This document shows, one piece after another, positions 1-64,000 of a stretch of 64,000 nucleotides of DNA. A program made the position numbers and the translations under genes. Source of the DNA: a virus; the IMG/VR virus record IMGVR_UViG_3300042554_000984, positions 1 through 64,000 of that record; one strand, given 5' to 3'. The notes beneath the pieces are model-generated. The model saw only the letters and a list, made by a program, of their open reading frames with translations. It was not told the DNA's origin and searched no databases. How positions within the stretch are numbered: position 1 is the stretch's first letter; each line of letters begins with the position of its first letter.

Positions 1-413
1 CTCAAGGCTTGACGGCAGTACTTGATCTTGAGATGGTTGGTCAGCCCGTCAAGCCTTGAGGCATGGTCACGAAGCCAGCCGTAGCCATAGCCCTTGCCGG
101 TGAGTCGGAAAGCCTCACGATCAAACCATTCATAGACTTCAAGAATGTCATCCATCTTTCTTGAAAATTCAATCTCTTCGTGAGTGGCATCTGCCTGACG
201 CTGAATCACGATGTCAAGTTCGATGCGAGTCTCGTTGGAGGAGTTTCGTGGAGGATCGGGAATGTGGCAGGGTTCATTGGAATTCAAATGATGCCACAGG
301 GCCGTCGATGAATCCTTGGCCTGCCGCTTGACCTTGCTGACATACTTTGCAATGTCCCCGTCATGGCGAAGGGAGTCAAGGAAAGAGATGTGCGAAAGGT
401 GAGGCAGGCTCAT
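1..413 (-). CDS. hypothetical protein, cut by the left window edge
   Basis: The frame is open from ATG 413 to the window edge, so only the N-terminal ~137 residues are visible (begins MSLPHLSHISFLDSLRHDG). The middle is charged and aromatic-rich, with a DDILEVYEWFDREAF segment. I do not recognise the family. It lies just downstream of a 27-codon ORF behind a strong leftward promoter, so the two are probably co-transcribed. Codon use matches the neighbouring leftward genes, which supports it being real. Confidence 0.65.
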   Translation of the reverse strand, partial: MSLPHLSHISFLDSLRHDGDIAKYVSKVKRQAKDSSTALWHHLNSNEPCHIPDPPRNSSNETRIELDIVIQRQADATHEEIEFSRKMDDILEVYEWFDREAFRLTGKGYGYGWLRDHASRLDGLTNHLKIKYCRQAL

Positions 414-417
414 GGAA

Positions 418-501
418 TTATGTATCGGAAGGCGGTAACTGACTTGCCCCATTACCACTCTTTTTCAAATACTCAGGGAAAGAATTGTTGGAAGCGGTCA
501 T
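418..501 (-). CDS. 27-aa leaderless small ORF
   Basis: ATG 501 opens a 27-residue ORF (MTASNNSFPEYLKKSGNGA...) ending at TAA 418, four bases before the next ATG. The -10 box TATACT (517-512) ends only 10 nt upstream of the ATG and no Shine-Dalgarno lies between. This matches other genes here that appear to be transcribed without a leader. It may be a small protein or a leader peptide for the following gene. Function unknown. Confidence 0.45.
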   Translation of the reverse strand: MTASNNSFPEYLKKSGNGASQLPPSDT

Positions 502-511
502 ATGGGGGGAG

Positions 512-540
512 AGTATAGGTCAAGGAGGGAAAGAAGTCAA
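512..540 (-). promoter_or_regulatory. sigma70-type promoter
   Basis: Read leftward: TTGACT (540-535), 17-nt spacer, TATACT (517-512). It should drive the 27-aa ORF and the edge gene. Confidence 0.7.
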
Positions 541-825
541 AAACCACTCTGAGACATTGCAAATGAGGTTTGGGGGGAAAACGATTTGAAGAAAGTACTC
601 TGCGCCCCCCGTGGGGGAGGGTGGGGGAATATGGGGATGAGTGGAGATGAATGGGGAAGAGGTGGGGAAAGAAAAGGTAAGTGTCCGTCTTAGGGGCCGA
701 AATCCCGAGTCACTTCGGACGAAAATTTCACGAAATCCGTTGGGATTTTCCCAGAATTTATTTTCCGTTGTAACTCGTTGTTGCGGCGTAACTTACGCTC
801 ACACACTCCCCCGAATTCTTGTCAC

Positions 826-1080
826 TCAGATTTCGCCCTGCACTACAGCGCCGATGAAGGCACGAAACTTTTTCTCGTCGGCTCCGTTGGCAGTCACGAA
901 TCGCTGAAACACTTTGCCACTCTCCAAGTCAACCCATCCACAGTTGAAAGTGTACGCAGGATTCCCATAGAAATCCTTGGTGTTGTAATGCTTGAGTATC
1001 TGTAGGAAGACATGCGGAGGAATCTCCACGAATTCCTGAGTCCACAAATCCTGAGCGATGAAGACGGTGCTTTCGTTCAT
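826..1080 (-). CDS. hypothetical 84-aa protein
   Basis: A small soluble protein beginning MNESTVFIAQDLWTQEFVEI, with one Cys and no transmembrane segment or recognised motif. The ATG at 1080 is only 6 nt downstream of a late-promoter box (CATAAATA) and lacks a Shine-Dalgarno, so it should be expressed late from a leaderless mRNA. Family unknown. Confidence 0.65.
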   Translation of the reverse strand: MNESTVFIAQDLWTQEFVEIPPHVFLQILKHYNTKDFYGNPAYTFNCGWVDLESGKVFQRFVTANGADEKKFRAFIGAVVQGEI

Positions 1081-1086
1081 TGGATG

Positions 1087-1094
1087 TATTTATG
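1087..1094 (-). promoter_or_regulatory. T4-type late promoter box (leaderless class)
   Basis: CATAAATA on the minus strand, ending 6 nt before ATG 1080. Confidence 0.55.
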
Positions 1095-1097
1095 ACA

Positions 1098-1119
1098 ACC
1101 CCCCTATGGTGAGGGGGGT
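1098..1119 (-). terminator. G/C hairpin at the end of the leftward operon
   Basis: ACCCCCC (1098-1104) pairs with GGGGGGT (1113-1119) around an 8-nt loop. It lies 29 nt beyond the stop of the 1148-1759 gene. No long U-tract follows, so it may be a weak terminator or an mRNA-stability element. Confidence 0.35.
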
Positions 1120-1147
1120 GGCTGTGAGAGGGGGGGGGTGGTATGCC

Positions 1148-1759
1148 CTAGGGGGTAGGGTTGTTGTAGTTGATGGGGTGGTACTGGGAGCGGTGGCTCC
1201 TGCGTGGCGGTGGGGGTGGGGTGGCCGCAGGCGGGGAGGAGTTGTCGAAGGCGTAGTAGGGGCCACCGAAGTACTTGTTGGCCGACTGGATCGCGATATC
1301 GATGATGTGCGGCCACGCCATCCCCCCGTCATGCAACTTCAACAGTTCATCCTCAAACTCCTCGGCGGTGTCCACGGTGCCCATGGTGTTGGAACCCTTG
1401 CAGCGGTAAGTCCACTCGGCATCGATCAGGCTCTCCCACAGGGAACGGGCGATGGGGGTCGGCAGGCTGTTGCACACACCGTGCTTGTGGGGCAGTCCTG
1501 CTGCCTTGATCTCGGGGAAGGCATCCCACATAGGCGGGTCTTTGCCGTCACAGGTACGGTAGATGACCGTCATCTCGCTGGTGTCTTTCGGAAGCAGGAC
1601 ACGGAGTTTCGTGAAGATGAGGAAGATGTTGGAATTGGTGGGATGCCACATTCGCCAGAAAGCCATGGGGCGAATCTTGTTGTGCAACAGATGGTTGCTC
1701 CACTCTGCCCTAGGCATGGAGGGGTAGGTCAGGAATCTGGCAGTCGCACTCTTGTTCAC
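1148..1759 (-). CDS. hypothetical protein with Pro-rich tail
   Basis: About 203 residues from GTG 1759, which overlaps the upstream stop (GTGA), so the genes look translationally coupled. An ORF extended upstream of this GTG lies inside the neighbouring gene and has unconvincing composition. The core contains IYRTCDGKDPPMWDAF and EWTYRCKGSNTMGTVDTAEE, and the C-terminal ~30 residues are rich in Pro and Arg (PPAATPPPPPRR). Last gene of the 4830-1148 leftward operon. Family not recognised. Confidence 0.65.
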   Translation of the reverse strand: MNKSATARFLTYPSMPRAEWSNHLLHNKIRPMAFWRMWHPTNSNIFLIFTKLRVLLPKDTSEMTVIYRTCDGKDPPMWDAFPEIKAAGLPHKHGVCNSLPTPIARSLWESLIDAEWTYRCKGSNTMGTVDTAEEFEDELLKLHDGGMAWPHIIDIAIQSANKYFGGPYYAFDNSSPPAATPPPPPRRSHRSQYHPINYNNPTP

Positions 1760-1983
1760 TTCTGTCTCTTGGCCAGCAGGCGGTAGTACAGGCTCGGCAG
1801 GGCCATGATGGTGAAGCCGGTGGCGATCAGGGCATTGGATGACCAAAACCCGTAGCCACGGTCACGCAGGAATTGGTAAATTCCAAAGAGCAGGCTCTGC
1901 CCGATGAAGACCACCGATGCGTACAGGGGAAGCACGACCAACATCGTGGTCAGGGTAATCAGAATGGGCTTCTTGGAATTCAC
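1756..1983 (-). CDS. small two-span membrane protein
   Basis: 75 residues from GTG 1983, overlapping the previous stop as GTGA. Two hydrophobic segments are evident, about residues 6-33 (PILITLTTMLVVLPLYASVV) and 52-68, separated by a basic FLRDRGYGFW loop. A small inner-membrane protein fits. A holin or membrane-stress role is possible but nothing specific supports it. Confidence 0.65.
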   Translation of the reverse strand: MNSKKPILITLTTMLVVLPLYASVVFIGQSLLFGIYQFLRDRGYGFWSSNALIATGFTIMALPSLYYRLLAKRQK

Positions 1984-2093
1984 TTGTTCATCTCCTCAAA
2001 GAGAAAGCCACAGACGACAATCCACAGCAGGATGATGACTGAAATCAAAAACAGTCCCAATCCCATGTTGAAGACCACCGAAAGAAATGTCAT
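1980..2093 (-). CDS. 37-aa single-span membrane peptide
   Basis: ATG 2093 overlaps the upstream stop (TGATG) and the stop at 1980 overlaps the next GTG. It encodes MTFLSVVFNMGLGLFLISVI followed by more hydrophobic residues and the tail FEEMNK, which is one transmembrane helix. The tight coupling on both sides supports translation. Function unknown. Confidence 0.6.
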   Translation of the reverse strand: MTFLSVVFNMGLGLFLISVIILLWIVVCGFLFEEMNK

Positions 2094-2470
2094 CACGGCT
2101 TCAACTCCTTCGTGAGAGTGCCAGCGAACGGCGGCAGGTTCTTCACCCACATCAGAATCTCAACCAACTCGTCAGGACTCACATGGCCCTTGACTTGCTG
2201 ATCGTCGGAAAAGAGGATGAAGTCCTCGTTGGGATCGAAGATTGCAACTTCAACATTGGCAGCAGGCTCAAGTTCAAGATGCTCACTCGGTGCAGGGTAC
2301 TTGTCCCTCTCATAAGTATTGCTTCGATGGGGTTCGCTGTACATGCCAACCCCATACACGACCGAAACCTTGTAGCCGTTACGGAAACGCATCACCATCG
2401 ATCCCTTGGGATACTCTCCGGGACCGTGGCGTTGAACCATGAACAACTGCGGGAATTCTTGAATATCCAT
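2093..2470 (-). CDS. hypothetical 125-aa protein
   Basis: Begins MDIQEFPQLFMVQRHGPGEY. Soluble, mixed composition with an acidic segment (ELEPAANVEVAIFDPNEDF) that looks like a beta-rich fold. It sits 2 nt downstream of the VWA/HEXXH gene and is coupled by TGATG to the small membrane ORFs, so it may assist the VWA protein. No family recognised. Confidence 0.65.
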   Translation of the reverse strand: MDIQEFPQLFMVQRHGPGEYPKGSMVMRFRNGYKVSVVYGVGMYSEPHRSNTYERDKYPAPSEHLELEPAANVEVAIFDPNEDFILFSDDQQVKGHVSPDELVEILMWVKNLPPFAGTLTKELKP

Positions 2471-2472
2471 GT

Positions 2473-4830
2473 TCAGTCTCGCTTGCTCACTCGGGCGGCG
2501 ATACGAGCCATCAGCGGACGGCTCGACTTGTTCTTGGAAATCTCGTCGGAGAGGGCACGGGCCAACTTGGCCTTCGTCGCCGTGGTGCCGTCGATGGCAT
2601 CAAGGTAGTCCTCCTCGTCGGCCTCAAGGTCGGTCAGGCCGAACCACTCGGAGTAGCCCATCCACTCCTCGCCCGAAACCCAACCCTCGTCGCGGAGGAA
2701 CTTCTTCTTGGCCGCGATGTAGGCCTCGCCGTTGACAACGGCCTTGGCATACTCCTTGGTCTTCTTGCTCATTCGGGCCACGCAAGTCTGCATGTAGGAG
2801 TTGAGGGCACGGGTTCCGTCGATGCGGAAGCCGATCACATTGCAGTCAGCCTCAACCCGAAGGTAGCGAAGGTAGGCATCCTCGGCACCCGTGTAGGCTT
2901 CCACCGCCCGCTTGCCCTGAATGTTGACTTCAGCGAAGTCGCGGCTGTAGCCCGTGGGCGAGTTATCGTCGGTCCACACATTCACCCAACGGTCAGCCAC
3001 ATAGCGGTAGCCCGTCCGATCCGTAGCCTCGCCATCGGTGAGGATGACGGTGTTCACGATCTGGACACCGGTCTTTGCACGGAACATCGGGACCACGGTA
3101 GCCATCGAAGCGATGGCCGCATTCAGCGGAGTGCCGTTGAGGTAGTACTTGGAGGCAAGGTGATCGCCCTTGGCATTCTTGCCAAACATCTCGTCGTGAC
3201 GGTAGGACCGGCTGTGCTTGGCCCAAGCGAGGAGTCCCGCGAGGGCAGTACGAATCTGCACGGGCTTGGCCGAAGCCGACAAGATGTTCAGCAGGCGGAA
3301 GTCGGAGAAGATGAGTTCGCCGTCATTGCGAGTCCAAACCTTTTCCTTAACGATGCCGTGAGCATCGGAGAAAGCGTAGACTTCGCAGGGGATGTTCGCC
3401 GCAGCGCAGAACTGCACCAAGCAGCCCAACTGCATGATCGTGGGCTCAAGGATGCGATTCATGCTGCCCGACCAGTCAAGCAGGAACACAAGTCCGTGAT
3501 TCTTGCCTTCCTTCTTGACTTCGTAGGAACCGAAGATTTCCTCCGAAATCCGATAGGCCCACAGGCGGCTGGGGTCGATGGCACCCGTATCGGCGGTGCG
3601 AGTGCGGTTAGCCTCGTCAGCGGCCTTGCGGCGCATGAATTCCTGAACAAGCGCCGTGATCGAACGGCGATTCTTGGCCATGAACTGCTGATAGAGGGCG
3701 AAGCCGTCACCCTTCTCGGCCATCAGCCGAAGATCATCGATAACCTCGCTGAAGGGCAGGATGCCCTTGGCGGCATCGAAGGTCGGCATTCTGACCGTGG
3801 AAGTCCCATAGTTGGAATGCTCGTCGCGGTTCTGCTTGGCAAGTTCCTCGAAAGCCGAATCCGTCACCGACTCACGGGGAGTCCGATTCTTGGATTCCTT
3901 CGTTGACTTGCCCTGAGCCTCGCCCTCGCTCTCATCGTCCGAATCCGACTCCGACTCCTCGCCCTCGTCGCTGGCGTTATCGGACTCCTCGCCCTCCTCG
4001 CCACCTTCGGTGCTTTCGTCGGCGTTTTCGTTCTCGCCCTCGTCGGCGGTATCGCCCCGCTCCTCGCCCTCTTCGGACTCGTCAGAACCCGACGAATCGC
4101 CCTGCTCCTCGTCGGACTCCTGCTTTTGGTTGTCCTGCGGACTGCCGCTGCCCTCGCCTTCCTCACCGTCCTGCGGCTCGGACATGTCGCCGTCCTCGCC
4201 CTGCGACTCTTCCTGCGAGGAGTAGTCGAAGAGTTCCTTGGCAAGGGCAACAACCTCGTCCCAAGACTTGGTAGTCGCGACCCGCTTGACAAGGGGAAGT
4301 TCAGCGGCAGAGAACGGGACATTGACCGCGAAACCAACCTTATAGTGAATGTTGATTCGGTCAATCAGCGGGAGTTCCGAAAGATCCTTGTCAAGGGCAA
4401 GCAACTTCGGGTTCGTGATCGTCAGACTACGGTACGCCTTGGCGAAGGTCGAACGCAGGCCGGGATAGGTATCCTTCATGCTGCGTTCGATTCGGGCATC
4501 CTCAACGATGTTCACATAGCCCTTGAAGGAGTTGAAGCCTTCCTTGCCGACGAGTTCGGTGAGTTCCTTCACCCATGCGTCACCCTTGGGGCTGTGCATG
4601 GCGTGGCCGACTTCGTGAGCGACGAGCATGTCGTACAGGTCGCCGTCCATCGCCTTCCAAACAGGAAGGGTCAGAAGACGGGTCTTGGTGTCAAACGATG
4701 CGGTCGCGGCCCGATGCGAGTGCTGCACCCGAATGTTTTCGGTCGCAAGCAGACGGGCCAGAAGCGAAAGAGCCTCAACCTGACGGCGGTTCAGGTTTGG
4801 CTTCGGGGTGTTGGCTAGGGTAGGGGTCAC
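2473..4830 (-). CDS. HEXXH + VWA-domain protein (CobT-like)
   Basis: 785 residues from GTG 4830. The N-terminal region carries HEVGH (residues 72-76), a zinc-peptidase-type helix also seen in VWA proteins of this class. A highly acidic Glu/Ser/Asp tract (about 205-310) follows. The VWA domain has a MIDAS motif DWSGS (about 452) and LTDGEA (about 600). This architecture resembles CobT and the VWA partners of MoxR AAA ATPases, and a CobS/MoxR-like ATPase lies immediately divergent at 5115. By analogy the pair would remodel a protein complex or insert a metal. Cobalamin synthesis itself is unlikely, as no other pathway gene is present. The -10 box ends 6 nt before the GTG, so the mRNA should be leaderless. 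Confidence 0.85.
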   Translation of the reverse strand: MTPTLANTPKPNLNRRQVEALSLLARLLATENIRVQHSHRAATASFDTKTRLLTLPVWKAMDGDLYDMLVAHEVGHAMHSPKGDAWVKELTELVGKEGFNSFKGYVNIVEDARIERSMKDTYPGLRSTFAKAYRSLTITNPKLLALDKDLSELPLIDRINIHYKVGFAVNVPFSAAELPLVKRVATTKSWDEVVALAKELFDYSSQEESQGEDGDMSEPQDGEEGEGSGSPQDNQKQESDEEQGDSSGSDESEEGEERGDTADEGENENADESTEGGEEGEESDNASDEGEESESDSDDESEGEAQGKSTKESKNRTPRESVTDSAFEELAKQNRDEHSNYGTSTVRMPTFDAAKGILPFSEVIDDLRLMAEKGDGFALYQQFMAKNRRSITALVQEFMRRKAADEANRTRTADTGAIDPSRLWAYRISEEIFGSYEVKKEGKNHGLVFLLDWSGSMNRILEPTIMQLGCLVQFCAAANIPCEVYAFSDAHGIVKEKVWTRNDGELIFSDFRLLNILSASAKPVQIRTALAGLLAWAKHSRSYRHDEMFGKNAKGDHLASKYYLNGTPLNAAIASMATVVPMFRAKTGVQIVNTVILTDGEATDRTGYRYVADRWVNVWTDDNSPTGYSRDFAEVNIQGKRAVEAYTGAEDAYLRYLRVEADCNVIGFRIDGTRALNSYMQTCVARMSKKTKEYAKAVVNGEAYIAAKKKFLRDEGWVSGEEWMGYSEWFGLTDLEADEEDYLDAIDGTTATKAKLARALSDEISKNKSSRPLMARIAARVSKRD

Positions 4831-4836
4831 GACCCA

Positions 4837-4865
4837 ATTGTAACAGATTCGCCCCCGCTCCGCAA
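4837..4865 (-). promoter_or_regulatory. sigma70-type promoter, leaderless start
   Basis: Leftward TTGCGG (4865-4860), 17-nt spacer, TACAAT (4842-4837). The -10 ends 6 nt from GTG 4830, leaving no room for a Shine-Dalgarno. Confidence 0.65.
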
Positions 4866-4936
4866 GAGCCTACCCCCGTAGAAGGTTATAGGACGAAAAA
4901 CAAATAATAGACGATATTGTATTCTGTAATTACCGC

Positions 4937-5014
4937 TATCGGACGCTGATAAGTTATCGGACTCTGTGCCGCCCCCCTCTACTATAGAGAGAGTTGACCG
5001 AAAGTTATCGGACT
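4937..5014. repeat. TATCGGAC repeats in the divergent control region
   Basis: TATCGGAC occurs at 4937-4944 and again inside two identical 13-mers AAGTTATCGGACT at 4951-4963 and 5002-5014. All three are direct repeats between the VWA gene and its AAA partner, so they are candidate operators. The rest of 4866-5057 shows no gene. Confidence 0.5.
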
Positions 5015-5057
5015 TTAAGAAAAAAGATTATTGGCTAGCAAAACGCACCCATGGGGA

Positions 5058-5086
5058 TTGACTTTTGAGAATGCTTCGTTTACACT
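5058..5086 (+). promoter_or_regulatory. sigma70-type promoter for the AAA ATPase gene
   Basis: TTGACT (5058-5063), exact 17-nt spacer, TACACT (5081-5086). Its position rules out the longer in-frame start at 5031 and favours ATG 5115, which has AAAGGAG about 10 nt upstream. Confidence 0.75.
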
Positions 5087-5114
5087 TTGGTCAGCCAAAG
5101 GAGCAATCGACCCC

Positions 5115-6383
5115 ATGAAGCGTTCTGAAGCCAAGTCCAAGTTCCTCACCGCCGCCTACGCCATTACGGGCGGCTCCCGTGAGATTACCCGCCCACAAGT
5201 AGTTCAGGCCGCCGATGACGCAGGGCTTCCGATCCCTGCGTGGTTCGTCAACGACCGCGAGTATCGGGTCGCTTGGGGACGCTACCGCCTGCCGCTACAG
5301 GATGGCGTGGTCGCTCCTCGCAAGGCGACTGCCCCGTCCGTGACCGTCCGTCCCGCCCCCGTGGCGACTCCCGTTCAGGTGGCCCCGCCGCCGATGGTTG
5401 AGTCCGCTCCCGTGGCTCAGACTTCCCTTGACCTTGCCATCCTGAGTGGCGAGGCCGTTGTTCCGACCGTGGATCCCAACTATGTGGCTTGGGGCAACCA
5501 CGACACGATTTACGAAATCGTCAAGAGCGGACGGTTCTTCCCCGTCTATGTGTGGGGTCTGTCCGGTAACGGCAAGACCTTCACTACCGAACAGGTCTGC
5601 GCCATGCTTGGCCGCGAGTACTATCGGGTGAACATCACCCCCGAGACTTGCGAAGACGATTTGCTTGGCGGGTTCCGACTCGTCAGCGGCGAAACCAAGT
5701 TCGTGTACGGGCCGGTGTCCCTCGCGATGGAGCGGGGCGGCGTTCTCCTGCTTGACGAGGTTGACCTTGGGTCGGATAAGATCATGGCGCTTCAGCCCGT
5801 CCTTGAGGGCAAGCCCGTGTATCTGAAGAAAATCAACAAGTGGGTCCGTCCCGCCCCCGGCTTCACGGTCGTGATGACCGGTAACACCAAGGGTCTTGGC
5901 GACGAGACTGGCAAGTTCGCGGGAACTCGCATCCTGAACACGGCCTTCCTTGAGCGAGTGAACATCATGCTCAAGCAGGAATACCCCCGTCCCACGGTTG
6001 AGAAGAAGATTCTCACGAAGATGATGGAATCTTCGGGTTGCGTGGACGAGAAGTTCGCTGATGCGCTGGTCCGTTGGGCCGAGGCCATCCGCAAGACCTA
6101 CGACGAAGGCGTGAGCGAGGAAGTCATCACGACCCGCCGCCTCGTCCAGATCGTCAGCGGGTACTGCATCTTCAAGGATCGCCTGACCGCCGTTCGTCAC
6201 GGCGTGGGCCGGTTCGATGATGTCACGGCTGAAGCCTTCCTCAATCTCTACCAGAAGATTGACGCTGAGGCTACCGCCGCCGATCCCGATGCGTCCAAGG
6301 CGGGTGCAGCCCCTGATGAACACCTTCAGGCTCACGCTGCCGCCGCTGCGGCCACGGCTTCCACGACCAAGGCTCCCTTCTGA
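5115..6383 (+). CDS. MoxR/CobS-like AAA+ ATPase
   Basis: 422 residues. The N-terminal ~60 residues form a small domain (ITRPQVVQAADDAGLPIPAW, then WGRYRLP). A Pro/Ala/Val linker follows, then an AAA+ core with Walker A GLSGNGKT (about 147) and Walker B GGVLLLDEVDLG (about 209). A sensor-1-like VVMTGNTKGLG and lid sequences follow. The C-terminal tail is Ala-rich. CobS-type ATPases occur in T4-like cyanophages, and MoxR/CobS enzymes work with VWA partners such as the divergent 785-aa protein. A complex of the two is inferred. The N-terminal domain resembles the 97-aa protein at 6768. Confidence 0.88.
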   Translation: MKRSEAKSKFLTAAYAITGGSREITRPQVVQAADDAGLPIPAWFVNDREYRVAWGRYRLPLQDGVVAPRKATAPSVTVRPAPVATPVQVAPPPMVESAPVAQTSLDLAILSGEAVVPTVDPNYVAWGNHDTIYEIVKSGRFFPVYVWGLSGNGKTFTTEQVCAMLGREYYRVNITPETCEDDLLGGFRLVSGETKFVYGPVSLAMERGGVLLLDEVDLGSDKIMALQPVLEGKPVYLKKINKWVRPAPGFTVVMTGNTKGLGDETGKFAGTRILNTAFLERVNIMLKQEYPRPTVEKKILTKMMESSGCVDEKFADALVRWAEAIRKTYDEGVSEEVITTRRLVQIVSGYCIFKDRLTAVRHGVGRFDDVTAEAFLNLYQKIDAEATAADPDASKAGAAPDEHLQAHAAAAAATASTTKAPF

Positions 6384-6403
6384 GAAATTAAGAAAGGCAA
6401 GCC

Positions 6404-6685
6404 ATGGAACTACCTGACGAGCGTACATTCTCCGTAACTGACTACTACCAAGGAACAGTCAACCTTTGGATGCATTCTGATTGGCAGGATAATCCAAAGA
6501 GTTTCCACAACCTCCGTTCCTTGATAGAGTACTTCGTGCTGGCCCTTGAGAACAATCCCTTCCTCTGGCTTATGGATGAGGAAGAGGAGTTGGTCCGTGC
6601 CATCGCTGAGGATGTCAAACTTTCCAAGTTCTACCCTGAACGATTTCATCCCATTGAGGAATGGGGAAACCCGCCTCAAAAATAA
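6404..6685 (+). CDS. hypothetical 93-aa acidic protein
   Basis: Begins MELPDERTFSVTDYYQGTVN, rich in aromatic and acidic residues (FLWLMDEEEELVRAIAEDVK). It starts 21 nt after the AAA gene with AAGAAAGG upstream, so it is probably co-transcribed. No family recognised. Confidence 0.65.
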   Translation: MELPDERTFSVTDYYQGTVNLWMHSDWQDNPKSFHNLRSLIEYFVLALENNPFLWLMDEEEELVRAIAEDVKLSKFYPERFHPIEEWGNPPQK

Positions 6686-6709
6686 AACTTCCCTTTGACG
6701 AAATACCTC

Positions 6710-6737
6710 TTGACAAACGGTTTGTCAGGGGTACAAT
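6710..6737 (+). promoter_or_regulatory. sigma70-type promoter
   Basis: TTGACA (6710-6715), 16-nt spacer, TACAAT (6732-6737). The ~30-nt leader contains CGGAGAA before ATG 6768. Confidence 0.75.
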
Positions 6738-6767
6738 CTACGCAACATCTCTTCGGAGAACTTCACC

Positions 6768-7061
6768 ATGACGATGAACACCATCAACCTGAACAAGCGC
6801 CAGATCAACTTCCTCGCCGCCTTTGAGGCCGCTAACGGCCAGCCGGACACGGTGACGAGGCAGGAACTGCTCAACTTCAAGAATTCACTTGGCCCGAATC
6901 AGACTGGCCCCCTTGGCTATGTGATTCGTTGGCCTGCATGGCTTACCAACAGCGGCACCTTTACCACTTCCCGAGCGGTCTATACCCTCCCGTGGGGGAA
7001 GTACAACGAATGGAAGGCAGCAAACGCCGCCTCCGTCACTCCCGCCGCCGCTGTTGCGTGA
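6768..7061 (+). CDS. 97-aa protein sharing the AAA ATPase N-terminal domain
   Basis: The body (FLAAFEAANGQPDTVTRQEL ... WPAWLT ... YTLPWGKY) follows the same pattern as residues 10-60 of the AAA ATPase at 5115 (FLTAAYAIT...ITRPQVV...PAWF...YRLP). It is therefore a stand-alone copy of that module, perhaps a winged-helix-like binding domain. It has its own strong promoter and a Shine-Dalgarno. A simple inference is that it competes with or regulates the ATPase. The C-terminus is an Ala-rich tail like that of the ATPase. Confidence 0.65.
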   Translation: MTMNTINLNKRQINFLAAFEAANGQPDTVTRQELLNFKNSLGPNQTGPLGYVIRWPAWLTNSGTFTTSRAVYTLPWGKYNEWKAANAASVTPAAAVA

Positions 7062-7075
7062 TGAGGGTCGCTTCA

Positions 7076-7172
7076 GATCAGAGCGTAGGGGTCATGCTCT
7101 GATCAATCGTCGTGTGGAGAGGGAAACCTCTCCTCACGATTTCCCAACCTAGCCAACCGTCAGGGCTGACGG
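7076..7172 (+). other. three tandem RNA hairpins
   Basis: Hairpin 1: GATCAGAGC/GCTCTGATC (7076-7084, 7096-7104). Hairpin 2: TCGTG-T-GGAGAGG, GAAA loop, CCTCTCC-T-CACGA (7110-7139), followed by TTT. Hairpin 3: CCGTCA/TGACGG (7157-7172). They fill the gap before ATG 7202 and could be terminator, processing or leader-control elements. Confidence 0.55.
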
Positions 7173-7201
7173 ATATTGGCGCAACTCTTTTAGGAGATAC
7201 T

Positions 7202-7507
7202 ATGCCCACGATGACCGTGAATGGACCGAATGTCAAGATCCGCAACCGCAGCCGCATCGCTGTTCAGAACCTCATGGAGGGCGATGAGTTCCTTCTGCGT
7301 GGTGAGCCGAGCCTGGTGGTCGATTCGATCACCCGCAACGAGGACAAGGGCACCGTCAAGGTGACCTTCGACACCGGCGAGTCTCGTCGGTTCGCTTGGA
7401 ACTCCAAGGTTTCGATCAAGGAGACTGCCGAGCGTAACTCGTTCCGTCGCAACTCGCTGCGTCGGTACGGCTACCCCAACTACATGGATTACATCTACGG
7501 CGGCTAA
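7202..7507 (+). CDS. hypothetical 101-aa basic protein
   Basis: ATG 7202 follows TAGGAGA at good spacing; starts further upstream would run through the hairpins. The protein begins MPTMTVNGPNVKIRNRSRIA, has a beta-rich centre (GDEFLLRGEPSLVVDSITRN) and ends in an Arg/Tyr-rich tail (NSLRRYGYPNYMDYIYGG). A small nucleic-acid-binding beta-barrel is possible but unproven. Structured RNA on both sides suggests control at the RNA level. Confidence 0.6.
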   Translation: MPTMTVNGPNVKIRNRSRIAVQNLMEGDEFLLRGEPSLVVDSITRNEDKGTVKVTFDTGESRRFAWNSKVSIKETAERNSFRRNSLRRYGYPNYMDYIYGG

Positions 7508-7523
7508 TCGCCCGTAGTCCATG

Positions 7524-7580
7524 CGGCGGGGCAGGAGCCAATAGATGATGGCTTTCCTGTGACGGCTCCTGCCCCCGCCG
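7524..7580 (+). other. long G/C-rich hairpin downstream of the 101-aa gene
   Basis: A ~16-bp stem (CGGCGGGGCAGGAGCC with GGCTCCTGCCCCCGCCG, one bulge) encloses a ~24-nt loop. No U-tract follows, so it is more likely a processing or stability structure, or part of a small RNA that ends at the 7626 terminator. Confidence 0.55.
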
Positions 7581-7625
7581 TTGGGTGACATTCAAATTTC
7601 CCTGAAGCCCTAGTCTTCTGGGTTT

Positions 7626-7651
7626 GCCCCGCCGAAAGGCGGGGCTTTCTT
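7626..7651 (+). terminator. intrinsic terminator
   Basis: GCCCCGCC, GAAA loop, GGCGGGGC (7626-7645), then TTTCTT. Confidence 0.8.
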
Positions 7652-7869
7652 ATACCCATTTTGCATTTTCAAAAGTCCGCGGCAACTGTAGCCGGGGCAG
7701 CCTGACCTGCTGTTCGAGTAGCCCCACAGTCTCAACCCAACTTCAACGCATTCGTTGGATTCAACTCCAAATGACCTCAACTTGCCCTCCGGCGGAGTCA
7801 CCGGCTGTACCGGTTTTGGATGTGCCCGCCGGTCACGAGAACTCCTGCTCGCTACATACTTTCAACCCA

Positions 7870-8364
7870 ATGCTTGAGAAACTGCTCCAATCCCTCAACA
7901 AAGCCAACGAATACCTCAACTCTTCGTTGCATTTAAACGCTGTCGAGAAGACATCGAGCGAGCCAACCAGCAGACAATCAAGCCAGTCTCAAGCCAATTA
8001 CAACGACTCCAACGACGATCTCACCGAAGCCCCAATTTCAAAGATACTGAATGTAAACGGGAAGGCAGCAAAGACTCTGGACTTCTCCTCCAACCCCAAC
8101 GACCCCAATGTCAATGTCTTTGGTCTAGGCACATACAGCCTTTCAAATCTCAAGAAGATGACAATCATGGATGCAAAGAAACTTGCGGAAATCATCGCAA
8201 GCGACAATGCAGACTATGGGAGAGTCCTGAAGATGATGTCTGATGTAGAGGGCAAGGACTCATCTGTCTACCTAGCCTACAGGTTGCTTGCATTGGCAGA
8301 GGTACAGCAGTACATGAAGCAGCCTGCCACCAAGAGAAGAATCACCCTGATGAAGAGAGGGTGA
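7870..8364 (+). CDS. hypothetical 164-aa protein
   Basis: The frame is open further upstream (to 7624), but that part includes terminator sequence and has poor composition. ATG 7870 or ATG 7771 is likelier. From 7870 it begins MLEKLLQSLNKANEYLNSSL, has a Ser/Asn/Gln-rich linker, then a helical C-terminal half (KKMTIMDAKKLAEIIASDNA ... RRITLMKRG). Family not recognised. Confidence 0.5.
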   Translation: MLEKLLQSLNKANEYLNSSLHLNAVEKTSSEPTSRQSSQSQANYNDSNDDLTEAPISKILNVNGKAAKTLDFSSNPNDPNVNVFGLGTYSLSNLKKMTIMDAKKLAEIIASDNADYGRVLKMMSDVEGKDSSVYLAYRLLALAEVQQYMKQPATKRRITLMKRG

Positions 8365-8928
8365 CTCTCGCAGTCAACTGCGGAGCAGAGTGTGTGCGAG
8401 GATGTGTGCGAGGGCTTGAGTGATTTCATATTTTGGAATGCGGACCCCCACCTTATATTTTGGAAAATGGTTTTGAAGGAGTGGGGTTTAGGTCTACCGA
8501 ACCTTCGCACAAAAGGGTTCCCATTCCACACTTAAACCCCCGCCCATCCCATAGTCACAACTCAACTCTCCCCGTCGATCCCCGCATATGACTTGGGCAT
8601 CCCCCTCTCTCTCCCAAACCACTTACGGCTTCCCCAAAACACTTACCTAGCCGCCCCCTCTCCCCAAACCACTTATTCCGATCTCTCATTCCAATCTGTC
8701 CTTCCCATACGGCCAGATTTCCCCCAAACTGTCCTTCTCAGACGGCCACTTTTGAAACCTTCGTGAAATCAAATTCCCAAAATTTGCAAAAATCCCTTGG
8801 TACATTTTTGGCCAAAACAGGTCGCACTCCCCTCACCACATATCCCTCTCTCCTTCACCCCTTTCCTAAATATCCCTTGTCATGTTGCGTCTGCATTCTC
8901 TGCATCCCCATCTTCCCTGCACAGCCCC
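8365..8928. other. non-coding spacer with pyrimidine-rich short repeats
   Basis: About 560 nt with no credible gene. CCCAAACCACTTA recurs, with small changes, three times between about 8617 and 8678. CTGTCCTTC(C/T)CA(T/G)ACGGCCA occurs twice between 8696 and 8752. A late-type box lies near the right end. Confidence 0.5.
8866..8873 (+). promoter_or_regulatory. T4-type late promoter box
   Basis: CTAAATAT, 55 nt before ATG 8929 of the ADP-ribosyltransferase gene. Confidence 0.5.
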
Positions 8929-9891
8929 ATGAGAAGTTTCTACGATTTCTCAAAGTCTGTCCCTGTCACTCCTGTCACTCCTGTCAATTTGAAACTTGAC
9001 GAGGCGAGCAGGGTGAAGTCTTCAGAGGACTTGCAGAAATTGGCAAAGAAGATTCGTCCCATCACCGTATGCGACATCTTCTCTGATTCCACTCCCAAGC
9101 GTCTGTATGAATTGATGGACGAGAATCTTTGGCATCAGACACTTGTTTCAAATGGCATCATCTCAAGCAGGGGGTATTCCTACGATTATGATGCTCCTGC
9201 ATGGATGGAAAGGCTCAAGCGTGACATCTGGTCACCCTTTGTTGAATGGTTCGAAGCCGAGGGTGGTTCCAAGCAGGGGATGATTCCCAAGATCGCGGCG
9301 ATGGCCTCATGCAGGAAGAGGGCAGCATGGGCGAACTGGTCGGGAACCGCCTATCGCGGACTCAGCCGAAGCCTTGCACGGATCGCCAAGTACGAGTACA
9401 CCAGCAAGACCGAGGCTGTCGGTGGCAGGACATGGCTTGTGGCAAGTGTCTCCTATCAGAGCAAGTATGCCATTCAGTCATGGACGAGTGAACCTAAGGT
9501 TGCCAAGAACTTTGCCGATGGCGGCATGGATGTTGCCGTGATGTTGCAGATGGACATAAAAAAAGGCGAGGGGTTCCTGTCGCCCGAGGTGAGCAACAGA
9601 TTGGGCAAGCACTACAAGGAGAGCGAGGTGCTGCGAATCGGCAACGCCAAGACGAGGGTGAAGGCTCTGGTTGACATGAGAGACTTGCTGAACGAACTTG
9701 ACGAGATCCTTGGTGTCATGCGTCTTCCCGCATCATGGGATACGATGCCCACGAAGATGCGTAAGCAGGCATGGCCCGAGGCCGTGGCGGCGAAGATGAT
9801 TCGACTTGGATTCTCAAAGTCCTCTGTCGCAAGCCTCATGTCTTCGGGGCATCCATTTTACGCATCGGTGATGAAGAGGGTGCCATGGTAA
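8929..9891 (+). CDS. putative mono-ADP-ribosyltransferase (Alt/ModA-like)
   Basis: 320 residues from ATG 8929 (MRSFYDFSKS...). It contains the R-S-ExE signature of arginine ADP-ribosyltransferases in order: an Arg in AYRGLSRSL (about 141), a Ser strand QSWTSEPKVAKNFA (about 182), and ESE in HYKESEVLRIG (about 230). T4 Alt, ModA and ModB use this fold to modify host RNA polymerase and other proteins, and Alt is packaged in the head. The late-type box upstream and the MRSF-type N-terminus would suit a packaged effector. Substrate unknown. It heads a run of overlapping genes up to 12046. Confidence 0.7.
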   Translation: MRSFYDFSKSVPVTPVTPVNLKLDEASRVKSSEDLQKLAKKIRPITVCDIFSDSTPKRLYELMDENLWHQTLVSNGIISSRGYSYDYDAPAWMERLKRDIWSPFVEWFEAEGGSKQGMIPKIAAMASCRKRAAWANWSGTAYRGLSRSLARIAKYEYTSKTEAVGGRTWLVASVSYQSKYAIQSWTSEPKVAKNFADGGMDVAVMLQMDIKKGEGFLSPEVSNRLGKHYKESEVLRIGNAKTRVKALVDMRDLLNELDEILGVMRLPASWDTMPTKMRKQAWPEAVAAKMIRLGFSKSSVASLMSSGHPFYASVMKRVPW

Positions 9892-10190
9892 ACTTCAAGT
9901 CATACATCAGCGAGGCAAAGGTCAGGATGTCGTGGAAGCGATATGTCATGAAGACTGTTGATGGAAAGATTGCAGATTGGATAGAGGCTGCTTACGAAAG
10001 CAGCAACAAACGATTTGTCATCAAGAAGCACAGACGAAGTTCGACATATGAACTGTTTGACAGACGGCATCCGAGGACATCTTTTGGATCATATGAAACC
10101 CTTGATGCGGCAAAGGAGAGTGCAGAGTGGGCATTGCTGAACGATCCACGGACAGAGTGGCATCCTTCTCTGCGTGAGGGCACGGCATGA
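9885..10190 (+). CDS. putative internal-head protein, 101 aa
   Basis: ATG 9885 overlaps the end of the ADP-ribosyltransferase gene by 7 nt. It begins MVNFKSYISEAKVRM, a close match to the T4 capsid-targeting leader (MKTYQEFIAEA), which the prohead protease removes after Glu. The rest is basic (FVIKKHRRSSTYELFDRRHP), which would suit packaging with DNA. Its C-terminal part (YETLDAAKESAEWALLND) is helical. Internal-head location is inferred from the leader. Confidence 0.6.
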   Translation: MVNFKSYISEAKVRMSWKRYVMKTVDGKIADWIEAAYESSNKRFVIKKHRRSSTYELFDRRHPRTSFGSYETLDAAKESAEWALLNDPRTEWHPSLREGTA

Positions 10191-10927
10191 AGTCTTTCCG
10201 TGGCCACATCACCGAGGTGTTCGACACGACACACTCATGGGAGCCTGTGTCCACGGGAGGCAACCATTGGGTCTATCGCTTTGCCTTGGCAAAGGTTCGC
10301 CGTGGTTTGTTCCTTCCTGCTCCCCTGCGTGGCGAGGAGATCGTCAAGTTCTACGAAAAGCAGGGAATGAGAATCACGGGCAAGGATGGGCAGAACCGTC
10401 CCTTGGTAAACGGCAAGGACATTGCAAGCACTCCTCTTGCGGGTGCGATGTACGAGGTTGGCTTTCGTTCATTGGGACACAACATGGAGAAGTATTCCGA
10501 GTTGTTCAAGCGTTCCAACCTTGGCGGCAACGACAAGTATCTCCTGTGGGAAATAGACTTTGCACGAAACGATTCGATGCTCAAGTGGTCAAACGGAAAC
10601 TGGCAATGGGACTATGAATCGAATTCAGGGGGTTCTGACGAGGATCTTGGAATCATGGGAGGCGGCGATGCTGCTGCCATACTGTCCACGGTGGTCGCCA
10701 TCGCCAAGGAATTCGTCGCCAAGGTCAAGCCCATGGGAATTCTCCTTGGCACGAAGATGGACGCAAAGGGAGCAAGGAGCCGAATCTATGCTGGCCTTGC
10801 AAGCAGAAACAATGCACGGATGATTCCCATTCCCTACTCGCCAAGGTCAGGCATGGGCAATGCGAACATGCTGTGGTTTGGCAAGGACAAGGACTTCCAG
10901 CCCGTCAGCAAGGAAGGCAAGCCATGA
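10187..10927 (+). CDS. putative internal-head protein, 246 aa
   Basis: Begins MKSFRGHITEVFDTTH, a capsid-targeting-like leader. The middle carries Gly-rich GIMGGGDAAAILSTVVAIAK, and the later segment LLGTKMDAKGARSRIYAGLA resembles a repeated domain of T4-like hypothetical proteins with a conserved SR-Y pattern. It is coupled by 4-nt overlaps to both neighbours. Function unknown. Confidence 0.6.
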   Translation: MKSFRGHITEVFDTTHSWEPVSTGGNHWVYRFALAKVRRGLFLPAPLRGEEIVKFYEKQGMRITGKDGQNRPLVNGKDIASTPLAGAMYEVGFRSLGHNMEKYSELFKRSNLGGNDKYLLWEIDFARNDSMLKWSNGNWQWDYESNSGGSDEDLGIMGGGDAAAILSTVVAIAKEFVAKVKPMGILLGTKMDAKGARSRIYAGLASRNNARMIPIPYSPRSGMGNANMLWFGKDKDFQPVSKEGKP

Positions 10928-11571
10928 AGTCATTCATCGCATTCATCAGCGAGGCACAGTCCTTCGCACAATGGGTTGCACGGAATGCCGAGAAGCGCAA
11001 GGCACCCGCATCGGGTTCTCCCCGCAGTTCCTTCCCGTGGATGCAGAATGCCAACATGGTTCCCGGTTGGTGGCATCCGACCAAGCAATGGTTCACTTTC
11101 GCCCACGGCAAGCAGGGCTACCATGTCACGCATCTTGTGAACAACCTCTCAAAGTTCGGCATTTCCGAAAAGGAGTTGATGGCTGCTGCGGCGAAGGAAG
11201 CGCAGAGGCCATATTGGGACAACGAATTGAGAAAGCAACGGGGACACAATCTTGTCGATGCCGAGCGGGTGATCCACATGATCAAGAACGAGAACATCGA
11301 CAACTCCTATCCGATCATGGCACTAGCCTACAAGCGTGGATGGCTCAAGGCATACGGCGGGAAGTTCCACACCGGCGACCGTGGCGGCGCAATCGAAGGT
11401 TCCGACAAGAAGAGCATCAAGGCCGCGATCCGCGAGATAGAGCAGGCGGCATCCATGGCAGGAATCGATGACATCCGTATCGATGCAACGGAGCGGTCAA
11501 ACACCACATACGAGCCAAAGTTCTTCGTTCTGGATTCAAAGTTCAAGCGTGATGGATACATGAGGCAATGA
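10924..11571 (+). CDS. putative internal-head protein, 215 aa
   Basis: Begins MKSFIAFISEAQSFAQW, the best match here to the T4 leader MKTYQEFIAEA, with a Glu at the expected cleavage position. The body is basic, with segments such as MVPGWWHPTKQWFTFAHGKQ and KKSIKAAIREIEQAASMAGI. The start is fixed by the ATGA overlap with the gene before. No enzyme motif seen. Confidence 0.6.
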   Translation: MKSFIAFISEAQSFAQWVARNAEKRKAPASGSPRSSFPWMQNANMVPGWWHPTKQWFTFAHGKQGYHVTHLVNNLSKFGISEKELMAAAAKEAQRPYWDNELRKQRGHNLVDAERVIHMIKNENIDNSYPIMALAYKRGWLKAYGGKFHTGDRGGAIEGSDKKSIKAAIREIEQAASMAGIDDIRIDATERSNTTYEPKFFVLDSKFKRDGYMRQ

Positions 11572-11572
11572 C

Positions 11573-12046
11573 ATGAGCAACCACTTTTCACAACTTCGTT
11601 TCTCTCCCGTCAGCAAGAGGAAGGTTCTGTATTCCTTCTATGACCTGACCATCCGCCCGATGCGGACCATGCCGCCATTCTCCTACGGTGTCAACAACAT
11701 CGAAGGGCTCCGTGTCGTTACGATGACACCCGATGGCAAGGAGACTTCCAACACAGCATCCAAGGGAGACATCATCATGAGCGGGGTAAGCCGCGAGAAG
11801 TATGTCATCCGTGGGGCGAAGTTCGGGAAGTTGTATGTGGGCACCATCGGTTCCACCGTATATCCCGAGCAGTCACCGAGGATGGTCGCAAGGTATGACG
11901 GTCCCAATGTCACATTCAAGGCTCCGTGGGGCGAGGACATGGTTGCCAAGAAGGGCGACTACATCGTCCGCGAGGGCGATGGTGCAGGATTCTACCGTGT
12001 GGCCAAGGCCGAATTCGAGAAGACCTACAACCCTCTGCCGAAATAA
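11573..12046 (+). CDS. hypothetical 157-aa protein
   Basis: Begins MSNHFSQLRFSPVSKRKVLY. The C-terminal half (GVSREKYVIRGAKFGKLY, then KKGDYIVREGDGAGFYRVAK) resembles small phage domains that end in a GDYxVxxGxxxFYRV strand set. It begins 1 nt after the previous stop and is last in the 8929-12046 gene run. Function unknown. Confidence 0.6.
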   Translation: MSNHFSQLRFSPVSKRKVLYSFYDLTIRPMRTMPPFSYGVNNIEGLRVVTMTPDGKETSNTASKGDIIMSGVSREKYVIRGAKFGKLYVGTIGSTVYPEQSPRMVARYDGPNVTFKAPWGEDMVAKKGDYIVREGDGAGFYRVAKAEFEKTYNPLPK

Positions 12047-12049
12047 ATA
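12042..12049 (+). promoter_or_regulatory. T4-type late promoter box
   Basis: AATAAATA overlapping the preceding stop codon. An AGGAGA Shine-Dalgarno lies between it and ATG 12068. Confidence 0.6.
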
Positions 12050-12067
12050 CAAAAACAGGAGAACGCC

Positions 12068-12544
12068 ATGGGATTCAACGACAACTGGGACGGAGTGAAG
12101 CGCATCGACCTCAACGAAAAGTTGATCGGCAAGCAGCACAAACTTGACTTCAACAAGGACGGCAAGTTGACCAAGACCGACTTCGACATCCTCAAGGGAA
12201 TCCGCAAGGATGCCGAGAAGAAGAAGGACAAGAAGGAGTCCGTCGAAGAAGTCGATGAGGCCACGAATCAGGCACCGAGACTGCCGCACTTCACCGACCT
12301 GAAGGACTTCGCTGCCAATGTCCGAAAGACAGCAATGACAGTCAAGTCTTCGGACATGCAGAACTATCTCCTGCAAGTCTCGGGTTCACTTGCTCATGCC
12401 GGTCAGCAGCAGGCATATTTCTTTGAAGGACTCATCAGTTCCCTTACGGACATTCACCGCAAGACCATGAGTCCTTCCAAGCACGGCAACATGGAAATAC
12501 TGAAAGACCTTGAGATGGTGATCAAGGAACTCAAGAAGTATTGA
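12068..12544 (+). CDS. EF-hand-containing protein, 158 aa
   Basis: Residues ~27-39 read DFNKDGKLTKTDF, a near-canonical EF-hand calcium loop, preceded by an IGKQHKL helix. A Lys/Glu-rich linker (DAEKKKDKKESVEEVDEA) follows, then a helical C-terminal domain. The linker ending in EVDEA resembles prohead-protease-type cleavage regions in other genes here. Late box and good Shine-Dalgarno. Possibly a virion or head-core protein. Confidence 0.6.
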   Translation: MGFNDNWDGVKRIDLNEKLIGKQHKLDFNKDGKLTKTDFDILKGIRKDAEKKKDKKESVEEVDEATNQAPRLPHFTDLKDFAANVRKTAMTVKSSDMQNYLLQVSGSLAHAGQQQAYFFEGLISSLTDIHRKTMSPSKHGNMEILKDLEMVIKELKKY

Positions 12545-12575
12545 AATAGGCATTCGTGGGGTTGCGACATTTGAC

Positions 12576-12603
12576 TTGCATTCGGCGGTTCATGCTGTAT
12601 ACT
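12576..12603 (+). promoter_or_regulatory. sigma70-type promoter
   Basis: TTGCAT (12576-12581), 16-nt spacer, TATACT (12598-12603). A TTGACT at 12571 also exists, but its spacing would be 21. Confidence 0.5.
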
Positions 12604-12629
12604 TGTCGCAACCATCAAGGACAAACACC

Positions 12630-12812
12630 ATGCAGAAAGCGGAAAATACGATTCAGCGGCTCCTTGCCCTGCGAGACAAGTACGAGTACAACGACGATAT
12701 TCGTGATGTGTGCAATCTCGCGATTTCTCAACTTCAGATGTTCGTCAAGGAAGATCGAAACACGATTGATCGTTTCTTCTTCCGTGGATGGGGAAAGGGA
12801 AAGGACGAGTGA
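12630..12812 (+). CDS. hypothetical 60-aa helical protein
   Basis: Begins MQKAENTIQRLLALRDKYEY and is predicted largely alpha-helical, ending FFFRGWGKGKDE. It has its own early-type promoter and is coupled by TGATG to the next gene. The Shine-Dalgarno (AAGGA) is modest. No family recognised. Confidence 0.6.
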   Translation: MQKAENTIQRLLALRDKYEYNDDIRDVCNLAISQLQMFVKEDRNTIDRFFFRGWGKGKDE

Positions 12813-13066
12813 TGATGGATATTGCAAGATATCGCTTCCTGTCCAATGGGACGGGACCGTGTGTGAGGCTGACGAGGGAAGAGCAAGAGCAGGGATGGCA
12901 TTGGTGTTGGGAGTGGGATGACATGCTTGTCGGTCCCCACATGGCCGAGGCTTTCTCATGCACCTGTGGCGTGAAGAATCTTGAGGAGTGGAAGAACTCC
13001 CCCGAGGGAAAGAAGTTCGAAGAGGAACAGTTCAAGTGCGAACCCTTGGACGGTGGAACTTTCTGA
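12812..13066 (+). CDS. hypothetical 84-aa protein
   Basis: Starts at ATG 12812 (or 12815) overlapping the previous stop. Trp-rich centre (QGWHWCWEWDDMLVG) and a CTC pair in FSCTCGVKNLEEW. The C-terminus is charged (GKKFEEEQFKC). With Cys and His present, a small metal-binding fold is possible. Overlaps the next gene by 14 nt. Confidence 0.55.
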   Translation: MMDIARYRFLSNGTGPCVRLTREEQEQGWHWCWEWDDMLVGPHMAEAFSCTCGVKNLEEWKNSPEGKKFEEEQFKCEPLDGGTF

Positions 13067-13277
13067 TTTCCTAAACACTTGGGTGAAAGAACCCGAGCGA
13101 AGAAACATCCGCACCGTAAACTTCAAGATCGAAGGCGGTATCTCTGCAACTCTCGCAAGCAACATGATGATCCGTGAGAGCAACCGTGCCAAGGCTGAGG
13201 GATGGGAACAGGTATTGCTTGAAGTCCACACCAAGAACAACACATTTCAGTTGACCCTGACGGGCATCAAGTACTGA
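13053..13277 (+). CDS. hypothetical 74-aa protein
   Basis: The likely start is GTG 13053 inside the end of the previous gene; upstream in-frame codons are poor and shadow that gene. The body (NIRTVNFKIEGGISATLASN ... EQVLLEVHTKNNTFQLTLTG) looks like a small alpha/beta fold. It ends back-to-back with the convergent gene at 13278. Start uncertain. Confidence 0.5.
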   Translation: MELSDFLNTWVKEPERRNIRTVNFKIEGGISATLASNMMIRESNRAKAEGWEQVLLEVHTKNNTFQLTLTGIKY

Positions 13278-14555
13278 TTACTTGACGCAGCCCCAGAAAA
13301 GGTCTGCGCCAGCCTTGCTTGTTATGTCTATGCCCTTTTTGGCGGTAGTCTTTGACTTCGAACCCTCAACACGGGGAGCGATGGCAAAGGTCACTCTTGC
13401 CTTCTTGCTCTCTATTGTGCAAGACACATCAAATACGGACATTGATCTAGCCTGACGGTTTATGTCGGTTGCCTTTGTCGGAGTTGAGTGTACTTGTGTT
13501 ATCTTTCCGATTTCTAGGTTTCCTGATGTTGCAGGGAACGGTTTCATGCTATAGATGTACTGTTGACCGTTCACCTTGATCGTCTTGCTTGATGTGTTGA
13601 AGTCCACGGCTCCTGTCTTGGCAAGATTCGACAGGACTTTCTCTTCCATGTAGACGGGCTTCCCTACCTTTATATCGTTTATGGATGCCGCTTGGATTCT
13701 TATCCTTCTTTTCAGGGCAACCGTGGTTTCGCTCAATGATCCTCGCTTGAGGCGAACCTCCATCTCTCTCGCAGAATCATCCATCTTGTCAAGTGAGGAA
13801 ATCGATGGGACTGTTCCGCCAACAAACCACGAAGGAAGTTTGGCACCAGAGTAAAGAAGCCCGATGTTTTCAATATAGACAAAGTGGTCACCGCCATTCT
13901 TTGCAAGACCTTGCAAAGTTGCCCAGTAACTGTCTAGGGTGATTCTCCACTTTTCGCCGCTTTCCTGTGTCGTGTACTTCTTCAGTATTGGATTCCATAT
14001 TTCCTTTGTGACCCAGAAGTGTATGTTTCCCGAGATAGTGGATTGATCGTTCATCCACTTTCCGATAGTCGGCAACATGACATCAAGTCTGGCTTCCACG
14101 GTTGTCAACTTCTTGAGTACCGACTTTCGGTTTATCTCACTCATGGAGTTCCACTTGCCAAGGGACACCTCTGTGGGGCTCCACTTCTTGTTGTTTCGAT
14201 TGAGAGTGATGCTGACTCCCTGTGCTTCTTCTTTCTTCACTTCGATCACGATAGGATCGCTGAGTCTCTTTCCGTTCTTGTCTAGTTTGTAGATTGTAAT
14301 GTCAGGCTGTACAGAACCAATTCCCTTGTCTCCTCCACCTTGAGAGAAATTGCTTACGACCTCTATCTTTCCCTGAAGATGCGAAGGCATTTCCTTGAGA
14401 AGTGCCTTGGCTATTTTGTTCTGCAACACACCGCCAGCCTGCCCACGAATCGACTTCTGCGGAGCCTTGGCTTCGAGGAACATACGGGCAGCAGGGGACA
14501 GCAGAGGAGAACTCTCGTCCAGATGGATGAACTGTTTTAGGGTTAGTGGCTTCAT
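13278..14555 (-). CDS. putative PD-(D/E)XK nuclease-like protein
   Basis: 425 residues. PD at 84-85 (SVQPDITIYK) and E105-V-K107 (PIVIEVKKEE) have the spacing and flanking strands of a PD-(D/E)XK nuclease core. A long C-terminal region of unknown type follows (SSLDKMDDSAREMEVRLKRG ...). The N-terminus (MKPLTLKQFIHLDESS) loosely resembles the capsid-targeting leaders. It is the only leftward gene in this stretch apart from 15022-15596. A late box lies 6 nt before its ATG, so its mRNA should be leaderless. The nuclease call rests on motif spacing only. Confidence 0.6.
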   Translation of the reverse strand: MKPLTLKQFIHLDESSPLLSPAARMFLEAKAPQKSIRGQAGGVLQNKIAKALLKEMPSHLQGKIEVVSNFSQGGGDKGIGSVQPDITIYKLDKNGKRLSDPIVIEVKKEEAQGVSITLNRNNKKWSPTEVSLGKWNSMSEINRKSVLKKLTTVEARLDVMLPTIGKWMNDQSTISGNIHFWVTKEIWNPILKKYTTQESGEKWRITLDSYWATLQGLAKNGGDHFVYIENIGLLYSGAKLPSWFVGGTVPSISSLDKMDDSAREMEVRLKRGSLSETTVALKRRIRIQAASINDIKVGKPVYMEEKVLSNLAKTGAVDFNTSSKTIKVNGQQYIYSMKPFPATSGNLEIGKITQVHSTPTKATDINRQARSMSVFDVSCTIESKKARVTFAIAPRVEGSKSKTTAKKGIDITSKAGADLFWGCVK

Positions 14556-14556
14556 G

Positions 14557-14584
14557 CTCGGTATTTATCTAAATAAAAACCGAG
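14557..14584. promoter_or_regulatory. bidirectional late promoter within an inverted repeat
   Basis: GATAAATA on the minus strand (14569-14562) faces ATG 14555, and CTAAATAA on the plus strand (14569-14576) faces ATG 14594. The arms CTCGGT (14557-14562) and ACCGAG (14579-14584) make it an imperfect palindrome. Confidence 0.65.
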
Positions 14585-14593
14585 GATACCCCC

Positions 14594-14851
14594 ATGAAGA
14601 GTTTCAAGAAACTTAAGGAAGAGTTGGCAGGCCGTGTTCAGGTTCACTACGGATCGAAGGACGGCTTTGGTAAGGATGTCAAGATCATCGCCACGGTTCC
14701 CCCGATGACTGAACCTGCCATCGAAAACAAGTACGACCTCATGCGAAAAATTGAAAAGTACATCAAAGACATGAAGACAAAGGGGTTGATCAAGGGGAAT
14801 GGCTACAAAATCGTATACCCACATGACCCACAATGGCGTGGGAGTAAGTGA
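14594..14851 (+). CDS. hypothetical 85-aa protein
   Basis: Begins MKSFKKLKEELAGRVQVHYG, like several late accessory proteins with an MxxFxxxxxE leader. Ends NGYKIVYPHDPQWRGSK. A GAGG Shine-Dalgarno lies in the 18-nt gap after the late box. Small alpha/beta protein, function unknown. Confidence 0.6.
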   Translation: MKSFKKLKEELAGRVQVHYGSKDGFGKDVKIIATVPPMTEPAIENKYDLMRKIEKYIKDMKTKGLIKGNGYKIVYPHDPQWRGSK

Positions 14852-14857
14852 GCAAAC

Positions 14858-15025
14858 ATGGGAAGAGAGCGTAAGGGAAAGATGGACAAGGGGGGCAAGA
14901 AGCCCGGACTTTCGTTGCAGGGACTGCCGAAGATTTATCCACCCAATGGTCAACCCATAAGCAAGGAACTTCGTGCTTGGGCAGAGCGGAAGATTGCCGC
15001 CAACAAGGCAGCAGGCAAGCGTTAA
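14858..15025 (+). CDS. 55-aa basic protein
   Basis: ATG 14858 to TAA 15025; begins MGRERKGKMDKGGKKPGLSL and ends AERKIAANKAAGKR. Strongly Lys/Arg-rich, so possibly nucleic-acid-binding. It follows the 85-aa gene by 6 nt. Its stop shares the palindrome TTAA with the stop of the convergent gene, so the two genes overlap by 4 nt. Confidence 0.5.
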   Translation: MGRERKGKMDKGGKKPGLSLQGLPKIYPPNGQPISKELRAWAERKIAANKAAGKR

Positions 15026-15321
15026 CGGTAGCGGACGATCAGGGTCTTCTGCCAGATCGACCAAGTGACCTTCTCGTCATCGCCAACGATGTCCGAGAGA
15101 AGTTGCTCCACTTTTTGCCGAGCAGACTTGCGTAGTTCTGAATCGTCCTGCCGTTGCGAGTCACCAATTGGAATCTGTCCGTTGAGTCCCTGTATCAGGT
15201 TGAAGTCGGGTGCATTCCTGAATTCAGGTATCTCCATCATTAGCCAACTAATGTCATAGGTCTTGATGACATCGGGACACATGAGCATCAGGCTCGTAAG
15301 CAGGACGGGAAGAATCTGCAT
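15022..15321 (-). CDS. hypothetical 99-aa protein
   Basis: ATG 15321 overlaps the upstream stop as TGATG. Hydrophobic N-terminus (MQILPVLLTSLMLMCPDVIK), then a polar middle (QIPIGDSQRQDDSELRKSAR) and a strand-rich end (TWSIWQKTLIVRYR). The size and late context would fit a baseplate or tail component, but I see no firm family match. Confidence 0.6.
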   Translation of the reverse strand: MQILPVLLTSLMLMCPDVIKTYDISWLMMEIPEFRNAPDFNLIQGLNGQIPIGDSQRQDDSELRKSARQKVEQLLSDIVGDDEKVTWSIWQKTLIVRYR

Positions 15322-15596
15322 CAGTATTGCTCCGAATAGGGCTTGGCCCATGACAGGGCGATGATGTCCTCTATGCCTAGAGGATTTGCGATCCTACGCA
15401 GCACACCCTTTTCCGTGGATGTTGGCTCTCCCGGCGTACCATTACGCATGGCACGGACGCACTTTTCAAGTGTTGCCTCGTCCAAGGATTTCAAAATTTC
15501 AAGGTATTCCTCGGGAATCGAAGCGGATTCGGGGACAGCCTCGTAGGCAATTTCAATCGGAGGCATTGAGATGTTTCCGTATCGGAATCTTGGCAT
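15321..15596 (-). CDS. hypothetical 91-aa protein
   Basis: ATG 15596 is chosen because GAGGAGA lies at the right distance and upstream codons are poor. Begins MPRFRYGNISMPPIEIAYEA; the rest is helical (EEYLEILKSLDEATLEKCVR). A baseplate or small structural role is possible given coupling to the next gene. Confidence 0.6.
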   Translation of the reverse strand: MPRFRYGNISMPPIEIAYEAVPESASIPEEYLEILKSLDEATLEKCVRAMRNGTPGEPTSTEKGVLRRIANPLGIEDIIALSWAKPYSEQY

Positions 15597-15610
15597 GGAA
15601 GTCTCCTCTG

Positions 15611-15645
15611 TATCTATGGGGGCAGGCGAATTTGAGGAATAGATA
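15611..15645. promoter_or_regulatory. possible divergent variant late boxes
   Basis: CCCATAGATA on the minus strand (15620-15611) and AATAGATA on the plus strand (15638-15645) differ from the late consensus at one base (G for A). They face the two divergent genes here. Confidence 0.35.
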
Positions 15646-15662
15646 CAGTAGAGGAATTCCCC

Positions 15663-16133
15663 ATGGCATATGCACACAAGTTGGCAGAACTAGCCAACCA
15701 AATCACTAATCTCACCGAGGCTCCGATGCTTGCTCCAAGCACGGACACCGGCATGTTCGGCTACAGCAAGTCGCAGTTTGAGATGAAGATTCGCCAACTG
15801 CTTCAGAGAATGGGATTTGAGAAGGGCATCAACAAGATGGAGATCGGCTCCAACGGTAAGATGATGCTCCACTTCGCCAATGCAGCGAAGGCACGGGACT
15901 TCATGATCACATTCAACGGCATGGTTCGTCGCATGGCCAAGGGCGGTGCCACGGCTGCACAGATGGTGACTTCCTTCGACAAGAACAAGTCTCCCGGCAC
16001 GGCTGCCGTTGTATCCGTTGACTTCTCCGTGATGATGAAGAAGGAAGGTGTCGAGGTCACCGAGGACATCTTCGTGATGCTCGAAAGCCTGCACGATTCG
16101 TTCATCAAGGAACAAACTTCTACGGAAGAATAA
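15663..16133 (+). CDS. hypothetical 156-aa protein
   Basis: Begins MAYAHKLAELANQITNLTEA; the ITNLTEA end of this stretch could be a prohead-protease site. The rest includes a Gly-rich loop (EIGSNGKMMLHFANAAKARD) and a helical end. AGAGGA Shine-Dalgarno present. TAATG overlap with the next gene. Confidence 0.6.
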   Translation: MAYAHKLAELANQITNLTEAPMLAPSTDTGMFGYSKSQFEMKIRQLLQRMGFEKGINKMEIGSNGKMMLHFANAAKARDFMITFNGMVRRMAKGGATAAQMVTSFDKNKSPGTAAVVSVDFSVMMKKEGVEVTEDIFVMLESLHDSFIKEQTSTEE

Positions 16134-16447
16134 TGCACTATCGTGACTTGAAGAAAAAGTTGGAAGAGGAGATTGCCAACACCACGGCGATCATCAATTA
16201 TCCCGCAGGGTTCCAAGTAGACACGGTTCCATCTGACTTCGATGTCGAAGACTTTCCCGAGGATGATGAGTGGAGCAGAGACAGAAAAGACCTTGGCGAC
16301 AAGTGGGAAGTTGCAAATGCAGCGGCAGCACGGGAACGCCGTGAGACTGTACTTCGCTGGCTTAAAGCCGCCTCTGGCAATCAGTTAAATGCGGTTGACA
16401 ACAAGAGCCTCCCCAAGGTTCCCGGTTGGCAATCCGAGAAGTATTAA
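16133..16447 (+). CDS. hypothetical 104-aa protein
   Basis: Begins MHYRDLKKKLEEEIANTTAI with an acidic middle (FDVEDFPEDDEWSRDRKD) and an Ala/Arg-rich helix. Starts in a TAATG overlap. The leader is another variant of the M-x-x-x-L-K-K-x-x-E-E pattern seen in late genes here. Function unknown. Confidence 0.55.
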   Translation: MHYRDLKKKLEEEIANTTAIINYPAGFQVDTVPSDFDVEDFPEDDEWSRDRKDLGDKWEVANAAAARERRETVLRWLKAASGNQLNAVDNKSLPKVPGWQSEKY

Positions 16448-16449
16448 AC

Positions 16450-16479
16450 TTGACACGAATTGTGGGGTGAATGTAGACT
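16450..16479 (+). promoter_or_regulatory. sigma70-type promoter for the barrel protein gene
   Basis: TTGACA (16450-16455), 18-nt spacer, TAGACT (16474-16479). Confidence 0.5.
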
Positions 16480-16535
16480 CCCTCCCTATACATACCTATC
16501 CCTATCCATTGTGGGTCGGGAGTTACAAAGGAGAA

Positions 16536-17306
16536 ATGATGAAGAAAGTAATTACCTACGCTGCGGCTATGGTTGCCGCTCTTTCCTTCGGCCACATGGC
16601 TGCTGCTCAGGAGGCTGCTGCTCCTGCCGCTGCTCCGGTGTTCGAAGTCAAGAATTGGTACTTCCGCGAGAGCATCGATGTGAATGCCCTCAAGGATAAC
16701 GGCGGCACCTTCGTTGGACTGAACCAGACCCTAGGATTCGACATCATGAAGGATGTGACTGTCGATTTCAATGTTCCCGTGTATGCACAGAATGGCTACA
16801 CCTCGGTGGCCAACCTCATGCTCGGTGCAAATTGGGCTGCGTTCAAGGGCAACAACAGCGTCCTTGGTGACTGGATGCTGAACTTCGGTGGCGGTTTCTA
16901 CATTCCCGTTGGTACGGAATACTTCCGCAATGCGAATGTGAACCCGTTCGTGAACACCAAGTTCGGCTTCGATCTGTGGAAGTTCGACTTCGCACAGACC
17001 GTTGACTACCGCTTCAACGGTGGAGAGTCCTACATCACTTGGCTCGGAGCCAAGACCGATTCGGATGTCCTCACCCTTGTGTCGGATCTGTCCTATGCTT
17101 GGAACGCTTGGAACTTCGGCCTACAGTTTGACCAGTTGTACTATGTCAACAGCGGCGAGTACCAGTTGTTCCTTGGTCCGGTTGCTTCGTGGGAGGTTGC
17201 TTCGAATGTTTCGTTCGACGCTGCCATCCTCATCCCTGTTGCACAACAGGTCACTAGCGCCGAGTCCAATGCCTTCGTGAAGGCTGGCATCGAAGTCAAG
17301 TTCTGA
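16536..17306 (+). CDS. outer-membrane beta-barrel-like protein with signal peptide
   Basis: 256 residues from ATG 16536 (ACAAAGGAGAA upstream). A typical signal peptide (MMKKVITYAAAMVAALSFGH... AAA/Q) is followed by alternating aromatic strands (TLGFDIMKDVTVDFNVPVYA, WMLNFGGGFYIPVG, FAQTVDYRFNGGESYITW). The protein ends in Phe (AGIEVKF), as outer-membrane barrels do. A secreted phage barrel could alter the host surface, for example for superinfection exclusion; this is inference. It is monocistronic, with its own early-type promoter and terminator. Confidence 0.75.
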   Translation: MMKKVITYAAAMVAALSFGHMAAAQEAAAPAAAPVFEVKNWYFRESIDVNALKDNGGTFVGLNQTLGFDIMKDVTVDFNVPVYAQNGYTSVANLMLGANWAAFKGNNSVLGDWMLNFGGGFYIPVGTEYFRNANVNPFVNTKFGFDLWKFDFAQTVDYRFNGGESYITWLGAKTDSDVLTLVSDLSYAWNAWNFGLQFDQLYYVNSGEYQLFLGPVASWEVASNVSFDAAILIPVAQQVTSAESNAFVKAGIEVKF

Positions 17307-17331
17307 TTTCAAATTTCTGCTACTTCAACGG

Positions 17332-17361
17332 CAGGGAGTCGAAAGACTCCCTGCTGTTTTC
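17332..17361 (+). terminator. intrinsic terminator
   Basis: GCAGGGAGTC, GAAA loop, GACTCCCTGC (17332-17355), then TGTTTTCC. Confidence 0.8.
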
Positions 17362-17369
17362 CTAAATAT
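17362..17369 (+). promoter_or_regulatory. T4-type late promoter box (leaderless class)
   Basis: CTAAATAT; its TAAATA ends 5 nt before ATG 17374, with no Shine-Dalgarno. Confidence 0.65.
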
Positions 17370-17373
17370 CCAT

Positions 17374-18258
17374 ATGCGTAGATTCCGAAGTTTCGTTTCC
17401 GAAGGTTACAACGGCGATGGCGATTGCATGGAAGCCGCCGCCAACCTAATGATGCGTTTTCACACTCCTTTCTTCGGAAAGCAGTTGCAGTCCAAGTCGG
17501 GAAATCCCATTCTCGTCCATGCCCTCGTCTACGGACAGGGGCCGGTGAAGAATCTTCGGTTCCCCCATGCATGGGTTGAGGATGGAGATACCGTCATCGA
17601 CCAATCCAACGGTCGCGATATCCAAATGGACAAGCGAGTTTACTACGCAGTAGGCAAGATTGATCCCAAGCAGAAGGGTGCCTACAAGACATATACCTTC
17701 AAGGAAATGAAGAAGAAGTTGACATCTACAGGTCACTACGGACATTGGGACTTGGATGAGAAACTTGAGGAAGTCACTTCGCGAATTGGCAAGATGCGAA
17801 AGCCGGTTGGACGCAAGGTGATGGACATCCTGAAGGAAGCAATCGTCAGCGGAGTGGGCGGTGGCGTAAGAAAGCCGATGCCCCCTTCATCCCCCGTCAA
17901 GAAGATTGAGTGGAACGAGTTGAAGCGGCTTGAGTCGATGCTTGACAATCTGTTCGCCGCTGCAAAGTTGGACATCAAGTTCACCAAGCACTTCCTTGAG
18001 AGAGTCAACGGTTCCCGTGGGTACGGCGGCACCGTGACGATGGGTGAGATTCAGGATGCCTTCAACAAGACATTCAAGAAGTATGCAAGCGTCATTCAGA
18101 ACAAGCCCGTCGATTGGAAGGCAGTCATCAACGATGTCTCCAAGAATCTCAACATGCCGTTTGCGTTGGATTGGGACGCAAGCAAGAAAAGCATGGTGAT
18201 CCTGACGGCGATGAAGAAACCCAACTTTGCCTCGCCCGACCCAAAGTTGAAGGTCTGA
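17374..18258 (+). CDS. papain/transglutaminase-like domain protein with capsid-leader-like N-terminus
   Basis: 294 residues. The N-terminus MRRFRSFVSEG resembles the T4 capsid-targeting leader. Next come GDCMEAA (Cys18), FPHAWVED (His65) and TVIDQSNG (Asp76), the order and context of a papain-like Cys-His-Asp triad. The C-terminal third (DIKFTKHFLERVNGSRGYGG ... SMVILTAMKKP) is a separate domain common in T4-like hypothetical proteins. A packaged cysteine protease, amidase or transglutaminase injected with DNA is plausible but inferred. Confidence 0.6.
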   Translation: MRRFRSFVSEGYNGDGDCMEAAANLMMRFHTPFFGKQLQSKSGNPILVHALVYGQGPVKNLRFPHAWVEDGDTVIDQSNGRDIQMDKRVYYAVGKIDPKQKGAYKTYTFKEMKKKLTSTGHYGHWDLDEKLEEVTSRIGKMRKPVGRKVMDILKEAIVSGVGGGVRKPMPPSSPVKKIEWNELKRLESMLDNLFAAAKLDIKFTKHFLERVNGSRGYGGTVTMGEIQDAFNKTFKKYASVIQNKPVDWKAVINDVSKNLNMPFALDWDASKKSMVILTAMKKPNFASPDPKLKV

Positions 18259-18302
18259 TAACAAACAAAGTTATTGGTCAAATTCCGCAGCATCCAAGGG
18301 GG

Positions 18303-18331
18303 TTGACGGCGAGAACGGATTTTGCTAAACT
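18303..18331 (+). promoter_or_regulatory. sigma70-type promoter, near-leaderless
   Basis: TTGACG (18303-18308), 17-nt spacer, TAAACT (18326-18331), which ends 12 nt before ATG 18344. Confidence 0.6.
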
Positions 18332-18343
18332 TGGGTCAGACAA

Positions 18344-19216
18344 ATGACCACGACGATGACCGCCAACTCCCCAACCGTCACGAACCGCCCCCTGCTGCCC
18401 GAGATGCAACCGGACTTCGCGACGATGGCGGTGCCTTCGACCGCCGATTGGGATTTTGTCAGGGAAACGGTTTCTATGACAAATTTTGTCAGGGAAACCT
18501 ACCGTGGTGTCGTGTTCAGCGCCAAAAAGGTGGAAGATGCCCTAGAGCAACTACGCTCTCGCGGGGAAGTCTACGCCGCCGTCATGACGGTCGATGTTGA
18601 TGAGTCCCGCCCCGTATCCTCCGACTACGATCCTACCGTGTTTGGTAGGGTCTACCTTCGGGTGGCTTATCGGAACAACGCAACACCGAACAATCCCGTC
18701 GATGTCACCGCCATTCCCTTGGCTTCGATGTACACGCAGTTCTATCCGACCGCGAGTGACCGTGAGCGGCTGAGGGCCACCGTCACCGAGATGGTGGAAA
18801 CCGTCAGTCCGCTGACGGATTATTGGAAGTCCCTGCTCACCACGGCCAAGTCGATGGTGGCTTCTCCCGACCGTGTTGAAGCAGCACGGACGGAATTGAT
18901 CCTTGGGATGATGGAGCAAATCCGCAACGATATGCGGGCTGCTCTCAACGACAAAATGCGCCGTGGCTGCAACATCGGAGTCAAGGTCGTGAGAGGACGC
19001 AAGGTTCCTGTTGGCACCATGGGCAAGGTCTTTTGGGCAGGCAAGAATCAATGGGGTCTTCGGGTCGGGCTGAAGACGGACAAGGGAACCGTCTATTGGA
19101 CCAGCGTGGCAAATGTTGAAGTCACCGACCAGCCCAACGAAATGGAAGTCCTGGCCACGGCTAGGCAGCGATACACCAACATCTACTCCGACCTGTTCGG
19201 TTCCGCCCGAGACTAA
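18344..19216 (+). CDS. hypothetical 290-aa protein with KOW/SH3-like C-terminal domain
   Basis: The N-terminal half (DFVRETVSMTNFVRETYRGV ... GRVYLRVAYRNNATPNNPV) is not recognised. The C-terminal segment RGRKVPVGTMGKVFWAGKNQ then WGLRVGLKTDKGTVYWTS matches a small beta-barrel found in many phage proteins. Expressed from its own early-type promoter and closed by a strong terminator. A nucleic-acid or ribosome-binding role is possible. Confidence 0.7.
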   Translation: MTTTMTANSPTVTNRPLLPEMQPDFATMAVPSTADWDFVRETVSMTNFVRETYRGVVFSAKKVEDALEQLRSRGEVYAAVMTVDVDESRPVSSDYDPTVFGRVYLRVAYRNNATPNNPVDVTAIPLASMYTQFYPTASDRERLRATVTEMVETVSPLTDYWKSLLTTAKSMVASPDRVEAARTELILGMMEQIRNDMRAALNDKMRRGCNIGVKVVRGRKVPVGTMGKVFWAGKNQWGLRVGLKTDKGTVYWTSVANVEVTDQPNEMEVLATARQRYTNIYSDLFGSARD

Positions 19217-19235
19217 CAAAAGTTTGTCTTTGCTG

Positions 19236-19264
19236 CCCCGCCCAAGAGGCGGGGTTTTTCTTTG
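19236..19264 (+). terminator. intrinsic terminator
   Basis: CCCCGCC (19236-19242), CAAGA loop, GGCGGGG (19248-19254), then TTTTTCTTTG. Confidence 0.85.
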
Positions 19265-19292
19265 TTGACATCAACCCCCCATGGGGTATAAT
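19265..19292 (+). promoter_or_regulatory. consensus promoter of the tRNA cluster
   Basis: TTGACA (19265-19270), 16-nt spacer, TATAAT (19287-19292). The first tRNA begins 9 nt after the -10. Confidence 0.8.
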
Positions 19293-19301
19293 CCCGACAA
19301 T

Positions 19302-19374
19302 GGCACGGTAGACCAACGGCAGAGTCAGTTGACTCAAAATCAACATAGTGTGGGTTCGAATCCCACCCGTGCTA
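19302..19374 (+). tRNA. tRNA with anticodon CAA (Leu by code), short variable loop
   Basis: Acceptor GGCACGG/CCGTGCT, anticodon stem GTTGA/TCAAC, loop CTCAAAA (anticodon CAA), T-arm GTGGG TTCGAAT CCCAC, discriminator A. Leu tRNAs normally have a long variable arm, but this one has only 5 nt (ATAGT). No encoded CCA. Confidence 0.8.
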
Positions 19375-19386
19375 CTATAGATACTT

Positions 19387-19458
19387 GCGAATGTAACTCA
19401 GCGGTAGAGTCTCGGTTTTCCAAACCGATGGTCGTGGGTTCGAATCCCATCATTCGCT
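19387..19458 (+). tRNA. tRNA-Gly (TCC)
   Basis: Acceptor GCGAATG/CATTCGC, D-stem ACTC/GAGT, anticodon stem TCGGT/ACCGA, loop TTTCCAA, T-loop TTCGAAT, discriminator T. No encoded CCA. Confidence 0.92.
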
Positions 19459-19463
19459 TATAT

Positions 19464-19568
19464 GCGTAGTTAAGCAGCAGGGGATAAACCGCTAGGCTTA
19501 CTAGGGTCGCCTACTTGCAAGGGGTGATCTGATACAGAGCAACAGAGGTGCAAGTCCTCCGCTACGCT
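19464..19568 (+). ncRNA. tRNA-like RNA of ~105 nt, identity unclear
   Basis: Ends pair as a 7-bp acceptor (GCGTAGT/GCTACGC), and a T-arm-like hairpin GAGG TGCAAGTC CTC sits where expected. Between them are an AGC/GCT D-like stem, a TAGGC/GCCTA stem with an 11-nt loop, and a long-variable-arm-like helix TTGC/GCAA containing TCTG/CAGA. No standard 7-nt anticodon loop with T33 is seen. It may be a degenerate or unusual class II tRNA. Confidence 0.5.
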
Positions 19569-19572
19569 TCGA

Positions 19573-19644
19573 TGGCCCATAGCACAACGGTAGTGCGATC
19601 CGCTGTTAACGGATAGGTTGAAGGTTCGAATCCTTCTGGGCCAG
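19573..19644 (+). tRNA. tRNA-Asn (GTT)
   Basis: Acceptor TGGCCCA/TGGGCCA, D-stem GCAC/GTGC, anticodon stem ATCCG/CGGAT, loop CTGTTAA, T-arm GAAGG TTCGAAT CCTTC, discriminator G. No encoded CCA. Confidence 0.92.
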
Positions 19645-19646
19645 TT

Positions 19647-19654
19647 TATAAATA
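19647..19654 (+). promoter_or_regulatory. perfect T4 late promoter box
   Basis: TATAAATA, 35 nt before ATG 19690. AAAGGAGG lies in the leader. Confidence 0.75.
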
Positions 19655-19689
19655 ACCGTGTATGAGCCGATGTTGAAAGGAGGCTCACC

Positions 19690-20487
19690 ATGCGGATGCG
19701 TAATCTAGCGGCGGCTGCACTTGCGGTCGCTCTTCCCACGGTAGGGCTGAATGCCTGCAAAGGTGTCAGCCCTTTGTCTTTCCATGAGTCGATGGAGGCA
19801 CAGCGAACGGTGGTGATACGCAGGATAATTTCCTGCAATATTGCAATCTCGTACAACAATGCATTGGGTTCGGGTGTTGTGTATCGCAAAGATGGAAAGT
19901 TGTATGCACTTACCGCTGCCCATGTCGTTGAAGACGAACCCACCACGGTCGCAGCATTTTCGGTAAACGGTTCAGCACCGATTCCTTTCGTCACAAAGAC
20001 CCACGGAACCAAGGACATACTTGTGTTTGCCGTGGAGGAAAATGGAACGAATGTGTATTATGCCTGCAAGGCAGACATTGTTCTTGTGGTTCCAGAAGAG
20101 GACATAGCGGTCTTGCAGTTGCAGGAAATACCCGGCTTGGTTGAAAACATTGGCAATTCAACTTTTGACTTTTCGACTCCAACCATTGGTGAAAGAGTCT
20201 TTGCCGTTGGCAACACCTCTTTCGAAATTGGAACTTTGTCGGCAGGGATAGTTCAGCATGGAAACAGAAAGCCCGCAGGAAGCACAGGAGAACAAAGATT
20301 CGTACAGAGCGACTGTGCAGGAGGACCGGGGATGAGTGGTGGTGGGCTGTTCCTGCAAAGCACGGGAGAGTGCATCGGAATCGTGTCCATGAAGAGCGAT
20401 ATCACGGGAAGCATTTATGCCATCCCTATGAGCAAAGTCAAAACTTCAATTTTGAATTCCCTTCGGAAGGATGTCTGTCCCGACTGA
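19690..20487 (+). CDS. secreted lipoprotein, trypsin-like serine protease
   Basis: 265 residues. The signal peptide ends in a lipobox-like LNAC (Cys23), so a lipoprotein is likely. The chymotrypsin/DegP-type triad is complete: His in LTAAHVVED (78), Asp in EEDIAVLQL (about 138), Ser in GGPGMSGGGLF (about 216). It should be processed and act in the envelope or outside the cell. It shares a late promoter with the downstream subtilase (42-nt gap), making a two-protease cassette. Targets unknown: host envelope degradation at lysis, or surface proteins. Confidence 0.85.
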   Translation: MRMRNLAAAALAVALPTVGLNACKGVSPLSFHESMEAQRTVVIRRIISCNIAISYNNALGSGVVYRKDGKLYALTAAHVVEDEPTTVAAFSVNGSAPIPFVTKTHGTKDILVFAVEENGTNVYYACKADIVLVVPEEDIAVLQLQEIPGLVENIGNSTFDFSTPTIGERVFAVGNTSFEIGTLSAGIVQHGNRKPAGSTGEQRFVQSDCAGGPGMSGGGLFLQSTGECIGIVSMKSDITGSIYAIPMSKVKTSILNSLRKDVCPD

Positions 20488-20529
20488 ACATCCATTGTCT
20501 CTATCTCGTACTTCTAGCAGGAGATCACC

Positions 20530-21936
20530 ATGCTGCTACCTCTAGCAACCACCCTGTCGCTTCTCGCCCCTCCACAGATTGCCGAAGTTCCGCAAGTGGA
20601 TACCATGTTCATCCAATGGAAGCAGTCAGCAGACAAGGCACGAATACTTTCCTCGCTTGATGGCATTGAATCCGTACACCACTACGAGAACATTCCCAAC
20701 CTTACTTTGGTTGACATGGTTGATGTTTCGTCAATGCAGCAGGCAACATCTAAACTTTCGGGAAATCCAAGCATTGAATTCATCGAAGAGGATCGATGGG
20801 TCATCGTTGAGAGGCAGACTTTCCCACCACCGAATGATCCCGGCTTCTCTCAATGTTGGGGTCTTCGCAACACCGGCTCAAGTGGCGGTCAGGCGGGATG
20901 GGACATGAATGCCTTGGGTGCTTGGGATGTAACCACGGGGAATCCTGCCGTCAGAGTGATGATCATCGAAACGGGAGTGGATGAGACACATGCTGACCTG
21001 AACCTAGACCAAGGCAGGGACTTTACCACAGGTGCCGTAAATGGCATCTTGGGTGGGGGGCCAAGCAATCAATGTGACAATCATGGCACAGCCGTGGCAG
21101 GATGCATCTCCGCAAGGATCAACAACGCATCAGGCACGGTCGGGATCGCTCCCAATTGCAAGGTGGTATCGGCAAAGGTAGGCATTGCAACTACGCCATG
21201 CAGCGGCTCATGGAATGGACAGATCAGTTGGACGGTGAATGCCTTGAATTGGGCAATCGGTGCAGGCATAAAGGTGACCAACAACAGCAACGATTACGGC
21301 ACATCCTCCAATGCAATGAGCAGCGCATATTCGGCAGGCCGTGCAGCAGGCATCGTGCATTTTGCAAGTGCAGGCAACGGAGGAACGGAGGGCATGGGAT
21401 TCCCCGCAAGATTGAGCAGCGTCAATGCTGTAGGCTCTGCCTCAAGGAATGGAACCAAGTCTTCTTTCTCAAGTTACGGCAACGGAATTGCATTCGTTGC
21501 TCCCGGTCAGTCCATCTATACAACCGACAGAACAGGAAGTGCAGGATACAATTCAACAAATTGGGTTACCATCGACGGCACATCGTTCTCGTCGCCATAT
21601 GCAGCCGGTGTCGCTGCCCTGCTGTTTTCCGTAAATCCAACCTTGACTCCCACGCAAGTTGAAAATGCGATGAAGTCAACAGCCGATGACATGGGAACCG
21701 CAGGCTATGACACACTTACGGGATGGGGAATGATCGATGCAGCAAAGGCCGTGCAGGCAGTTGCACCACAGCCCTGTCCTGCCGACTTGAACGGGGATTC
21801 AATCGTAGACGGAAATGATCTTGGAATTTTCCTGAGCCTGTGGGGGCAGTCAAATTCAGCAGCCGATTTCAACAATGACAATTTTGTAGATGGAATCGAT
21901 CTTGGAATTTTGCTAAACGCTTGGGGTGGCTGCTGA
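20530..21936 (+). CDS. secreted subtilase with planctomycete-type dockerin-like C-terminus
   Basis: 468 residues. A short hydrophobic leader (MLLPLATTLSLLAPP) precedes an I9-like propeptide (SLDGIESVHHYENI). The S8 catalytic domain carries Asp in IIETGVDETH (about 147), His in NHGTAVAG (about 186) and Ser in GTSFSSPYAAG (about 352). The C-terminal ~55 residues hold two calcium-loop repeats, CPADLNGDSIVDGNDLGI and FNNDNFVDGIDLGI, each followed by L-x-x-WG and ending in Cys. This dockerin-like pair is characteristic of secreted Planctomycetota proteins, so the gene was probably captured from such a host. AGGAGA precedes the ATG. Confidence 0.88.
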   Translation: MLLPLATTLSLLAPPQIAEVPQVDTMFIQWKQSADKARILSSLDGIESVHHYENIPNLTLVDMVDVSSMQQATSKLSGNPSIEFIEEDRWVIVERQTFPPPNDPGFSQCWGLRNTGSSGGQAGWDMNALGAWDVTTGNPAVRVMIIETGVDETHADLNLDQGRDFTTGAVNGILGGGPSNQCDNHGTAVAGCISARINNASGTVGIAPNCKVVSAKVGIATTPCSGSWNGQISWTVNALNWAIGAGIKVTNNSNDYGTSSNAMSSAYSAGRAAGIVHFASAGNGGTEGMGFPARLSSVNAVGSASRNGTKSSFSSYGNGIAFVAPGQSIYTTDRTGSAGYNSTNWVTIDGTSFSSPYAAGVAALLFSVNPTLTPTQVENAMKSTADDMGTAGYDTLTGWGMIDAAKAVQAVAPQPCPADLNGDSIVDGNDLGIFLSLWGQSNSAADFNNDNFVDGIDLGILLNAWGGC

Positions 21937-21953
21937 AAGAAACCGAGAGTGGC

Positions 21954-21981
21954 TTGACTTTGCTGTCCCTGTCGTTATACT
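21954..21981 (+). promoter_or_regulatory. sigma70-type promoter of the clamp operon
   Basis: TTGACT (21954-21959), 16-nt spacer, TATACT (21976-21981). TTTGGAGAAC precedes ATG 22009. Confidence 0.75.
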
Positions 21982-22008
21982 GTGAGCAACACTTTGGAGA
22001 ACTACACC

Positions 22009-22716
22009 ATGAAGATCAGCCAAGACACACTCGCAATCCTCAAGAACTTCAGCACGATCAACAGCAATCTGCTCGTTCGTCCGGGAAACACCCTGACCAC
22101 GATCAGCCCCACCAAGAACATCCTCGCTGAAGCCACCGTCACCGAGACATTTGATGTTGAGTTTGGAGTTTGGGATTTGTCCAAGTTCCTCGCCACCATC
22201 AGCCTGTTCAAGGATCCCGAGTTTGACTTCAGCGATTCCTATGTGGAGATTTCCTCCACCGGCAGCAAGGCTTCGGTGAAGTACTACTACAGCGAACCCG
22301 AACTGCTCGTCAAGGCCGATAAGAAGTTGAAGATGCCGGGGACTCCCGTGAACTTCACCCTCACGGCCAAGGACTACACGGAGTTGCAGAAGGCTGCATC
22401 CGTCCTTCAGGCACCTGACCTTGCATTGGAGTCCACCGACGATGACCGCATGGTTCTCCGTGTCTTTGATCGCAAGGACAGCACAAGCCACTCCTACAGC
22501 ATCGATGTCGGAGAGAACAAGAGCGGTGCGGCTTTCTCTTTCCTCTTCAAGACCGAGAACCTGAAGATGATTCCTGGCACCTACGAGGTGGGCATCAGCG
22601 AGAAGAAGGTGAGTCAGTTCCGCAACAGCAACGGCATCACCTATTGGATTTCACTAGAGGCAGACAGCGAGTACGAGGCTTCCAACAACAAGATCGCCAA
22701 TGTCGCTTCTCGTTGA
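22009..22716 (+). CDS. 45: sliding clamp (T4 gp45-like)
   Basis: 235 residues from ATG 22009 (MKISQDTLAILKNFSTINSN). The fold and features match T4 gp45: an N-terminal helix followed by ITV-type strands, SLEADSEYEASNNKIANV near the end, and position directly before the clamp loader. It forms the trimeric processivity ring for the gp43 polymerase and, in T4, also activates late transcription. That fits the late boxes found throughout this window. Overlaps gp44 by 17 nt. Confidence 0.9.
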   Translation: MKISQDTLAILKNFSTINSNLLVRPGNTLTTISPTKNILAEATVTETFDVEFGVWDLSKFLATISLFKDPEFDFSDSYVEISSTGSKASVKYYYSEPELLVKADKKLKMPGTPVNFTLTAKDYTELQKAASVLQAPDLALESTDDDRMVLRVFDRKDSTSHSYSIDVGENKSGAAFSFLFKTENLKMIPGTYEVGISEKKVSQFRNSNGITYWISLEADSEYEASNNKIANVASR

Positions 22717-23629
22717 AAAGTATCGTCCCGCCAAAATTGCCGATTGCGTCCTGCCCAAGAACATCAAGAAGATGTTTGAGGATATCGCCAAGACTGGCGA
22801 CATCCCCAACTTGATTCTCAACGGCGGTGCGGGTTGCGGCAAGACTACGGTAGCCAAGGCACTATGCAACGAACTAGGCATCGACTACCTGTTCGTGAAT
22901 GCTAGTGAGGACAGCGGCATCGATGTGCTGCGGACTCGCATCCGCAACTTTGCATCGACCGTTGCCCTTGGTGGAGGGAAGAAGGTTGTCATCCTTGATG
23001 AGGCTGACTATCTCAATCCGCAGTCCACGCAACCCGCACTCCGTGGGTTCATCGAAGAGTTCGCGGCAAACTGTCGCTTCATCATGACTTGCAACTTCAA
23101 GAGTCGGATCATCGAACCGCTGCACTCCCGCTGCACGATGATCGACTTCAAGATTCCAAGCAAGGAGAAGCCAACGCTTGCATCGGAGTTTCTTGAACGG
23201 GCGAAGTTCGTGCTTGGCAGCGAGGGGATCGCTTATGACGAGAAGGTGGTTGCCCAACTCATCGTAAAGAACTTCCCCGATTTCCGCAAGGTTCTCAACC
23301 TGATTCAGCGTTATTCTGTGTCGGGTGCGATTGACTCGGGCATCCTGTCTGCATCTACGGACATCACGGTCAACTCCCTCATCGAATCGATGAAGAAGAA
23401 GGACTTCAATGGCATCCGCAAGTGGGCAGTAGACAACGCCGACAAGGAGATGGCAGGAATTTTCCGCCGTATTTATGATTCTCTGCAAGACCACATCGAC
23501 GCTCCATCGATTCCACAGGCCGTGCTGATTCTGTCGGAGTATCAGTACAAGTCTGCGTTCGTCGCGGATCAGGAAATCAACCTAGTCGCTTGCTGTCTCA
23601 TGCTTGCTTCCGATTGCACCTTTCGATAA
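22700..23629 (+). CDS. 44: clamp loader large subunit (T4 gp44-like)
   Basis: 309 residues. AAA+ ATPase with Walker A LNGGAGCGKTT (about 36-46), Walker B VVILDEADYL, an arginine-finger region (PLHSRC) and the replication factor C-type start LVEKYRPAKIADCVLP. With gp62 it opens the gp45 clamp. Starts inside the end of gp45. Confidence 0.94.
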   Translation: MSLLVEKYRPAKIADCVLPKNIKKMFEDIAKTGDIPNLILNGGAGCGKTTVAKALCNELGIDYLFVNASEDSGIDVLRTRIRNFASTVALGGGKKVVILDEADYLNPQSTQPALRGFIEEFAANCRFIMTCNFKSRIIEPLHSRCTMIDFKIPSKEKPTLASEFLERAKFVLGSEGIAYDEKVVAQLIVKNFPDFRKVLNLIQRYSVSGAIDSGILSASTDITVNSLIESMKKKDFNGIRKWAVDNADKEMAGIFRRIYDSLQDHIDAPSIPQAVLILSEYQYKSAFVADQEINLVACCLMLASDCTFR

Positions 23630-23632
23630 ATA
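23625..23632 (+). promoter_or_regulatory. T4-type late promoter box
   Basis: GATAAATA overlapping the gp44 stop. GGGAGG precedes ATG 23653. Confidence 0.5.
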
Positions 23633-23652
23633 GAGAGCGAAGGGAGGTCGGT

Positions 23653-24372
23653 ATGGACAAGAAGATCCCTAGCCTCAATGACCTGTCGATCAATCTGCAC
23701 TTGATCAACAAGAAGTACAAGATCAAGGACTTCATCGCGGAGTACCGCGAGGAGATATCCAAGATCAATGATCTTCTTCGGCAGGAACTCATCACTTCGG
23801 ATGGTCTGACCAATCCCGTGCAGAAAGTTGTGCAAATCAGCCAAATGCTCACGGAAGAGGAGTTGGATCAGACGATAGAAGTAGTGGAGAAGTTGTCTCA
23901 CAAGTACGACTACACCTCCTACATTGAAGAGTGCGAAACCATTCGCAGAAACTTCATGGTTGACCGCGAGAACTACTTTGCGGTGAAGGCAACCAAAAGC
24001 CAAGCCAAGATAGTTGATGAAGTGACCACGATCTTTGAATTGACGGGAACCTCGGAGATAATTTTCTCAAAATGGATGGACAAGATCCTAGAGAAGATAC
24101 AGCCCAAGACCCTTGAGATTGACTACGAAGACATCGACGGCAAGCGCAAGAAGGCCAAGGCAAAGCACAAAGTTGCCTCAATGAGCGATGACTTTGTTGA
24201 AGCACCACTCATTGATCGCTATCATGGCATCAATGCATACGACTCGTTCCTACTGCACTCGTTCTTTGATGTGTATCAGAACAAGTGGATTTACATACCA
24301 GTAAAGTTAATCATCTCATTGAGATGCGATGACGATATCGATGACCTTGATGTCGGTGAAGGGAAAAAATGA
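23653..24372 (+). CDS. hypothetical 239-aa protein between clamp-loader genes
   Basis: ATG 23653 is preferred over starts inside gp44 because of the GGGAGG site. Begins MDKKIPSLNDLSINLHLINK, helical and charged, with KRKKAKAKHKVASMSDDFVE and an acidic C-terminus (DDDIDDLDVGEGKK). T4 has no gene between 44 and 62, so this is an insertion or lineage-specific gene. It may be a replisome accessory or a late protein. It overlaps gp62 by 4 nt. Confidence 0.65.
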   Translation: MDKKIPSLNDLSINLHLINKKYKIKDFIAEYREEISKINDLLRQELITSDGLTNPVQKVVQISQMLTEEELDQTIEVVEKLSHKYDYTSYIEECETIRRNFMVDRENYFAVKATKSQAKIVDEVTTIFELTGTSEIIFSKWMDKILEKIQPKTLEIDYEDIDGKRKKAKAKHKVASMSDDFVEAPLIDRYHGINAYDSFLLHSFFDVYQNKWIYIPVKLIISLRCDDDIDDLDVGEGKK

Positions 24373-24755
24373 ACCCGTTTGAGTTTGTGAAGAGCATCAA
24401 CGAAAAGACCGGAAACATCCTTGAGCAGAATTCAGACCTAGAGAAGGCATACACTCCCTTCTTGGTCAACCGTGGGCTGTCGTTCACTCCCGACACGATC
24501 CTCTCTGCCAACGAGATGAATGCCGCTCCATTCCTTGACAAGCGAATGCAGTATGACTATCTGTATTCAACGGTTCGCAAGAAGAAGCGGTATGCCAAGT
24601 GGATCAAGGCAGAGCAGGACGATCTTGAGGATTTGGTGGTCGAACACTTTCAGGTCAGTCGCCGTAGGGCAGCAGAATATCTTGCCTTGCTGACCGATAG
24701 GGACTTGCAGGAAATCAAGGAAAGAAACAACAAGGGCGGAATTCGCAAATCCTGA
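24369..24755 (+). CDS. 62: clamp loader small subunit (T4 gp62-like)
   Basis: 128 residues. Begins MNPFEFVKSINEKTGNIL and contains YDYLYSTVRKKKRYAKWIKA, typical of the small phage clamp-loader subunit. Position between gp44 and RegA agrees with T4 order. The C-terminal helix (RRRAAEYLALLTDRDLQEIK) fits the family. Confidence 0.88.
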   Translation: MNPFEFVKSINEKTGNILEQNSDLEKAYTPFLVNRGLSFTPDTILSANEMNAAPFLDKRMQYDYLYSTVRKKKRYAKWIKAEQDDLEDLVVEHFQVSRRRAAEYLALLTDRDLQEIKERNNKGGIRKS

Positions 24756-24767
24756 AACACGGATTGA

Positions 24768-24775
24768 CTAAATAT
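24768..24775 (+). promoter_or_regulatory. T4-type late promoter box
   Basis: CTAAATAT in the gp62-regA gap. AGGAGA precedes ATG 24804. Confidence 0.55.
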
Positions 24776-24803
24776 CTCCTGTATGCCCAACTAGGAGATC
24801 GTC

Positions 24804-25211
24804 ATGGATTTGTCAACATTCATTGAGGTGACCCTGCCACAGCAGGAGAACTTCCTAAAGGTCAAGGAAACGCTTACCCGAATCGGGATTTCGTCCAAGA
24901 CCGAAAATAAACTCTACCAGTCCTGCCACATTCTCCACAAGAAGGGCAAGTACTACATCGTCCATTTCAAGGAATTGTTCATGCTTGACGGAATGCCAAC
25001 GACATTCCCCGAGAGCGACATTGCCCGACGAAATACCATCGCAAACCTATTGGCCGAGTGGGGCTTGGTCAAACTTGTCGAAACTGCCAAGAGCAAGGAA
25101 CCTGTAGTGCCCGTGTCGTATTTGAAAATTCTGCCTTACGGGGAAAAGAAGGATTGGGAATTGGTTCCCAAGTACAACATCGGCAGAAAAAAGTCACCTG
25201 ACAGCGAGTGA
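24804..25211 (+). CDS. regA: RegA translational repressor
   Basis: 135 residues. Close to T4 RegA throughout: NFLKVKETLTRIGISSKTEN, YQSCHILHKKGKYYIVHFKE, LLAEWGLVK, and WELVPKYNIG. RegA binds start regions of phage early mRNAs and blocks translation. It lies after gp62, as in T4, downstream of a late-type box. In a phage with many leaderless genes its targets would presumably be the Shine-Dalgarno-led ones. Confidence 0.93.
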   Translation: MDLSTFIEVTLPQQENFLKVKETLTRIGISSKTENKLYQSCHILHKKGKYYIVHFKELFMLDGMPTTFPESDIARRNTIANLLAEWGLVKLVETAKSKEPVVPVSYLKILPYGEKKDWELVPKYNIGRKKSPDSE

Positions 25212-25215
25212 TTGC

Positions 25216-25244
25216 TTGACGGGGGTTGATTGCTGCGATACAAT
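25216..25244 (+). promoter_or_regulatory. sigma70-type promoter, leaderless start
   Basis: TTGACG (25216-25221), 17-nt spacer, TACAAT (25239-25244). The -10 ends 9 nt before ATG 25254 and there is no Shine-Dalgarno. Confidence 0.75.
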
Positions 25245-25253
25245 GTCTGAACT

Positions 25254-25805
25254 ATGAACAACGATGAACCAAGGACGCTTCGTTACCTGAAGTTGCATCC
25301 GAAGGTGGCCGATCTCGCTTTGGCCACGCAGGAATCCGCCTGCTTTGACCTTCGGGCATTCTTTCATCCCAACCTCAAGAAGATCGATGGCTTTAATGCT
25401 GATTCGACTTCCATCTCCTCCCCAATTTCAACGATTGAATGGAAAAAGGCAGACAGTCCAAGAGCGGTAGTCATCAATCCCGGCGAGAGAATGATGGTTC
25501 CCACGGGGATCATCTTTGACATTCCCAAGGGTTACTCTGTTCGCATCCATGCCCGCTCTGGTCTTGCCCTGAAGGCGGGTCTTGTGATGGGCAATGCCGA
25601 AGGCATCATTGATTCGGACTATACCGATGAGACTAAGATCATCGTGCTGAACATCAGCAACATTCCGATTCGAATCAACCACGGTGACCGCATCGCACAG
25701 GCCGAGATGGTTCCTGTACTGAACTACAACCTCGTACCCACCACCGAGGACATTGCCCAAAAGACCAACAGAGCGGGTGGCTTTGGCTCTACCGGAGTTT
25801 CATAA
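25254..25805 (+). CDS. dut: dUTPase
   Basis: 183 residues. Trimeric dUTPase motifs in order: CFDLRAF, IHARSGLALK, EGIIDSDY, GDRIAQAEMVP and RAGGFGSTG. It hydrolyses dUTP to dUMP, feeding thymidylate synthesis by the phage ThyX at 58025 and limiting uracil in DNA. An insertion near residues 40-70 is somewhat longer than usual. TAATG overlap with the next gene. Confidence 0.95.
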   Translation: MNNDEPRTLRYLKLHPKVADLALATQESACFDLRAFFHPNLKKIDGFNADSTSISSPISTIEWKKADSPRAVVINPGERMMVPTGIIFDIPKGYSVRIHARSGLALKAGLVMGNAEGIIDSDYTDETKIIVLNISNIPIRINHGDRIAQAEMVPVLNYNLVPTTEDIAQKTNRAGGFGSTGVS

Positions 25806-26311
25806 TGAACCGAGAAGAACTTCTGAATATGCACTCGACCCTCTGCGATAAGTCACGCAACCTGATGAGAAAGAAGAATGCTGACTACGCAGGAAAGCAT
25901 GGTGTGGAGCCGTTTGCCAACTTCACCCGTGTGGAGTCGATGGGCATCTGCAAGACTGAGGCAGGAATGCTCGTTCGAATGACCGATAAGATGAGCAGAC
26001 TGTCATCTTTTCTTGAGGCCGGTAAGTTTGAGGTCAAGGATGAGTCCCTTGAGGACACCATTCTTGACATGATTAATTATTCGGTACTTCTGTACTCCTA
26101 CATTTCCGATAAGAAAAAGAGTCAGGAAAATTTCATCTCTGTGGGCGGGAATGCCGATACCAGTAATAGGGAACCCCCTGTTTACCTAACGGAGAACCAT
26201 GAAAATGAAAAGTGCGAGATTGATCCTGTCGGCCCTCCTCATTTACGCAACGGTTGCTGTGGCGGCGGTGCCAACCTTTTCACGACACGAACGCCTCTTG
26301 CAGGCGATTGA
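25805..26311 (+). CDS. DUF1599-type nucleotide-metabolism protein
   Basis: 168 residues. The core has KNADYAGKHG, EPFANFTRVE, MLVRMTDKMSRLSSFL and DESLEDTILDMINYSVLL. This is the all-alpha pattern of DUF1599, related to MazG-like NTP pyrophosphatases and associated with phage nucleotide modification. The last ~55 residues have odd composition (HLRNGCCGGGANL) and overlap the next gene by 113 nt, so the tail may not matter. Coupled to dut. Confidence 0.8.
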   Translation: MNREELLNMHSTLCDKSRNLMRKKNADYAGKHGVEPFANFTRVESMGICKTEAGMLVRMTDKMSRLSSFLEAGKFEVKDESLEDTILDMINYSVLLYSYISDKKKSQENFISVGGNADTSNREPPVYLTENHENEKCEIDPVGPPHLRNGCCGGGANLFTTRTPLAGD

Positions 26312-26618
26312 GCAAGTTGAGTCGCGAGGAAACGCAAAGGCTGTGGGCGACAATGGACGAGCAATCGGTCCATTTCAGATTTGGCGTTCTTACTGGCAGG
26401 ATGCCGTTGAGCATGACAAGAACATCGGAGGTCGTTACGAGGATTGCTTCGACAAGGAGTATGCCAAGCGAATCGTCCTTGCCTATTGGGATCGTTATGC
26501 TCCTAAGAATGCAACAGATGAGCAATTGGCTAGGATCCACAACGGTGGCCCGAAAGGCCACCGAAACCCGAAGACTCTAGAGTATTGGACAAAGGTAAAG
26601 AGAGAACTACTGAAATGA
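26199..26618 (+). CDS. secreted lysozyme/transglycosylase-like endolysin candidate
   Basis: 139 residues. Signal peptide (MKMKSARLILSALLIYATVA, cleaved after AVAA), then a goose-type/SLT-like core: AIEQVESRGNAKAVGDNGRA, IGPFQIWRSYWQDA, and LARIHNGGPKG. The Glu in QVESRG is the likely catalytic acid. It would cut peptidoglycan-type glycans in the periplasm. In a planctomycete, whose peptidoglycan is thin or unusual, the real substrate is uncertain. Starts inside the previous gene, ATGA overlap with the next. Confidence 0.75.
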   Translation: MKMKSARLILSALLIYATVAVAAVPTFSRHERLLQAIEQVESRGNAKAVGDNGRAIGPFQIWRSYWQDAVEHDKNIGGRYEDCFDKEYAKRIVLAYWDRYAPKNATDEQLARIHNGGPKGHRNPKTLEYWTKVKRELLK

Positions 26619-27013
26619 CAAACAACCCATTCGGATACTCATACTACTTGGATATGTACAACTGCCGTGCAGGAGCAGCCGATGACTTGGAACTCACCTA
26701 CCGATTCCTTGAGCGGGTGGTTGACCGCATCGGCATGACTCGCATGAGTCAGCCCATTGTCATTCATGGGCCTACTCATTACGGCAAGGAACTGTATCCA
26801 CAGAAGGCCGGTGTGAGCGGTTGGGTTCCGCTGATTGAAAGTGGAATTCAGATTCATTCCATGGAACCAACTCACTTCATCACTCTTGATGTTTATTCTT
26901 GCAACAAGTTCGACAAGAACATCATTCTTGAGTATGCCAAGGAGTGCTTCGATTTCACCGACTTCGAAGAAAACTTCTTTGTTCGTGGCAGGGGATACGG
27001 CAATATCGTCTGA
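26615..27013 (+). CDS. speD: S-adenosylmethionine decarboxylase-like protein
   Basis: 132 residues from ATG 26615 (ATGA overlap). The segment SGWVPLIESGIQIHS then HFITLDVYSCNKFD matches bacterial and phage AdoMet decarboxylases. These self-cleave at Glu-Ser (here ES in LIESG) to make a pyruvoyl group. The product feeds spermidine synthesis; polyamines help neutralise packaged DNA. The N-terminal part (GYSYYLDMYNCRAGAADDLE) is in register with the family. Confidence 0.8.
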   Translation: MTNNPFGYSYYLDMYNCRAGAADDLELTYRFLERVVDRIGMTRMSQPIVIHGPTHYGKELYPQKAGVSGWVPLIESGIQIHSMEPTHFITLDVYSCNKFDKNIILEYAKECFDFTDFEENFFVRGRGYGNIV

Positions 27014-27026
27014 TGCGGGGTGAGGT

Positions 27027-27710
27027 ATGCCGTATAAAGACAAAGAAAAGGCGAAGGCTGCTGCAAAGGCAAGATACCTTGCAAACAGAGATAAGAAAAT
27101 TGCACAAGCAAAAGCATGGGCAGAAGCCCATCGTGAACAGGTAAGAGAAAATCATAGAAGATGGCAGAAAGAAAACAGGAATCGGGTTAACAGATCAAAG
27201 AGGAAATACGAATCAAAAGATCCCCAAAAATGGAAGAAGTGGAGAAATAAATGGAGAAAAGATTGGTGGAGAAACAATCCCGAACAAGCAGCGGAGTTGT
27301 GTAGAAGAAAGAAATATCGGAAAACCCAAAGTTTAGTGCCACTTACAGTTAAAGAAATACAAGCAGTTCTTTTACTAGAGCGAACACGAAAGCAACTTCA
27401 AAAAAAGACAGGGCAAACCTACCACATAGATCACATTCTGCCGATTATTCACGGCGGCATTCATCACCCCGTCAATTTGAGAATACTTCATGCGAGTTAC
27501 AATTGTTCAAAACGACATAAACTTCTTCCCGAAGCGATTGATCTTGCACATGAACACTATAAGTTGTACTATGAGCGGATCGGTACTGAAAGAGCAGAGG
27601 AGTTCGTGAAGCAACTCGCAAAAGCCATTGGGCTGAACGAGATAGACCCGAAGAGAGGCGTTTTGTCTTCCCTTCCAAAAAGAGTAACACTAGAGGATTT
27701 AATGGAATGA
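27027..27710 (+). CDS. HNH homing endonuclease (I)
   Basis: 227 residues. A long, very basic N-terminal helix region (KEKAKAAAKARYLANRDKKI) precedes an HNH core: YHIDHILPIIHGGIHHPVNL then RILHASYNCSKRHKLL. Codon use is clearly more AT-rich than the flanking genes. It sits directly before the methyltransferase N-terminal fragment with an ATGA overlap. A mobile endonuclease is the simplest reading. Confidence 0.85.
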   Translation: MPYKDKEKAKAAAKARYLANRDKKIAQAKAWAEAHREQVRENHRRWQKENRNRVNRSKRKYESKDPQKWKKWRNKWRKDWWRNNPEQAAELCRRKKYRKTQSLVPLTVKEIQAVLLLERTRKQLQKKTGQTYHIDHILPIIHGGIHHPVNLRILHASYNCSKRHKLLPEAIDLAHEHYKLYYERIGTERAEEFVKQLAKAIGLNEIDPKRGVLSSLPKRVTLEDLME

Positions 27711-27922
27711 ACACGCATCGGATCATCCAAGGTGACTGCATCAAGGGCATGGCAACATTGCCCGAAGGATGCATTAATACTTGCATCACATCTCCTCCCT
27801 ATTTTGGCCTGCGTTCATATTTGCCCGATGGTGTAAAACTCCGAGAGGATTTGACACCCGAACAGGTGGAGTATGTGTTAACTGAATTAAAAAATAGAGG
27901 TATTGACCATATTTCGGAGTGA
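27707..27922 (+). CDS. DNA methyltransferase, N-terminal fragment
   Basis: 71 residues. Begins MNTHRIIQGDCIKGMATLPE and reaches ITSPPYFGLRSYLPDG, the catalytic SPPY (residues 29-32) of N4-cytosine/N6-adenine methyltransferases. After NRGI it runs into a short non-native tail and stop, where the HNH insertion begins. The rest of the enzyme resumes at 28514. The two pieces may assemble, as in other HNH-split phage enzymes, or the gene may be inactivated. Confidence 0.8.
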   Translation: MNTHRIIQGDCIKGMATLPEGCINTCITSPPYFGLRSYLPDGVKLREDLTPEQVEYVLTELKNRGIDHISE

Positions 27923-27950
27923 TCTTCCATATATAGTATGGAGAAACTAT

Positions 27951-28517
27951 ATGGGTCAAAAAAGAAAACCTGATGGAACATTTGAGAAAAACAGCCATTG
28001 GAGAACCCCCAATAAACTGTGGGACAAACAATGGCTTGAAGAACAATATTTGTCAAAGCAGCGATCCATGCAAGACATAGCATCCGAAATGGGTGTATCA
28101 GAACCTGCTGTTCGTCATTGGATCAAAAAGCATCAAATACCATCACGAAAAATATCCGAAGCAAGAGCAATCAAATATTGGGGTTCGTTTGGAGCGGACA
28201 ATCCAATGTGGAACCGTAAAGGTGAACTAAATCCGAACTGGAAAGGTGGGGTAACACCAGAAAGACAGGCATTCTATACGAGCAAGGAATGGAAGACTGC
28301 CTGTAGAACTGTTTGGAATCGTGATGGTGCGTGTTGTAGAAGATGTGGATTGCATAAATGCGAAGCAGAAGATGTTCCTTTTCACATCCACCACATAAGA
28401 CCATTTAGTGAATCGATTGAGTTAAGAACAGATGTCAACAATCTTGCTTTGGTTTGTGAAATATGTCACCATTGGATACACTCAAAACAAAACACACAGA
28501 AAGAGTTTTTGGTATGA
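27951..28517 (+). CDS. HNH homing endonuclease (II) inside the methyltransferase gene
   Basis: 188 residues from ATG 27951 (TGGAGAAAC upstream). Contains a helix-turn-helix-like stretch (SMQDIASEMGVSEPAVRHWI), a NUMOD3-like pair (NPMWNRKGELNPNWKGG) and an HNH core (CCRRCGLHKC ... FHIHHIRPF ... LVCEICHHWIH). AT-rich compared with neighbours. It interrupts the methyltransferase; its stop overlaps the start of the C-terminal fragment (ATGA). Only ~50 nt of non-coding sequence remains, too little for a group I ribozyme. Confidence 0.88.
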   Translation: MGQKRKPDGTFEKNSHWRTPNKLWDKQWLEEQYLSKQRSMQDIASEMGVSEPAVRHWIKKHQIPSRKISEARAIKYWGSFGADNPMWNRKGELNPNWKGGVTPERQAFYTSKEWKTACRTVWNRDGACCRRCGLHKCEAEDVPFHIHHIRPFSESIELRTDVNNLALVCEICHHWIHSKQNTQKEFLV

Positions 28518-29407
28518 TCTATAAGAAGTCTGACATCCCCGATGATCTCATGAAGTTTTTTGAACCCGCCGAGATAGGGCAGGAGGACACCGTTGAGGGA
28601 TATGTAAAGAAAATGGTTGAAGTCTTCCGTGGGGTTCGTCGCATTCTTCGTGATGATGGAACTTTGTGGCTCAATTTGGGGGACTCTTACATGTCGGCTA
28701 CTTGCGTTCCTCCTCCACAGACGGTGGCAAATGGCAACAATCGTGGGATGCCAACCGACTCCATCCCTGCCAATCGACAGAAGCAGAACGGTCTGAAGCA
28801 GAAGGACTTGATCGGCATTCCTTGGCGGGTGGCACTTGCTCTTCAGGCGGATGGTTGGTATCTCCGTCAGGACATTATCTGGCACAAGCCAAACCCGATG
28901 CCCGAAAGCGTGGAAGACCGTTGCACCAAGGCACACGAATATATCTTCTTGCTGTCCAAGAAGCCAAAGTATTATTATGACCACAATGCAATCAAGGAAC
29001 CACACAAGTGGAGTCATGTTGGGGAAATGCGTAAAGGCAAGGAAAGTAAAAATGGAGGAAGCATCGAAGAACCCATAAAGGGCAGAGGAAACACCACCGG
29101 CAGTTTCAGAGCCTTTGGGGAAGGCGGCAAGAACAAGCGTTCTGTTTGGACTGTCACCACCAAGCCTTTCCGTGGGGCACATTTTGCAACTTTCCCAAAA
29201 GAACTTATCGAACCTTGTGTCTTGGCAGGATGCCCCAAGGGAGGAACGGTATTCGATCCCTTCACGGGCAGCGGCACAACGGCGGTAGTTGCATTGAACA
29301 ACGAAAGGAACTATATTGGTACGGAACTGAATCCCGACTACATCGCCCTTGCAGAGGGCCGCATTCGGGATGAGGTGACTGCCAGCCTTTCGGAGTTCCT
29401 TGCTTGA
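28514..29407 (+). CDS. DNA methyltransferase, C-terminal fragment
   Basis: 297 residues from ATG 28514. Continues the split enzyme: GYVKKMVEVFRGVRRILRDD, GTLWLNLGDSY, IGIPWRVALALQADGW, LRQDIIWHKPNPMPESV, the AdoMet-binding FDPFTGSGTT (about 245) and IGTELNPDYIALA. These are standard beta-class N4/N6 methyltransferase segments. With the SPPY motif on the other fragment, activity would need both. Overlaps gp43 by TTGA. Confidence 0.88.
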   Translation: MIYKKSDIPDDLMKFFEPAEIGQEDTVEGYVKKMVEVFRGVRRILRDDGTLWLNLGDSYMSATCVPPPQTVANGNNRGMPTDSIPANRQKQNGLKQKDLIGIPWRVALALQADGWYLRQDIIWHKPNPMPESVEDRCTKAHEYIFLLSKKPKYYYDHNAIKEPHKWSHVGEMRKGKESKNGGSIEEPIKGRGNTTGSFRAFGEGGKNKRSVWTVTTKPFRGAHFATFPKELIEPCVLAGCPKGGTVFDPFTGSGTTAVVALNNERNYIGTELNPDYIALAEGRIRDEVTASLSEFLA

Positions 29408-31953
29408 AGCCCTTCTATACGAACATCTCTATTCGTGGCAACAGCATCCTTCACCGTGGCTATGATGCCAACGGCAAGCGGGTGCATGAGAAGGTTTCCT
29501 ACAGCCCGACCCTATTCGTCCCGAGCAAGGGAGGAAATCCCGAGTGGCATACTCTTGATGGCCGTGGGGTGGAGCCGTTCAAGCCGGGAGACATCAAGGA
29601 TTGCCGCGAGTTCGTGGAAGAATACCGAGATGTCGGTGGGTTCGAAATCTTCGGCAACACCGAGTACATCTACCAATACATCGGTGACACCTTTGAGGGC
29701 GAGGTTGAGTATGATCCTTCTCTCCTACGCATTGGATTCATCGACATCGAAACGGAGTCCGAGGAAGGATTTCCGCAGATCAATACCGCCAACGAGCGGG
29801 TGAATGCAATCACCCTGAAGTTCAGGGACAAGACATTCGTGTTTGGTCTTGGACAGTTCTCTATCCCTGACGAGAATGTCAAGTGCTTTCAGTACGACGA
29901 TGAGGGACGGATGCTGCGGGAGTTTCTTGCGGCATGGGAGTCCCTTGATCTTGACATCATCACGGGGTGGAATGTCAACTTCTTCGACATTCCTTATCTT
30001 GTCAATCGCATCACTCGCCTGTTTGGCGAGAAGGAAGCCATGCGGCTGTCGCCGTGGCGGGTCATCAAGAGCCGAATCGTTGAGGTCATGGAGCGAGAGA
30101 ACGAGGTGTATGATCTGATCGGCATGTCGATCCTTGACTACTTCGACCTGTATCGCAAGTTCACCTATGTCACACGGGAGTCCTACAAACTAGACCACAT
30201 CGCATGGGTTGAATTGTCCGACCGAAAGATCGCCTACGATGGATCGTTGGCAGACTTCTACCGCAATGACTTTCAGCGGTTCATTGAGTACAACATCCAC
30301 GACACCAATCTCGTTGACCGTCTTGAGCAGAAGTTGAAGTTGATGGAACTTGCCCTTGCGCTTGCTTACAGCGCAAAGGTGAACCTGAACGATGTCTTCT
30401 CCCAAGTCCGCACATGGGACGCAATCATCTACCACGAACTCTGCAAGCGAAAGATCGCCATCCCCATGAAGCGGGGAGGGATCGAAAAGGAGGACAAGTT
30501 CGAAGGTGCATATGTCAAGGAGCCCATCGTCGGGGAGCATCAATGGGTGGCATCCTTCGACTTGGATTCCCTGTACCCACACCTGATGATGCAGTACAAC
30601 CTCAGCCCCGAGACAAAGACCAATCATGGCAAGCGTAATGCTTTTCCCGTGGATCAGTTCCTGTCTGGCCCGTGGCAGGAGGATTCGGACATAGCCAAGC
30701 AGATGGCCAAGTGGCAGGACAATGACTTGTCGGTTGCCGCCAATTGCATCACCTTCCGCCGCGATGTGCAGGGCATGTTGCCTTACCTCATGGAAGTGAT
30801 GTATGAGGAACGCAAGATGTACAAGGGCAAGTTGCTTGATGCCAAGCGCAGGCTCAAGACCTTGGGCGATGATGCGGATCCAGAGGAAGTCAAGAAAGTC
30901 AAGAACGACATCTCCAAGTTTCACAACTTCCAACTTGTGCGTAAGATTCAGTTGAACTCGGCATTCGGTGCCTGCGGTAACGAGTACTTCCGCTATTACG
31001 ATCAGGACATTGCGGAAGCCATCACGCTGTCGGGTCAGTTGTCCATCCGTTGGATCGAACGCCATCTCAATGACTTCCTGAACAAGAGCCTGAAGACCAA
31101 GAAGACCGAAGACTTCATCATTGCCGCAGACACGGACTCCGTTTATCTGCGGTTGGGAAAGTTGGTCGAACAGGTAATGCCGCAGGAAACAGACAAGCAG
31201 AAGATCACCAAGTTCCTTGACAAGTTCTGCAACGATGTATTGCAGCCCTTCATCAACAAGAAGTATGAAGACCTCGCCAAGCAGCAGAATGCCTACGGTC
31301 AGAAGATGCACATGAAGCGGGAGGCGATTGCATCCAAGGGCATATGGACGGCAAAGAAGCGGTACATGCTCAATGTCTTCATGGGAGAGGAGAATGTTCT
31401 GCTTGGCACTCCCGACCTGAAGATCATGGGTATCGAAACTTCGCGGTCATCGACCCCACAGATTGTTCGTGATGCCTTGAAGGAATCGATTCGGATCATC
31501 ATGAACGGCACCGAGGAGCAGTTGATAGCCTTCGTCGCGGACTTCCATGATCGCTTCCGCAAGTCCCCGATCCACGAAATTGCCTTCCCCCGTTCCTGCA
31601 AGAAGATGTCCGAATACAGAGACTCTTCCTCCATCTACCGCAAGTCAACTCCCATCGCGGTCAAGGGCTCGCTCGTATACAATCATTGGTTGAAGGAGAA
31701 GGGATTGTCGAAGAAGTATCCTCTCATCAGCGAGGGCGAGAAGATCAAGTTCGTGTACCTGAAGATTCCCAATACGATTCGTGAACATGTGATCTCGTTT
31801 TCTTCGGCGTTTCCAAGCGAGTTGGGCTTGGATAAATACATTGACTATGATACGCAGTTCGAAAAGTCCTTTCAGGAACCCCTGCGGACAATCATCAACT
31901 GCATCGGATGGAAGATGGAGAAGACAAGTTCATTGGAAGACCTGTTCGCATGA
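29404..31953 (+). CDS. 43: DNA polymerase, family B (T4 gp43-like)
   Basis: 849 residues from TTG 29404. The exonuclease domain has IGFIDIETES and WNVNFFDIPYLV. Polymerase motif A is DLDSLYPHLMMQYN, motif B is KIQLNSAFGACGN, and motif C is ADTDSVYL. Length and C-terminal clamp-binding tail (SSLEDLFA) match T4 gp43. It replicates the phage genome with gp45/44/62, gp41/61 and UvsX. Intact, no intein. Confidence 0.97.
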   Translation: MKPFYTNISIRGNSILHRGYDANGKRVHEKVSYSPTLFVPSKGGNPEWHTLDGRGVEPFKPGDIKDCREFVEEYRDVGGFEIFGNTEYIYQYIGDTFEGEVEYDPSLLRIGFIDIETESEEGFPQINTANERVNAITLKFRDKTFVFGLGQFSIPDENVKCFQYDDEGRMLREFLAAWESLDLDIITGWNVNFFDIPYLVNRITRLFGEKEAMRLSPWRVIKSRIVEVMERENEVYDLIGMSILDYFDLYRKFTYVTRESYKLDHIAWVELSDRKIAYDGSLADFYRNDFQRFIEYNIHDTNLVDRLEQKLKLMELALALAYSAKVNLNDVFSQVRTWDAIIYHELCKRKIAIPMKRGGIEKEDKFEGAYVKEPIVGEHQWVASFDLDSLYPHLMMQYNLSPETKTNHGKRNAFPVDQFLSGPWQEDSDIAKQMAKWQDNDLSVAANCITFRRDVQGMLPYLMEVMYEERKMYKGKLLDAKRRLKTLGDDADPEEVKKVKNDISKFHNFQLVRKIQLNSAFGACGNEYFRYYDQDIAEAITLSGQLSIRWIERHLNDFLNKSLKTKKTEDFIIAADTDSVYLRLGKLVEQVMPQETDKQKITKFLDKFCNDVLQPFINKKYEDLAKQQNAYGQKMHMKREAIASKGIWTAKKRYMLNVFMGEENVLLGTPDLKIMGIETSRSSTPQIVRDALKESIRIIMNGTEEQLIAFVADFHDRFRKSPIHEIAFPRSCKKMSEYRDSSSIYRKSTPIAVKGSLVYNHWLKEKGLSKKYPLISEGEKIKFVYLKIPNTIREHVISFSSAFPSELGLDKYIDYDTQFEKSFQEPLRTIINCIGWKMEKTSSLEDLFA

Positions 31954-32702
31954 TCGACTCATTTCTGCGCCATAATGCCAAGGCTTATCTGTCGGAGTTC
32001 GCAAAGCGACTCCCAAGCGGCTATGCACACACATACGCAGGATCGGTCAGCATCTTCCACCCCGAGAATCCGAATCCCAATCTTCCATCCATGCTTGTGG
32101 CAACCGGTTGGCACGGTGATGAGGAAGCGGCTACCCTAGGTTTGATGGATTTTGTTGGTTACGATGATTCCAAGTTCTTCGCTAAGAACATCAACATTTC
32201 CTACATGCCTTTGGTTTCCGTGGAGGGAAACATGATGGGAATGCGGAACAACATCCGTAGCCAAGACCCCAACTATGCCGAACCCGAGAACCGCAAGTTG
32301 ATACAGAGCGTAATTGAGCCATCCTCCGAGGCCCAAGGTCTATTTGATAATTTGGATCTTGTCCTGCGTCTTGCTAGGAATGGCTATTACACTATGCACG
32401 AAGACATGAGGAATCGCTATGGTGGTGCATACATCTACTATGCCGGGGATGATGATGCCCTGCCTTTCACGCTTGTGAACGAATTGGAGCAATGGATGGA
32501 GGTCAGCGACAGCAACACGATCATCGAAACCCACAAGAAGGGGTCTTTTGAAAGTTTCATGCACGATCAGGGGGTTCCTGAAGTGGTCTGCACGGAAACA
32601 ATTGCCTGTCAGCAATGCAATGTTCCCGAACGAGTCCGTCGAATTGCCCATGTCAACTGTCTGCGAATTTACTGCGAACACATCGTTGCACTTGGCACAT
32701 GA
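31950..32702 (+). CDS. M14-like zinc carboxypeptidase candidate
   Basis: 250 residues from ATG 31950 (ATGA overlap with gp43). HGDE in ATGWHGDEEA (His55, Glu58) is the HxxE zinc motif of M14 peptidases and succinylglutamate-desuccinylase relatives. A His in YTMHEDM (about 150) and a Glu in VCTETIAC (about 216) would complete the site. No signal peptide is seen, so it may act in the cytoplasm or leave with lysis. Substrate unknown; a cell-wall peptide or amino-acid amide is possible. Confidence 0.65.
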   Translation: MIDSFLRHNAKAYLSEFAKRLPSGYAHTYAGSVSIFHPENPNPNLPSMLVATGWHGDEEAATLGLMDFVGYDDSKFFAKNINISYMPLVSVEGNMMGMRNNIRSQDPNYAEPENRKLIQSVIEPSSEAQGLFDNLDLVLRLARNGYYTMHEDMRNRYGGAYIYYAGDDDALPFTLVNELEQWMEVSDSNTIIETHKKGSFESFMHDQGVPEVVCTETIACQQCNVPERVRRIAHVNCLRIYCEHIVALGT

Positions 32703-32713
32703 TGTGATATAAT
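32686..32713 (+). promoter_or_regulatory. sigma70-type promoter of the uvsX/glycan operon
   Basis: TTGCAC (32686-32691), 16-nt spacer, TATAAT (32708-32713). GAGG lies before ATG 32737. Confidence 0.7.
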
Positions 32714-32736
32714 CACTCAACAATGAGGTCTACACT

Positions 32737-33789
32737 ATGAGCAACTTTCTGAAGAGCATTCTCAAGGATTCTGGCAACGAACACGCATCTCTGGCAGTCG
32801 ATGGATTGGAGTCCGATGTATCGGGCTTCGTTGATACCGGCTCCTATTCATTCAATGCCCTGCTGTCAGGGACGATCTACGGCGGTATGCCCGACAACAA
32901 GATCCTCGGCATCGCTGGCGAGTCGGCAACGGGTAAGACATACTTTGCCTTGGGCATTGCCCGCAAGTTCCTAGAGGAAAAGAAGGACGGGGCAATCCTG
33001 TACTTTGACACGGAGCAGGCCGTGACAAGCGACATGATCAACGACCGTGGGCTTGATCCCAAGCGGGTTGCCGTTTTCCCTGTTGCAACGGTTGAGCAGT
33101 TCCGCCACCAGATGTTGCAGATTCTTGACAGTTACGGCAAGATGAAGGAAGAGGATCGCAAGCCGATCCTGGTTGTACTTGACTCTCTCGGGATGCTTTC
33201 CACCAGCAAGGAAATGAACGACGGTCTTGAAGGCAAGGAAGTCCGCGACATGACCCGTTCGCAGATTATCAAGTCGGTCTTCCGTACCGTGACCCTGAAG
33301 TTGGGCAAGTACAACATTCCCCTGATCGTCACCAACCACACCTACGATGTGATTGGTGCCTATGTCCCAACCAAGGAGATGGGCGGCGGCACGGGACTCA
33401 AGTACGCAGCCTCCACCATCGTGTACCTTTCCAAGAAGAAGGAGAAGGTGGACAACGAGGTGATCGGCAACATCATCCATTGCAAGTTGTACAAGGGTCG
33501 CCTTACCCGCGAGAACAAGATGATCGATACCCTGTTGACCTTCGACAAGGGCTTGGACAAGTACTATGGACTCGTCCCGCTTGCCATCAAGCACGGGGTC
33601 TTCAAGAAGAGTTCGACCAAGATCGAACTGCCCGATGGCAAGTCCGTCTTTGAGTCACAGATCAACAAGAACCCGGAAAAGTATTACACCGAGGAAATCC
33701 TAAAGGCCATCGATGCCGCAGCCTCCAAGGAATTCAAGTATGGCATGGAAGAGGTGGAAGCCGATGGAGCGGAAAAGACTGCTGATTAA
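32737..33789 (+). CDS. uvsX: UvsX RecA-like recombinase
   Basis: 350 residues. Walker A GESATGKTYFA, Walker B PILVVLDSLG, and GGTGLKYAAS follow the T4 UvsX layout, with a basic YKGRLTRENKM segment. It performs strand exchange in recombination-dependent replication and repair. The end overlaps the first glycosyltransferase gene by 26 nt, so the glycan operon may be read from this promoter. Confidence 0.93.
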   Translation: MSNFLKSILKDSGNEHASLAVDGLESDVSGFVDTGSYSFNALLSGTIYGGMPDNKILGIAGESATGKTYFALGIARKFLEEKKDGAILYFDTEQAVTSDMINDRGLDPKRVAVFPVATVEQFRHQMLQILDSYGKMKEEDRKPILVVLDSLGMLSTSKEMNDGLEGKEVRDMTRSQIIKSVFRTVTLKLGKYNIPLIVTNHTYDVIGAYVPTKEMGGGTGLKYAASTIVYLSKKKEKVDNEVIGNIIHCKLYKGRLTRENKMIDTLLTFDKGLDKYYGLVPLAIKHGVFKKSSTKIELPDGKSVFESQINKNPEKYYTEEILKAIDAAASKEFKYGMEEVEADGAEKTAD

Positions 33790-34438
33790 GTTCCCTTCCC
33801 GGTCAAGGCCGGGTCGGTTCATGGAGACATTCGGGCTGTACAAGAACATGCTTTCGGGTATGCACGATGTCACATTCGTCTTGTCATTTGACAAGGATGA
33901 CATCACCATGAACAACAAGGGGATGCACAGTTGGCTTGAGAGGCAAGGAGAGAATGTCAAGTGGTTCTATGGGGAATCCAATTCCAAGATTTCCGCAGTC
34001 AATGCTGATCTTGATCGTGGATGGGATTACGATGTTCTTCTCCTTGCCTCTGATGACATGATTCCCGTCAAGGCAGGATACGATGACATCATCATGAAGG
34101 ACATGGTTCTATGTTATCCTGACTTTGATGGAGTGCTGCACTACAACGATGGGCGGCGAGGAGAAAGCCTCAACACCCTGTGCATCCTCGGCAAGAAGTA
34201 CTATGATCGCTTCGGGTACATTTACCATCCTTCCTACAAGAGTGTCTACTGCGACAACGAATTCACGGATGTCAGCAGAATCCTCCACAAGGTGACCTAT
34301 ATCGACAACACTATCATCAAGCACTATTGGATTGACATTGGTGTCGATGCCTTGTACATGAGGAACGAGAATCCTGCGTTCTATTCCGTCGATGGGGAGA
34401 ACTACAAGAACCGAAGAGACAAGAACTTCGGGCTTTGA
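33764..34438 (+). CDS. GT2-like glycosyltransferase (unit A, copy 1)
   Basis: 224 residues from ATG 33764. Begins MERKRLLIKFPSRSRPGRFM, then LSFDKDDITMNN and VLLLASDDMIPVKAGYDDI, the acidic metal-binding turn of GT-A enzymes. RFGYIYHPSYKSVYCDNEFT is shared with the paralogue at 37000. It should transfer a sugar from a nucleotide donor, acceptor unknown. First gene of the glycan operon. Confidence 0.75.
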   Translation: MERKRLLIKFPSRSRPGRFMETFGLYKNMLSGMHDVTFVLSFDKDDITMNNKGMHSWLERQGENVKWFYGESNSKISAVNADLDRGWDYDVLLLASDDMIPVKAGYDDIIMKDMVLCYPDFDGVLHYNDGRRGESLNTLCILGKKYYDRFGYIYHPSYKSVYCDNEFTDVSRILHKVTYIDNTIIKHYWIDIGVDALYMRNENPAFYSVDGENYKNRRDKNFGL

Positions 34439-35431
34439 GTGGATAAGGTAGCAGTCATCACCGGAGTGAATGGGCAGGATGGTTCCTATCTTGCCGAATT
34501 CTTGCTTGGCAAGGGCTATCGTGTGGTCGGACTGCGCCGTTCTCCGTCCTCAAGCACCCACAGGATCGAATCCATCCTGAGCAATCCGAACTTTGAGTTG
34601 GAGATATGCGATGTCAGCGATGTGTCTCGTACCAACCACATAGTGAAGACATATCTGCCCGATGAGATATACAACCTTGCAGCGCAGTCCCATGTGGGGA
34701 TTTCCTTCCAGATGCCCGAACATACGGCGGAAACGATATGCCAAGGCACGATGAACTTGCTCAATGTCATCAAGTCGGTGTCGCCCAAGACAAAGTTTTA
34801 CCAAGCATCCTCCTCTGAGATGTTCGGCATCAGCAAGGGATCGGGACCGAATGGATTCAACGAGAACAGCCCATTCAAGCCCGTTTCCCCGTATGCATTG
34901 TCCAAGGTCTACGCACACTATTGCGCTCAGATGTATCGATCTGCCTACGGACTCTATGCCTCAAGCGGCATCCTGTTCAACCATGAGAGCCCACGCCGTG
35001 GAGAGACATTCGTGACTCGCAAGATCACGATTGGAGCAGCAAGGATACGGGAGGGATTGCAGGACAACCTTGTGTTGGGAAACATCGATGTCAAGCGTGA
35101 TTGGGGCTTTGCGGGGGATTATGTCGAAGCCATGTGGCTGATGATGCAGCAGACGGAAGCGGATGATTTCGTGATATCCACGGGGAAGGAACACACAGTC
35201 AGAGAATTCCTTCAAGTGGTATTCGATCATGCGGGACTTGGTTCGTATGAGGATTATGTGGTGGTCGATCCGAAGTTGTTTCGACCAAACGAGATACCAT
35301 CCCTTGTTGGGGATTCGTCAAAGGCACATTCCATCCTTGGGTGGAAACCAGAGGTTGACTTTGCAACCTTGGCGAAAATGATGTATGATTACGACCTTTC
35401 AAAGGTGAGGAAAGACCATGCCAACAGATAG
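34439..35431 (+). CDS. gmd: GDP-mannose 4,6-dehydratase
   Basis: 330 residues from GTG 34439. NAD(P) motif TGVNGQDGSYLAEFLL, YNLAAQSHVG, the SSSEMFG and YALSK catalytic elements, and ILFNHESPRRGETFVTRKI are diagnostic of Gmd. It makes GDP-4-keto-6-deoxymannose, the entry to GDP-fucose, GDP-rhamnose or GDP-perosamine. No reductase or aminotransferase is seen in the window, so the final sugar would need host enzymes. Overlaps the next gene by 14 nt. Confidence 0.95.
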   Translation: MDKVAVITGVNGQDGSYLAEFLLGKGYRVVGLRRSPSSSTHRIESILSNPNFELEICDVSDVSRTNHIVKTYLPDEIYNLAAQSHVGISFQMPEHTAETICQGTMNLLNVIKSVSPKTKFYQASSSEMFGISKGSGPNGFNENSPFKPVSPYALSKVYAHYCAQMYRSAYGLYASSGILFNHESPRRGETFVTRKITIGAARIREGLQDNLVLGNIDVKRDWGFAGDYVEAMWLMMQQTEADDFVISTGKEHTVREFLQVVFDHAGLGSYEDYVVVDPKLFRPNEIPSLVGDSSKAHSILGWKPEVDFATLAKMMYDYDLSKVRKDHANR

Positions 35432-36023
35432 AAACAATGTCCTGTTCACCGTGATGATCCTGTCGATTCCGAGCAGGATCGAAAAGTACTATCTTCCATT
35501 GCAGGAAAAGTTGGAGAAGCAAATCACGGATGGCAGCGTGGAGGTTCTTACGCTCATCGATAATAAGTGCATGACCATCGGAGAGAAGCGGCAGGCTCTT
35601 CTTGGGGCTGCACGGGGCAAGTGGATGGGGTTTCTTGACGATGATGACATGGTTTCCAATGATTATGTCTCGTCCCTCACCGAGGCGATGCAAAAAACGC
35701 CTGCGGATGTGATCACCTTTGACCAACATTGCTCCGTGAATGGCGAGGAATTCATGGTGAACTTCAAAGTTGGCAACCCGCATGAGCCGTGGGTGCCGGG
35801 ATCGGGCATGAGGACGATTCGTCGGCCTCCATACCACATGTGCTTCTGGCGCTCCAAAATCACAAAGAACATTCCGTTTCGCCCATCGTCATATGGCGAG
35901 GACTTGGATTGGGTCATGCGGATGCTTCCGTATGTGACTTCCGAAACCCACATAGATAAAGTGCTGCATCACTACCGATACAGCGACAGTACATCTGAAT
36001 CCATACAGTATGCAGGAAGGTGA
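35418..36023 (+). CDS. GT2 glycosyltransferase (unit B, copy 1)
   Basis: 201 residues. Begins MPTDRNNVLFTVMILSIPSR; core LIDNKCMTIGEKRQALL then GKWMGFLDDDDMVSNDYVSS (acidic metal site), ending DLDWVMRMLPYVTSETHIDK. Same pattern as the paralogue at 38327 (LVDNKMMSIGRKKSLLL, IDDDDDVVGDY). Donor and acceptor unknown. Confidence 0.82.
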   Translation: MPTDRNNVLFTVMILSIPSRIEKYYLPLQEKLEKQITDGSVEVLTLIDNKCMTIGEKRQALLGAARGKWMGFLDDDDMVSNDYVSSLTEAMQKTPADVITFDQHCSVNGEEFMVNFKVGNPHEPWVPGSGMRTIRRPPYHMCFWRSKITKNIPFRPSSYGEDLDWVMRMLPYVTSETHIDKVLHHYRYSDSTSESIQYAGR

Positions 36024-36033
36024 AATCTAGATC

Positions 36034-36999
36034 ATGGCTCAAAATGCGGTAGTTACATACATGTCTTGCATGAGGGACTTGCCGATTCTTCATCGGAGTC
36101 TCGTCATGCTGTTCAAGAACTGGAAGTACGCACAGCAGTATCCTGTCCTTGTCTTTCATGATGACTTGAATCGTGTGGCAATGTCAAGTCTCATGGTTGC
36201 CCTGCACCGTGAACTTGGATTCATGCCAAAGATAAACTTCGAAGAGTTGAAGTGGGAGATGCCTTCGTGGGTTTCTCCTGATCCATCGAAGTACACCACA
36301 TCCCTCAACGAGTTCTGGATGGGGTATCGTCATATGTGTCGGTTCTATTCGGGTGGGATCTATCGCCATCCAAGCATGGCTCAGTATGATTGGTACTGGC
36401 GATTGGATTCAGACTCATACATTCTCTCTCCCGTGGATTACGATCCATTCCAAAGAATGGCAGACAACGGATACGAGTATGCCTACATGGGAGATACTGA
36501 TGAGAAGGATTTGCCCCGTGTCTGTATGGGGCTGTGGGATACAACCATGGACTTCATGAAGAAGAATGGCATATCCATGAGCAAGCAGTTGAAGGAACAT
36601 TCCTTGGAAGATGGCAAGACATGGGATCACACCATGTATTACACCAACTTTGAAATTGGAAAGTTGTCATTCTTCCGAGGCAACGATTACATGGCATACT
36701 TTGACCATCTTGATCAGACGGGACAGATTTACTACAACCGATGGGGCGACAATGTGATCCATTGGCTAGGAGTCAACATGCTCATGGACGAAAGCAAGAC
36801 ATGGGCAGTCAAGGACATGACCTATCAGCACAACAATTGGCTGAGAAATCTGAGTTCCCTGAAGGATGGAAAGGTTTCGGATGACATTCTCCGCTATGTT
36901 GATGGGGACAGCAATCCCAAGGGAAGAAGAGCGAGGCTTCTATATGCCTTGGATCGATACGCAAAGACTGGAATTGACGGCTGCAATTGGAGCGATTAA
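36034..36999 (+). CDS. Kre2/Mnt1-like (GT15) glycosyltransferase, copy 1
   Basis: 321 residues. Matches fungal alpha-1,2-mannosyltransferases of family GT15 over the catalytic domain: GYRHMCRFYSGGIYRHP, YDWYWRLDSDSY, MYYTNFEIGKLSFFRG (the Glu is catalytic in Kre2), YFDHLDQTG and IYYNRWGDNVIHWLG. No transmembrane anchor, so cytoplasmic. GT15 is known mainly from fungi, which makes it very unusual in a phage. With Gmd nearby, GDP-mannose as donor is plausible. Confidence 0.82.
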   Translation: MAQNAVVTYMSCMRDLPILHRSLVMLFKNWKYAQQYPVLVFHDDLNRVAMSSLMVALHRELGFMPKINFEELKWEMPSWVSPDPSKYTTSLNEFWMGYRHMCRFYSGGIYRHPSMAQYDWYWRLDSDSYILSPVDYDPFQRMADNGYEYAYMGDTDEKDLPRVCMGLWDTTMDFMKKNGISMSKQLKEHSLEDGKTWDHTMYYTNFEIGKLSFFRGNDYMAYFDHLDQTGQIYYNRWGDNVIHWLGVNMLMDESKTWAVKDMTYQHNNWLRNLSSLKDGKVSDDILRYVDGDSNPKGRRARLLYALDRYAKTGIDGCNWSD

Positions 37000-37719
37000 A
37001 TGCACATACTATTGAAATACCCGACTCGTCAGCGACCACAAAAGTTTGTCACCAACTTCTTGGGATACATGGATCGCATCTCCGAGAAGCATGAGATCAC
37101 CGTTGTAATCAGCATGGACAGCGATGATCCCCTCATGAACAACGACAGGATTCGTGGGTTCCTTGCCAAGCAGAACCAAAGGGGTACTGCCAAGATCATG
37201 TACCATTACGGCGAAAGCAAAGGCAAGATCAACGCAATCAATCGTGACATTCCCTTGGATGTTCCTTGGGATGTTGTGGTGGCAACAGCCGATGACATGG
37301 AGCCGCAGGAAAATGGTTGGGATGACATCATCGCCAATGACATGCTCACCGAATTCCCTGATACCAACGGTGCCATCAACTACAATACCGATCCTAGGCT
37401 TGAAACCAAGATTGATGGGCGACCTGAAGGATGGAAGGGACTCATCACCCTGCCTGTGATTGGCCGCAAACTGTATGATCGCTTCGGATACATCTATCAT
37501 CCCGACTATGTTTCGGAGTCCTGTGATGACGAACAGACTCTGGTATTCACGAAGTTGGGAGTGTTGCGTCATATCGACCGAAGACCCATCTTCCACAATT
37601 TCGTCCCATGGCATGATGAGTTGATGGTTCGGAACATGAGAATCGGGCAGACCGTTGATCGTCAGAAGTTCTTGGAGAGAAAGGCAATCAACTTTGGGTT
37701 GCCTGTGGAGATTTCGTGA
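37000..37719 (+). CDS. GT2-like glycosyltransferase (unit A, copy 2)
   Basis: 239 residues, begins MHILLKYPTRQRPQKFVTNF and shares ISMDSDDPLMNNDRI, DVVVATADDMEPQENGWDDI and DRFGYIYHPDYVSESCDDEQ with the 33764 protein. Starts immediately after the GT15 stop. ATGA overlap with the FkbM gene. Confidence 0.75.
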   Translation: MHILLKYPTRQRPQKFVTNFLGYMDRISEKHEITVVISMDSDDPLMNNDRIRGFLAKQNQRGTAKIMYHYGESKGKINAINRDIPLDVPWDVVVATADDMEPQENGWDDIIANDMLTEFPDTNGAINYNTDPRLETKIDGRPEGWKGLITLPVIGRKLYDRFGYIYHPDYVSESCDDEQTLVFTKLGVLRHIDRRPIFHNFVPWHDELMVRNMRIGQTVDRQKFLERKAINFGLPVEIS

Positions 37720-38330
37720 TGTTCTACTCGCAACAGTCAGAGGATGTCATTCTGTGGAAGAAGTACCTGAACTACCGCAACGGATTCTTCGTTGAACTTG
37801 GTGCGATGGATGGGGTGACCTATTCGAACACGAAGTTCTTTGAAGATGAACTTGGTTGGACCGGCATTCTCATTGAACCCGAACCCAACCAGTACAAGCG
37901 TCTGTGGGCAAACAGGCCGAATTGCAAGAACTTCAACTACGCAGTATCTGAGGTTGATGGAACGGTACTGTTCTACTCAAGAAACGGTGGTGATTCCGGT
38001 GGCGGGATCAAGGACACCCACATAGAAACGAATCTGTATGGAAAGGAACACGAAATACCCGTACAGAGCAAGCCATTCCATGCCATCCTTGCCGAGGCAG
38101 GAAAGCCCAACAGAATCGACCTCTTGGTGGTTGATGTTGAGGGTGGCGAGTATGGTGTTCTCAAGACATTTGATTGGTCGATACCGACTTATGTTGTTCT
38201 GGTAGAGTTTCATCAGAATAATCATGCCACAGAAGAATGTAAGCGAATGCTTTCTGAAAATGGCTTCGAATACGGCATGACGATTGGCTGCAACGAAGCA
38301 TGGATAAATCACAAGGTGGGAAACGCATGA
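37716..38330 (+). CDS. FkbM-family methyltransferase, copy 1
   Basis: 204 residues. NGFFVELGAMDGVTYSNTKF (AdoMet-binding), GILIEPEPNQYKRL and DLLVVDVEGGEYGVLKTFDW are FkbM hallmarks. Such enzymes O-methylate sugars or natural products. In this operon it most likely caps or decorates the glycan. Confidence 0.85.
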   Translation: MMFYSQQSEDVILWKKYLNYRNGFFVELGAMDGVTYSNTKFFEDELGWTGILIEPEPNQYKRLWANRPNCKNFNYAVSEVDGTVLFYSRNGGDSGGGIKDTHIETNLYGKEHEIPVQSKPFHAILAEAGKPNRIDLLVVDVEGGEYGVLKTFDWSIPTYVVLVEFHQNNHATEECKRMLSENGFEYGMTIGCNEAWINHKVGNA

Positions 38331-38986
38331 CTGACATCAAACTTTCAATATGCATTCCGAGCATCCCCAATCGCCTGAGAATGTACTTGCATCCTCTGTA
38401 TTCTCGCCTGCTCACACAGATTGGCGACAGCAAGGACATAGAGGTTCTGTCTTTGGTTGACAACAAGATGATGAGCATAGGAAGAAAGAAGTCCCTGTTG
38501 CTCTCCATGGCAACCGGAAAGTATTCATGCATCATTGATGATGACGATGATGTGGTTGGTGACTACATCGCAACCATGCGTGGACTCATCACGGAAGAAA
38601 TGGATATGGATGTGATTTGCTACAATCAAGAAGCCACCATCAACGGCAAGACATGGTTGGTGAAGACGAGCCTTGACCATAACAGAGTTCATCCTTTCGA
38701 CCAACTTGAAGTTGATTCCAAGGGCAACACTATTCCTTGCAAGCGTCCTCCTTGGCAATGGTGTGCATGGAAGACTTCCATGATAAAGACGGTTCCGTTT
38801 GGTGACAGCAATTGGGCCGAGGATGCCGCATTCACTCTCGGTGCATTGGAGAAGGCCAAGACGCAATATGTCTTGGATAAGGTGATGTGCGTATACAGAT
38901 GGTCACCCCAAGTCACGGAAACACAACGGCCAACAGAACAGACAAACATTCAGGAAATGCGGAAAGTGAATTTGACAAATGGCTGA
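38327..38986 (+). CDS. GT2 glycosyltransferase (unit B, copy 2)
   Basis: 219 residues from ATG 38327 (ATGA overlap). Begins MTDIKLSICIPSIPNRLRMY, then LVDNKMMSIGRKKSLLLSMA, YSCIIDDDDDVVGDYIATM and PPWQWCAWKTSMIKTVPF. Paralogue of the 35418 protein. Overlaps GT15 copy 2 by 8 nt. Confidence 0.82.
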   Translation: MTDIKLSICIPSIPNRLRMYLHPLYSRLLTQIGDSKDIEVLSLVDNKMMSIGRKKSLLLSMATGKYSCIIDDDDDVVGDYIATMRGLITEEMDMDVICYNQEATINGKTWLVKTSLDHNRVHPFDQLEVDSKGNTIPCKRPPWQWCAWKTSMIKTVPFGDSNWAEDAAFTLGALEKAKTQYVLDKVMCVYRWSPQVTETQRPTEQTNIQEMRKVNLTNG

Positions 38987-39926
38987 GAATGCCGCGATCA
39001 TCTATATGTCACGAAAGCGTGACTTGCCCCTGCTTTACCGCAGTCTCAGTTTGCTTTGCTACAACTTCAAGCAAGCACGGGAATATCCGATCATCGTGTT
39101 CCATGATGACATAACCAAGACTGATGTTGCCAACCTGACGGTTCAGTTGCATCGTCAACTTGGCTACATTCCGAGCATTCGCTTTGAACTTCTTTCTTTC
39201 GAAATGCCTTCTTGGGTATCTGCCGATGAAAGCAAGTACATCGTGCCATTGAGCGAGGCTTGGATGGGTTACCGACACATGTGTCGCTTCCATTCGGGAG
39301 GAATCTATCGGGATGAGAGATTGCTCAAGTATGATTGGTATTGGAGGCTTGATTCCGATTCCTACATCTACTCCCCCATTTCTTACGATCCATTTGAGCG
39401 AATGAAGAATGAAGGCTATGAATATGCCTACATGAGTGAGGAAGATGGAGAGGTTCCTAGCGTTGCACAGGGTCTATGGGAAGAAACCGAGAACTTCCTG
39501 AAGACAAACAACATCGAAATGAGCGAGTATTTCAAGAGTTGCTTGGTGGATGGAAAGTGGAACTATCGGCTCTTCTACACGAACTTTGAGATTGCAAAGT
39601 TCTCTTTCTTCCGAGGCAAGGAGTACATGGATTACTTCGATCATCTTGACCGGACAGGAAACATTTATTATCGACGGTGGGGGGATGCACCCATCCATTG
39701 GTTGGGTGTAAAGATGTTCCTTGATCCCAAGAAGACATGGGCGGTCAAGGACATAGCATATCACCACAACGCATGGGTAAGGAATTTGAGTGCCATACCC
39801 AACAAGCAAGTCCCTGAAAAAATCTGGCAAATCTTGCAGGGAGATGACTACAGGATGAACCGTTTGTCGCAAGGGATGGCTAAATACATTTCGGGCGGCA
39901 ATGATGGCCTGAATTGGGGTGAATGA
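38979..39926 (+). CDS. Kre2/Mnt1-like (GT15) glycosyltransferase, copy 2
   Basis: 315 residues, clearly homologous along its length to copy 1 (36034). GYRHMCRFHSGGIYRDE, YDWYWRLDSDSYIYSPI, FYTNFEIAKFSFFRGKE, YFDHLDRTGNIYYRRWGDAP and a late IAYHHNAW are all GT15-type. The start MAENAAIIYMSRKRDLPLLY also parallels copy 1. The copies have diverged, so the duplication is not recent and the enzymes may differ in acceptor. Confidence 0.82.
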   Translation: MAENAAIIYMSRKRDLPLLYRSLSLLCYNFKQAREYPIIVFHDDITKTDVANLTVQLHRQLGYIPSIRFELLSFEMPSWVSADESKYIVPLSEAWMGYRHMCRFHSGGIYRDERLLKYDWYWRLDSDSYIYSPISYDPFERMKNEGYEYAYMSEEDGEVPSVAQGLWEETENFLKTNNIEMSEYFKSCLVDGKWNYRLFYTNFEIAKFSFFRGKEYMDYFDHLDRTGNIYYRRWGDAPIHWLGVKMFLDPKKTWAVKDIAYHHNAWVRNLSAIPNKQVPEKIWQILQGDDYRMNRLSQGMAKYISGGNDGLNWGE

Positions 39927-40537
39927 TGTATTCGCAAGCATTTCAAGATGAATTCGTAGACATTCTTCTGTCTCGTCCCACCAAGGGGTTCTTTGTGGAT
40001 GTCGGTGCTGGATATGACCAAGCCATCGACATAAACAGCAATTCTTTGATGTTTGAGGAAAGAGGGTGGGAAGGTATAGCCATAGATGGAAGCATGGAGC
40101 GAATGTTGGGTAGAAAGTGCAAATGTGTTTCTTGCTTCATCGGGGATGGGTCAGAAGGAACAGTCCTTCTTTCCGATGTTCTCTCTGCAAATGGATGCCC
40201 AACTGTGGTTGACTATCTGTCCGTGGATATAGAAGGAAATGACTACAAGGCCATTGAGTCTTTTGTTGGTGGTGGTTATGAATTCAAGATCGCAACCATA
40301 GAACACAATTTATATTCTCGTAATGCTGGAGTGGATGAACTCAAGAGAGATGTGTTTGACCTCTTGACTCGCAACGGTTACATAAGAATCGTTGACAATG
40401 TGGGTCACATGGCGATTTCCTCGGATCTACACAGAGGATGGCCGTTCGAAGACTGGTACATCAATCCGAAATATGTGAAGTATAAAGAGACAATGAACAC
40501 AATAAAGACCATGAAGGAAAATGGAGAAGCAAGATGA
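39923..40537 (+). CDS. FkbM-family methyltransferase, copy 2
   Basis: 204 residues. Begins MMYSQAFQDEFVDILLSRPT, then KGFFVDVGAGYDQAIDINSN and VVDYLSVDIEGNDYKAIESF. More distant from copy 1 than the GT15 pair. ATGA overlap at both ends. Confidence 0.8.
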   Translation: MMYSQAFQDEFVDILLSRPTKGFFVDVGAGYDQAIDINSNSLMFEERGWEGIAIDGSMERMLGRKCKCVSCFIGDGSEGTVLLSDVLSANGCPTVVDYLSVDIEGNDYKAIESFVGGGYEFKIATIEHNLYSRNAGVDELKRDVFDLLTRNGYIRIVDNVGHMAISSDLHRGWPFEDWYINPKYVKYKETMNTIKTMKENGEAR

Positions 40538-41442
40538 AACTCGACAAAGTGGTGTTTGGATGCTCCGAGACATTTAGCCCGTGGTGGAACATTCAGTCCC
40601 GTGTATGGAAGACCAAGTTCAATGTTGAACCGGTATGCCTGTTGTTTGGTGACAAGAACAAGTGTGGCATGTCTGAGAAATATGGGCAAGTAGTGGAGAT
40701 GCAGTTTGACAAAGACTTGCCGGACATCATTCAGATACAGTTCTGCAAATTTTACTATCCAAAGACCGAGCCAGACAAGACATGGATCATTGGTGACATT
40801 GATCAGATACCTTTGCAGACCGAGTACTTCTTGGAAGACCTTCCTAGCATTCCCGACGATGCCTATGCTCACCTGAACTATACTCTTACTGCACAGATGC
40901 GTCCCGATGCTCGAACGGATGGATTCCCCGGAATCCCCGCCGATACCTTTATGAAGTTGGGATCGTATGCAAATGGTGGCTTTGATCTTCCCGGACATTA
41001 CCATGTTGCAAAGGGTCATCTTTATGAAAAGTTGTTCTTCAACGGTCGTTCCTTCAAGGAAGTTGTTCAATATGTGATTGAAGCACAGAGGCATGGGATG
41101 ATAAAGGAGGATGCCAGAAAGACCCTCAATCAGAACATTCATGGTATGTACTGGATTGCTGAGGAAGGCTATACCTCCGAACAGATATGGTATGGATTGA
41201 AGTCCAAGAAGATCAGCGGCTTCTACGGCAAGGAATACCACATTTGGAATCAGAAGATCGACAGAGTAGGAAGACTGTTTGATGCTCAGGGAAGATTTAC
41301 ACCTCAATGGACAGGTAGCAACTATCTGTATGATGAGAACAAATTGAGGAACAAGGGATACATGGATTTGCATTGCCATCGGCCTTATCACGAACAGGAA
41401 AGGCCCATGATGCGTATTCTTGAAATCGCTGAGATGATCTGA
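40534..41442 (+). CDS. putative glycosyltransferase (GT-A type)
   Basis: 302 residues. Begins MKLDKVVFGCSETFSPWWNI; KTWIIGDIDQIPLQTEYF holds a DxD-like metal site after a hydrophobic strand, as in GT-A enzymes. Its position in the glycan operon and HYHVAKGHLYEKLFFNGRSF agree with a sugar-transfer role, but I cannot name the family. TGATG overlap with the next gene. Confidence 0.6.
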   Translation: MKLDKVVFGCSETFSPWWNIQSRVWKTKFNVEPVCLLFGDKNKCGMSEKYGQVVEMQFDKDLPDIIQIQFCKFYYPKTEPDKTWIIGDIDQIPLQTEYFLEDLPSIPDDAYAHLNYTLTAQMRPDARTDGFPGIPADTFMKLGSYANGGFDLPGHYHVAKGHLYEKLFFNGRSFKEVVQYVIEAQRHGMIKEDARKTLNQNIHGMYWIAEEGYTSEQIWYGLKSKKISGFYGKEYHIWNQKIDRVGRLFDAQGRFTPQWTGSNYLYDENKLRNKGYMDLHCHRPYHEQERPMMRILEIAEMI

Positions 41443-42848
41443 TGGCATTCATCTGCATATCCGGCAGTTCGGGTGTGGGAAAGACCACGATATCGACTTT
41501 GATGCAGTCGGTATTGGGTGCGGAGAATTGCACCACTCTGAGCGGAGATGATCTACACAGATGGGAAAGAACAAGTCCCGTGTGGAAGATCAAAACTCAC
41601 TTGGATCCAGAAGAGAACGACTTGGAGCGAGGCTATGCTGACATACGGGCTCTCATGGACGGCAAAACCATCGAACGGAGAAAGTACAACCACGACACGG
41701 GAATATGGGATTCTCCAATTTTGGTTCAACCAAGGGAACATGTTCTGTACGAAGGGCTTCATGCCCTGTACCACATTCCGACCTATAGCCTTGCTGACCT
41801 GACGATCTTTGTTGATACGGATGATACGCTGAAGACCGAGTGGAAGGTGAAGCGAGATACGAAGAAGAGGGGCTACACGGAAAGCCAAGTTCTTGAAACG
41901 ATGAAGAGGCGAAAGAAGGACGAGGAATTGTACATCACGCCGCAGAAAGAGAGAGCGGATGTGGTGGTGAAGTTCACGAAGGGAAGGGACGGATCGATAT
42001 CGCTAGAGTACATCTCTGTGAACGGCAAGGGAATTGCATTGATGGACAGGATGAAGGAATTCTACGATTCTCTTCGGGATTACATGAATCTCTGCAAGTG
42101 GATATCGCTTGATCCTTCCTTAGTACAGGGACCGGGAGGAAATGTTTCCGTGAAGTCAAAGAGCGGAATCATTATCAAGTCATCAGGTGCGAGAATGTCC
42201 GATGTAAATCTACATCACGGATTCAGTCTTTGTGACATAGATGGGGACTTTCCTGAATTTCAGTCGGAGGAGGAATACACGGAGTTCGTTCATCGTTCAC
42301 GGAAAATGGGCAGCAGGCCATCTATGGAAACAGGATTCCATGTAGTGTTGCCCGAGCGAGTGGTAGTACATACGCATCCTATCCATCTCAATGCCATCCT
42401 TTGCAGCAAGGAGGCTAGGGGAACCATCAGGGACATCTTCCACGATCTTTCATACGATTTCATTGAATACACAAGACCCGGCATGATGCTCACCAACAGG
42501 TTGATAGAAGACATGCCAGCGAACATCATATTTCTAGAGAACCACGGACTGATCGTGTGTTCCGAAAGCCCGCAGGAGGCATTGGAGACAACCGAAAGAA
42601 TAAACAACCGATGCAAGAGATGGCTTGCTAATCATGTTGAGTCTTTCGTTGATCTTGAAGATTGCAAGCAAGAATCTCTGCCACTTTTCCCCGATGCTGC
42701 CGTCTTGCCTGATGAAATGCGCTCAACCAACAACTACATACTTGGTCTGCTGAATGCAGCCTGTCTATCTCCGAATTACCTTTCGGAGGAAGAGGCAACG
42801 GCACTCAACTCAATGATTTCAGAAAAGTATAGGAAGGCTATAGCATGA
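41442..42848 (+). CDS. fusion: P-loop (uridine/phosphoribulokinase-like) kinase + class II aldolase/adducin domain
   Basis: 468 residues. The N-terminal ~190 form a P-loop kinase: GSSGVGKTTISTLM (7-20), SGDDLHRWERTSP, and VLYEGLHALYHI, as in uridine kinase or phosphoribulokinase. From about 205 a class II aldolase domain follows: VQGPGGNVSVKSKSGIIIKS, VVVHTHPIHLNAILC (zinc His pair) and IIFLENHGLIVCSESPQEAL. Kinase plus aldolase in one chain suggests phosphorylation and cleavage (or condensation) of a sugar, as in fucose/rhamnose metabolism. Order and fusion are unusual. Confidence 0.82.
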   Translation: MAFICISGSSGVGKTTISTLMQSVLGAENCTTLSGDDLHRWERTSPVWKIKTHLDPEENDLERGYADIRALMDGKTIERRKYNHDTGIWDSPILVQPREHVLYEGLHALYHIPTYSLADLTIFVDTDDTLKTEWKVKRDTKKRGYTESQVLETMKRRKKDEELYITPQKERADVVVKFTKGRDGSISLEYISVNGKGIALMDRMKEFYDSLRDYMNLCKWISLDPSLVQGPGGNVSVKSKSGIIIKSSGARMSDVNLHHGFSLCDIDGDFPEFQSEEEYTEFVHRSRKMGSRPSMETGFHVVLPERVVVHTHPIHLNAILCSKEARGTIRDIFHDLSYDFIEYTRPGMMLTNRLIEDMPANIIFLENHGLIVCSESPQEALETTERINNRCKRWLANHVESFVDLEDCKQESLPLFPDAAVLPDEMRSTNNYILGLLNAACLSPNYLSEEEATALNSMISEKYRKAIA

Positions 42849-43681
42849 AGATTGTGATTCCGATGGCAGGGACGGGGAATCGGTTCGTGGAAAAGGGTTA
42901 TGCCGATCCCAAGCCGCTCATTCGTGTGAACGGCAAGCGCATTATCGATTACATTCTTGATATGTTCGACACGGAAAACGATGAGTTCGTCTTCATCTGT
43001 AATGATGTTCACTTGGCAACGACCAACATGGAGAAAATCCTTCGGGCAATCGTCAAGAATGCAACCATCATTTCGATGCCGCAGCACAAGTTGGGCCCGG
43101 TCTACACGGTTCAGGCTGCTTACGATCACATCAAGGATGACGAGGAAGTCATCATCTCGTACTGCGATAACCCACATCTGTGGGATCGCAAGGACTTCGA
43201 AACCAAGATGCATGAGGGAGGATATGCCGGTTGCGTACTCACGCACACGGGATTCCATCCACACACCCTTGCTCACACGAAGATGGCTTTCGTCAAGGGA
43301 AGCAACAATATCCTTGAGGAGATCAAGGAGAAGGCTTGCTACACGGACAATCCGATGGATGAACATGCATCCACGGGAGTCTATTACTTCAGCAAGGGTG
43401 CCTATATCAAGAAGTATTTTGACCAAGCAGTAGCCGAGAAGATACAGTACAACGGCGAGTTCTATGTTACGCTTGTCTACAATCTTCTCGTTCGTGATGG
43501 ATTGAAGGTTGGATACTACGATACACCCTATGTCACGGTGTTTGGGACTCCAGAGGAAGTAGAGAATTTTGAGGCTTGGGCCACGATTCTCAAGGGAACG
43601 CAAGTGAAGAATGTCATCGATCTTGTGGCCTGCTATCAATATTGGAAGAAGTACCATGAGGAGGAAGCAACAGTACTATGA
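42845..43681 (+). CDS. sugar-phosphate nucleotidyltransferase
   Basis: 278 residues. Starts MKIVIPMAGTGNRFVEKGYA then DPKPLIRVNGKRIIDYIL, the nucleotide-binding signature of NTP-transferase enzymes. YCDNPHLWD is at the metal-binding position and TGVYYFSKGAYI supports the fold. It would activate a sugar phosphate for the transferases upstream. Coupled by ATGA to both neighbours. Confidence 0.87.
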   Translation: MKIVIPMAGTGNRFVEKGYADPKPLIRVNGKRIIDYILDMFDTENDEFVFICNDVHLATTNMEKILRAIVKNATIISMPQHKLGPVYTVQAAYDHIKDDEEVIISYCDNPHLWDRKDFETKMHEGGYAGCVLTHTGFHPHTLAHTKMAFVKGSNNILEEIKEKACYTDNPMDEHASTGVYYFSKGAYIKKYFDQAVAEKIQYNGEFYVTLVYNLLVRDGLKVGYYDTPYVTVFGTPEEVENFEAWATILKGTQVKNVIDLVACYQYWKKYHEEEATVL

Positions 43682-44148
43682 TCTACATTTCACACAGAGG
43701 AAATCTCAACGGCATCAAGCCTGAACTTGAGAATGCCCCAACCTACATCGATGAGTGCATCCATCGTGGCTTTGACTGTGAGATAGACCTACGGATGCGG
43801 GATGGTATGCCTCACTTGGGGCACGACACACCCGACTTTGTTGTTTCTGCCTCTTGGCTGAACAATCGAAAGGACAGGCTATGGATTCATGTCAAGGAAT
43901 ACGAGGCTTTGGTGTGGCTGATGGAGAATTGCCCTGATTGTAAGTTTTTCTGCCACGAAAGTGATCGATACACATTGATAAGCAATGGATGGATATGGTC
44001 GCATGATTTGACAAATAAAATGACAGAGAAGTGCGTGGTTCCATTGCTTTCAAAAGAATCGATAGAGGCGTATTCTCAAGAACCAACATTCGGTGCAGTC
44101 TGTTCGGATTTTGTGTTTGATTGCATGGAGAAGTTCGATCTGGACTGA
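43678..44148 (+). CDS. glycerophosphodiesterase/PLC-like barrel protein
   Basis: 156 residues. ISHRGNLNGIKPELENAPTY then GFDCEIDLRMRDGMPHLGHD resemble the catalytic HRG...E.D..DG...HD pattern of GDPD-type phosphodiesterases, but the protein is shorter than usual. Such mini-GDPD genes occur beside sugar nucleotidyltransferases in capsule clusters. Possible phosphodiesterase acting on sugar-phosphate links; last gene of the glycan operon. Confidence 0.7.
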   Translation: MIYISHRGNLNGIKPELENAPTYIDECIHRGFDCEIDLRMRDGMPHLGHDTPDFVVSASWLNNRKDRLWIHVKEYEALVWLMENCPDCKFFCHESDRYTLISNGWIWSHDLTNKMTEKCVVPLLSKESIEAYSQEPTFGAVCSDFVFDCMEKFDLD

Positions 44149-44155
44149 ACCTGTC

Positions 44156-44183
44156 TTGACTTCGGTGTTGGGTGCTGTATACT
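44156..44183 (+). promoter_or_regulatory. sigma70-type promoter, leaderless start
   Basis: TTGACT (44156-44161), 16-nt spacer, TATACT (44178-44183), ending 7 nt before ATG 44191. No Shine-Dalgarno. Confidence 0.8.
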
Positions 44184-44190
44184 TTGCCCA

Positions 44191-45612
44191 ATGACTTCTG
44201 ATCGAATCGAAACCCTTGTACTTCGTTCGCTGATTCACGATGATGAGTTCGCTCGTCGGGCTTTGCCGTTCATCAAGCCCGAGTACTTCATGGATCGAAA
44301 CGAGAAGGTGGTCTATGAAACCATCCACTCGTTCATCACTACCTATAACAAGACTCCTACCGCAGAATCACTCTGCATCGACCTATCGAACCGTGATGGA
44401 CTTTCCGAAGAAGAGTTCAAGCAGGCAAAGAAGGTAATCGAAGAGATCGCGGAGTACAACAAGCCCGACACAGACTGGCTTGTCAAAAGCACCGAGAAGT
44501 TCTGCCGGGACAAGGCCATCTACAATGCCATCATGGAGTCGATTCAGATCATCGATGGCAAGGGCAATAAGACACAGAACGCCATTCCCGAGATTCTATC
44601 TGATGCCTTGGCTGTTTCGTTCGACACACACATCGGCCATGACTTCATCGATGACCACAACGAACGGTACGACTTCTACCACAAGATCGAACGGAAGATG
44701 CCGTTTGACCTTGAATACCTGAACAAGATCACTCAAGGAGGTGTACCGAGCAAGACACTCAATGTCATCCTCGCGGGCACGGGTGTGGGCAAGAGCCTCT
44801 TCATGTGCCATCATGCCGCCCAATGCCTTATCGGTGGGAACAATGTCCTGTACATCACCTGTGAGATGGCAGAGGAGAGGATCGCAGAACGCATCGATGC
44901 CAATCTCATGGACATCTCCCTTGATGACCTGAAGAAGTTGCCCAAGGACATCTACACCCGAAAAATGCAGAGGATCATGTCCTCCACTTCATCGAAGTTG
45001 ATCATCAAGGAGTATCCCACAGCAACGGCAAATGCTATGCACTTTGAACACCTGTTGGATGAACTGCGGCTGAAGAAGAACTTCAAGCCCGATATCGTGT
45101 TCATCGACTATCTCAACATCTGTGCATCAAGTCGCTTCAAGGCTAACTCCAATGTGAACTCCTACACTTATGTCAAGGCGATTGCCGAGGAACTTCGTGG
45201 CATGGCCGTCAAGTACGATGTTCCCATCTTCACGGCAACACAGACCAATCGCGAAGGGTTCGGAAACAGCGATGTGGAACTCACCAACACAAGCGAGTCC
45301 TTCGGTCTTCCCGCCACGGCTGACTTCATGGTTGCCCTGATTTCCACCGAGGAACTTGAGGAACTTGGACAGTTGATGGTAAAGCAGTTGAAGAATCGAT
45401 ATGGTGACCCGTCAAGTAACAGGCGATTCGTTGTCGGTGTTGACCGCAGCAAGATGAAGTTGTTTGATTTGGATGCCTCCGCACAGCAAGGCATTTCTAA
45501 AATGGGCGATGCCGAGAAGGACGAGGAGCAGGAACAGGGAGGATTCAGGACTTTCCGTCAGCGGATGGAGGACAAGTTTGTCAAGAAGAATAATTTCGAT
45601 GACTGGTCTTGA
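44191..45612 (+). CDS. 41: replicative helicase (T4 gp41/DnaB-like)
   Basis: 473 residues. RecA-like core with Walker A LAGTGVGKSLFM, VLYITCEMAEERIAERID, Walker B PDIVFIDYLNI and TATQTNREGFG. The N-terminal helical domain (LIHDDEFARRALPFIKPEYF) and size match gp41. A Glu-rich stretch precedes the C-terminal tail. It unwinds DNA at the fork with the primase at 56219. The start is fixed by a leaderless promoter. Confidence 0.94.
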   Translation: MTSDRIETLVLRSLIHDDEFARRALPFIKPEYFMDRNEKVVYETIHSFITTYNKTPTAESLCIDLSNRDGLSEEEFKQAKKVIEEIAEYNKPDTDWLVKSTEKFCRDKAIYNAIMESIQIIDGKGNKTQNAIPEILSDALAVSFDTHIGHDFIDDHNERYDFYHKIERKMPFDLEYLNKITQGGVPSKTLNVILAGTGVGKSLFMCHHAAQCLIGGNNVLYITCEMAEERIAERIDANLMDISLDDLKKLPKDIYTRKMQRIMSSTSSKLIIKEYPTATANAMHFEHLLDELRLKKNFKPDIVFIDYLNICASSRFKANSNVNSYTYVKAIAEELRGMAVKYDVPIFTATQTNREGFGNSDVELTNTSESFGLPATADFMVALISTEELEELGQLMVKQLKNRYGDPSSNRRFVVGVDRSKMKLFDLDASAQQGISKMGDAEKDEEQEQGGFRTFRQRMEDKFVKKNNFDDWS

Positions 45613-45636
45613 ACTTGTCAACATACAAGGTATACT
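45609..45636 (+). promoter_or_regulatory. sigma70-type promoter, leaderless start
   Basis: TTGAAC (45609-45614), 16-nt spacer, TATACT (45631-45636), ending 7 nt before ATG 45644. Confidence 0.7.
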
Positions 45637-45643
45637 TTACACC

Positions 45644-45883
45644 ATGACATATCGCCTACACATTGACATTCCGATTGAAGCCTGCTCCGTGGAGGAGGCT
45701 CAAGAGAAGGCAAGAGGAATCCTGAATGAACTTTCGATTCGTGAAGATGCCCAAATGGGTCATCTCGTTGAAGAGATCAATTACAGATTGGGTCATGACG
45801 ATGATCGGCAGCGTTCGAATTATCTGGACATCGATACTAGAGGGCATTGCTCAAGCAAGAAGAGCAAAGTACGGTTCAGATAA
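45644..45883 (+). CDS. hypothetical 79-aa protein
   Basis: ATG 45644 follows the -10 by 7 nt. Begins MTYRLHIDIPIEACSVEEAQ with a small alpha/beta pattern, then a polar C-terminus (DDDRQRSNYLDIDTRGHCSS). The end overlaps the next gene in another frame, and either could be shorter than listed. Confidence 0.55.
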   Translation: MTYRLHIDIPIEACSVEEAQEKARGILNELSIREDAQMGHLVEEINYRLGHDDDRQRSNYLDIDTRGHCSSKKSKVRFR

Positions 45884-46148
45884 GTATCCCACCAACGGGC
45901 CGACTTGCCTGAATTGCGGCTGTGCCACGCTTCGAACATTGCGAGATCATCAGTTTGAGATCGGAAGCAGGGAAAATGCACGGACAGAACCATTGGTCAA
46001 GGCAACCATCGTCTACAACCTTCCCGTATATCAATGCGTCAATGCCAAGTGTGGCTACTACTACACCGATGAGGAGGCAATGCTCATAGTCGATCCAATC
46101 TACAAAGCCTTGCTGAAGCACATACAGAGAACCAAGTCACTTGAGTGA
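45795..46148 (+). CDS. zinc-ribbon-like protein, 117 aa
   Basis: Likely start ATG 45795 or 45801, inside the previous gene. The middle CLNCGCATLRTL and later VYQCVNAKCGYYYTDEEAML supply two Cys pairs for a zinc ribbon similar to YgiT-type small DNA-binding proteins. Start uncertain because of the 89-nt overlap. Confidence 0.6.
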   Translation: MTMIGSVRIIWTSILEGIAQARRAKYGSDKYPTNGPTCLNCGCATLRTLRDHQFEIGSRENARTEPLVKATIVYNLPVYQCVNAKCGYYYTDEEAMLIVDPIYKALLKHIQRTKSLE

Positions 46149-46156
46149 CACCGAAT

Positions 46157-46230
46157 GGGGCGAGGGGGTCTTTGGTTGGCCCAGGAGAGTTTATACCTCT
46201 CTGGCGCAGGTTCGAATCCTGATCGCCCTA
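46157..46230 (+). tRNA. tRNA-like gene, anticodon loop TAT (Ile by code), degenerate
   Basis: Acceptor GGGGCGA/TCGCCCT (one G-T), D-arm GGGT/GCCC, anticodon stem GAGAG/CTCTC with loop TTTATAC, T-loop TTCGAAT with a mismatched closing pair, discriminator A. T8 and A14 are not at their usual positions. May be a diverged or decaying tRNA; an AUA reader fits best. Confidence 0.6.
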
Positions 46231-46237
46231 CTTGACG

Positions 46238-46245
46238 GATAAATA
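46238..46245 (+). promoter_or_regulatory. T4-type late promoter box
   Basis: GATAAATA. AAAGGAGA precedes ATG 46266. Confidence 0.65.
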
Positions 46246-46265
46246 CCACCACAAAGGAGATTGCC

Positions 46266-46655
46266 ATGCTTATTCCAAATACTGACTACATCATCATCGA
46301 AACCACCAAGGAAGAATTCGAGAAGCGAACTGACAGAAGCAACGCCAACTTCACCACGGACATGCTCTACAATGTCACGGGCCGAATCTATGCTGTGGGT
46401 GACAGCAAGTTCTCTGACAGCCCTGTGATGGGAGATGGACGGTCTTTCTCTTGGGCACGGAGGCCGGACGAGTTCCCGCTGAAGAACGGCGAGGAAGTCG
46501 TATGTGGTTCTTGGGAACACGCCACGGTCCATGAGGGAAAGCACTTGTTCCTCGTCCGCAAGGACACCGTGCTTGCTGTTTATCGTGAACGGGAACAGGT
46601 CGAAGCGACTTTGTTTGACACCGCAGAGGAACAGGAAGTCCAACTTAACGCTTGA
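46266..46655 (+). CDS. GroES-like co-chaperonin candidate (gp31 analogue)
   Basis: 129 residues. Begins MLIPNTDYIIIETTKEEFEK, with YNVTGRIYAVGDSKF, PLKNGEEVVCGSWEHATVHE and HLFLVRKDTVLAVYRER. The strand order and closing 'LV-x-x-x-x-V-L-A-V-Y' match GroES, with an expanded loop like phage co-chaperonins. It would pair with host GroEL to fold the major capsid protein. Sequence similarity is weak. Confidence 0.5.
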   Translation: MLIPNTDYIIIETTKEEFEKRTDRSNANFTTDMLYNVTGRIYAVGDSKFSDSPVMGDGRSFSWARRPDEFPLKNGEEVVCGSWEHATVHEGKHLFLVRKDTVLAVYREREQVEATLFDTAEEQEVQLNA

Positions 46656-46698
46656 AATTCAATAAATGCACCCCGCCAGAGATAGCATCTCCGGCCCG

Positions 46699-46729
46699 AC
46701 AGCCCCCGCTAGCAGGGGGCTGTTTCTTT
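46699..46729 (+). terminator. intrinsic terminator
   Basis: ACAGCCCCC (46699-46707), 7-nt loop, GGGGGCTGT (46715-46723), then TTCTTT. Confidence 0.85.
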
Positions 46730-46748
46730 AAATCAGGATGGGGGAAAG

Positions 46749-46756
46749 GATAAATA
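46749..46756 (+). promoter_or_regulatory. T4-type late promoter box (leaderless class)
   Basis: GATAAATA; TAAATA ends 5 nt before ATG 46762. Confidence 0.65.
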
Positions 46757-46761
46757 TGACC

Positions 46762-48009
46762 ATGATAAGGACTTTCTCAAGCCTGATCGAAGAGCGGCAA
46801 CCCGTCATGGAGGCGGTGCAGTCGCAGCATCTTGATCACCTTGAGGACTTGATCTTTTTGGATGGAGGGGTAAAGAAAGCCACCGAAATCCTTAAGAATC
46901 TGGTGAAGTCCTTGGCTTCAGCCACCCCTACGGCAAAGATGGTCATCACCACGAAGTGGGATGGGGCACCGGCAATAGTGGCAGGAATCCACCCGGCAAC
47001 TAAGAAGTTCTTCGTGGCACTCAAGGGAGCAACCCTTTCTGCCAATCCCAAGATTTGCTATACACAGGCAGACATCAACCGGGAGTATGGAGACAAGGCG
47101 GAACTTGCATCCAAACTTTCAGTTTGCCTGAAGAACCTTCCCTCCGTGTTGCCTGCAAAGGGAATCTATCATGGGGACTTGCTCTTCACAGACAACAAGA
47201 AGATCGCCACAATTGACGGTACATCTATGGTGACTTTCCGACCAAACACGATCATGTATGCCGTTCCTGCTGACAGCCCAATGGGAGTGAAGATAAAGGC
47301 TGCAAAGATGGGAATCGTATTCCATACGCAGTACACGGGCACGGGCAAGGAACTCAAGGATCTGTCCAAGTCTCCCCTTTCCTCGCTGCAAGGGTTCAAG
47401 CAGACAACTGCCGTATGGTTCACGGGTGCCACTTTGCCGTCCCCGCCATCAGGATCAACCTTCCTCACGGCAAGCAACGCCAAGCAGATAGTTGACCTTA
47501 TTGGATTGATTGCGGCATCGGCAACCCAAGTCAACTCATTTCTCAAGATTGTGAAGAAGTCCCACGAAAAGGACATCTACGCAGAACTGATGCCCTTCAT
47601 CAATTCGGGGGTTCGGGCAGGAATTTCAAAATACGATTCCGCCAAGTTGAAGGTGTTCATCGAAGGTAAATACAATGCAGCAATCGCGAAGTTGAAGACA
47701 CAGACAAAGATAGCAGAGAAACAAAACGACAAGAAGAAGGCAATTGCCTTCATCGATGCATACGCAGGGCAGTTTGATCAGTTGTTCAAGGTTCACTCGT
47801 TGGTGTCGGAAGCAAAGATGGTGGTAATCAGCAAGTTGTCTGAAGTAAAGACGATAGGAACATACTTGCCAACCGCATCCGGCTTGAAGGCAACCAATCC
47901 CGAAGGATTCGTTGCCGTGTGTGGAAAGACTTGTTCAACCATCAAGTTGATAGACAGATTGGTGTTCGCAAACGCAAACATGAACATAACCAAGGATTGG
48001 AAGAAATGA
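46762..48009 (+). CDS. ligase/nucleotidyltransferase-fold protein with capsid-leader-like N-terminus
   Basis: 415 residues; ATG 46762 sits at the predicted +1 (46756 is an alternative). MIRTFSSLIEERQPVMEA is leader-like. Then VITTKWDGAPAIVAG holds a KxDG motif (Lys65) of RNA/DNA ligases and capping enzymes, GIYHGDLLF resembles motif III, EGFVAV motif IV (about 380) and IKLIDR motif V (about 394). A covalent nucleotidyltransferase acting on nucleic acid is likely, though the middle is unlike known ligases. ATGA overlap with the next gene. Confidence 0.7.
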   Translation: MIRTFSSLIEERQPVMEAVQSQHLDHLEDLIFLDGGVKKATEILKNLVKSLASATPTAKMVITTKWDGAPAIVAGIHPATKKFFVALKGATLSANPKICYTQADINREYGDKAELASKLSVCLKNLPSVLPAKGIYHGDLLFTDNKKIATIDGTSMVTFRPNTIMYAVPADSPMGVKIKAAKMGIVFHTQYTGTGKELKDLSKSPLSSLQGFKQTTAVWFTGATLPSPPSGSTFLTASNAKQIVDLIGLIAASATQVNSFLKIVKKSHEKDIYAELMPFINSGVRAGISKYDSAKLKVFIEGKYNAAIAKLKTQTKIAEKQNDKKKAIAFIDAYAGQFDQLFKVHSLVSEAKMVVISKLSEVKTIGTYLPTASGLKATNPEGFVAVCGKTCSTIKLIDRLVFANANMNITKDWKK

Positions 48010-51000
48010 AAACCTTCTCGGAAGCAACAAAGAACTTCAAGCCAAAGGGCAAGTCCGTAGTAGTGGCTGTTGGGAGGTTCAATCCCCCCACCACAGGGCA
48101 TGAACTTCTTCTCAAGAAGGTCAAGGAAGTGCAGTCTGCAAAGGGTGCCGATGCTCATGTCATCTACTACAGTTATTCCAACGATCCTAAGAAGAATCCC
48201 CTGACTGCGGCGCAGAAAGCCAAGTATCTCAAGCAATTCTTCCCCGGCTACAAGTTCAAGCAGATGCCCAAGCCTTCGGCAAAGGGTTCGGGTGTATATG
48301 CCTGTATGCAGGAGTTGAGCGACCAAGGCTACACACAGGTTTATGTTGTGACCGGTGCCGATCACATGACGGAATACCAACTTGTCAAGAAGTACATCAA
48401 GAAGACCCCGACACAGAAGGACGGGTACAACTTCAGCAAGTACGAGATAATCAGCGCAGGAGAGCGTGATCCCGATTCTGAGGGAGTGGTCGGCATGTCT
48501 GCAAGCAAGATGCGTAAGGCCGCATTCGATAAGGACATCAAGACCTTCATGACGGGCATTCCTTCAGGAGTTTCCAAGACGGTAGCAAAGCAGATGTACA
48601 ATGATGTCCGCAAGGGAATGAGCCTAAAGGAAGAGGTGATCGTAGAGGAAACCAAGACACCCGTGACGATCATCGCTCTCACTTCAAGCATGGAAGAGAG
48701 CGAGAAAAGCACAATCGGAAAGATGGAGGAAGCCTGCAAGAAGTACAAGGTGAACTTCCATCCGATCCGCATCAAGACCGCCACCATCAACATCGCCAAG
48801 GCAAGTCCCGACAAGATCACCATAGAGAACTTCGATGGCGAAGGAAATGATGTCACCATCATCCCGAACCAGACCCTGTGCGTTGTCCGTGGTGGCACGA
48901 TGAACAGCGAAGTCGGCATTGCCCTCCTCATGTTGTTGCAGAACAACGGCGTATTCATGGTGAACGAACGAGGCGGCATGGATCTGTGTGCAAACAAGTT
49001 GCAGACTGCCATCACGCTAAAGCGACACAACATTCCTCACCCAAAGACTGCATTCGTCGCAGATGCTGAATCCATTCCCGATGCCCTGAAGCAGATCGGA
49101 GGGAAGTTCCCCGTCATCGTCAAAACCCTGACGGGAGCGGAGGGAATTGGCGTATCGATCATCGAAAGCGAAAAGTCACTTGTGTCCGTGCTGCAAAGCC
49201 TGTGGAAGTACGGTGCCGAGATCATTCTTCAGGAATTCATTCCCGGCTTCACCCATGATGTCCGAAGCATCTGTCTCAACGGCAAGATTTTCGCATCTGC
49301 CAAGCGAGACAAGGCCAAGGGAGACTTCAGAACGAATATTGCCCGTGGTTCAAAGGGCGGTTCATTCGAACTATCTGAGGACGAGATCAAGTTGGTGGAA
49401 ACCGTGGCGAGGGTTTCCAAGTGCTACTATGTCGGAGTCGATCATGTGGTCGCTGGTGGAAAGCCTTACATCATAGAGATGAATGCGAGCCCCGGAAGCG
49501 GAAATGTCTACACTCTGTATGAGGACGGAAAGCCGACAAAGGATGTTGATGGCGATGAACTTGTCGAAGAACTCGTCAAGCACCTGTCCAACAAGCAGAA
49601 TTGGAAGTTGTTCAGTTCCGTCGCGGTGGTCGAACCAATAAAGGTCGCAGGCGAGGAATTCTACGGCAAGGTGGATACGGGCAACAGCGGTTACAACTCA
49701 ATCCATGCCACGGACATTAAGATCAACGAGAAGAACCACACAGTCACCTTCAAGTTCAATGGCGAGAAGGAGATGACCAAGCCCATACAGAGCCGTATTC
49801 GTCTTCGCCATGGTTCTTCCAAGGAAGAGGCAGTCCGTCCGACTGTCCTGTTTGATGTTGAATTTAATGGCAGGGAATTCAAGAATGTCAAGTTCAGTCT
49901 TGCCGACAGAAGCCACATGAACTACAAGGTTCTTCTTGGTCTTCGTTTCCTCGTTCAGGCCGGTGTCATGGTCGATCCCAAGGACATGTCGGCTTCGAAG
50001 ACGAAGATCGATGAGGAGAAACTTGCCATGCAAGGCAAGGAAATGAAGAGTCACCTTGACGGTCTGATTTCAAAGATCAGGGAAAAGCATGGAAGCACAA
50101 ATGTGACCTATTCGCAGGCTATGAAGATCGTAGGTGCGACAGGTGCTGCTCGTCTTGCTGCCCGTGGAATGATTAAGCGTGACAGCGGCAAGAAGGAAAA
50201 GGGAGAACTTGGCAAGGAATCCGTGGAGGAATCCAAGTACACAACCAAGACCGGAAAGGCCGTGTCTCCTGCAAGAGACACGAAGGCCGACTTGCCGAAG
50301 AAGTATGTCGCTGGCCTGAGCAAGACGCAGAAGGCAAAGCGAAAGGCACAATTTGACAAGCGCAAGGACATTCCCGACAGCGATCCCCGTGCATGGAAGA
50401 AGTTGCCGGGTGATCCAAAGGAAACCAAGAGAAAGTCCAAGTACACTCAATTGTTTGCCAAGAAGTTTGGGAAGAAGGTTGAAGAGGCAATCGATCAATT
50501 GATGAAGATCGATTCACTCTCCATCCCCATGTCGGAAAAGGTCGAACGAGTCAGGGAATACCAATCCAAGTTGCAGACGAAGGAAGAAAGAGACATCTGC
50601 ACGGTCTTTATTGAAGTCGTCAAGAACGAGATGTACGAACCATATTCCAACATCAAGACAACCTTGGACGAGGATTTCGAGTGGATGATGTACAACAGTA
50701 CGGATTCAGAGTCCACGGCAAGAATCATTAAGAAGAAGTTGCAGGAAGTTCTTGAAATCGGAACCAACGAAATCGTCAAGGCGTATTCCAAGATGACTCC
50801 GGGGCAGAAGTACTACACCGAGGACAAGGCCAAGGAAGAGCAGGATGCCCTTTACAAGGAATGGGAAAAGTTGGTCAACATGGGTCCAAAGGAGTTGGAG
50901 TCCTTCATCGATTCAGATGAGGGCGAAGAAGCAGGACTTTCCCGCAAGGAGGCTTCCAAAGCAGGAGCCAAGGGCGGAAAGATCAAGTCCGGACGAGACT

Positions 51001-51191
51001 CGGCCCGTGCCATTGTACGCATGTTGCAGACCAAGAAGAAGGATTGGACACCCAACGATTGGGAATGGGCACGAAGACAGGTCAATTTCATCACACGCAT
51101 GAAGGGAGCCCAAGGACCGATGCGTGACGAAAAGGGTCGCCCAACAAGGAAACTTCTGGCTCTGAAGATTTGGGGCCACAACCCGGAATAA
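48006..51191 (+). CDS. multidomain polyprotein: nucleotidyltransferase + RimK-like ATP-grasp + retropepsin-like (RimB-type) protease + C-terminal phage domains
   Basis: 1,061 residues from ATG 48006. Residues ~18-200: cytidylyltransferase/NMNAT-like, with GRFNPPTTGHELLL and VGMSASKMRKAA. Residues ~215-535: RimK/LysX-type ATP-grasp with FPVIVKTLTGAEGIGVSIIE, EIILQEFIPGFTHDVRSI and PYIIEMNASPGSGN. Residues ~540-650: RimK-associated aspartyl (zinc) protease domain with GKVDTGNSGYNSIHA and MNYKVLLGLRFL. From about 740, DUF5872-like KYTTKTGKAVSPARDTKADL, and from about 975 GAKGGKIKSGRDSARAIVRM to the end. The leader MKTFSEATKNF resembles capsid-targeting sequences. RimK/RimB in bacteria add and remove glutamates on ribosomal protein S6, so host-protein modification is a candidate role. 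Confidence 0.82.
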   Translation: MKTFSEATKNFKPKGKSVVVAVGRFNPPTTGHELLLKKVKEVQSAKGADAHVIYYSYSNDPKKNPLTAAQKAKYLKQFFPGYKFKQMPKPSAKGSGVYACMQELSDQGYTQVYVVTGADHMTEYQLVKKYIKKTPTQKDGYNFSKYEIISAGERDPDSEGVVGMSASKMRKAAFDKDIKTFMTGIPSGVSKTVAKQMYNDVRKGMSLKEEVIVEETKTPVTIIALTSSMEESEKSTIGKMEEACKKYKVNFHPIRIKTATINIAKASPDKITIENFDGEGNDVTIIPNQTLCVVRGGTMNSEVGIALLMLLQNNGVFMVNERGGMDLCANKLQTAITLKRHNIPHPKTAFVADAESIPDALKQIGGKFPVIVKTLTGAEGIGVSIIESEKSLVSVLQSLWKYGAEIILQEFIPGFTHDVRSICLNGKIFASAKRDKAKGDFRTNIARGSKGGSFELSEDEIKLVETVARVSKCYYVGVDHVVAGGKPYIIEMNASPGSGNVYTLYEDGKPTKDVDGDELVEELVKHLSNKQNWKLFSSVAVVEPIKVAGEEFYGKVDTGNSGYNSIHATDIKINEKNHTVTFKFNGEKEMTKPIQSRIRLRHGSSKEEAVRPTVLFDVEFNGREFKNVKFSLADRSHMNYKVLLGLRFLVQAGVMVDPKDMSASKTKIDEEKLAMQGKEMKSHLDGLISKIREKHGSTNVTYSQAMKIVGATGAARLAARGMIKRDSGKKEKGELGKESVEESKYTTKTGKAVSPARDTKADLPKKYVAGLSKTQKAKRKAQFDKRKDIPDSDPRAWKKLPGDPKETKRKSKYTQLFAKKFGKKVEEAIDQLMKIDSLSIPMSEKVERVREYQSKLQTKEERDICTVFIEVVKNEMYEPYSNIKTTLDEDFEWMMYNSTDSESTARIIKKKLQEVLEIGTNEIVKAYSKMTPGQKYYTEDKAKEEQDALYKEWEKLVNMGPKELESFIDSDEGEEAGLSRKEASKAGAKGGKIKSGRDSARAIVRMLQTKKKDWTPNDWEWARRQVNFITRMKGAQGPMRDEKGRPTRKLLALKIWGHNPE

Positions 51192-51196
51192 TTCAA

Positions 51197-51463
51197 ATGC
51201 AAAGATTCAAAAACTACATCTCCGAAGACAAGCCAGCCGCACATACATCCTTGGAGAAGAAGTCCAAGGCTTCAGGCATCCCTTACCGCTTCCTCAAGCA
51301 AGTCTATGACCGTGGAGTGGTCGCATGGAAGGGAGGCCATAGGCCGGGGGCTGGCCCCGAGCAATGGGGTCTGGCAAGAGTCAACAGTTTCATCGTCGGC
51401 GGCAAGACTCGTCATACCGCCGATGCAGACATTTGGAAAAAGTACAAGGGCAGCAAGCGTTAA
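51197..51463 (+). CDS. small phage domain protein (DUF5824-like), capsid-leader-like
   Basis: 88 residues from ATG 51197. MQRFKNYISEDKPAAH is a strong capsid-leader-type N-terminus. KSKASGIPYRFLKQVYDRGV then VAWKGGHRPGAGPEQWGLAR and VNSFIVGGKTRHTADADIWK is a phage domain often fused to head-associated proteins. Function unknown. Confidence 0.7.
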   Translation: MQRFKNYISEDKPAAHTSLEKKSKASGIPYRFLKQVYDRGVVAWKGGHRPGAGPEQWGLARVNSFIVGGKTRHTADADIWKKYKGSKR

Positions 51464-51469
51464 ATTTCG

Positions 51470-51477
51470 CTAAATAC
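51470..51477 (+). promoter_or_regulatory. T4-type late promoter box
   Basis: CTAAATAC. AGAGGT precedes ATG 51508. Confidence 0.65.
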
Positions 51478-51507
51478 CCAAGCATCAACTTCACCTAGAG
51501 GTAAACA

Positions 51508-52425
51508 ATGCACAGTAACAAAATCTCTGCCAATTTGCAAAATGACATTCTGAAGGTTCTTCGTGGCGAAACTATTTCGAAGACCGAACTCCCGACCGCC
51601 ATCATGGAGGCCGCAAAGCAGGCTTCCATCGATCTGGGTCATGCCTTCCTTGACGAGGGCTATCTGTCGGCAGAACGCCGCCGCGACATCCTTCGCCGCA
51701 ACCTCGCAGAGGGGTTGAAGAAGTGCGGATGCACTCCGACCACGGAAATGATCAACCGCTACGAGGAAGAGGCTTCCAAGCCCGTTCAGGTTGATGCTAA
51801 GAAGGAAGTTGCCGAGGAAACCAAGAAGGAAGAAGTCGTTGATGAGGCAGTAGTGACCGAAACCGAAGAAGAAACTCTTACCGAAAGCAAGGCTAAGGTC
51901 ACACAAACAAAAGATGGCCGTTATTTCTTCGAATATCCAGGAATGAGTGCAACAACACGGGCTGGACTTATGCTCTGGGTAAGAGAGGTGTTTGGAACAA
52001 ACGACAAAACCTACACCTCGGCTAATACTAAGAAAGCATATGACACACTTGCCAAACATGCAGATGGAATCAATGCATGGATGAAAAAGAACAATTTCGG
52101 ATCATTTGCCAACGGTACGCACCCTAACTATAAGCACCTTATTGGTTATTATCTGAAGAACCTAAAGGGTGTAAATATTAAGGGCAAGTACGATGTTAAG
52201 AATGATCTCGGAGCCGGTAAGACTTTAAAGAAGGAAGAAGTCGTTGATGAGGCTGCATCCGACATGATGCTTCGCTCTTGGATTCGCAACAATTATCCAA
52301 GCGCCGACAACACCAAGTTCAACAAGATCCTCGCAGCAATGCAGAAGCAGTACAACAAAGACCCCAAGGGCTATACCTACGGTGGCGGCTTCAGCAAGGT
52401 TGCAAAGGACGCAGGGATCAAGTAA
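51508..52425 (+). CDS. late protein with a recently inserted AT-rich module
   Basis: 305 residues. N-terminal helical region (MHSNKISANLQNDILKVLRG), a Lys/Glu-rich linker, then residues ~130-240 with AT-rich codons (DGRYFFEYPGMSATTRAGLM) flanked by identical 26-bp direct repeats encoding KKEEVVDEA. The C-terminal ~55 residues (SDMMLRSWIRNNYPSADNTK ... GFSKVAKDAGIK) return to normal codon use. Probably a virion or head-related protein. Function unknown. Confidence 0.7.
   Translation: MHSNKISANLQNDILKVLRGETISKTELPTAIMEAAKQASIDLGHAFLDEGYLSAERRRDILRRNLAEGLKKCGCTPTTEMINRYEEEASKPVQVDAKKEVAEETKKEEVVDEAVVTETEEETLTESKAKVTQTKDGRYFFEYPGMSATTRAGLMLWVREVFGTNDKTYTSANTKKAYDTLAKHADGINAWMKKNNFGSFANGTHPNYKHLIGYYLKNLKGVNIKGKYDVKNDLGAGKTLKKEEVVDEAASDMMLRSWIRNNYPSADNTKFNKILAAMQKQYNKDPKGYTYGGGFSKVAKDAGIK
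51823..51848 (+). repeat. 26-bp direct repeat, left copy
   Basis: Identical to 52228-52253, 405 bp apart and in frame (135 codons). Encodes KKEEVVDEA. Confidence 0.85.
52228..52253 (+). repeat. 26-bp direct repeat, right copy
   Basis: Identical to 51823-51848. The two copies bound the AT-rich segment, which suggests duplication or capture by recombination. Confidence 0.85.
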
Positions 52426-52440
52426 TCCCTTTCCGAGAGA

Positions 52441-52448
52441 CTAAATAA
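52441..52448 (+). promoter_or_regulatory. T4-type late promoter box
   Basis: CTAAATAA. AAAGGAGA precedes ATG 52474. Confidence 0.7.
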
Positions 52449-52473
52449 CAGAGCCCCCAAAGGAGAACCATAG

Positions 52474-53355
52474 ATGCCACTCTGGAAGAACAACAATCGC
52501 GAAGAGTCGAAGCCGTCATGGCTGAACAAGATCGAGAAGAGACTTTGCGTCCGCACCGTCCGTGGTTGGGAGAAGCCCCTTGATGGGTCTTTCTTCAGCC
52601 AAGGAACCACCGCAACCAACTCGGTTCCTGTTCAGATGGAACTCCTTGTCACCATGCCTTATGATCCTTCGATCACGGGTGGCGTAAACAGCGCATATGC
52701 CTACAGAACAGTAGGCGGGCTCTCCTCGGACAGCCGTGGCATCACTTCGTCCACCGAAGTGCAGTATTCTCCCTACTTCTCGACTCCTTTCGATGGAGAC
52801 AGCGCCACCGCAGGCGGTCCTGCTGGTGTTGGAGTCACCCACGACAACATCACCTATGTTGTTCCCAATGGTGCAACTCGCGGTGCTGGAGTCGGCTACC
52901 AGTATGGCGTGAATGCCTATGGCGTGTCCACCCTCGGTGGCCTGACCGGCGTTACCGCTTACATCAAGATTGTTGCCAACGATACCAACCTGACACAGAA
53001 CCTAACTATCGGTCTGTCGGGAACCTACAACGGAATGGCTCTCTACACCGGCATCGGACTGACTGTCGGCAATGCCGCTCCTGCCATTCCAGAGGTTGTG
53101 TACAACGCCTTCTTCGGTGCAACCGGAGATGATCCGGGGATCAAGCAGTATCGTCAAGACAACATCGCTGTTCTTGTTGTCGGTGGCCAGACTGCTGCCG
53201 GTACAAAGGTTGTTGATCTAATCGTTCGCGACAACTCGGGTGTCACCTTCGGCACCATCAACGGTCTGACGGGAGCAACCGGCTTTGCCGAATTCACGCT
53301 GTCGTTCGACCGTAATGCCGCCGATGCCAAGTGGATCACTTCGTACTCGAAGTAA
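52474..53355 (+). CDS. virion structural protein candidate
   Basis: 293 residues. The start MPLWKNNNREESKPSWLNKI then VRTVRGWEKPLDG matches the N-terminus of a T4-like virion protein seen in many myoviruses. The rest is Gly/Thr-rich beta structure (GATRGAGVGYQYGVNAYGVS ... GATGFAEFTLSFD), suited to an exposed decoration, fibre or Ig-like domain. Late box with strong Shine-Dalgarno. Confidence 0.7.
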   Translation: MPLWKNNNREESKPSWLNKIEKRLCVRTVRGWEKPLDGSFFSQGTTATNSVPVQMELLVTMPYDPSITGGVNSAYAYRTVGGLSSDSRGITSSTEVQYSPYFSTPFDGDSATAGGPAGVGVTHDNITYVVPNGATRGAGVGYQYGVNAYGVSTLGGLTGVTAYIKIVANDTNLTQNLTIGLSGTYNGMALYTGIGLTVGNAAPAIPEVVYNAFFGATGDDPGIKQYRQDNIAVLVVGGQTAAGTKVVDLIVRDNSGVTFGTINGLTGATGFAEFTLSFDRNAADAKWITSYSK

Positions 53356-53368
53356 GTAAGGAGTCAAG

Positions 53369-53965
53369 ATGCGTTTCAAGGACTTGCGTAAGAAGATTGA
53401 GGAAGCAATGCTTCCTACCGACTACTACGGTGGGTATGTTGTCGGCACAAAGGTTGGACCCTTGGACTCTCAGGACAATGCAGTTGATGCTCCCGAGGCC
53501 AGCGTCCACAAACTCACGCATCAGGAATTGAAGAGACTCAACACCTTCCTTGGTGCTTCAGAGGACAAGGCTTACATTGATGTGAATGTAGCCATCAACA
53601 ACATGAAGCAGAAGTTGCAGACACAGGGCATTTCGTTTGACTTCAAGCCCGATGATGTGATGGAAGACGGCGATCACATCTTCCCGCTGAAGCAGTTCGG
53701 CGGACGCTACGGAATGGACGGGACATCCTACAATCCAATCAACGACGATGGCATCACCCATCGTCTTGGTCACGGATTGAACCTGATGATCACCACCATG
53801 CGTCAGTCAAACGGCCTCACCAACATGTGTGCCAAGATTTGTCCTGCCAATGAAATGCCAACCTCTCCCGAGATGAAGCCCAAGAATGCACCCATGAACA
53901 TGTCGGCAAGCACGGTAATGGCAAACAAGAATCCATTCACCAACCCGACATTCTCCAAGCAATAA
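53369..53965 (+). CDS. hypothetical late protein, 198 aa
   Basis: Begins MRFKDLRKKIEEAMLPTDYY, leader-like (ends IEEA). Includes DAPEASVHKLTHQELKRLNT and an Asn/Met/Pro-rich C-terminus (ANEMPTSPEMKPKNAPMNMS). Starts 13 nt after the structural gene, so co-transcribed with it; followed by a terminator. Possibly head-associated. Confidence 0.6.
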   Translation: MRFKDLRKKIEEAMLPTDYYGGYVVGTKVGPLDSQDNAVDAPEASVHKLTHQELKRLNTFLGASEDKAYIDVNVAINNMKQKLQTQGISFDFKPDDVMEDGDHIFPLKQFGGRYGMDGTSYNPINDDGITHRLGHGLNLMITTMRQSNGLTNMCAKICPANEMPTSPEMKPKNAPMNMSASTVMANKNPFTNPTFSKQ

Positions 53966-53980
53966 TCGAAGATATGAAGA

Positions 53981-54017
53981 AAGGGGCATCAGTTTCGGCT
54001 GGTGCCCCTTGTTATTT
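53981..54017 (+). terminator. intrinsic terminator
   Basis: AAGGGGCA-CAG stem with a TTTCGG loop and CTG-TGCCCCTT (53981-54010), then GTTATTT. Confidence 0.75.
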
Positions 54018-54047
54018 GGATAGATAATGGTGTATCAATGACTCATC

Positions 54048-54437
54048 ATGCAATTCAAGAAACTAGACAATGACAACTACTCGCTGTATGCAGCGAAATA
54101 CTACGACAATCCAACTTGTCGTGGAGTTGAGGAATTCAACGAGGATTTGACCCGCCTGATATACCTCAAGCGTCTGTTTCGCCGCTATCGAAGGACGGGT
54201 GAATTGCGTGAGCGATTGATACTGAATCATTTGATTACTTTCTACAATGTCTTTGGTGTGGAAGCCGCAACTCGGCTTCTCTTTTTCAAAATAGACCCCG
54301 ATTTGTATGATGTGTTGAAGACCTTCATTGTGTTCCTGAACTACATGGACCCAAAGACAAACACCATAGATGGCATAGATATTATTGCAATTCAGTTGGA
54401 TCAGACGATCATAGATCGATTAAGGACACTCGGGTGA
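54048..54437 (+). CDS. conserved T4-like phage protein (DUF7207-type), 129 aa
   Basis: YYDNPTCRGVEEFNEDLTRL then IYLKRLFRRYRRTGELRERL and ILNHLITFYNVFGVEAATRL form a pattern common to small T4-like myovirus proteins near head and tail genes. Helical, soluble. Begins MQFKKLDNDNYSLYAAKYYD. A GATAGATA upstream is a possible variant late box. Confidence 0.72.
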   Translation: MQFKKLDNDNYSLYAAKYYDNPTCRGVEEFNEDLTRLIYLKRLFRRYRRTGELRERLILNHLITFYNVFGVEAATRLLFFKIDPDLYDVLKTFIVFLNYMDPKTNTIDGIDIIAIQLDQTIIDRLRTLG

Positions 54438-55162
54438 AGAGCAAGGCACAAGACAAACTCATACAGCATCGCCTGCTTGATCTTGTGCTGACCTCTTGGA
54501 CAGAACAGCCTGCCTTCATGTGGGGCATCATCAACGAGCATGGGGCGATTCTACGCAATCGTGTATCCCTTATGACCAAGGAAGAGAAGGCTGCATATCC
54601 AAGCAACTTCTATGCTCTTGCATGGAAATTCAAGAAACTCCTTGAGACAGCCAAGACTCCAACCGAGATTGCCAAGGCCATCGTCGCTCTCTACGACATC
54701 CGCGAGAAGACGAAGGAAGACATGGTGAATCCAAAGTCCATCGATGAAGCCGCAAGGATCATCTTCAAGGAAACAAACATCGACCTACAGTCGCTACTTG
54801 AAGAGAACCACGATGCCCGTCCGCTTATCGGAAAGTATGAACTAGACGGAAAGCCCGTGTCATTCGAAAAGCCAGTCATGCCGATTGATGAAATCCTTGG
54901 ATTCCCAATTTACAGAAATGGTGAAGACTTGTTCCTGACTCTTGAGGCAAAGAAGACTAGCAGCGAGGATGGAGCAGCAGCCGTGGCTGTTCCTGCCAAC
55001 AATGTCGGATCAGGAAACATCGCCGGTGTGTCGCCGGGTCAGGAACCGCCGGGTCCAAAGGGTGGGTTCAAGGCATTGGCCAAGATGAAGAAGAAAAGGA
55101 TCATGCAACTCAGGAGGGATTCAAAGACCCTCAATGTGATTGCCAAAGAAGACAAGGAGTAA
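54434..55162 (+). CDS. hypothetical late protein, 242 aa
   Basis: Starts at GTG 54434 (GTGA overlap). Helical N-terminal two-thirds (QDKLIQHRLLDLVLTSWTEQ ... EAARIIFKETNIDLQSLLEE), then a Gly/Pro linker (GVSPGQEPPGPKGGFKALAK) and a basic end (KKKRIMQLRRDSKTL). Co-transcribed with the lipoprotein downstream. Function unknown. Confidence 0.62.
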   Translation: MKSKAQDKLIQHRLLDLVLTSWTEQPAFMWGIINEHGAILRNRVSLMTKEEKAAYPSNFYALAWKFKKLLETAKTPTEIAKAIVALYDIREKTKEDMVNPKSIDEAARIIFKETNIDLQSLLEENHDARPLIGKYELDGKPVSFEKPVMPIDEILGFPIYRNGEDLFLTLEAKKTSSEDGAAAVAVPANNVGSGNIAGVSPGQEPPGPKGGFKALAKMKKKRIMQLRRDSKTLNVIAKEDKE

Positions 55163-55165
55163 GAC

Positions 55166-56056
55166 ATGCTTTTTAGATGCTTTGCCGTGGTGTTGGGGGC
55201 AACCATCCTATTTGCAAATGGCTGCAAGAGCCTTCCTCCTGTCGAACCTTCCACGGGTGCAGCATCCGCAACCCTCAATTCCGTGGTTGACAGAACCAAC
55301 GATGAGGTGGCAAACATCAAGCGAGATGCCTTGGAGATCAAGGAAAATACCAAGAGTGCAATGCTGTCAAAGAGTGGACCAGAGATGGTGTTGGGCAAGA
55401 TCGACAGCGAGGCAGACGCAATCGTTGCCTCTGCCAATGACATACAGAAGGAAACCGCCAAACTCAAGAAACTCACGGCAGAGGTGACTAAACTTGAAAA
55501 GTCCCTGACTACCTTGAGGATTGCCATGGAAGAAGCCAAGGCCGCTGCACTTGAACGGCTTTATGGCTACATCACTTTGTTCTGGGTAATCGGCTTCATC
55601 TTGATCGCGGCTGGCGCTGCGGTTGCGTTCTTTCTCAACAAGACATATGGTGGGATGTTGGCGCTCCTAGGTGCCCTGATGCTTGGGTTTGCCTCTGCAT
55701 CGCATCGCTATCTTGACGAGATCGCCATGGTCGGTGCCATACTTCTTGTGGCAGGGTTCATCACGGCTGTGGGAATGATTGTCTGGTCAACCATCAACAG
55801 CAAGAGAAGCAGCATTGCCGTCAAGGAAATCGTGGAGATGATGCAGATTCTCAAGGAAACCATGACAGACGATGAGAGAAATCGAATCTTCGGGCCGGAT
55901 GGGATTGCAAGCAAGGTGCAGTCCGATCTGACCAAGGAGATCATCGCAAAGGTCAAGGAGAAGAATGGTTTCAAGCGGCTTGAGGAAATCCGCAATGCCA
56001 TGAAGGAGTCGGAGAAGACAGGAGCAACGGGGGCAGCACCGCCCGAGTCAAAGTGA
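55166..56056 (+). CDS. lipoprotein with coiled coil and three membrane spans
   Basis: 296 residues. Signal peptide with a lipobox-like FANGC (Cys20), a long coiled-coil (ANDIQKETAKLKKLTAEVTK ... RIAMEEAKAAALERL), then three hydrophobic segments (about residues 133-155, 157-175, 187-211) and a soluble charged tail. Spanning lipoprotein plus coiled coil recalls spanin- or Rz-like lysis proteins, but three spans are unusual. A membrane-remodelling lysis factor is one option. Confidence 0.65.
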   Translation: MLFRCFAVVLGATILFANGCKSLPPVEPSTGAASATLNSVVDRTNDEVANIKRDALEIKENTKSAMLSKSGPEMVLGKIDSEADAIVASANDIQKETAKLKKLTAEVTKLEKSLTTLRIAMEEAKAAALERLYGYITLFWVIGFILIAAGAAVAFFLNKTYGGMLALLGALMLGFASASHRYLDEIAMVGAILLVAGFITAVGMIVWSTINSKRSSIAVKEIVEMMQILKETMTDDERNRIFGPDGIASKVQSDLTKEIIAKVKEKNGFKRLEEIRNAMKESEKTGATGAAPPESK

Positions 56057-56179
56057 CGCTATGTATGCGTGACCGTTGCTGAAAATCCCACTTTTTCGGG
56101 CAGTTACAACAATTATTTTTGCGGCGAGAAAAAGAGGGCGGAAGTCAACTTTTAGTGAGCGAATCGTTGAGATTTGCTG

Positions 56180-56207
56180 TTGACTGTCTTCGTTGGTGGT
56201 GTATACT
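56180..56207 (+). promoter_or_regulatory. sigma70-type promoter, leaderless start
   Basis: TTGACT (56180-56185), 16-nt spacer, TATACT (56202-56207), ending 11 nt before ATG 56219; no Shine-Dalgarno. Confidence 0.75.
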
Positions 56208-56218
56208 TTCCGAACCAC

Positions 56219-57259
56219 ATGAGCAACTACATCGACAGCAAGTACATCAACATCATCTCCCCTAGGCTGCAACGCTTTGGGTGGAAGAAGCAGAGCCTTG
56301 CTGTCTGTCGATGCCCCATCTGTGGAGACAGCCAGAAGTCCAAGAGCAAGACGAGGTTCTACTTCTACGAGAAGAAGGGCGGATTCTTCGTCCGTTGCCA
56401 CAATTGCGACTATGGCACCACCTTGGGGAAGTTCATCGAATACATCGATCCGTTCGTGTACAAGCAGTACATGCTTGAGAAGTACCGTGATGGTCTTGAG
56501 GGTCGCCATGACGGAAAGGCCGATGCCGAGAAGCAGTTCAAGTTTGAAAAGCCCGTGTTCGAAAGCAAGCGCAGGGAACTTCTGCTTGAATCCCTTGAGC
56601 CCTTGACCGATCTGCCCGATGACCACAAGGCGGTGGAATTCGTCAGGAACCGAAGGATTCCCGTGGAGCAATGGGAGAGGCTTTACTTCACGGAGGACTT
56701 TGGGTGGTGGGCCAAGCAAGTCGATCCCGAGATCGAATCCCCTCCCGACGAGCGGTTGGTCATTCCAATCATGCGTGGCAATCGATTGGTTGCAGCACAG
56801 GGAAGATCGCTGTCTTCCACGGCTTCCGGCAGGATCATTCGCTACATCACCATCAAGCGAGACAAGGACTTGCAGTCCATCTGGTTCGGCTTGGAGCGCA
56901 TCGACAAGACCAAGCCCGTGATTGTGGTCGAAGGACCGCTCGATTCGCTGTTCCTTCCCAACTGCGTGGCAATGCTTGGAGCAAAGCACATCGGTGAACT
57001 GCCTGCGGAACTTGAGGGATGCAACATTACCTTTGCCCTTGACAATGAGCCAAGGAACAAGGAAGTGGTGGGAATTTATCAAAAACTCGTGGAAGACGGA
57101 TACCGTGTCTGCTTCTGGCCTGAGAACATTCGGGTGAAGGACATCAACGACATGGTGATTGCAGGACACGAACCCAAGGAAATTGAAAGAACGATACGGG
57201 AAAATTCGTCAAGTGGGCTGATTGCCAGACTGAAACTGTCCACATGGCGGCATACATGA
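56219..57259 (+). CDS. 61: DNA primase (T4 gp61-like)
   Basis: 346 residues. N-terminal zinc finger CRCPICGDSQKSKSK ... VRCHNCDYGTT, then a TOPRIM-type catalytic part with VIVVEGPLDSLFLPNCVA, FALDNEPRNKEV and KDINDMVIAG. Start chosen from the promoter, since upstream codons lie in the promoter. It makes primers for gp43 with helicase gp41. Confidence 0.92.
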   Translation: MSNYIDSKYINIISPRLQRFGWKKQSLAVCRCPICGDSQKSKSKTRFYFYEKKGGFFVRCHNCDYGTTLGKFIEYIDPFVYKQYMLEKYRDGLEGRHDGKADAEKQFKFEKPVFESKRRELLLESLEPLTDLPDDHKAVEFVRNRRIPVEQWERLYFTEDFGWWAKQVDPEIESPPDERLVIPIMRGNRLVAAQGRSLSSTASGRIIRYITIKRDKDLQSIWFGLERIDKTKPVIVVEGPLDSLFLPNCVAMLGAKHIGELPAELEGCNITFALDNEPRNKEVVGIYQKLVEDGYRVCFWPENIRVKDINDMVIAGHEPKEIERTIRENSSSGLIARLKLSTWRHT

Positions 57260-57260
57260 A

Positions 57261-57268
57261 CTAAATAC
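57261..57268 (+). promoter_or_regulatory. T4-type late promoter box (leaderless class)
   Basis: CTAAATAC; TAAATA ends 5 nt before ATG 57273. Confidence 0.65.
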
Positions 57269-57272
57269 CAAC

Positions 57273-58010
57273 ATGAGCGAAGAATCAACAGAACAACCAC
57301 AGAATGACGAAACAGAAGTTCAGTCCTCTCCCATTGGCGATCTGATCGACCGTCTGCAAAGCAAGGACTTGATCGGAGGAAAGGACATGATTCGTTCCAT
57401 CCTCTTCTCCAAGTTGAGGGGACGGCTAGACACCCTCAATTCAACTACGGCTCCTATCGATGGAATCGAAGTCAATGAACCCGAGGTTGAGATTGCTGAA
57501 AGCGGCGTTGGTGCTGCCCTGACTCCTGACAAGCAGGGAACCGCCCGTAGAGGATTCAAGCCTCACTACCGTCAGTTCCCGACCGAGTTCGTGTGGACCG
57601 CCGAGAAGGATGGTCAAATCATCGACACCGCAAAGATGAACGCCGAGACTCTTGATCGGGCACAGGAAGCCATGAAGGAACTTGGCAAGATCATGGCCGA
57701 GAAGGGTGCGGAGGTCATCAAGATTCATGGTCGCGATGGCAAGGTTCTTTCGTCCATGAAAATCGGTGAGTCCGTGGAGGCCGGGGGGTGGAACCTAGGT
57801 GACTTGGACAAGATCACCGGAACAGGCAAGGCCATGGGTGCAAAGGTCAGCGACATGATGGTGAACATCCGCGAAAAGATCGTCAAGCGTGGCGAGAAGT
57901 TCGTCATCCTTTCCAAGGATGGCAGCAAGCAACTTGGCGAGTACGACAACCTTGCGGATGCCGAGAAACGCCTGCGGCAGATTGAGTATTTCAAGCACAT
58001 GAAGAAGTGA
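57273..58010 (+). CDS. late protein, possible head-core component, 245 aa
   Basis: Begins MSEESTEQPQNDETEVQSSP; IGDLIDRLQSKDLIGGKDMI then RSILFSKLRGRL resembles prohead-core helices. The C-terminal segment KFVILSKDGSKQLGEYDNLA then EKRLRQIEYFKHMKK is a common phage C-terminal module. Leaderless late start. Function inferred loosely. Confidence 0.6.
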   Translation: MSEESTEQPQNDETEVQSSPIGDLIDRLQSKDLIGGKDMIRSILFSKLRGRLDTLNSTTAPIDGIEVNEPEVEIAESGVGAALTPDKQGTARRGFKPHYRQFPTEFVWTAEKDGQIIDTAKMNAETLDRAQEAMKELGKIMAEKGAEVIKIHGRDGKVLSSMKIGESVEAGGWNLGDLDKITGTGKAMGAKVSDMMVNIREKIVKRGEKFVILSKDGSKQLGEYDNLADAEKRLRQIEYFKHMKK

Positions 58011-58024
58011 CAAGGAGATAGATC

Positions 58025-58768
58025 ATGCAAGTTACTGAAGTGTTGGGTGGGCGACCGAAGAGTGTCCTTGCTTTGGACAAGGGGTTCGTTGAATATATCG
58101 ATCATCTTGGCGATGACCTGACCGTGGTGAATGCGGCTCGGGTTTCGTTCCACAAGGAAAGCAGTTGGGAGTGGGAGGATTCACATGTCCCCCGTGGTCA
58201 TCTGTCCGAGAAGGACCAGAAACTCATCAAGTACCTTGCCAAGCACAAGCATTGGACACCTTTCGCTCACCCACAGGTGACGCTCCGAATCAAGGCTCCA
58301 ATCTTCGTTCGGACGCAACTCTTCAAGCACAAGGTAGGATTCACCGAGAACGAGGTTTCTCGTCGCTATATCTCTGAGCCGCCACAGGTCTATTACCCCC
58401 GTTGGCGTGGCAAGCCCACAAACGGCGCAAAGCAGGGTTCCGATGACTTTCTGCCCGTCAACGAAGAACTCAATACCATCAATCGACACTACGAGATGAC
58501 GGTCAGGGAGTCTCTTCTGACCTATCACGAACTAATTGATCGTGGGGTTGCACCCGAGCAGGCACGGGCGGTCTTGCCGCAGGGAACCTACACGGAGTGG
58601 TGGTGGACTGGATCTTTGTCCGCATATGCCCGTGTGTATGCACAGCGCATAGACGCACACGCACAATGGGAAGTTCAGCAGTATGCACAGGCCATCAATT
58701 TGATTATTGCGCCTTTGTTCAAGCATTCTTGGGCGGCACTCACGGAAAAGCCATCTGCGGGTATCTAA
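58025..58768 (+). CDS. thyX: flavin-dependent thymidylate synthase
   Basis: 247 residues. VVNAARVSFHKESSWEWEDS, the ThyX-motif region FKHKVGFTENEVSRRY (His and NExSRRY kept, KHK where RHR is usual), and EQARAVLPQGTYTEWWWTGS. It converts dUMP to dTMP using methylenetetrahydrofolate and FAD, complementing the phage dUTPase. GGAGATAG precedes ATG 58025. Confidence 0.92.
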   Translation: MQVTEVLGGRPKSVLALDKGFVEYIDHLGDDLTVVNAARVSFHKESSWEWEDSHVPRGHLSEKDQKLIKYLAKHKHWTPFAHPQVTLRIKAPIFVRTQLFKHKVGFTENEVSRRYISEPPQVYYPRWRGKPTNGAKQGSDDFLPVNEELNTINRHYEMTVRESLLTYHELIDRGVAPEQARAVLPQGTYTEWWWTGSLSAYARVYAQRIDAHAQWEVQQYAQAINLIIAPLFKHSWAALTEKPSAGI

Positions 58769-58772
58769 ATAC
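58765..58772 (+). promoter_or_regulatory. T4-type late promoter box (leaderless class)
   Basis: CTAAATAC overlapping the thyX stop; TAAATA ends 6 nt before ATG 58778. Confidence 0.65.
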
Positions 58773-58777
58773 CTTGC

Positions 58778-60232
58778 ATGGCCAAATTCCGAGACTTCAT
58801 AGGCAAGGAACCCGATCCCGAAGGGTTGGAAGAACTGTACAAGGAATTTCAGGAGTTCATGGAGGCTCCTGAGCCGGATGTAGTCTCGTCTGCAACATCC
58901 AAGCAAAAAATCCGAGTAGTGAGGGGTTCACCCGGCCCGAAGGGCGAAAAGGGTGACAAGGGAGACACCGGCGAACGGGGTCTTCGTGGTTTGCGTGGAA
59001 TCACAGGCCCAAGGGGCGAAAGAGGTGACCGTGGCGAGAAGGGCGACAAGGGCGAGCGTGGCGAAAAGGGTCCGCAGGGCGAAAGAGGTCCGCAAGGCGA
59101 GGTCGGCCCCCGTGGGGAAAAAGGAAGTGACGGGAAAGCGGGTGCCCAAGGCACACCTGGACCCCAAGGTCTTCGTGGCGAAAAAGGTGACAAGGGAGAC
59201 AGAGGAGAAGCAGGGCCGCAAGGACTGAAGGGGGTTGCTGGTCCCAAGGGGGACAAGGGAGAGAAGGGCGATGTAGGCCCACGGGGTATCGCTGGCCCCA
59301 AGGGAGACAAAGGAGATAAGGGCGATAAGGGAGACAAGGGTGAGCCGGGTCTTCAGGGAATCGCCGGAGTCGCGGGAGCCAAAGGAGAGAAGGGTGCTGT
59401 TGGTCCAGTTGGTCCGCAGGGCAAGCGTGGTTCCAAGGGACAAAAGGGTGACCGTGGAGAAAAGGGCGAGAAGGGTGATGTTGGTCCTGCCGGTCCACAA
59501 GGTGAGAAGGGTGCCACGGGAGACTCTGGCGTTCTTCATGCAATCTATCCACTCAAGTACGATCCCAAGTCAAAGACACTCAAGGTAGACCTTACCAACC
59601 TGAATCGCGGAACCACCGTACTGGGCAATCCCGGCGGCGGAATGGGTGAAGCATTCAAGTTCGTTGAAGTCGCAGGACAGCCCGGTCTTACTGCCATCCA
59701 GTATCAGGCAGAGACTCTTCGGTTCGATGCAGGCAACAATGTACAACTGATCACCAACCCTGCGACGAACAGCATAACCATATCCTCTTCGGGCACGAAC
59801 TTCTTCTATCAGCCCGATCCCCCGACATCGGGATTCACCGCCGGTTCACGATGGATGGATTCGGATGATGGACAGGAGTACATCTACATCAATGACGGCA
59901 ACACGCAGCAATGGGTGCAGCCCACGGTGAATCCTGCAATGGTGGTTGCCGTGACATCGGTAACGGGAAGCACATACCTAGCCACGGGTAGGGATCACTA
60001 CATCGGTGTCAACGCAACCGGACCCGTGACGATAACTCTTCCTTCCCTGCCGTTCACGGGAAGGGAAATCATCGTCAAGGATGAGTCGGGTCGGGCAGGA
60101 GAGCCTTATCGATACATCACCATAGTCGGTGCAACGGCGGCAGACACGGTTGACAACCAAGAGTCCGCAACCATCAATCTAAATAACGCAGGACTGCATT
60201 TCATATACAACAATGGGTGGAGAATAGTATGA
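58778..60232 (+). CDS. collagen-like fibre protein I
   Basis: 484 residues. N-terminal MAKFRDFIGKEPDPEGLEEL (leader-like), then about 200 residues of Gly-X-Y triplets rich in GEKGDKG (about 50-252) forming a collagen-type triple helix. A beta-rich C-terminal domain follows (FFYQPDPPTSGFTAGSRWMD ... SATINLNNAGLHFIYNNGWR). A trimeric virion fibre or appendage is likely. Lys/Glu-rich triplets suit a stable helix without hydroxyproline. Confidence 0.88.
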   Translation: MAKFRDFIGKEPDPEGLEELYKEFQEFMEAPEPDVVSSATSKQKIRVVRGSPGPKGEKGDKGDTGERGLRGLRGITGPRGERGDRGEKGDKGERGEKGPQGERGPQGEVGPRGEKGSDGKAGAQGTPGPQGLRGEKGDKGDRGEAGPQGLKGVAGPKGDKGEKGDVGPRGIAGPKGDKGDKGDKGDKGEPGLQGIAGVAGAKGEKGAVGPVGPQGKRGSKGQKGDRGEKGEKGDVGPAGPQGEKGATGDSGVLHAIYPLKYDPKSKTLKVDLTNLNRGTTVLGNPGGGMGEAFKFVEVAGQPGLTAIQYQAETLRFDAGNNVQLITNPATNSITISSSGTNFFYQPDPPTSGFTAGSRWMDSDDGQEYIYINDGNTQQWVQPTVNPAMVVAVTSVTGSTYLATGRDHYIGVNATGPVTITLPSLPFTGREIIVKDESGRAGEPYRYITIVGATAADTVDNQESATINLNNAGLHFIYNNGWRIV

Positions 60233-61464
60233 GTTACCTTTTCAACGATCAAGTGCAATTCAAGGGAAATGCAGTAGATGCCTTCAACCGATTGAAAGTC
60301 TCTGCACCTTTCACGCTTTTCGACAGCCAGAATCGCTATCAGATGAACGACAAGTGGGACACATTCGGTGCCACCGGAGGTACTGCCACATTCGCAGTAC
60401 TTGAAAGCGCCATCAACATGACCGTGGGAACAACGGCAGGAAGCAAGGTCACACGGGAAACCAAGAGGGTGTTCCCCTACCAACCCGGCAAGTCCCTGCT
60501 CGTCCTCAACACCTTTGCAATGAACACTCCCAAGGATGGTCTGTTGCAGCGGGTAGGGTATTTCGGCATCACGGGAGGGGCGACCGCATCCGTTCCCTTC
60601 AATGGCATCTACTTGCAGCAAGACGGGCTCACGATGTCCATGTGCTTGGCTAGTGCGTCACTTGGCAACACAATCACGGTCAATCAGTCAAATTGGAATG
60701 GAGACAAGTTCGATGGAAACGGAGAGTCGGGAAGGACTCTTGATCCAACCAAGGGAAACATAATGTGGATGGACATTGAATGGCTCGGTGTCGGTGATGT
60801 GAGGACAGGGTTCATTGTAGATGGACGGCCAATCGTTGCCCATACATTCCACAACGACAACCTGAATCCAACGACCTACATGACAACGGCGATATTGCCG
60901 ATTCGGTATGAACTGATGAATACCAAGGGGCAGACCGGAAGCAGCACGATGAAGCAGATATGCTCATCCGTGATAAGCGAGGGTGGATATGAAGGATTCA
61001 GCCGCAGACACAATGTCACCCATAACGGAGCAACCCTAAAGACCCTGACCACGGCGGGGGTGCAGTATCCGATCATCGCACTTCGACTCAATTCCAATCG
61101 GCTCGACAGCGTTGTGGTTCCTTCCAACATCAATGCCGTGATTCAGGAAACCAGCAACAACAAGCCCAACACGGCACAGTATCGCATACTGTTCAACCCA
61201 TCGATAAGCGGCGGTTCATGGGTCACCCACTACAACGGAAATGTTGACTACAACAACACAATGGCAAGCATAACTGGTGGAACCGACATCATAGGCGGAT
61301 ACATCAGCAGCAGCGGATCTTTGGTAATATCGGATGTCAATGACTTCAATTTCCAAATCGGAAGAACCCAACTTGGAGTTAGCGATGTGATCGTGTTCAC
61401 CATGACACCAATCTATGATGGTGCAAAGATATGCGCTGACTTCTCTTGGTTTGAGATCATCTGA
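60229..61464 (+). CDS. virion appendage/structural protein
   Basis: 411 residues from ATG 60229 (ATGA overlap). [20 protein letters not shown] then [19 protein letters not shown] is a phage structural-protein N-terminus; the rest is beta-rich ([20 protein letters not shown]). Lies between two collagen-like fibres, so probably part of the same appendage. A CTAAATAA at 60179 inside the previous gene may add transcription. Confidence 0.75.
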
Positions 61465-62999
61465 TGCCCTTGGACTTTCCGTCGAATCCCTTCCTAAACC
61501 AGGTCTATGCTGCCAATGGCAAGGCTTGGCGATGGAACGGAGCCGCATGGGAGACACACAACGCATCCCTTACGGTTGATTATGTCTCGGACATTAACGG
61601 CATATCCGGCAGCGTATCACTCACGGCTGGTGCAAATGTAACCATCACGAAGTCGGGACAGACCCTGACAATTGCGTCTAGCGGAGGCGGCGGTGGAGGA
61701 ACAGGAAGCGGCGCAAATGGTGCCACAGGAGCAACAGGTGCTACTGGTCCTGTGGGTGCCACAGGTCCGCAGGGTGCTACTGGTTCCACGGGTCCGCAGG
61801 GTGCCACGGGTACACAAGGCCCAACAGGCCCACAGGGTGCAACGGGTACACAAGGCCCAACAGGCCCACAGGGTGCAACAGGTCCTCAAGGAGAAATTGG
61901 CCCTCAAGGCATTCAGGGTGAAAGTTTTTACTTTAGAGGCCCTTACGGTGGTTCAGAGATTGTTTATAATCTCAATGATGTAGTTACATTCATTGGCAAT
62001 TCTTATATTTGTTTAACTAATGGTCTTACTGGCTCTCAACCAGATTCTTTAGTGGGTTGGGATGTATTTGTAGAAAAGGGTTCAACTGGCCCACAGGGTG
62101 CAACAGGTCCGCAAGGTGCAACTGGTGCAAATTCAACTGTTCCCGGCCCAACAGGCCCAACAGGTCTGCAAGGTGCAACGGGCTCACAGGGTGCAACGGG
62201 TACACAAGGCCCAACAGGCCCACAGGGTGCAACGGGTACACAAGGATCAACAGGCCCACAGGGTGCAACAGGTCCGCAAGGTGCAACGGGCTCACAGGGT
62301 GCCACGGGTGCTACAGGAAGAATAGCGTTCACCTATGGTGCAACTGCTCCATCTTCGCCTCAAATGGGAGATCAATGGCTCAATGAAGTCAATGGAAATC
62401 TTTATACTTGGCTGGTCGATGAGGGAGAAGGAACAGGCCAATGGGTCAACTACAACACAAGCATCACGACAATAGGTGGCGATGGTGCAACAGGAGTCAA
62501 CAAATTTACCTACAGTTCTATGGAACCAACTGGTTCCACATCTGGAGATGAATGGCTGAATTCTGTTGACGGGAAACTCTACACCTACCTTGTGGATGCA
62601 GGCGAAGTGACAGGACAATGGGTAGAACTTTCCGTGATTCCCGATGCCATAAACACATCGTTCCGTGGACCATCAGGAAACACCTTGGGACCATTGACAT
62701 TCTCTCAGCAGGCTACATCCGACTATACGCTTGTCATTGGTGATTCTGCCAAGACCATAGAGATGGTATATGGTTCTGCCAACACATTGCAGATTCCCTC
62801 ATACTCCAATGTTGCATTCCCCACGGGTACTCAGATCATGGTCATGCAGGCTGGGGCAGGGAACACATCATTGACAGGGGCTGCCGGTGTTACCCTGAAT
62901 TCAAGAAATTCAATGTTTTCTCTGAACGGCCAATGGTCGGTCGTGACTCTTGTAAATAGGTCAATAGATACTTGGGTCGTACACGGAGACTTGGCCTGA
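61464..62999 (+). CDS. collagen-like (GAT-type) fibre protein II
   Basis: 511 residues. N-terminal phage adaptor-like [20 protein letters not shown] then [11 protein letters not shown]. Two Gly-X-Y blocks (about 82-153 and 206-289) of GPQGATG repeats flank an AT-rich module ([20 protein letters not shown] ... GWDVFVEKG) resembling small carbohydrate-binding modules. Then come two related GDxWLN domains ([20 protein letters not shown] and [19 protein letters not shown]) and a beta-rich tip. A receptor-contacting fibre is likely. Confidence 0.88.
61707..61925 (+). repeat. Gly-X-Y coding repeats, block 1
   Basis: Tandem 9-27 bp units coding GATGPQ/GPT; near-identical units such as ACAAGGCCCAACAGGCCC recur. 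Confidence 0.8.
62080..62330 (+). repeat. Gly-X-Y coding repeats, block 2
   Basis: Same unit family as block 1, likely substrate for recombination. Lies after the AT-rich module. Confidence 0.8.
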
Positions 63000-64000
63000 T
63001 GGGAGCAGAAGATATCATCATAAAGTTGAAGCGTGGTGTTTCGGGTGGGGCAGCACCGACTGGCCTGACCCACGGTGAACTTGCCATAAACACCACGGAT
63101 GTCCGTCTGTATGTTGGTTCCTTGACTGGCTCGGTTCTGGCGATAAACAACAGGTTCTTCACCGGGGCTACCGCTCCCGATTACCCAATCGAAGGAGACA
63201 GATGGTACAACGGCACATATGAAAGTGCCTACATCTCTGGTTCTTGGCAGGCTGTGGGCGGTGGAGGTGGAACTGGATCATTCAATCCTGCAAACTTGCT
63301 GATGTTTGTCGCTGGGGCAAGTGGTTCTGGCGGAATTACCTTCTCGGGAAATTTTACGATCACCAACAATCTTGGTGGAACTACTGAAATTCTAAACGGT
63401 CTGACCGTTGTTGGGGGAATCACAGGAAGCATTCTGACCGCAACCCAACCAAATATCACCTTGGTGGGAATCCTTTCCTCGCTTACTGCATCGGGGCTGA
63501 TCTCTGCAAACGCCGGTCTGTCGGCAAGCAACCTGTTTGTTACCAATGGTGCCACCTTTGGCTCCAACATCTATGCGCCAAACATGGTCACGGGTGTCAA
63601 TGGAATCACAGGTGCGGTAACCATCACATCCGGTTCCAACATCACGATCACTCAGTCGGGCAAACAGATAACAATAGCGGCTGCTGCAACTCCCGCAACT
63701 CTTGCCACCTCAAGTGTTACCGGTGTTGCCTCTTTCCGTGCAGCGGACTTTGATGTATCTGTGACTGGTTCGGTGAGTCTCACGGGAACCGTGGCAAGAA
63801 CCAATGTTTCTCAGACATTCACCGGATTGCAGACATTTGGTTCCGGCATTTCTGGCAACGGCATCACGGGAACTTTGCTGACTTCGACGCAGCCAAACAT
63901 AACATTGCTTGGTTCGTTGTCTGCGCTTACTGCTGCCAATGTTCAGGTTTCTGGCGGTGGGCTCAGCGTAACAGGCGGAATCGCGGGAACAATAGTTACG
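62999..64000 (+). CDS. tail-fibre-like protein, cut by the right window edge
   Basis: ATG 62999 (TGATG overlap), open to the window end (334 codons). Begins [20 protein letters not shown] then THGELAINTTDVRLYVGS, a typical phage fibre N-terminus that marks attachment repeats. Degenerate internal repeats follow (TATQPNITLVGILSSLTA and TSTQPNITLLGSLSALTA), as in shaft domains of long tail fibres. Ser/Thr/Gly-rich. Partner to the two collagen-like proteins. Confidence 0.85.
   Translation, partial: MGAEDIIIKLKRGVSGGAAPTGLTHGELAINTTDVRLYVGSLTGSVLAINNRFFTGATAPDYPIEGDRWYNGTYESAYISGSWQAVGGGGGTGSFNPANLLMFVAGASGSGGITFSGNFTITNNLGGTTEILNGLTVVGGITGSILTATQPNITLVGILSSLTASGLISANAGLSASNLFVTNGATFGSNIYAPNMVTGVNGITGAVTITSGSNITITQSGKQITIAAAATPATLATSSVTGVASFRAADFDVSVTGSVSLTGTVARTNVSQTFTGLQTFGSGISGNGITGTLLTSTQPNITLLGSLSALTAANVQVSGGGLSVTGGIAGTIVT

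Follow-up and report, generated by a model that had tools for sequence, protein, structure and literature searches.

The subtilase gene and its T4-like surroundings

The window analysed here is a stretch of 64,000 nucleotides, positions 1 to 64,000 of the virus record IMGVR_UViG_3300042554_000984, which is 74,549 bases long and colinear with a second record of 177,364 bases (G001). At 20530-21936 on the plus strand lies an open reading frame of 468 aa, with an ATG start preceded by AGGAG and a TGA stop, whose product is a subtilase-type protein ending in a dockerin. The features of this gene and its neighbours are listed below, with the basis of each assignment in brackets.

19690..20487, plus strand: trypsin-like protease whose N-terminal region contains a lipobox-like LNAC (Trypsin_2, E 2.7e-18; lipobox read by eye)
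20530..21936, plus strand: gene for the 468-aa subtilase with C-terminal dockerin, coordinates including the stop codon (ORF list, Pfam, NCBIfam)
20530..20589, plus strand: hydrophobic N-terminus, a probable export signal (read by eye; low-confidence helix at residues 3-11 in the model)
20599..20805, plus strand: probable propeptide, residues 24-92 (pLDDT blocks of 58-86 at residues 21-90)
20950..21729, plus strand: Peptidase_S8 catalytic domain, residues 141-400 (Pfam)
20968..20970, plus strand: GAA codon of Glu147, at the catalytic Asp column (alignment)
21082..21084, plus strand: codon of catalytic His185 (alignment)
21376..21378, plus strand: codon of oxyanion Asn283 (alignment)
21583..21585, plus strand: codon of catalytic Ser352, within GTSFSSP (alignment)
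21775..21933, plus strand: dockerin tail, bounded by Cys416 and Cys468 and made up of two EF-hand-type repeats (NCBIfam, motif, model)
21982..22716, plus strand: T4-type sliding clamp gp45 (gp45-slide_C, E 1e-13)
22700..23629, plus strand: T4-type clamp loader gp44 (AAA and Gp44_lid)
55166..56056, plus strand: lipoprotein-like coiled-coil gene (among the genome contexts of other viral copies, one has a homolog directly 3' of the subtilase)

The initial annotation had read the virus as a T4-like phage, and the core genes of both records agree with this. The window contains gp45, gp44, polB and a DnaB-type helicase, while G001 carries Gp23 (E 3e-151), Portal_T4, a T4-type terminase (Terminase_6), sheath, gp19, gp6, gp32 and gp5 OB. 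ARAGORN predicted four tRNA genes in the window and ten in G001, which was searched piecewise. Close relatives of the trypsin-like neighbour were found in the viral scan only in two contigs with an identical subtilase, and the lipoprotein-like gene at 55166-56056 matched no family over its cut-off. As a separate observation, the protein encoded at 16389-17306 of the window has a signal-like N-terminus and, by eye, the look of an outer-membrane barrel; a homolog of 34% identity occurs in L022, and no PHROG, Pfam or NCBIfam match was obtained.

The same annotation had described the gene product as a complete S8 protease, a description that the intact reading frame and the Pfam Peptidase_S8 match at residues 141-400 uphold (E 9.5e-39; 133.9 bits against a curated cut-off of 21.8). 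The closest solved structures by sequence are subtilisins (3whi, 1bh6 and others; E 8e-34), which share the S8 domain and the His and Ser motifs but have a catalytic Asp in the two alignments that we inspected. Subtilisins are not known to carry a dockerin. By homology the window protein is a member of the S8 fold family, as a variant and not as a proven protease. An AlphaFold model of the whole protein, built from 14 sequences, reached a mean pLDDT of only 47.4, and its S8 part is therefore unusable; a Foldseek search with it ranked subtilisin 1spb_S first (E 7.5e-4), but with an rmsd of 12 Å. Export of the protein is inferred from its hydrophobic N-terminus. There are no basic residues at this N-terminus in the window copy, while most copies of a second viral subclade begin with MK..L. 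The probable propeptide shows likeness to Fervidolysin_NPro-like below the cut-off of 21 only (13.8 for the window, 17.5 for L010 and 15.0 for L011).

Viral family, bacterial relatives and the glutamate at the catalytic Asp position

Scans of IMG/VR yielded 19 viral loci with the protein. A further scan with an alignment of the tail, which returned 48 loci in all, added 11, giving 30 viral copies of which 25 are distinct. L080, L081, L085, L086, L089, L090, L092, L094, L098 and L100 were left out as contigs already counted. S8 proteases are encoded in other phage genomes too, including Bacillus phages Goe27 and SP-15 and Staphylococcus phage phiSA_BS1, but among the matches listed (30 of 50) none exceeds 36.7% identity to the window protein. 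We found no report of a phage dockerin-subtilase in the open-access literature searched.

The subtilase is kept in at least three genome contexts. Leaving aside the two identical contigs of the window lineage, by our reading it lies beside capsid and tube-like genes or a lipoprotein-like gene in 13 of 17 loci and among other genes in three (L019, L020 and L022); L010 presents a fourth setting, and in the window the gene precedes gp45. In L019 and L020, CobT-like or MoxR-like genes lie near it. The window itself contains, at 2473-4830 and 5031-6383, what we take to be a CobT-like and MoxR-like pair; homologs of both lie near the subtilase in L020, and a homolog of the former also in L019. The predominant placement beside capsid and tube-like or lipoprotein-like genes would suit a protease that is carried on the particle or that acts at lysis, opening a proteinaceous envelope or freeing progeny from the cell surface, and the dockerins in baseplate-like and fibre-like proteins of related contigs (see below) point the same way. 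We nonetheless consider such a role improbable: the N-terminus is hydrophobic, no virion-type domain was found in the protein, and the gene sits beside gp45 and gp44 in the window lineage and among other genes in L019, L020 and L022.

The cellular relatives recovered are planctomycete. A scan of 84,980 species across all cellular phyla, made with two peptide patterns only, returned four relatives (L006-L009), all of them from Planctomycetota. A profile of the viral copies matches 120 of 298 genomes in the class of L008's genome at E<=1e-30 and 24 of 166 genomes in the order of G395 at E<=1e-60. In a tree of 85 rows, the 30 viral copies group as a single clade (99/95) among Planctomycetota rows, and L025, a subtilase of genome G395, is placed as the sister of that clade (99/88). 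This tree omits the long-branch rows L058, L047 and L044 and contains no cellular relatives from other phyla; its bootstrap stopped just short of convergence (0.989), and the subtilases of other phages used as outgroup did not form one clade. A first tree of 55 rows recovered the viral clade (93/87) and left its sister unresolved. L043 and L045 duplicate L008 and L009 and were removed before all counts. The L025 protein is 45% identical to the window protein over 449 aa and, like it, has the S8 domain followed by a WG-type dockerin, but it has the catalytic Asp, not Glu, and is encoded on a bacterial contig, where the surrounding stretch has 74% GC and ordinary bacterial genes, such as a tyrosyl-tRNA-synthetase-like gene (named by eye). 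Among the plasmid matches listed (12 of 578 records), the top identity was 33.8% and no planctomycete appeared. Best matches of the whole protein in another phylum, which would have spoken against a planctomycete link, were not met in the searches run, with other phyla thinly sampled; since these were sampled only via two patterns, plasmids and phages, the nesting within Planctomycetota holds relative to the sampled rows.

The canonical Asp-His-Ser triad is not met in the window subtilase, which has Glu147-His185-Ser352 instead. At column 147, Glu is present in all 30 viral copies, while Asp occupies the position in 54/54 Planctomycetota relatives and in the four other-phage subtilases compared (Goe27, SP-15, phiSA_BS1 and one faecal contig). 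The His and Asn of the site are kept in 88/88 rows, and the Ser in all 87 rows that reach its position; the long-branch rows L058, L047 and L044 are retained in these counts. The Glu codon is GAA in each of the 19 viral copies checked. Nine of ten viral pairs gave dN/dS values of 0.07-0.23, the tenth being saturated, and the gene has therefore been maintained in the viruses under purifying selection. On these alignments, a single Asp to Glu change after capture, followed by fixation, would be the simplest reading. Replacement of the catalytic Asp by Glu may lower or abolish activity, and the activity of a Ser-His-Glu site is only inferred here; we found no report of D32E in subtilisin in the open-access literature searched. 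A subtilase clade with Glu in every copy offers a natural test of tolerance at the catalytic Asp position.

Such a complete, lineage-specific change (Glu in 30/30 viral copies, Asp in 58/58 others) could also mean that the site does not cut. The protein would then be an inactive decoy, occupying host dockerin sites or binding substrates or inhibitors in place of the host subtilases, with the effect that the phage is protected or host proteases are displaced. Retention of the site His, Ser and Asn and the low dN/dS argue against this, as does the fact that Glu is the triad acid in some other serine hydrolases, such as acetylcholinesterase. We regard a decoy as unlikely, and rank it directly after our preferred reading, in which the protein is a captured and exported protease tethered to the surface of the infected cell; a role in the virion or at lysis comes next.

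The dockerin tail, the probable host and a possible binding partner

The tail consists of two motifs, one spanning residues 416-439 and the other 446-468, with AWGGC as the last residues of the protein. The paired C-terminal motif had been singled out in the initial annotation, and it is more than a chance likeness, since the NCBIfam model NF041540 dockerin_GC, with a curated cut-off of 29, gives 40.1 bits when the tail is scored by itself and 34.3 bits for the full-length protein. Pfam Dockerin_1 (PF00404) reached 20.1 bits on the window tail, under its gathering cut-off of 22.9, and the tail gave no match at E<=1 in 50,697 named phage records. Unlike the rest of the AlphaFold model, residues 421-468 have pLDDT values of 77-93 per block. 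Among the Foldseek hits, the experimental dockerin structure 2y3n_B comes at rank 50 (E 8.9e-3, probability 1.00, 1.2 Å over 52 columns), with a TM-score of 0.80 normalised to the target; the hits between 1spb_S and 2y3n_B include RNA-binding domains, similar in topology to the propeptide part. As modelled, the tail appears to meet the definition of a dockerin, namely two calcium-loop repeats and the dockerin fold, although calcium binding itself has not been shown.

Both repeats and both flanking Cys residues are present in all 28 viral copies that reach the C-terminus (L023 and L024 are cut off earlier), and the motifs are spaced 25-27 residues apart in viral subtilases. Scores with the curated model are nevertheless low outside the window lineage. 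The copies in L010, L011 and L020 do not reach the dockerin_GC cut-off (18.0-21.3 bits), and a six-frame search of 18 viral records exceeded it in only three, all of the window lineage, with seven below the cut-off (one, G007, through another protein) and eight without a match at E<=1. The curated model therefore sees the viral tail type in part only, and the two-repeat motif is present in the viral subtilases despite these scores.

In bacteria, tails of this kind are concentrated in one class, that of a Phycisphaeraceae MAG, which we take as Phycisphaerae from L007-L009. GC-type dockerin proteins (NF041540) are common there and have the same C-terminal two-repeat dockerin as the window protein, which differs in being phage-encoded. 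At E<=1e-3, dockerin_GC matched 159/298 genomes of the class (90 over the cut-off) and 20/294 of the phylum (11 over); of these 20 genomes, 15 were also matched in the search of the class, and each of the remaining five has a single match. A profile of the phage-type tail (A3) at E<=1e-7 matched 53/298 genomes of the class and 4/294 of the phylum, all four among the 53, and G395, the source of the closest subtilase, was also its best match in the class (2.7e-23). In 14 control genomes, dockerin_GC gave no match at E<=1e-3 and four at E<=1, none over the cut-off. The inference of a planctomycete phage made in the initial annotation, which had proposed comparing the tail with Phycisphaerae, is supported, if indirectly: the four relatives from the two-pattern scan of cellular genomes are all Planctomycetota, a single class holds most of the tail matches, and L025, the sister of the viral clade, comes from that class.

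A direct link to a host is missing. When 20 kb of phage DNA was compared with the 298 class genomes, matches occurred in 252, with two candidates scored per genome, and spacers could not show in this search; nearly all listed matches fell at about 17500-18000 of the query, in a sugar-nucleotide gene. In this connection, the window encodes at 34439-35431 a sugar-nucleotide epimerase (phrog_540), followed by genes that look glycosyltransferase-like by eye, and the best DNA matches to bacterial genomes fell in a gene similar to this epimerase.

A host outside the Planctomycetota is conceivable if the gene was obtained by exchange with planctomycete phages, or if nearer relatives exist in poorly searched phyla. 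Among named phages, the DNA polymerase is closest to those of Synechococcus phages, at about 49% identity, and other phyla were scanned by two peptide patterns and plasmids only. The 30 viral copies nevertheless fall in one clade, and dockerins recur in several unrelated genes of T4-like contigs, so that we give this possibility little weight. A cyanobacterial host in particular, suggested by the polymerase, was rejected on the absence of Photo_RC (psbA) in 6/6 phage records, most of which are fragments. Phycisphaerae are the most likely host of this T4-like phage, an indirect inference without a spacer, proximity-ligation or culture link. To our knowledge, few Planctomycetota phages are in culture. 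The class-concentrated tail on phage genes provides a sequence handle for finding Planctomycetota phages in metagenomes. Coral-reef viruses are reported to be linked to Planctomycetia (PMC11694666).

What the tail would bind is less clear. Cohesin (PF00963) was over its cut-off in one of 17 Planctomycetota genomes (three at E<=0.01), the true host genome not being identified, and in none of five phage records, several of them fragments. Two of the 14 controls, E. coli and Methanosarcina acetivorans, matched, and one of these two exceeded the cut-off. From these counts a classic cohesin partner is improbable as the rule, even though one planctomycete genome alone (G020) has 98 dockerin_GC matches, and cellulosome-like docking was rejected as the default on the same count. 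A cohesin-dockerin surface peptidase complex, the 'planctosome', has been proposed for Nemodlikiaceae, a group of freshwater Phycisphaerae (PMC6461901). Dockerins would place peptidases in this complex, and the window protein fits in kind, though its membership has not been shown; the planctosome requires a cohesin, which passed its cut-off in one of the 17 genomes tested here, a set that may or may not include a Nemodlikiaceae genome. Taken with the frequency of bacterial relatives of the same architecture in the class, this proposal leaves room for an auxiliary metabolic gene that boosts extracellular protein digestion by the host and so feeds the infection. We hold this to be the least probable of the alternatives, as a host digestive enzyme that had merely been copied would not be expected to show a fixed Asp to Glu change, and cohesin is rare in the genomes tested.

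Proposed surface tethering, and dockerins in other phage proteins

Our preferred reading, to which we give somewhat better than even credence, is the captured and exported protease tethered to the surface of the infected cell. In this proposal, a secreted subtilase of a Phycisphaerae bacterium was captured, together with its C-terminal dockerin, by a T4-like phage infecting that class. After capture, the catalytic Asp would have changed once to Glu, and the resulting Ser-His-Glu site would then have been kept. The protein would be exported in the infected cell, with the propeptide holding it latent en route, and its dockerin might fix it on the cell surface in the way in which the host attaches its own dockerin-bearing proteins. 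In that position it could cut surface proteins and thereby help progeny to exit or stop their re-adsorption; tethering, substrate and benefit are all inferred. Several observations count against this scheme, namely the lack of a direct host link, the possible loss of activity through Glu at the catalytic Asp position, the rarity of cohesin in the genomes tested, which leaves the tether without a known partner, and the lack of a basic N-terminal residue in the window copy. To these are added the low dockerin_GC scores outside the window lineage and the sister relation to L025 left unresolved in the 55-row tree.

Dockerins are not confined to the subtilase. We found them in other proteins of related T4-like contigs, defined as contigs with homologs of G001 structural genes, and the module may therefore serve virions too. 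The most striking case is a 2,148-aa homolog of the baseplate wedge at L107:2713-9159 (IMGVR_UViG_3300032302_000043), which carries 29 dockerin motifs at residues 783-1684 approximately, with 18 Dockerin_1 stretches (E 2e-98). Its identity as a wedge protein rests on Baseplate_wedge (E 4.6e-12), the PHROG baseplate wedge family (E 6.8e-52) and a 452-aa alignment with the G001 gene at 46% identity. Among the matches to named phages listed (15 of 217), coverage does not exceed 19% and lies in the N-terminal 413 residues. The presence of this protein in virions is inferred from its homology alone. In an assembled virion protein a dockerin is not a secretion tag, so that we infer a binding module there. 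A fibre-like protein of 1,083 aa with a dockerin pair (L106:5188-8439; Dockerin_1 23.8 bits, PHROG tail fibre E 3.9e-6) shares its contig with a copy of the subtilase, L088. We found no report of dockerin arrays in a phage baseplate in the open-access literature searched; in an E. coli phage, part of a tail protein is reported to have been modelled on a cellulosome dockerin/carbohydrate-binding-module entry (PMC5967307).

These proteins raise the possibility, which we put forward tentatively, that a lineage of T4-like phages of Phycisphaerae has made the host dockerin its all-purpose means of binding to surfaces, borne by an exported Ser-His-Glu protease acting at the cell surface, by further proteins and by virion components, such as the baseplate wedge with its about 15 dockerin pairs. 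The unidentified surface partner of the dockerin would in that case serve the phage as a receptor or as an anchoring site. With dockerins present in baseplate-like and fibre-like proteins, it can be tested directly whether an anchoring module of bacteria has turned into one for phage attachment. The novelty is that Glu is fixed at the site and that dockerins are used more widely; the protein family itself is not new.

The remaining cases are more modest. L102 has the motif pair in a protein encoded between homologs of T4-type neck and terminase genes, with no Pfam or PHROG match. L108 (28.2 bits) and L099 (28.4) exceed the Dockerin_1 cut-off on contigs without another G001 homolog, while L103, L104 and L117 stay below the Pfam dockerin cut-off, L111 and L116 have single motifs, and the contexts of L109, L110 and L112 are not T4-like. 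The PEP-CTERM-like ends at L021:16494-17168 (minus strand) and L022:4862-5308, at 13.1 and 14.9 against a cut-off of 16, are mentioned only in passing. The T4-like contig L021 also encodes a 264-aa protein with a dockerin (Dockerin_1 35.1 bits), whose N-terminal part looked cohesin-like by eye, a likeness that we dropped for want of Pfam support. On another T4-like contig, L014, the dockerin belongs to a trypsin-like protein (28.4 bits against 22.9 for Dockerin_1). This protein has another 17 viral relatives, and for 13 of these the alignment spans the dockerin.
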